NCBI GenBank assembly: GCA_016209865.1
Contig: JACQVL010000155.1
Coordinates: 1-14,475 of the forward strand
Direction: 5' to 3'
Length of the DNA: 14,475 nucleotides
Source of the DNA: Candidatus Latescibacterota bacterium
GTDB taxonomy: Bacteria; JAAXHH01; JACQVL01
The notes beneath the pieces are model-generated. The model saw only the letters and a list, made by a program, of their open reading frames with translations, made no database searches and was not told the origin of the DNA. Shown piece after piece: positions 1-14,475 of this stretch. Position numbers and translations under genes: made by a program. Position 1 is the stretch's first letter; each line of letters opens with the position of its first letter.

Positions 1-41
1 GTTCCCCACGTGTCCCTCACCTTACCGCTTTCTTTGTTTTT

Positions 42-66
42 ACTGATCACTGACCACTGACCACCG
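42..66. repeat. Heptamer repeat arm, GGTCAGT type (partial element)
   Basis: Read on the minus strand this is three to four copies of the 7-nt unit GGTCAGT/GATCAGT, starting a few bases after the aroC stop codon. It is the same family as the repeats near 11850 and 14003. The inverted partner, if there is one, lies outside the window to the left. Bases 1-41 show nothing else that I recognise. Confidence 0.7.
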
Positions 67-68
67 CC

Positions 69-1229
69 TCAATACTCTCTCACCTGCTGCAGATACCCGT
101 CGAAATTCCGTTTCATCTCGTCTACGCTGTCCCCGCCGAATTTCTCCCGCATGGCGTCGGCGATGACGAACGCGACGACCGCTTCCCCGATGACCCCGGC
201 CGCCGGCACGGTGCAGATGTCCGACCGTTCTTTCGCGGAATCGAACGGTTCTTTCGTGTCGATGTCCACCGACCAGATCGTGCGCATGATCGTGGCGATC
301 GGCTTCAGCGCCCCCCGGACGAGGATGTCTTCCCCGTTCGACATCCCTCCCTCGATCCCCCCGGCCCGGTTGGTCTTCCGGAAGAACCGGCCGTCCGCGT
401 AGAAAATCTCGTCATGCACCTCCGAGCCGAGCCGCTCTGTCGTCCCGAACCCGAGACCGATCTCCACTCCTTTGACCGCCTGGATGCTCATCACCGCCTG
501 GGCCAGCCGGCCGTCTAATTTTCGGTCCCAGTGAACGTGACTCCCCAGGCCGGGCGGGACATGCGTCACCCGCACCTCGAAGACGCCGCCGATCGTGTCG
601 CGCAATCCCTTCGCCCGGTCGATCTCTGCGATCATCCCGGCTTCCGCCCGCGGGTCGGCGCACCGGACGGGCGACGCCTCCGCCCGGTCGCGGATGTCGT
701 CGGCCGTCAGCCCGGAGACGTCCGCCTCAACCGTCCCGATACGCACGACATGGCTCATCACCCCGACCCCAAACTCAGCGAGCAGGCGCTTCGCGATCGC
801 CCCGACCGCGACACGTGCGGCCGTCTCCCGTGCGCTCGCCCGTTCGAGGATGTTCCGCAGGTCCCGCTGGTTGTACTTCAGTCCGCCCGCTAAGTCGGCG
901 TGACCGGGCCGGGGCTTCGTCACCCGCCTGCGTTCGGTCGGCGTCTCCGGCCGCTCGATCGCCATCACGTCCGTCCAGTTTTTCCAGTCGTTGTTGCGGA
1001 TGAGGAGCGAGACCGGCCCGCCGAGCGTCTCCCCATGCCGGATGCCGCCGAGGATGTCGGCCTGGTCGCTCTCGATCTTCATCCGGCCGCCCCGGCCGTA
1101 GCCGCCCTGCCGGCGTTTGAGGTCGACGTTGATCTCTTCCGCCGAGACCTTCAGGCCGGCGGGGAGTCCTTCGAGGATGGTGGTCAACGCCGGCCCGTGC
1201 GATTCCCCGGCGGTCAGGTAGCGTAGCAT
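69..1229 (-). CDS. aroC: Chorismate synthase
   Basis: AroC converts 5-enolpyruvylshikimate-3-phosphate to chorismate using reduced FMN in the cytoplasm, the last step of the common aromatic pathway. The 386-aa product has the usual family length. The N-terminus carries GESHGPAL (about residues 8-15), followed by the FMN/substrate-binding stretch QGGYGRGGRMKIESD (41-55), GGIRHGETLGGPV, TKPRPGHADLAG, and near the C-terminus GGIEGGMSNGEDI and ERSDICTVPAAGVIGE. The reading frame stays open further upstream, but only through a heptamer repeat. The ATG at 1229 is chosen because GGAG lies five bases upstream (1235-1238) and the family begins at MLRYLTAGESHG. It is the last gene of the trp-aro cluster, 110 nt after the aroE stop, and that gap is mostly an inverted repeat. 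The C-terminus looks natural. Confidence 0.97.
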   Translation of the reverse strand: MLRYLTAGESHGPALTTILEGLPAGLKVSAEEINVDLKRRQGGYGRGGRMKIESDQADILGGIRHGETLGGPVSLLIRNNDWKNWTDVMAIERPETPTERRRVTKPRPGHADLAGGLKYNQRDLRNILERASARETAARVAVGAIAKRLLAEFGVGVMSHVVRIGTVEADVSGLTADDIRDRAEASPVRCADPRAEAGMIAEIDRAKGLRDTIGGVFEVRVTHVPPGLGSHVHWDRKLDGRLAQAVMSIQAVKGVEIGLGFGTTERLGSEVHDEIFYADGRFFRKTNRAGGIEGGMSNGEDILVRGALKPIATIMRTIWSVDIDTKEPFDSAKERSDICTVPAAGVIGEAVVAFVIADAMREKFGGDSVDEMKRNFDGYLQQVREY

Positions 1230-1240
1230 GACTACTCCAT

Positions 1241-1353
1241 ATTTTGGATTTTGGATTTTCGATTTTGGATTAAAGAACCCGTAAAGAAGCGTCCTATCCA
1301 ACCGGGACTTGCTTTGAGTACCAATCCAAAATCCAAAATCTAAAATCCAAAAT
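1241..1353. repeat. Inverted heptamer repeat pair, ATTTTGG type, between aroE and aroC
   Basis: The arms at 1241-1271 and 1323-1353 are 31 nt each and match as inverted copies at 29 of 31 positions, around a 51-nt centre. Each arm is 4.4 copies of ATTTTGG with single-base variants. The right arm is identical to the right arm of the pair at 2166-2276. It contains the aroE stop codon (1340-1342), and the left arm ends just upstream of the aroC Shine-Dalgarno sequence. In RNA it could form a long AU-rich hairpin between the two genes. Confidence 0.9.
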
Positions 1354-2206
1354 TTCTTCTCCTCAGTCCCTCTATCAACGCCGCGCGCATCACCTCGACG
1401 GGCGCCGCGCGCTCCGTCCACAACTCGAACGCGGCCGCTCCCTGGAACAGGAGCATGTCGATCCCGTTGGCCGTCCGACCTCCTCGTGCGCGTGCGGCCC
1501 GCAGCAGGGCTGTCTCGGCCACGTCGTACCGGGTGTCGTACACCGCGACCGCATCAGAGAACCACGTCGGGTCGAGCGGGATGTCCGTCGGGATCGCGTT
1601 GATGATGAGATCGGCGTTCCGGGTCGCCGGTCCCAGCTCTGATGCGTCGAGCGAGACCGTCTGCGCATCCGCGATGGCCGCCGTCTCACGCGCCCGTTCC
1701 CGGTTCCGCGCCGCGACCGTGATCGCGGCCGCCCTGGCTTGACGGCAGACGTCGCACGCCGCCCGCGCCGCGCCGCCCGCGCCGAGGATAACCACCCGCT
1801 GGCCGCTCACCTCGACTCCCCAGGTCTCTAAGGCGCGCAAGAGGCCGTACCCGTCCGTCGTCGTCCCGACGAGCGTCCCCGACCGGTTGAGGATCGTGTT
1901 GACCGCCCCGATGCGGTGGGCGTCGTCTGTGACTCGGTCAAGGTAGGGCAGCATCTCCGTCTTCAACGGCTTCGTCACGTTCACCCCCACCAGACCCAGC
2001 CCGCGGATGCCATCAACCGCCGCCTTCGCCCGGCCGGGCGCCACCTCGAACGCGACGTAGATGTAGTCCAGTCCGCACGCCTGGAACGCCGCGTTGTGCA
2101 TGGCGGGGGAGAGGGTGTAGCCGATCCCGTGGCCGCAGACGCCGACGACGCGAGTCGAGCCGGATATTTTGGATTTTAGATTTTGGATTTTGGATTGATG
2201 CGTCAC
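1340..2206 (-). CDS. aroE: Shikimate 5-dehydrogenase
   Basis: AroE reduces 3-dehydroshikimate to shikimate with NADPH. The 288-aa product shows the shikimate-binding start HGIGYTLSPAMHNAAF (about 26-41), NVTKPLK with the catalytic Lys near residue 82, GAVNTI (100-105), TTDGYG with the catalytic Asp near 118, the NADP loop LGAGGAARA (141-149), and a C-terminal QGAAAFELWT. The first Ser of the usual SLSP motif is Thr here. The GTG at 2206 is chosen because GGAGG lies five bases upstream (2212-2216) and no start codon exists between it and the conserved VVGVCGHG. As a result residues 4-13 (QSKIQNLKSK) are encoded by a repeat arm, and the last residues (FGF) and the TAG stop come from another. 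The ORF is open further upstream, but that part overlaps trpF in another frame and is not expected to be translated. Function is secure; the exact N-terminus needs protein data. Confidence 0.93.
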   Translation of the reverse strand: MTHQSKIQNLKSKISGSTRVVGVCGHGIGYTLSPAMHNAAFQACGLDYIYVAFEVAPGRAKAAVDGIRGLGLVGVNVTKPLKTEMLPYLDRVTDDAHRIGAVNTILNRSGTLVGTTTDGYGLLRALETWGVEVSGQRVVILGAGGAARAACDVCRQARAAAITVAARNRERARETAAIADAQTVSLDASELGPATRNADLIINAIPTDIPLDPTWFSDAVAVYDTRYDVAETALLRAARARGGRTANGIDMLLFQGAAAFELWTERAAPVEVMRAALIEGLRRRNFGF

Positions 2207-2276
2207 TGATACCTCCGCTCCAAAGATGGCTATGTTCTGGGTGTTAATCCAAAATCCAAAATCTAAAATCCAAAAT
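2166..2276. repeat. Perfect inverted heptamer repeat pair, ATTTTGG type, spanning the trpF end and aroE start
   Basis: The arms at 2166-2196 and 2246-2276 are perfect 31-nt inverted copies around a 49-nt centre. Units are ATTTTGG, ATTTTAG, ATTTTGG, ATTTTGG, ATT. The right arm contains the trpF stop codon (2263-2265), the left arm lies inside the aroE reading frame, and the 49-nt loop holds the aroE Shine-Dalgarno sequence and GTG start. Confidence 0.93.
2212..2216 (-). promoter_or_regulatory. Ribosome binding site that fixes the aroE start
   Basis: On the minus strand GGAGG is followed five bases later by GTG (2204-2206). It is the only good Shine-Dalgarno/start combination upstream of the conserved AroE N-terminus. 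It lies in the loop of the inverted repeat 2166-2276, so it could stay exposed if the stem forms. Confidence 0.7.
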
Positions 2277-2880
2277 CGCTCTGCCTGGCTGCCCGAACAA
2301 ACGCCCGGACTTTCCCATGATCCTTCATCCCCGGCCGCTGTTCCACTCCGCTGCTCGTATCGACGGCGTACGGACGAACTCGTCGAACGGCGTCCCCGAC
2401 GTTCTCCGGGGTGAGGCCGCCACTCAGGATAATCCGGTGCGGGGTGCCGCTCACCACATTCCAGTCGAACGTCCGGCCCGTCCCGCCGAACTGGTCCGGC
2501 GCGTACGTGTCGAGCAGGAACGCCGGGACGCGGTAGGCAGCAGCGACGGTCGTCCATGACGCATCATGAACCCGGATCGCCTTGATGACGGGCCGTTCGA
2601 CCTGTTCACACAGAGACGACGGCTCAGACCCGTGGAGTTGGACTGCGTGGAACAGGCATAGACGGGCGATGTCGTTCACCCGTTCCGCTGGCTCGTTCAC
2701 GAACACCCCGACCGTCGTGACGAACGGGGGGAGGCTGGCGACGATGTCCCTCGCGCGATCAGGCGGTATGTACCGGGGACTCCGTTCAAACAGGATGAAC
2801 CCTAAAGCATCCGCCCCGGCGTCCACCGCCGCGCGCGCATCGTCCATGTTCGTGATCCCACAGATTTTGACCCGCGTCAT
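2263..2880 (-). CDS. trpF: Phosphoribosylanthranilate isomerase
   Basis: TrpF isomerises N-(5-phosphoribosyl)anthranilate to CdRP by an Amadori rearrangement, in a single (beta/alpha)8 barrel. The 205-aa protein has KICGIT with catalytic Cys7, LLDTY with the catalytic Asp124, GGTGRTFDW (132-140), LSGGLTPENV (152-161) and the phosphate-binding VDTSSGVEQRPGMKD (173-187). Length is normal. The start ATG has a purine-rich GAGGG six bases upstream. The last residues, DFGF, and the TAG stop are read from a heptamer repeat; the family core ends a few residues earlier, so the original stop was probably displaced. It lies 77 nt after trpC (a gap filled by another repeat) and 56 nt before aroE. Confidence 0.97.
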   Translation of the reverse strand: MTRVKICGITNMDDARAAVDAGADALGFILFERSPRYIPPDRARDIVASLPPFVTTVGVFVNEPAERVNDIARLCLFHAVQLHGSEPSSLCEQVERPVIKAIRVHDASWTTVAAAYRVPAFLLDTYAPDQFGGTGRTFDWNVVSGTPHRIILSGGLTPENVGDAVRRVRPYAVDTSSGVEQRPGMKDHGKVRAFVRAARQSDFGF

Positions 2881-2904
2881 CCTGCGCCCTCTCTATCCTC
2901 CCGG

Positions 2905-3013
2905 CCCCTTTTCTCTCCCACAAGGGGCGAGAAAGGGGGAGTCTCTCTCGACAGCGCCTATCTCCCCTCTCCCCACCGTGGGAGAGGGGTCGGGGGTGAG
3001 GGGCAAATGCCCC
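2905..3013. repeat. GC-rich hairpin repeat between trpC and trpF, entering the trpC coding end
   Basis: Two palindromic segments (about 2905-2946 and 2961-3000) are imperfect inverted copies of one another. The second holds a perfect 10-bp stem, 2964-2973 with 2980-2989, around a 6-nt loop. A further 14-nt palindrome (GGGGCAAATGCCCC, 3000-3013) follows. Translated on the minus strand it gives [14 protein letters not shown], a peptide type that I recognise as a signature of dispersed intergenic repeats in several bacterial phyla. It differs from the heptamer repeats elsewhere in the window. Confidence 0.75.
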
Positions 3014-3779
3014 CCACCAGCTCCCTCAACTTCCCGCCGATGTCGGGCGCTCGCATCAGAGATTCCCCGACGAGGATGGCGTCGAACCCGGCGGCCTGCA
3101 GGGTCAGGACGTCATCCCGGCTCTCGATCCCGCTCTCACTGACCGTCACGACCTCAGGCGGGATGCGCGCTTTCAGCCGGAGGGAGGTGTTCAGGTCGAC
3201 GCTGAAATCGGTCAGGTCGCGGTTGTTGATCCCGATCATCCGGGCTCCGGCGTTGCGCGCCTTCGCCAGGTCATCGTCGTGATGGACTTCGACCAGACAC
3301 TCCAGCCCCAGGTCCGACGCGGTACGCTGGAGCGCGATGAGTTCCGGTTCGGTCAACACCGACGCGATCAGCAGCAGGGCATCCGCGCCTATGGCGGCGG
3401 CTTCATAGACCTGGTAGTCATCGACGATGAAGTCTTTCCGGAGGACGGGGAGCGATACCTGTTCACGGATGGCGGTCAGGAACTCCGCTCGTCCCCGAAA
3501 GAAATGTTCGTCCGTCAACACCGAGATGGCAGACGCGTCGTTCATCTCGTACAGCCGCGCGACCGCAACCGGATCGGCGTCCTCCCGGATGATGCCTTTC
3601 GAGGGGGAGGCTTTCTTGAACTCAGCGATCACCGCGATCTGCCCGTCACGTCGGAGCGCCCGGCCGAACGGACGGGGAGCCGTCCGCTGGAACGTCTTGC
3701 TGCCGGGGAACGGGACGGCGCGCTTCCGGTCGGCGATCTCCTGCCGTTTATGGGCGATGATGCGATCTAAGATGGTCAT
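2958..3779 (-). CDS. trpC: Indole-3-glycerol phosphate synthase
   Basis: TrpC closes CdRP to indole-3-glycerol phosphate with loss of CO2. All active-site elements of the barrel are visible: [11 protein letters not shown] with Glu53 and Lys55, LRKDFI with the general acid Lys115, LVEVH with Glu164, GINNRDL with Asn185/186, and SESGI with Glu215 and Ser216. The recognisable family protein ends at LRELVGG, residue 257. The final 16 residues ([16 protein letters not shown]) and the TAG stop come from the adjacent repeat, so the 273-aa protein has a repeat-encoded tail. Its ATG overlaps the trpD stop as ATGA. The Shine-Dalgarno sequence is weak, which is consistent with translational coupling to trpD. 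Confidence 0.97.
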
Positions 3780-4786
3780 AGTTGAGTCGCCTGCTTCAGT
3801 GCCTCTAACTTGGCCAGTGCCGCGCCGGTGTCGATCGACGCTCGTGCCCGCTCGATGCCCTCCCGGAGGTCGGCCGCTATCCCGGCGACGACCAGGGCTG
3901 CCCCGGCGTTGAGGAGCGCCACATCACGGCGCGGGCCGTTCTCGCCCTGGAGGACGGCGCGGGCGATGGCCGCGTTCTCCGGCGCGTCCCCGCCATGCAG
4001 CGCCTGGAGAGGGGCGAGAGACAGACCGAGTGATTCGGGGGAGACGACGAATGTGGTGACGTGTCCCTCTTTCACCTCAGCCACCCGCGTGGGCGCGGTG
4101 ACGGTCAACTCATCCAGCCCGTCCTCGCTGTGGACGACGTACGCCCGCTCGACACCGAGGTTGTTCAGGACATGGGCGATCGGTTCGACCAGATGGGCGG
4201 CGTACACCCCCATCACCTGCGCGGTCGCGCCCGCCGGGTTGGTCAACGGGCCGAGCATGTTGAAGACCGTCCTGATGCCGATCTCCCGGCGCGGGCCTAT
4301 GGCGAACCGCATCGAGCTGTGGAGCAACGGGGCGAACAGAAACCCAATCCCGATCGTGTCGATACAGGCGGCCACCCGTTCCGGGGGAAGTTCGATGTTC
4401 ACGCCGAGCGCGCCCAGGACGTCTGCGCTGCCGCAGCGACTGGACGCAGAGCGGTTGCCGTGTTTGGCGATGGAGGCGCCCGCGCCCGCTGCAACGAACG
4501 CGCTCACCGTCGAGATGTTGAAGGTATTCCGTCCATCCCCGCCGGTCCCGCAGGTGTCGACGAGCGGGCGGGCGCGACAGTCGACGCGCGTCGCCTTCGC
4601 CCGCATCACCCGGGCGAACCCGGTGATCTCCTGGATCGTCTCCCCCTTCATCCGGAGGGCGGTCAGGAACCCCGCGACCTGGGCCGGCGTCGCCTCGCCG
4701 GCCATGATCATCTCCATCACGGCGACCGCTTCCTGTTCGGTCAGGTCTTCGCGTGTCACCACCTTCTCGATCGCGCTCCGGATCAC
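3776..4786 (-). CDS. trpD: Anthranilate phosphoribosyltransferase
   Basis: TrpD transfers phosphoribose from PRPP to anthranilate. The 336-aa protein has an N-terminal helical segment, then the glycine-rich PRPP loop [17 protein letters not shown] (about 77-93), [15 protein letters not shown] (108-122), LGPLTNPA and [10 protein letters not shown], all diagnostic of the family. The start is GTG at 4786, with AAGGAG six bases upstream (4793-4798) overlapping the end of trpG; only 3 nt separate the trpG stop from this start. It overlaps trpC by 4 nt downstream. It is a stand-alone TrpD and is not fused to TrpG. Confidence 0.97.
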
Positions 4787-4789
4787 GAC

Positions 4790-5356
4790 CTACTCCTTAC
4801 GGATGAAGTTCCTCAGTAAATCCTTCCCCACGGCCGTCAGGATCGATTCCGGATGAAACTGCACCCCATCGACGGGGTACGACCGGTGCCGGAGGCCCAT
4901 GATCAGCCCGTCGGCCGTCCGGGCGCTGACTTCCAGACACGCCGGAAAAGATGGCTCGTCGACGATGAGCGAGTGGTACCGGGTGGCGGTAAACGGAGAC
5001 GGCAGCCCGGCGAACACGGTGCGGCCGTCGTGGTGAATCTCCGATGTCTTCCCGTGGACGGGGACGGGCGCCCGGATGATGCGTCCGCCGAACGCCTGCC
5101 CGATCGATTGGTGGCCGAGACACACCCCTAAGATGGGAATCCGGCCCGCGAACCGTTGAATCAGGGACACGGAGATGCCGGCCTGGTCGGGAGTGCATGG
5201 ACCGGGCGAGATGACGACCCGGTCGGGCGCCATCCGGTCGATCTCTTCCAGGGTGATCTGATCGTTCCGGCGGACGATGAGCTCCTGGCCAAGCTCGCCT
5301 AAGTACTGGACGAGGTTGTACGTAAACGAGTCGTAATTATCGATGACAAGAATCAT
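4790..5356 (-). CDS. trpG: Anthranilate synthase, glutamine amidotransferase subunit
   Basis: This subunit hydrolyses glutamine and passes ammonia to TrpE for anthranilate synthesis. The 188-aa class I amidotransferase has [15 protein letters not shown] at the N-terminus, the oxyanion segment [11 protein letters not shown] (50-60), the nucleophile elbow [15 protein letters not shown] with Cys79, and HPESIL with His168 and Glu170 completing the triad. The start at 5356 is preferred over the longer open frame because it matches the family N-terminus, has GAAGGA about six bases upstream, and overlaps the trpE stop as ATGA. A PabA role (p-aminobenzoate) in addition is possible, as in other bacteria with a single TrpG/PabA; no pabB is visible here. 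Confidence 0.95.
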
Positions 5357-6843
5357 GACCGTTCCTTCGCATGCTGGATCGCCCGGAGCAGGGCAGCCGC
5401 CTTGTTCGCACATTCGATGTGCTCCGCCTCAGGGATGGAGTCGGCGACGATCCCCGCTCCCGCCTGGATGAACGCCCGTCCGTCTGTGATGACCATCGTC
5501 CGGATGGTGATGCAGAGGTCGAGGTTCCCCGAAAACCCGATATAACCGAGTGCCCCGCCGTAGACCCCGCGCCGGGTCGTCTCCAGTTCGTCGATGATCT
5601 CCATCGCCCGGATCTTCGGCGCGCCGGAGAGCGTCCCGGCTGGGAAGGTCGCCCGAAGAACGTCGAACCCGTCGAGGCCGTCGCGCAGCCGACCGACGAC
5701 GTTGGAGACGATGTGGATGACGTGCGAGTATTTCTCGATCGCCATCAGTTCCGTCGTCTGCACCGTGCCGTACTCGCACACCCGGCCGACATCGTTCCGG
5801 CCGAGGTCGACGAGCATCACGTGTTCCGCCCGTTCCTTCGGGTCGTTCAGCAGTTCCTGGCTGAGCGCGTCGTCCTCCGCCTCCGACGCGCCCCGCCGCT
5901 TCGTCCCGGCGATCGGCCGGACGACCACCTGGCCGGCGTCGACCTGGACCATCGTCTCCGGGGACGCGCCGACGATGTGGAGGCCGTCTAAGCGGAGGTA
6001 GTACAGGTAGGGCGACGGGTTGAGGGCGGTCAACGCCCGGTAGATGTCGAACGGGTCGCGGTCGATCCCGACGCTGAACCGCTGGGAGAGGACGACCTGG
6101 AAGACGTCCCCGGCGGCGATGTACTCCTTCGCCCGGCGGACGGCGTCCTGGAACGCCTCCGGGGTGAGGTTGGCGGTGACAGGGGACTTCTCATCGATAA
6201 GCGGACGAACGGACGACGGGGTGGGCGGAACCGGCTGGCGGAGCCGGGCGATCAGCTCATCGATCCGGTCGATCGCGCGGGTGTAGGCCGCGTCCGGTCC
6301 GTCGCGGTCGATCACTGCGTTGGCGATGATGAACATCTGCTGCTGCACATGATCGAACGCGATGACGGACCCGGCGATGATGAAATGGAGGTCGGGCAGG
6401 CCAAGCTCGTCCGGGTTCTCGTCCGGGATGGCTTCGAACGAGCGGACGACATCGTATGCGAAGTAGCCGACTGCCCCGCCGGAGAAGCGAGGTAAGGCGC
6501 CATCTGTGCACGTCCGGTACCGGCGCATCACCTCGCGCATCCGGTCGACCGGGTTCCCGGCGAGATGCTGGGTCTCGGCGCCGCTGATGACGTCGAGGCC
6601 ATCCGGGGTGCTCACCAGGCGTTGGAGCGGGTCCGCCCCGACGAACGAATACCGGGCCACCCGCTCGTCCCCCTCGAGGCTTTCGAGCAGGAACGCGTAC
6701 GGACTCTCCCGGCACACCTTGAGGAAGGCGGTCTCCGGCGTCTCCGACCCGATCGGGCGGGAGACCCAGACCGGCACGACGTTGGCCTGGGTCTGGGTGA
6801 TAAGCTGAAGAACGTGTTCGCGGGTTGGGGTGTGCATGAGCAT
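5353..6843 (-). CDS. trpE: Anthranilate synthase component I
   Basis: TrpE converts chorismate to anthranilate using ammonia from TrpG, the committed step of tryptophan synthesis. An N-terminal region with [19 protein letters not shown] (about 51-69) contains the LLES element that binds feedback-inhibitor tryptophan. The C-terminal chorismate-binding domain shows [57 protein letters not shown] and [10 protein letters not shown]. With the ATG at 6843 it has 496 residues, a normal length. A GTG at 6864 (503 aa) and an ATG at 6837 are in frame too. None has a clear Shine-Dalgarno sequence, and the GTG lies only five bases after the terminator T-run, so I favour one of the ATGs. It is the first structural gene after the leader and attenuator. 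Confidence 0.95.
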
Positions 6844-6869
6844 GTGCTGATGATTGTCCGTCACAGAAT

Positions 6870-6902
6870 AAAAAAGGCCGCTACCAGGATGCGGTAGAGG
6901 CC
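6870..6902 (-). terminator. Intrinsic terminator in the trp leader (probable attenuator)
   Basis: On the minus strand GGCCTCTACC and GGTAGCGGCC pair as a ten-position stem with one mismatch (6893-6902 with 6876-6885) around the 7-nt loop GCATCCT. Six T residues follow (6870-6875). It lies between the leader ORF stop (6939) and trpE, so it would stop transcription before the operon unless an alternative fold forms. A weak candidate antiterminator pairing is GCGGAG (6958-6963) with CTaCCGC (6891-6897), which would disrupt the 5' arm. I have not computed a fold. Confidence 0.85.
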
Positions 6903-6938
6903 AGGAACGTCAACGGAAGATCGAGGATTAGAAGGACA

Positions 6939-7085
6939 CTACAGACCGGGTTCGATGCTCCGCCTGACTTCCCGCCCCACCGGAAAGCCGTAAAAATACC
7001 AGGGGGTAAACGGGAAGGGCCGCCAGGGCCAGGCCTGAAACAGATACGGCCGGAATGACTGCGGAGACCGATGGGCATCGCACAT
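6939..7085 (-). CDS. Aromatic-rich leader peptide of the trp-aro operon
   Basis: A 48-codon ORF starts at an ATG about 50 nt downstream of the predicted transcription start and ends 36 nt before the terminator stem. Residues 11-34 contain 12 aromatic residues: Trp at 19, 21 and 29; Tyr at 14, 30 and 32; Phe at 11, 16, 24, 26, 31 and 34. The densest stretch is WPWRPFPFTPWYFYGF. A TTG at 7094 in the same frame has a better-placed AAGGA (7099-7103) and may be the true start, giving 51 residues. The inverted segments CTTCCCG (7011-7017) and CGGGAAG (6968-6974) flank the Trp-Tyr-Phe-Tyr codons, so a ribosome stalled there would block that helix. The role is inferred from position, composition and the terminator; translation is not shown. 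Such a peptide should have no function beyond sensing charged tRNA. Confidence 0.72.
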   Translation of the reverse strand: MCDAHRSPQSFRPYLFQAWPWRPFPFTPWYFYGFPVGREVRRSIEPGL

Positions 7086-7141
7086 GATGAGCAATCTATC
7101 CTTCTGCAGAGCCACATGCTGAAACGAGCCGAAACTAACCA

Positions 7142-7170
7142 AAAATATAGAAGATGGAGGAGAAAGTCAA
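7142..7170 (-). promoter_or_regulatory. Sigma-70-type promoter for the trp-aro operon
   Basis: On the minus strand TTGACT (7165-7170) is followed by TATTTT after 17 nt (7142-7147) or TATATT after 15 nt (7144-7149). The expected start is near 7135, giving a leader of nearly 300 nt before trpE. It is the only good promoter-like pair that I see upstream of the leader ORF. Confidence 0.65.
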
Positions 7171-7200
7171 TAGAAAAATGATGCGGAACCTCAGAATTTT

Positions 7201-7220
7201 CCAGCCGTTCGCCGGACTGG
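7201..7220. other. Small palindrome in the divergent intergenic region
   Basis: CCAGCCG and CGGaCTGG can pair as a seven-bp stem with one bulged A around TTCGC. It lies between the two divergent promoters, about 30 bp upstream of the trp -35 box and just before the opposite -35 box. There is no T-run in either direction, so it is not an intrinsic terminator. An operator is possible but unproven. Confidence 0.3.
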
Positions 7221-7233
7221 CGGAAGAAAACAG

Positions 7234-7262
7234 TTGCTCCGGCGGCTCTATTTGAGTATACT
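7234..7262 (+). promoter_or_regulatory. Sigma-70-type promoter for the plus-strand gene set
   Basis: TTGCTC (7234-7239), a 17-nt spacer and TATACT (7257-7262) form a good promoter, with an expected start near 7269. It faces away from the trp promoter and would transcribe the DUF624-like gene and probably tmk and the small gene after it. Confidence 0.6.
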
Positions 7263-7314
7263 AAATTTTTAGCACTTGCAGGTGACTGATGAGTCGTGTT
7301 CTCTGAGTGGAGCC

Positions 7315-8070
7315 ATGGTCGAGCACAGCGGGAACGCGCCGAGTCTGCCCCCCTTAGGAGGCTGCCTGCGCCGTGTCTGGAAAAAGTGGTTCTGGAACGC
7401 GTACGACCATGCCGGGACGCTCGTCGTGGTCAACCTGCTGTGGGTGCTGGGTTCGTTGCTCCTCATCACGTTGCCCGCCTCGACCGCCGGACTGTTCTAT
7501 GTGACGGGCCGGATGGCCGCCTATCGGGAGGTGCGGCTCCGGGATTTCTTCGTCGGCTGTCGCGACTACCACTGGCGGGGCCTTCGGCTGTGCGGTCTGT
7601 ATGGGCTTACGGCCACTGTCCTCGCTGTGAACGTCTGGTTTTACGGTCGGCTGGCGGGTTCGTGGCAGTGGGCCGGCGTCATCCTCGGCGGCGGGATGAT
7701 CTGGGGGATGGCCTTCATCGGCCTGACGGGTGTATACGCGTTCCCCTTGCTGGTACAGACGAACGAGACGATCCGGGTGATCGTGAAGAAGAGCGCGCTC
7801 CTGGTCCTCGATAACCTCCGGTACACCGGGGCGCTGGGAGGGTGTGGGGTGGTGGTGCTGGTCATCGGGGGGATCACCGGGGCGGGGGTGGTGCTGGTCG
7901 CGGTGGCCGTCGTCAGCCTGCTCTTCAGCACCGGACTGCGCGAGGTGCTCAAGAAATACGTCTCCCTGGAAGGAGAGGACGCCGGTCAATTCCTCCCGCA
8001 ACCGACCACCGATCCCGAAGAGTCCCGTGGCTGGCGGGACCTGATCCGGCCATGGGATTACCGGCCATAG
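7315..8070 (+). CDS. DUF624/YesL-like integral membrane protein
   Basis: The 251-aa protein has hydrophobic segments at about 34-53, 92-110, 119-147 and 173-205 (the last long enough for two), so four or five membrane spans. The segment with NLLWVLGSLLLITLPASTAGLFYV (within 40-63), the charged stretch after it, and a C-terminal cytoplasmic tail ending RDLIRPWDYRP resemble the DUF624 (YesL) family. That family often lies near carbohydrate ABC transport genes and has no established biochemical role. No such genes are adjacent here. The ATG at 7315 is chosen for the start, with GGAG close upstream; in-frame GTG (7282) and TTG (7276) codons lie close to the predicted transcription start and cannot be excluded. 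Family assignment is by recognition of the pattern, not by search. Confidence 0.75.
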   Translation: MVEHSGNAPSLPPLGGCLRRVWKKWFWNAYDHAGTLVVVNLLWVLGSLLLITLPASTAGLFYVTGRMAAYREVRLRDFFVGCRDYHWRGLRLCGLYGLTATVLAVNVWFYGRLAGSWQWAGVILGGGMIWGMAFIGLTGVYAFPLLVQTNETIRVIVKKSALLVLDNLRYTGALGGCGVVVLVIGGITGAGVVLVAVAVVSLLFSTGLREVLKKYVSLEGEDAGQFLPQPTTDPEESRGWRDLIRPWDYRP

Positions 8071-8090
8071 GGGCACGGCTCGCCGTGCCC
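8071..8090. repeat. Short palindrome after the DUF624-like gene
   Basis: GGGCACGG, CTCG, CCGTGCCC: a perfect 8-bp stem with a 4-nt loop that begins at the base after the TAG stop. No T-run follows, so it is not a classical terminator. GGGCACGGC-type palindromes of this kind are commonly dispersed in GC-rich genomes. It may act as a 3'-end stabiliser or be a dispersed repeat. Confidence 0.5.
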
Positions 8091-8107
8091 GCGTAAGGGA
8101 TGTCGTG

Positions 8108-8752
8108 ATGCGCACCGGCGTGTTCATCGTGTTCGAGGGCCTCGACGGGGCGGGAACGACGACGCAGGCGGAGTTGATGAAACGCTGGCTCGACGAGGCC
8201 GGGGCCGGCCCCGTCTACCTGACGCGGGAGCCCACGAACGGGCCGGTCGGGAGCCTCATCCGGTCTGCCCTCCGGCGGCAACTCGTCCTCGACGCCCACA
8301 CCTTCGCGTTGTTGTTCGCGGCCGACCGGATGGAGCACCTCGCGTCAGACCTCCGGGAGAAGCTGGATCGCGGAGTGACCGTCATCTGCGACCGGTACTA
8401 TCTCTCGTCGTTCGCGTATCAGTGGCTCGACTTGAAGACTGAGTTGGAGTGGCTGGAGCAGCTCAATGCCCGGGCGATCCCTCCTGACCTGACGATCCTG
8501 CTCGACGTGCCGGCCGAGGTCTGCATCGAACGCATCCGCCGGGCTCGCTCGCGGGTCGAGCTCTTCGAGGAGGTCGATCGATTGCGCGGGGTGCGGGAGA
8601 ACTACCTGGCCATCGCGCACGGCCCCCGAAGCCAGCGGGAACGGATCGTCGTCGTCGACGGCAACCGGCTGGCCGAGGCGGTGCACGCGGAGGTCCGGGC
8701 GGTGGTGCAGGCCGAGTGGGGGGAGGCTTTCGTAAAAGCCCATCAGGCGTGA
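8108..8752 (+). CDS. tmk: Thymidylate kinase
   Basis: Tmk phosphorylates dTMP to dTDP with ATP. The 214-aa protein has FEGLDGAGTTTQ (9-20) at the P-loop position, the dTMP-binding TREP (39-42), DRYYLSSFAYQ (95-105) with the DRY motif, an Arg-rich lid RRARSR (144-149), and normal length. The P-loop has Thr17 where Walker A normally has Lys; all other motifs are intact, so I still call it a thymidylate kinase. ATG 8108 is chosen over GTG 8105 because AAGGGA (8095-8100) is seven bases upstream. It follows the DUF624-like gene by 37 nt and is probably cotranscribed. Confidence 0.93.
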   Translation: MRTGVFIVFEGLDGAGTTTQAELMKRWLDEAGAGPVYLTREPTNGPVGSLIRSALRRQLVLDAHTFALLFAADRMEHLASDLREKLDRGVTVICDRYYLSSFAYQWLDLKTELEWLEQLNARAIPPDLTILLDVPAEVCIERIRRARSRVELFEEVDRLRGVRENYLAIAHGPRSQRERIVVVDGNRLAEAVHAEVRAVVQAEWGEAFVKAHQA

Positions 8753-8794
8753 ATCGTGCATCCTGCCTCGTGAATCTATAAGGAAGAATCTCCC

Positions 8795-8983
8795 ATGCTC
8801 GGATCGTTGCTTCGGATGGTCGTCGCGTTCATCCTGTTTCAACTGGTACGGGAAGTGATCCGCATGCTCAGCAGGCCGGCCAGGCCGGAGGGACGGTTTC
8901 GTCCTCCGCCTCCACCCCCTCCGCGTACCCCCCGGATTCACATCGATCGCGAGAACATCGTCGACGCACGGTTCGACGAGTAG
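8795..8983 (+). CDS. Small membrane-anchored proline-rich protein, function unknown
   Basis: This 62-aa protein has an N-terminal hydrophobic helix (about residues 1-20), a basic segment, an uninterrupted run of seven prolines in RPPPPPPPRTPR (about 36-47), and an acidic tail IHIDRENIVDARFDE. Small proteins with one membrane helix and an ID-x-VVDA-F-E-like tail occur in several phyla, but I do not know a function. AAGGA lies about ten bases upstream of the ATG. It lies 42 nt after tmk and 37 nt before the next gene, on the same strand. Confidence 0.72.
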   Translation: MLGSLLRMVVAFILFQLVREVIRMLSRPARPEGRFRPPPPPPPRTPRIHIDRENIVDARFDE

Positions 8984-9020
8984 CGTTGGCATCCGCAACC
9001 CGTCAGACCTCATCACCTCT

Positions 9021-10823
9021 ATGCTGCGAAACTTTAGCTGGGTCATCGATGGACTCGTCGCGGGGATGGCCCTGCCGTCGAGCGCGTCCCATCAGGCGTA
9101 CGCCCCATTCGTTGAAGAAGACCGCCAGGCTGACCTGGAACAGGACTTGCTCGCCCTCAAGCACGAACACATCGCCGGGATCGTGTCGCTCACCCGGCAG
9201 CCGATCGACCCGATCCTCGCTCAGCGACTCGGACTGACGGTGCTCCACCTCCCCGTCGATGACATGGAAGCCCCGTCCCTCGATCAGATCAAGCAGTTCG
9301 TGGCGTACGTCGACCGGGTCAAGACCGATGGAGGGGTGGTCGTCCACTGCGGGGCCGGAGTGGGACGAACCGGGACGATGCTCGCCTGTTACCTGGTCTG
9401 GTCAGGCCAGACGGCGGACGAGGCCATCCAGGAGGTCCGGCGGCGACGGCCCGGCTCGATCGAAACGTTCGACCAGGAACAGGCGGTCCGGGACTACGCC
9501 GACTCCCTGGCGGCAGGACCGTCGTCCGCAGCCCCACTTCTCTCTGCCAGGAGCCCCGAACCCCGAATCCCGAACCCCGAATCCCGGTTTGAAATCCGTT
9601 CCGCCCGGCCTGACGACCTCGGCCGGGTCGTCGACCTGTGCGCCGCCGCGTTCTCCGCCCGCGATGGACGCGACCGCCGGGCCGATTTCGAACGCCGAAT
9701 CGCCAGCGACCCGGAGGGCCGGTTCGTCGACACCCACGTGCTGCTCGTCAACGGGCAGATCGTCGCCGCCCTCCGGGTGTACGACCGTCCCGTCCGCATC
9801 GGCCGGTGTATCCTCCGGTGCGCCGGGGTCGGGGACGTGGCGACCGATCCCGCCTGGCAGGGACGCGGCTACGCCTCCCATCTCCTGAGCGAGACGGTGA
9901 AGACCCTCAGGGCGCGCGACTTCGACCTGGCCTGGCTCACCGGCCGCAGCGCGTTCTACCGTCGTTTCGGATGGACGGACTGTCCGGGCGATGTGCTCGA
10001 CGTCACCCGCGTCGTCCCGTCACGGACCGCCTCCACCCCGTACCATATCGCGCCGCTCGACGTGGCACGCGACCGCGAACGGGTGTTCGACATCTACGAC
10101 CGGTTCAACCAGGAGCGGACGTACACCGTCGTCCGGAGCCGGGCGTACTGGGAGTGGCTCGCCCGGTATCGTCCCCTCTGGGACCCGGCGAGCTTCGTCC
10201 TGGGGGCGTACCAGGATGGCGACCTCGTCGGCTATCTGTGCGCGGAGCGTCGGGATGAAGAACTGCGTCTGGTCGAGGCCGGATGCCTCCCGCCCGATAC
10301 TGGAGGGATCGCCGCGCTGATCACAGCCGCCAGCGCGATCGCGGTCGATGAGGGACGAGCACGCGTCTGGGGCACCGTGCCCCTCTCGCCCGACGCGATC
10401 ACCCGTCTCCGGAACAGCGGGGTCGAGAGCCGTGTCCTGGTCGGGTCACCGGCGTTCGGAAATGTGATGATCCAGGTGCTTCATCTCGGCCGGTTCCTCC
10501 AGCGCCTCATCCCGGAGCTCGCAGCCCGGTTGGCGAAAACCCGCCGCCACGACTGGCGCGGACGGGTGGCGATCAGCAACGACGGACGGAACCGTGCCGT
10601 CCTTGAGATCGACGGACAGACGGTGCGGGTTGCCGAGGAAGGCAAGGCGGATATCGACATCCCCCTCACGCCCTCCCTCCTCGTCCCGGTGCTGTTCGGC
10701 CATCGTTCGTTCGCAGAGGTGGGACGCGACCGGGCCGTCCCTCTCCCGAAAGCAATCTCCCGTCTCCTCGCCGTCCTGTTCCCCCGGCTGTATCCGGTCT
10801 ACTGGGGGACGGATTATGTGTAA
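9021..10823 (+). CDS. Dual-specificity phosphatase fused to Eis-like GNAT acetyltransferase
   Basis: Residues 1-165 form a cysteine-phosphatase domain: the P-loop is HCGAGVGRTG with nucleophile Cys110 and Arg116, and the general-acid loop is PVDDMEAPS (Asp80/81). Residues about 190-600 resemble Eis-type acetyltransferases: a first GNAT fold with acetyl-CoA motif VATDPAWQGRGYAS (273-286), AFYRRFGW (311-318), a second GNAT-like part, and a C-terminal region resembling a sterol-carrier fold. The about 410-residue length of this part fits the Eis family. The linker contains SPEPRIPNPESR (178-189), encoded by a heptamer repeat, so the fusion may have arisen when the repeat removed a stop codon. 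No clear Shine-Dalgarno sequence precedes the ATG. Substrates are unknown. Domain calls are confident; function as one polypeptide is less so. Confidence 0.85.
   Translation: MLRNFSWVIDGLVAGMALPSSASHQAYAPFVEEDRQADLEQDLLALKHEHIAGIVSLTRQPIDPILAQRLGLTVLHLPVDDMEAPSLDQIKQFVAYVDRVKTDGGVVVHCGAGVGRTGTMLACYLVWSGQTADEAIQEVRRRRPGSIETFDQEQAVRDYADSLAAGPSSAAPLLSARSPEPRIPNPESRFEIRSARPDDLGRVVDLCAAAFSARDGRDRRADFERRIASDPEGRFVDTHVLLVNGQIVAALRVYDRPVRIGRCILRCAGVGDVATDPAWQGRGYASHLLSETVKTLRARDFDLAWLTGRSAFYRRFGWTDCPGDVLDVTRVVPSRTASTPYHIAPLDVARDRERVFDIYDRFNQERTYTVVRSRAYWEWLARYRPLWDPASFVLGAYQDGDLVGYLCAERRDEELRLVEAGCLPPDTGGIAALITAASAIAVDEGRARVWGTVPLSPDAITRLRNSGVESRVLVGSPAFGNVMIQVLHLGRFLQRLIPELAARLAKTRRHDWRGRVAISNDGRNRAVLEIDGQTVRVAEEGKADIDIPLTPSLLVPVLFGHRSFAEVGRDRAVPLPKAISRLLAVLFPRLYPVYWGTDYV
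9555..9586 (+). repeat. In-frame heptamer repeat arm, CCCGAAT type, inside the fusion gene
   Basis: Units CCCGAAC, CCCGAAT, CCCGAAC, CCCGAAT and CCCG, 32 nt in all, sit exactly at the junction between the phosphatase and acetyltransferase domains. Unit length and arm length match the other heptamer repeats of the window. No inverted partner is visible nearby. Confidence 0.85.
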
Positions 10824-10829
10824 ACGAGA

Positions 10830-10940
10830 GGGGTCAGGGGTCGGGGGTCAGGAGTCAGTAAGACAAAGTGCCAAACAAGAGATTGACTGATTGAATTCTG
10901 GTTTGTTGTTACCGACCCCTGACCCCTGACTCCTGACCCC
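10830..10940. repeat. Inverted heptamer repeat pair, GGGGTCA type
   Basis: The arms at 10830-10861 and 10909-10940 are 32 nt each, matching as inverted copies at 28 of 32 positions, around a 47-nt centre. Units are GGGGTCA, GGGGTCG, GGGGTCA and GGAGTCA. The pair fills almost the whole gap between the fusion gene and the next gene and ends a few bases before that gene's AAGGAG ribosome binding site. Confidence 0.9.
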
Positions 10941-10960
10941 TGAACCAAGGAGCCTCACCC

Positions 10961-11842
10961 ATGTTTACCCTCGCCGTCTTCACCGATGAAGTGTCGCAGG
11001 ACTTAGGCGTGGCGCTGAACCTGGCGCAGCGGTTTCATCTGGACGGGGTGGAAATCCGGTCGGTCTGGAAGAAGCCGCCCCACGAACTGACCGCGCCGGA
11101 GACCGACCGGATTCGGGGGATGGTCGAAGACGCCGGCCTGACGGTCGTCGGGATCGCCGCCCCGTTCTTCAAGTGCGCGATCCAGAGCGACGCGGACTAC
11201 CGACAGCACTTGGACATCCTGCGCCAGTGCATCCGCCTGGCGCACGGCCTCAACACCTCTCTCGTCCGGGTGTTCGCGTTCTGGAAGCAGGACCCGCTCG
11301 ACGCCTACTGGGACCGCATCGTCGCACGGTACCAGGAGCCGATCCGGATGGCGGATGCCGAAGGGGTGACCCTGGGCCTGGAGAACGAAGCCTCGACGAT
11401 GATCGGGACAGGAGGGGAAGCGCGGCGGCTGGTCGACGCCCTCGGCTCGCCCGTCGTCCTGCCGTTGTGGGACCCGGCGAATGAGGTGTTCGCCGATGAC
11501 GGTGAGCCGCCGTTCCCCGACGGGTATACTCATATCAAGCGCGACATCGTCCACATGCACATCAAGGATGCAGTCAAGGAGGGGCCAGACGGGCCGGCCT
11601 GCGTCCCGATGGGTGAAGGGGTGATCGACTACCGCGGCCACTTCAAGGCCCTGGTGGCCGATGGGTACACCGGATGCGTGTCGTTAGAGACGCACTGGCG
11701 GCCGAAGCCGGAACAATTAGCGAAAGACCTGCTCGACCGGCCTGGCGGCCAGGCTTTCTCCGAGTTGGGCGAAGAAGCCTCGCGCATCTGTCTAGAGAAT
11801 ACGCTCAGGATGTTAAAAGAAATTGGGTTGGTAGCTCCGTAA
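10961..11842 (+). CDS. Sugar phosphate isomerase/epimerase-like TIM-barrel protein
   Basis: The 293-aa protein matches the xylose-isomerase-like/AP-endonuclease-2 TIM-barrel superfamily. Candidate metal ligands sit at the expected strand ends: Glu141 in GLENEA, Asp171 in LWDPANE, His200 in HMHIKDA and Glu243 in SLETHW. The N-terminal FTDEVSQDL and the WDPAN motif are typical of sugar-phosphate isomerase/epimerase annotations. AAGGAG lies about eight bases upstream of the ATG. It lies after a repeat and 74 nt before aspS, so the neighbours give no clue to the substrate. An inositol- or keto-sugar-type isomerase or epimerase is plausible but not shown. Confidence 0.85.
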   Translation: MFTLAVFTDEVSQDLGVALNLAQRFHLDGVEIRSVWKKPPHELTAPETDRIRGMVEDAGLTVVGIAAPFFKCAIQSDADYRQHLDILRQCIRLAHGLNTSLVRVFAFWKQDPLDAYWDRIVARYQEPIRMADAEGVTLGLENEASTMIGTGGEARRLVDALGSPVVLPLWDPANEVFADDGEPPFPDGYTHIKRDIVHMHIKDAVKEGPDGPACVPMGEGVIDYRGHFKALVADGYTGCVSLETHWRPKPEQLAKDLLDRPGGQAFSELGEEASRICLENTLRMLKEIGLVAP

Positions 11843-11849
11843 AAGGGGT

Positions 11850-11900
11850 GGTCGGTGATCGGTGGCCAGTGGTCGGTATCTGATCTAACCGACCACCGAC
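11850..11900. repeat. Heptamer repeat, GGTCGGT type, with shortened second arm
   Basis: Four units (GGTCGGT, GATCGGT, GGCCAGT, GGTCGGT; 11850-11877) are followed after 10 nt by a 13-nt inverted partial arm (11888-11900). It looks like a pair that lost most of its second arm and centre. The aspS ribosome binding site (AAGGA) begins about five bases further on. Confidence 0.8.
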
Positions 11901-11916
11901 ATGAAAGGACGACTCC

Positions 11917-13695
11917 ATGACGCTCCATCCGTACCGGACGCATACATGCGGCGAACTCCGTCTCCCCCACGCGGGATCGACCGTGAGACTCTCCGGGTGG
12001 GTCCACCGCAAACGAGACCACGGCGGGGTGTTGTTCATCGACCTCAGGGACAATGACGGGATAACCCAGGTGGTCATCACGCCCGACCGGGCGATCCATG
12101 ACGCGGCGAGCGACCTGCATGTCGAGACCGTGGTGTGCTTCACCGGGCAGGTCGTCCCGCGTACGCCTGACACCGTCAACCCGAAGCTCAGCACGGGCGC
12201 GGTCGAAGTCGTCGCGGAGACGATGCAGGTGCTCGGCTCGGCGGACATCCTGCCGTTCCCCGTCGCGGACGACACCCAGGTCTCCGAGACGATCCGGCTG
12301 ACGTACCGCTTCCTCGACCTCCGCCGCCAGCGCCTCCATGCGAACATCATCCTCCGCTCACGGGTGATCGCCAGCATCCGGCGTCGGATGATGGAGATGG
12401 GGTTTCACGAGTTTCAGACGCCCATCCTGACGAGCAGTTCCCCGGAGGGTGCGCGCGATTACTTAGTGCCGAGCCGCCTGTACCCGGGCAAGTTCTACGC
12501 CCTCCCGCAGGCCCCTCAGCAATTCAAACAATTGTTGATGGTGGCGGGGTTCGACCGGTACTTCCAGATCGCCCCCTGCTTCCGGGATGAGGATTCACGG
12601 GCGGACCGGTCGCCGGGGGAGTTCTACCAGCTCGACTTAGAGATGTCGTTCGTTGAGCAGGAGGACGTGTTCCGGGTGGTGGAAGTCCTGTTTGCCGGGC
12701 TGTTCCCGGAATTCAGCGACTGGAGCGTCACCCCCCCCCCGTTCCCCAGGATTCCCTACGCGGACGCGATGCGCCGGTACGGCTCCGACAAGCCCGACCT
12801 GCGGTTCGGCCTGGAGATCGTGGACGTCACCGGGGTGTTTCGGGACGCTGAGTTCATCGCGTTCCGCCGGGTCGTGGACGCCGGCGGGATCGTCCGGCTG
12901 ATCCCCGTCCCAGACGTGGCCGGCCGTCCTCGCAGCTTCTTCGACAGTCTGGAAGCCTTCGTGAAGGAACTGGGCGGGCAGGGCCTCGCGTACCTCGTCT
13001 TCACCGATTCAGGGGTTAAAGGGCCGATCGCGCGGGCGCTGGGGGCGGACACCCTGGCGCGACTGAGCGACGCCGTCCCCCCACAGCCGGGGGCCGGATG
13101 GTTCTTCGTCGCCGATGAGGAACCGGTCGCGCGGACGATCTTAGGCCGGCTCCGGCTGCACCTGGCCGACCTGCTCGACCTGCGGACGCCGAACGCCTAC
13201 CGCTTCTGCTGGATCGTCGATTTCCCGATGTACGAGTTCGACGACGAGCAACAGCGCATCGTGTTCTCGCATAACCCGTTTTCGATGCCACAAGGGGGAC
13301 TGGAGGCGCTGACGACGCAGTCGCCGCTCGACATCTTAGCGTACCAGTACGACATCGTCTGCAACGGAGTCGAACTCTCCAGCGGCGCCATCCGGAACCA
13401 TCGCCCGGATATCATGTATCGAGCGTTCGAGATCGCGGGATACTCGAACGAGGAGGTCGACCAGAAATTCGGGGGCATGATCCGCGCCTTCCGCTACGGA
13501 GCGCCGCCCCATGGCGGGATCGCGCCCGGGATCGACCGGATCGTGATGCTGCTGGCGAACGAGGAGAATCTCCGCGAAGTCATCGCCTTCCCGATGAACC
13601 AGAACGCGCAGGACTTGCTCATGGGCGCGCCCAGTCCGGTGACCGAAGAACAGCTTCGCGCCCTCCACATCCAGTTGCGGCAGCCCAATTCATGA
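11917..13695 (+). CDS. aspS: Aspartyl-tRNA synthetase, probably non-discriminating
   Basis: This class II synthetase of 592 aa has the bacterial layout: an N-terminal OB-fold anticodon-binding domain (about 1-110), a catalytic core with [33 protein letters not shown] and motif 2 [10 protein letters not shown], a central GAD-like insertion (about 290-410), and motif 3 [22 protein letters not shown] near the end. The OB fold reads [11 protein letters not shown], with His35 where discriminating enzymes such as that of E. coli have Leu. In characterised bacterial AspRS this His goes with charging both tRNA-Asp and tRNA-Asn, the latter then amidated by GatCAB. AAGGA lies about seven bases upstream of the ATG. 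No terminator is evident after the stop. Confidence 0.97.
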
Positions 13696-13728
13696 GGAAA
13701 ATTTTTCGACCGGGCGGGAGATTAGGAC

Positions 13729-13757
13729 TTGACAATTTTTGATAGACTTCCTATATT
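13729..13757 (+). promoter_or_regulatory. Near-consensus promoter of the tRNA-tuf operon
   Basis: TTGACA (13729-13734), a 17-nt spacer and TATATT (13752-13757) form an almost ideal sigma-70 promoter, with the expected start near 13764. It lies 34 nt after aspS and upstream of four tRNA genes and tuf, so it fits a strong stable-RNA promoter. Confidence 0.85.
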
Positions 13758-13770
13758 ATCATGTCTGTTC

Positions 13771-13808
13771 AACCCAGGGGCTTTCTGTCCCTGTCACGGG
13801 CCTGGGTT
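13771..13808 (+). other. Leader hairpin ahead of the first tRNA
   Basis: AACCCAGG (13771-13778) and CCTGGGTT (13801-13808) form a perfect 8-bp stem around 22 nt at the start of the predicted transcript. It is probably a precursor-processing structure. No T-run follows, so it is not a terminator. Confidence 0.5.
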
Positions 13809-13826
13809 CGTGAAGAGCGGACGCGG

Positions 13827-13899
13827 GCCACCTTAGCTCCAACGGTAGAGCGGCTGATTTGTAATCAGTAGGTTCTCGGTTCGAATCCGAGAGGTGGCT
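13827..13899 (+). tRNA. tRNA-Thr (anticodon UGU)
   Basis: A 73-nt cloverleaf: acceptor GCCACCT with AGGTGGC, D stem GCTC/GAGC, anticodon stem GCTGA/TCAGT with loop TTTGTAA giving anticodon TGT, T stem CTCGG/CCGAG with loop TTCGAAT, and discriminator T. CCA is not encoded. First tRNA of the operon. Confidence 0.97.
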
Positions 13900-13913
13900 T
13901 CGTCAACAGACGC

Positions 13914-13995
13914 GGGGAGGTTCCGGAGTGGTCAAACGGGACAGACTGTAAATCTGTTGGCACTGCCTTCGGAGGTTCGAACCCTCCCCTCCCCA
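13914..13995 (+). tRNA. tRNA-Tyr (anticodon GUA)
   Basis: An 82-nt class II tRNA: acceptor GGGGAGG with CCTCCCC, anticodon stem ACAGA/TCTGT with loop CTGTAAA giving anticodon GTA, a long variable arm (about 13957-13970), T stem GGAGG/CCTCC with loop TTCGAAC, and discriminator A. It follows tRNA-Thr by 14 nt. Confidence 0.97.
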
Positions 13996-14002
13996 TTGCG
14001 GT

Positions 14003-14087
14003 GGTCGGTGATCAGTGGTCGGTGGTCGGTTAAGAGACGACAGGAATTTTCTCTTGTTTCCTGTCTTTACCGACTACCGACCACCGA
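14003..14087. repeat. Inverted heptamer repeat pair, GGTCGGT type, between two tRNA genes
   Basis: Left arm units GGTCGGT, GATCAGT, GGTCGGT, GGTCGGT (14003-14030) face a shorter right arm (14068-14087) carrying about 2.7 inverted units. The centre contains its own 8-bp inverted repeat, GACAGGAA (14039-14046) with TTCCTGTC (14058-14065). The element fills the 98-nt gap between tRNA-Tyr and tRNA-Gly; the other two gaps between tRNA genes are 14 and 41 nt. Confidence 0.85.
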
Positions 14088-14093
14088 ATCTGT

Positions 14094-14167
14094 GCGGGAA
14101 TAGCTCAGTTGGCTAGAGCGCCAGCCTTCCAAGCTGGGGGTCGCGGGTTCAAATCCCGTTTCCCGCT
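14094..14167 (+). tRNA. tRNA-Gly (anticodon UCC)
   Basis: A 74-nt cloverleaf: acceptor GCGGGAA with TTCCCGC, D stem GCTC/GAGC, anticodon stem CCAGC/GCTGG with loop CTTCCAA giving anticodon TCC, T stem GCGGG/CCCGT with loop TTCAAAT, and discriminator T. Confidence 0.97.
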
Positions 14168-14168
14168 T

Positions 14169-14199
14169 TGAAGAGGAAGCCGTCGCGACGGAGTCTTCA
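14169..14199 (+). other. Spacer hairpin between tRNA-Gly and tRNA-Thr
   Basis: TGAAGA (14169-14174) pairs with TCTTCA (14194-14199), enclosing the self-complementary CCGTCGCGACGG. It fills most of the spacer and is probably a processing structure. Confidence 0.45.
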
Positions 14200-14208
14200 G
14201 GGTGCGAC

Positions 14209-14281
14209 GCCCTTGTAGCTCAGCTGGTAGAGCAACACCATGGTAAGGTGTGGGTCGCCGGTTCGAGTCCGGCCGAGGGCT
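14209..14281 (+). tRNA. tRNA-Thr (anticodon GGU)
   Basis: A 73-nt cloverleaf: acceptor GCCCTTG with CGAGGGC (one T-G pair), D stem GCTC/GAGC, anticodon stem ACACC/GGTGT with loop ATGGTAA giving anticodon GGT, T stem GCCGG/CCGGC with loop TTCGAGT, and discriminator T. It lies 54 nt upstream of tuf. Confidence 0.97.
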
Positions 14282-14335
14282 TTACCCGACTCAACGTCGG
14301 AGCAGGATCCAGCATAGACAGAGGAGAGTACAGCC

Positions 14336-14475
14336 ATGGCGAAGGCGAGGTTTGAGCGGACGAAGCCGCACGTGAACATCGGGACGATTGGGCACGTCGA
14401 TCACGGGAAGACGACGCTCACGTCGGCGATCACGAAGGTATTAGCCCAGCAGGGGCTGGCGCAGGCGCGCTCCTA
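14336..14475 (+). CDS. tuf: Elongation factor Tu, N-terminal part (runs off the window)
   Basis: EF-Tu delivers aminoacyl-tRNA to the ribosome as a GTP complex. The visible residues begin [20 protein letters not shown] and continue with the G1 P-loop GHVDHGKTT (19-27), unmistakable for EF-Tu. GAGGAG lies about nine bases upstream of the ATG. Only the first 46 codons are present and the gene continues beyond 14475. Its place after four tRNA genes matches the tufB locus of E. coli. Confidence 0.98.

Follow-up and report, generated by a model that had tools for sequence, protein, structure and literature searches.

The leader that precedes trpE on the minus strand of the 14,475-nucleotide stretch of Candidatus Latescibacterota DNA analysed here (the window) is, in our judgement, probably a ribosome-mediated attenuator of an aromatic supraoperon, with Trp at the switch and Phe likely as the second input. 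Judged from its sequence, the leader is built like a classical ribosome-mediated attenuator, and its most likely role is to turn on the entire pathway in cells short of aromatic amino acids. Attenuators answering one aromatic amino acid are the textbook cases; if the present reading is true, one leader before an operon for all three would show how control of a branched pathway can rest on a single RNA switch. It would also add an uncultured phylum, with a concrete switch point, to the range of ribosome-mediated attenuation; in the part of the literature that was searched, no description of this kind of control was found for that phylum.

In the proposed mechanism, RNA polymerase would start near position 7135 and transcribe a short leader ORF. 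With charged tRNA plentiful, the ribosome would move beyond the Trp codon, which is W29 in the window, covering or disrupting segment 2; segment 3 would then pair with segment 4, and transcription would stop before trpE. With charged tRNA-Trp short, the ribosome would stall on the Trp codon and leave segment 2 free to pair with segment 3, and transcription would continue into the operon. In the model, segment 3 also stays sequestered when the stall is at a Phe codon two or three codons before the switch Trp; a shortage of Phe should therefore open the operon too, and the Tyr codons Y30 and Y32 of the window may add a third input. We infer that ribosomes do stall on this leader and that shortage of Phe, and possibly of Tyr, is sensed by it.

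Leader architecture at the window locus

The promoter, ORF, terminator, alternative fold, conservation and operon content described below were established from the sequence and its comparison with relatives. A consensus scan placed the promoter of leader and operon, TTGACT-17-TATTTT, at 7170-7142 of the minus strand (7142..7170). The leader ORF on the same strand (6939..7085; MCDAHRSPQSFRPYLFQAWPWRPFPFTPWYFYGFPVGREVRRSIEPGL), with equivalents in 16/16 genomes, begins with an ATG at 7085 and stops at 6941-6939, giving 48 codons, or 51 codons from an alternative in-frame TTG start at 7094. Residues 11-34 comprise six Phe, three Tyr and three Trp, i.e. 12/24 are aromatic; among 596,522 overlapping 24-residue six-frame windows from the other loci compared, none held at least 12 aromatics with at least two Trp. 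An obvious Shine–Dalgarno sequence was absent from most leaders as judged by eye. The ORF is followed by an intrinsic terminator (6870..6902, minus strand) with the sequence GGCCTCTACC-GCATCCT-GGTAGCGGCC and then T6, in which segment 3 (6902-6893) is the 5' arm, segment 4 (6885-6876) follows the loop, and the T6 occupies 6875-6870; trpE begins at 6864.

Predicted folds and arm alignment identified segment 2, GGGGCGGGAAGUCAGGCGGAG (6958..6978, minus strand), as the 5' side of an antiterminator whose 3' side, segment 3 included, lies at 6893..6918 of the same strand. In the window's lineage, segment 1 (CUUCCCG; 7011..7017, minus strand) is predicted to form a protector helix with the CGGGAAG of segment 2, and the corresponding CTTCCCG (7017-7011)/CGGGAAG (6974-6968) pair also forms when the fold of the whole leader is predicted. 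The original prediction had described the promoter, an ORF of 48-51 codons with residues 11-34 half aromatic, a terminator with T6 followed by trpE, and this complementary pair; all were found as described, and the residue count was exact. Just past the switch Trp, GGNNTTTTTAYGG (6988-7000 in the window, and equivalents) is conserved in most leaders; it resembles the RNA polymerase pause consensus.

Conservation of the leader and content of the operon

The phylum sample comprised 16 genomes from five genera, representing five lineages, and included the window's genome, a 3.75-Mb metagenome-assembled genome in which the window lies on contig C98. The window's own lineage is denoted G000; the other modelled lineages are G001, G011, G013 and genus g3. 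Each of the 16 genomes has the promoter, the leader ORF, a near-identical terminator and then the first trp gene, with the promoter (TTGAC(T/A)-16/17-TAT..T) at the equivalent place and a similar distance throughout. The terminator pattern, GGCCTCTACC-N(2-9)-GGTAGYGGCCTTTT, was found exactly once in every one of the 16 genomes and in 0/368 genomes searched outside the phylum, and all 16 copies had an aromatic leader ORF just upstream. F-(T/V)-(x)-W is present in every leader, as in MTTVTYFPISFMGYWRQSFLFTWRPFYGKRRDVKRSHEHE (G013), MTSVNSSRSSRFYYWRKQSDLFTWWPFYGTRRHVMRSGA (G012) and MTFIVSPISVYRIQAWLWRVFPFTRWFFTGLR (G001). Leader ORF, aromatic codons and terminator are accordingly kept in all 16 genomes compared; the lack of conservation that would have spoken against the original prediction was not seen. 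Among the regions upstream of trpE at ~40 distant loci, only one classical-looking Trp leader was seen, MRYALIAMVTQFYCWWSK in G027 (L010), which belongs to another phylum.

Within genus g3 (12 species), the stretch from stop codon to terminator is 99.5% identical, and sequences past the terminator show no positional relationship. At the third positions of leader codons 16-40, identity among five genomes is 97.6%, compared with 70-88% in their trpD genes. With synonymous and non-coding positions both constrained, the constraint bears on the RNA and not on the peptide alone.

Downstream of the leader, the minus strand of the window encodes trpE (anthranilate synthase component I; 5353..6864; Pfam PF00425 and PF04715), trpG (4790..5413; PF00117), trpD (3776..4786; PF00591 and PF02885), trpC (2958..3779; PF00218), trpF (2263..2880; PF00697), aroE (shikimate dehydrogenase; 1340..2180, start approximate, frame open to 2557; PF08501 and PF18317) and aroC (chorismate synthase; 69..1226, likely ATG at 1226; PF01264), and the contig ends just downstream of aroC. 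The operon of G013 runs on one strand as trpE-trpG-trpD-trpC-trpF-aroE-aroC-aroKB (fused)-aroQ and continues as trpB-trpA-TIGR00300-family protein-aroH-DAHP synthase-fused tyrA/pheA, spanning ~16 kb with a convergent gene after it. A scan of this operon revealed no terminator-like site above chance level that stood out between genes, and aroA was not found in the cluster. For G005 and G012, trpB, DAHP synthase, prephenate dehydrogenase and prephenate dehydratase lie on the leader's contig and strand. Contig C163 of the window's genome starts with aroKB, aroQ, trpB, TIGR00300, DAHP synthase and tyrA/pheA in a G013-like order, which is consistent with C98 and C163, unjoined contigs, being one operon split between them. 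All operon genes would be co-transcribed. The original prediction of trp genes joined to aroE and aroC was correct as far as it went; the operon proved larger than described there, continuing in G013 through aroKB to tyrA/pheA, and the mixed aromatic codons of the leader fit the near-complete Trp, Phe and Tyr operon of the relatives.

In G012 (L084:6060-9358), a clade-3 fused TrpEG and then trpS replace trpE-trpG under the same leader. Ten species of this genus gave a weaker match of the same kind over 740-780 residues, and G005 and G014, also of this genus, keep trpE and trpG. The same leader is therefore kept before different anthranilate synthases.

Several features of the neighbourhood were observed in addition. 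Heptad repeats (ATTTTGG/CCAAAAT) in inverted pairs with arms of ~31 nt lie at the aroE-aroC (1239-1353) and trpF-aroE (2164-2277) junctions of the window; similar residues, NPKSKIQNPK, open the tyrA/pheA frame on C163, so the repeat element may recur in the genome. Upstream of the leader promoter, a 14-nt motif, AAGAAAACAGTTGC (7224-7237, plus strand), is kept in relatives with small changes and at a variable distance from that promoter, and by eye resembles the -35 part of a promoter that would serve the divergent gene at 7276-8070, which gave a weak MusI-family match. The divergent side as a whole (7276-14281) holds membrane protein, thymidylate-kinase-like, acetyltransferase-like and sugar-epimerase-like genes and aspS, syntenic in relatives, with four tRNA genes (Thr, Tyr, Gly, Thr) following in the window.

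Alternative folds and the modelled switch

Folding was modelled for the RNA downstream of a stalled ribosome, with upstream RNA barred from pairing across the ribosome, and the switch position given here is a modelled one. For antiterminator folds, the stall was set at the Trp nearest segment 2, and the RNA was folded to the end of the terminator loop. In these truncated folds a long hairpin between segment 2 (GAGGC...GCGAAG and variants) and the 5' arm of the terminator formed in all five lineages, strong in G013 and g3 and weaker in G000, G001 and G011. A fold that includes the terminator's 5' arm and excludes the terminator had been envisaged by the original prediction; its presence in five lineages, the conservation in 16/16 genomes and the operon content of the relatives together support the proposed attenuation of a joint trp-aro operon. 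The antiterminator arms align gap-free, and 88% of cells are standard pairs, compared with 24-55% in slid registers. Covariation in the arms amounted to three double changes, not above shuffled controls, and was limited because only five lineages are independent.

For G013 and three modelled g3 leaders, predicted P(terminator) was 0.00-0.03 with the ribosome stalled at the switch Trp and 0.97-0.99 with the stall two or three codons past it. The window leader gave values of 0.20-0.71 for stalls at codons 24-31 (F P F T P W Y F) and 0.88-1.00 for stalls past codon 31; for stalls before codon 24 the terminator was favoured, and segment 2 can there pair instead with codons 23-30, via CUUCCCG/CGGGAAG or the adjoining CCCCCUGG stretch. 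The switch is sharp in 13 genomes and weaker in the window's leader and two others. With the ribosome stalled at the switch Trp, the terminator prevails at equilibrium in the leaders of the window, G011 and G001 (P 0.66-0.75), where the switch would therefore rely on co-transcriptional folding. The modelled edge fell 1-6 codons past the switch Trp for assumed footprints of 9, 12 or 15 nt, and each 3 nt of footprint moved it by approximately one codon. In every lineage, 17-26 nt separate the switch Trp (W29 at 7001-6999 in the window by stall-position folding) from segment 2 downstream, a distance comparable to that in the classical trp leader.

As a control, the stretch between ribosome and segment 3 was shuffled (n = 200 per sequence). 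The observed P(terminator) was reached by 0/200 shuffles for G013, 2/200 for each of two g3 sequences, 10/200 for G011, 16/200 for G000 and 18/200 for G001, and sequestration of segment 3 in G001 and G011 was no better than in shuffles. When the full-length leader was folded without a ribosome, P(terminator) was 0.99-1.00 in every lineage modelled, with segment 2 pairing for the most part with ORF codons 1-10 (G001, G013 and three g3 leaders) or partly with the 5' UTR (G011). Blocked initiation is therefore predicted to shut the operon down.

Candidate amino acid inputs and rival readings

The control zone was defined as the ten codons up to the modelled edge, with the edge taken from the model before the enrichment test. 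Over the five lineages, aromatic codons made up 23/50 in control zones and 29/148 elsewhere (p = 0.0004); aromatics are frequent in the rest of the leader ORF too. In the window, stall-position folding and this enrichment place the zone at codons 23-32 (PFPFTPWYFY; 6990..7019, minus strand), with one Trp, three Phe and two Tyr. Trp and Phe codons occur in the zone in 5/5 lineages and Tyr codons in only 2/5 (window, G011), so that all three occur together in the window's leader and not in the zones of all lineages. The claim that several aromatic amino acids are sensed is partly supported: it is plausible, and more so for Phe than for Tyr. From the modelled zones, Trp is the best-supported input, Phe is likely to be the second, and Tyr, a weaker candidate than Phe, is a possible input in the window's leader.

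The Phe-Tyr pair right after Trp was considered as control codons in all members, and this was rejected for G013 and g3, where stalls on the pair give the terminator at equilibrium; by the sequestration measure, the Phe after Trp sits at the edge in these leaders. As the pair is at or past the modelled switch in 13/16 genomes, its codons are not to be assumed to be control codons there, and their conservation in these 13 probably reflects the RNA. The same observation favours an attenuator that reads Trp only, in which Phe and Tyr codons would be kept for base pairing, for a polymerase pause at GGNNTTTTTAYGG or through history. Trp stands at the switch in every lineage, synonymous positions are conserved around the Phe-Tyr pair as well, pointing to RNA rather than peptide, and the G012 operon contains trpS; in addition, Tyr availability was without effect on the Corynebacterium glutamicum AroR leader despite its Tyr codon, according to PMC11802643. 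Set against this are a Phe codon two to three codons before the switch Trp that is invariant in 16/16 leaders, the enrichment of aromatic codons in the modelled control zone, a Tyr codon kept somewhere upstream of the first Trp in every leader, and an operon that makes Phe and Tyr too. We regard restriction to Trp as rather unlikely, with a chance large enough to be taken seriously.

Two further readings have much less in their favour. Arrest by the nascent peptide, as in TnaC, would mean that an FTW(R/W)PFYG-like sequence in the exit tunnel halts the ribosome when a free aromatic amino acid is present, and some non-aromatic residues near Trp (T, R, G) are indeed common to lineages. The spacing and identity of residues near Trp shift between lineages, however (FTWW, FTWR, FTPW, FTRW, FVWR), strong constraint is also seen at synonymous and non-coding positions, and stalling by an abundant amino acid would, in this geometry, turn a biosynthetic operon up, not down; we consider this very improbable. 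The whole window leader folded alone is not unusually stable (z -0.68), as might be expected of a plain upstream terminator or small RNA with an untranslated ORF and no attenuator. Because the feature is judged real on comparative evidence, not on the stability of this lone fold, and because all five lineages keep the ORF, the placement of its codons and the alternative fold, such a reading has, we think, next to no chance. The preferred reading is thus attenuation by a translating ribosome, with the switch at Trp and Phe as likely second input. In its widest form, one leader would read the charging of Trp, Phe and, in some members, Tyr tRNA, gate nearly all of the aromatic pathway from DAHP synthase to the end products, and be kept phylum-wide even with TrpEG-trpS behind it; this version is put forward tentatively. 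Simple codon changes in a reporter would separate the parts played by Trp, Phe and Tyr codons.

Comparison with known systems gave no Rfam match of the leaders to Trp_leader or any other leader family at the gathering threshold or at E <= 5. A T-box was rejected, there being no Rfam T-box match, as was a TRAP-regulated leader, since a search of the 16 leaders for tandem (G/U)AG repeats gave a longest run of one repeat. The leader resembles Escherichia coli trpL and pheL in its short ORF with control codons, its segments 1-4 and a terminator before the first gene, and its spacing from control Trp to segment 2 is similar to that of trpL; it differs from both in its longer ORF (32-48 codons), its mixed Trp/Phe/Tyr codons, the near-complete aromatic supraoperon downstream and the absence of an Rfam Trp_leader match. 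Control codon mixtures for several end products are known from the ilvGMEDA and thr leaders of E. coli. These and the multi-amino-acid leader Rli60 of a Listeria branched-chain operon (PMC5864092) share with the present leader the control codons for several end products, and differ in that these are branched-chain or Thr/Ile, not aromatics. In the part of the literature that was searched, no described leader combining Trp with Phe/Tyr codons was found. Nearest in codon content among those described is the C. glutamicum AroR leader (Neshat 2014, via PMC11802643), an attenuator with Phe-Tyr-Phe codons upstream of the aroF operon, which likewise has mixed aromatic codons before a DAHP synthase operon; it differs in having no Trp codons described, no trp genes behind it and no effect of Tyr availability. 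The supraoperons of Bacillus subtilis, controlled by TRAP, and Desulfovibrio vulgaris, with a predicted attenuator, also gather trp and common-pathway aro genes in one large cluster (PMC1173090). The likeness to D. vulgaris lies in operon content, and the present system differs from that of B. subtilis in having a leader ORF with aromatic codons.
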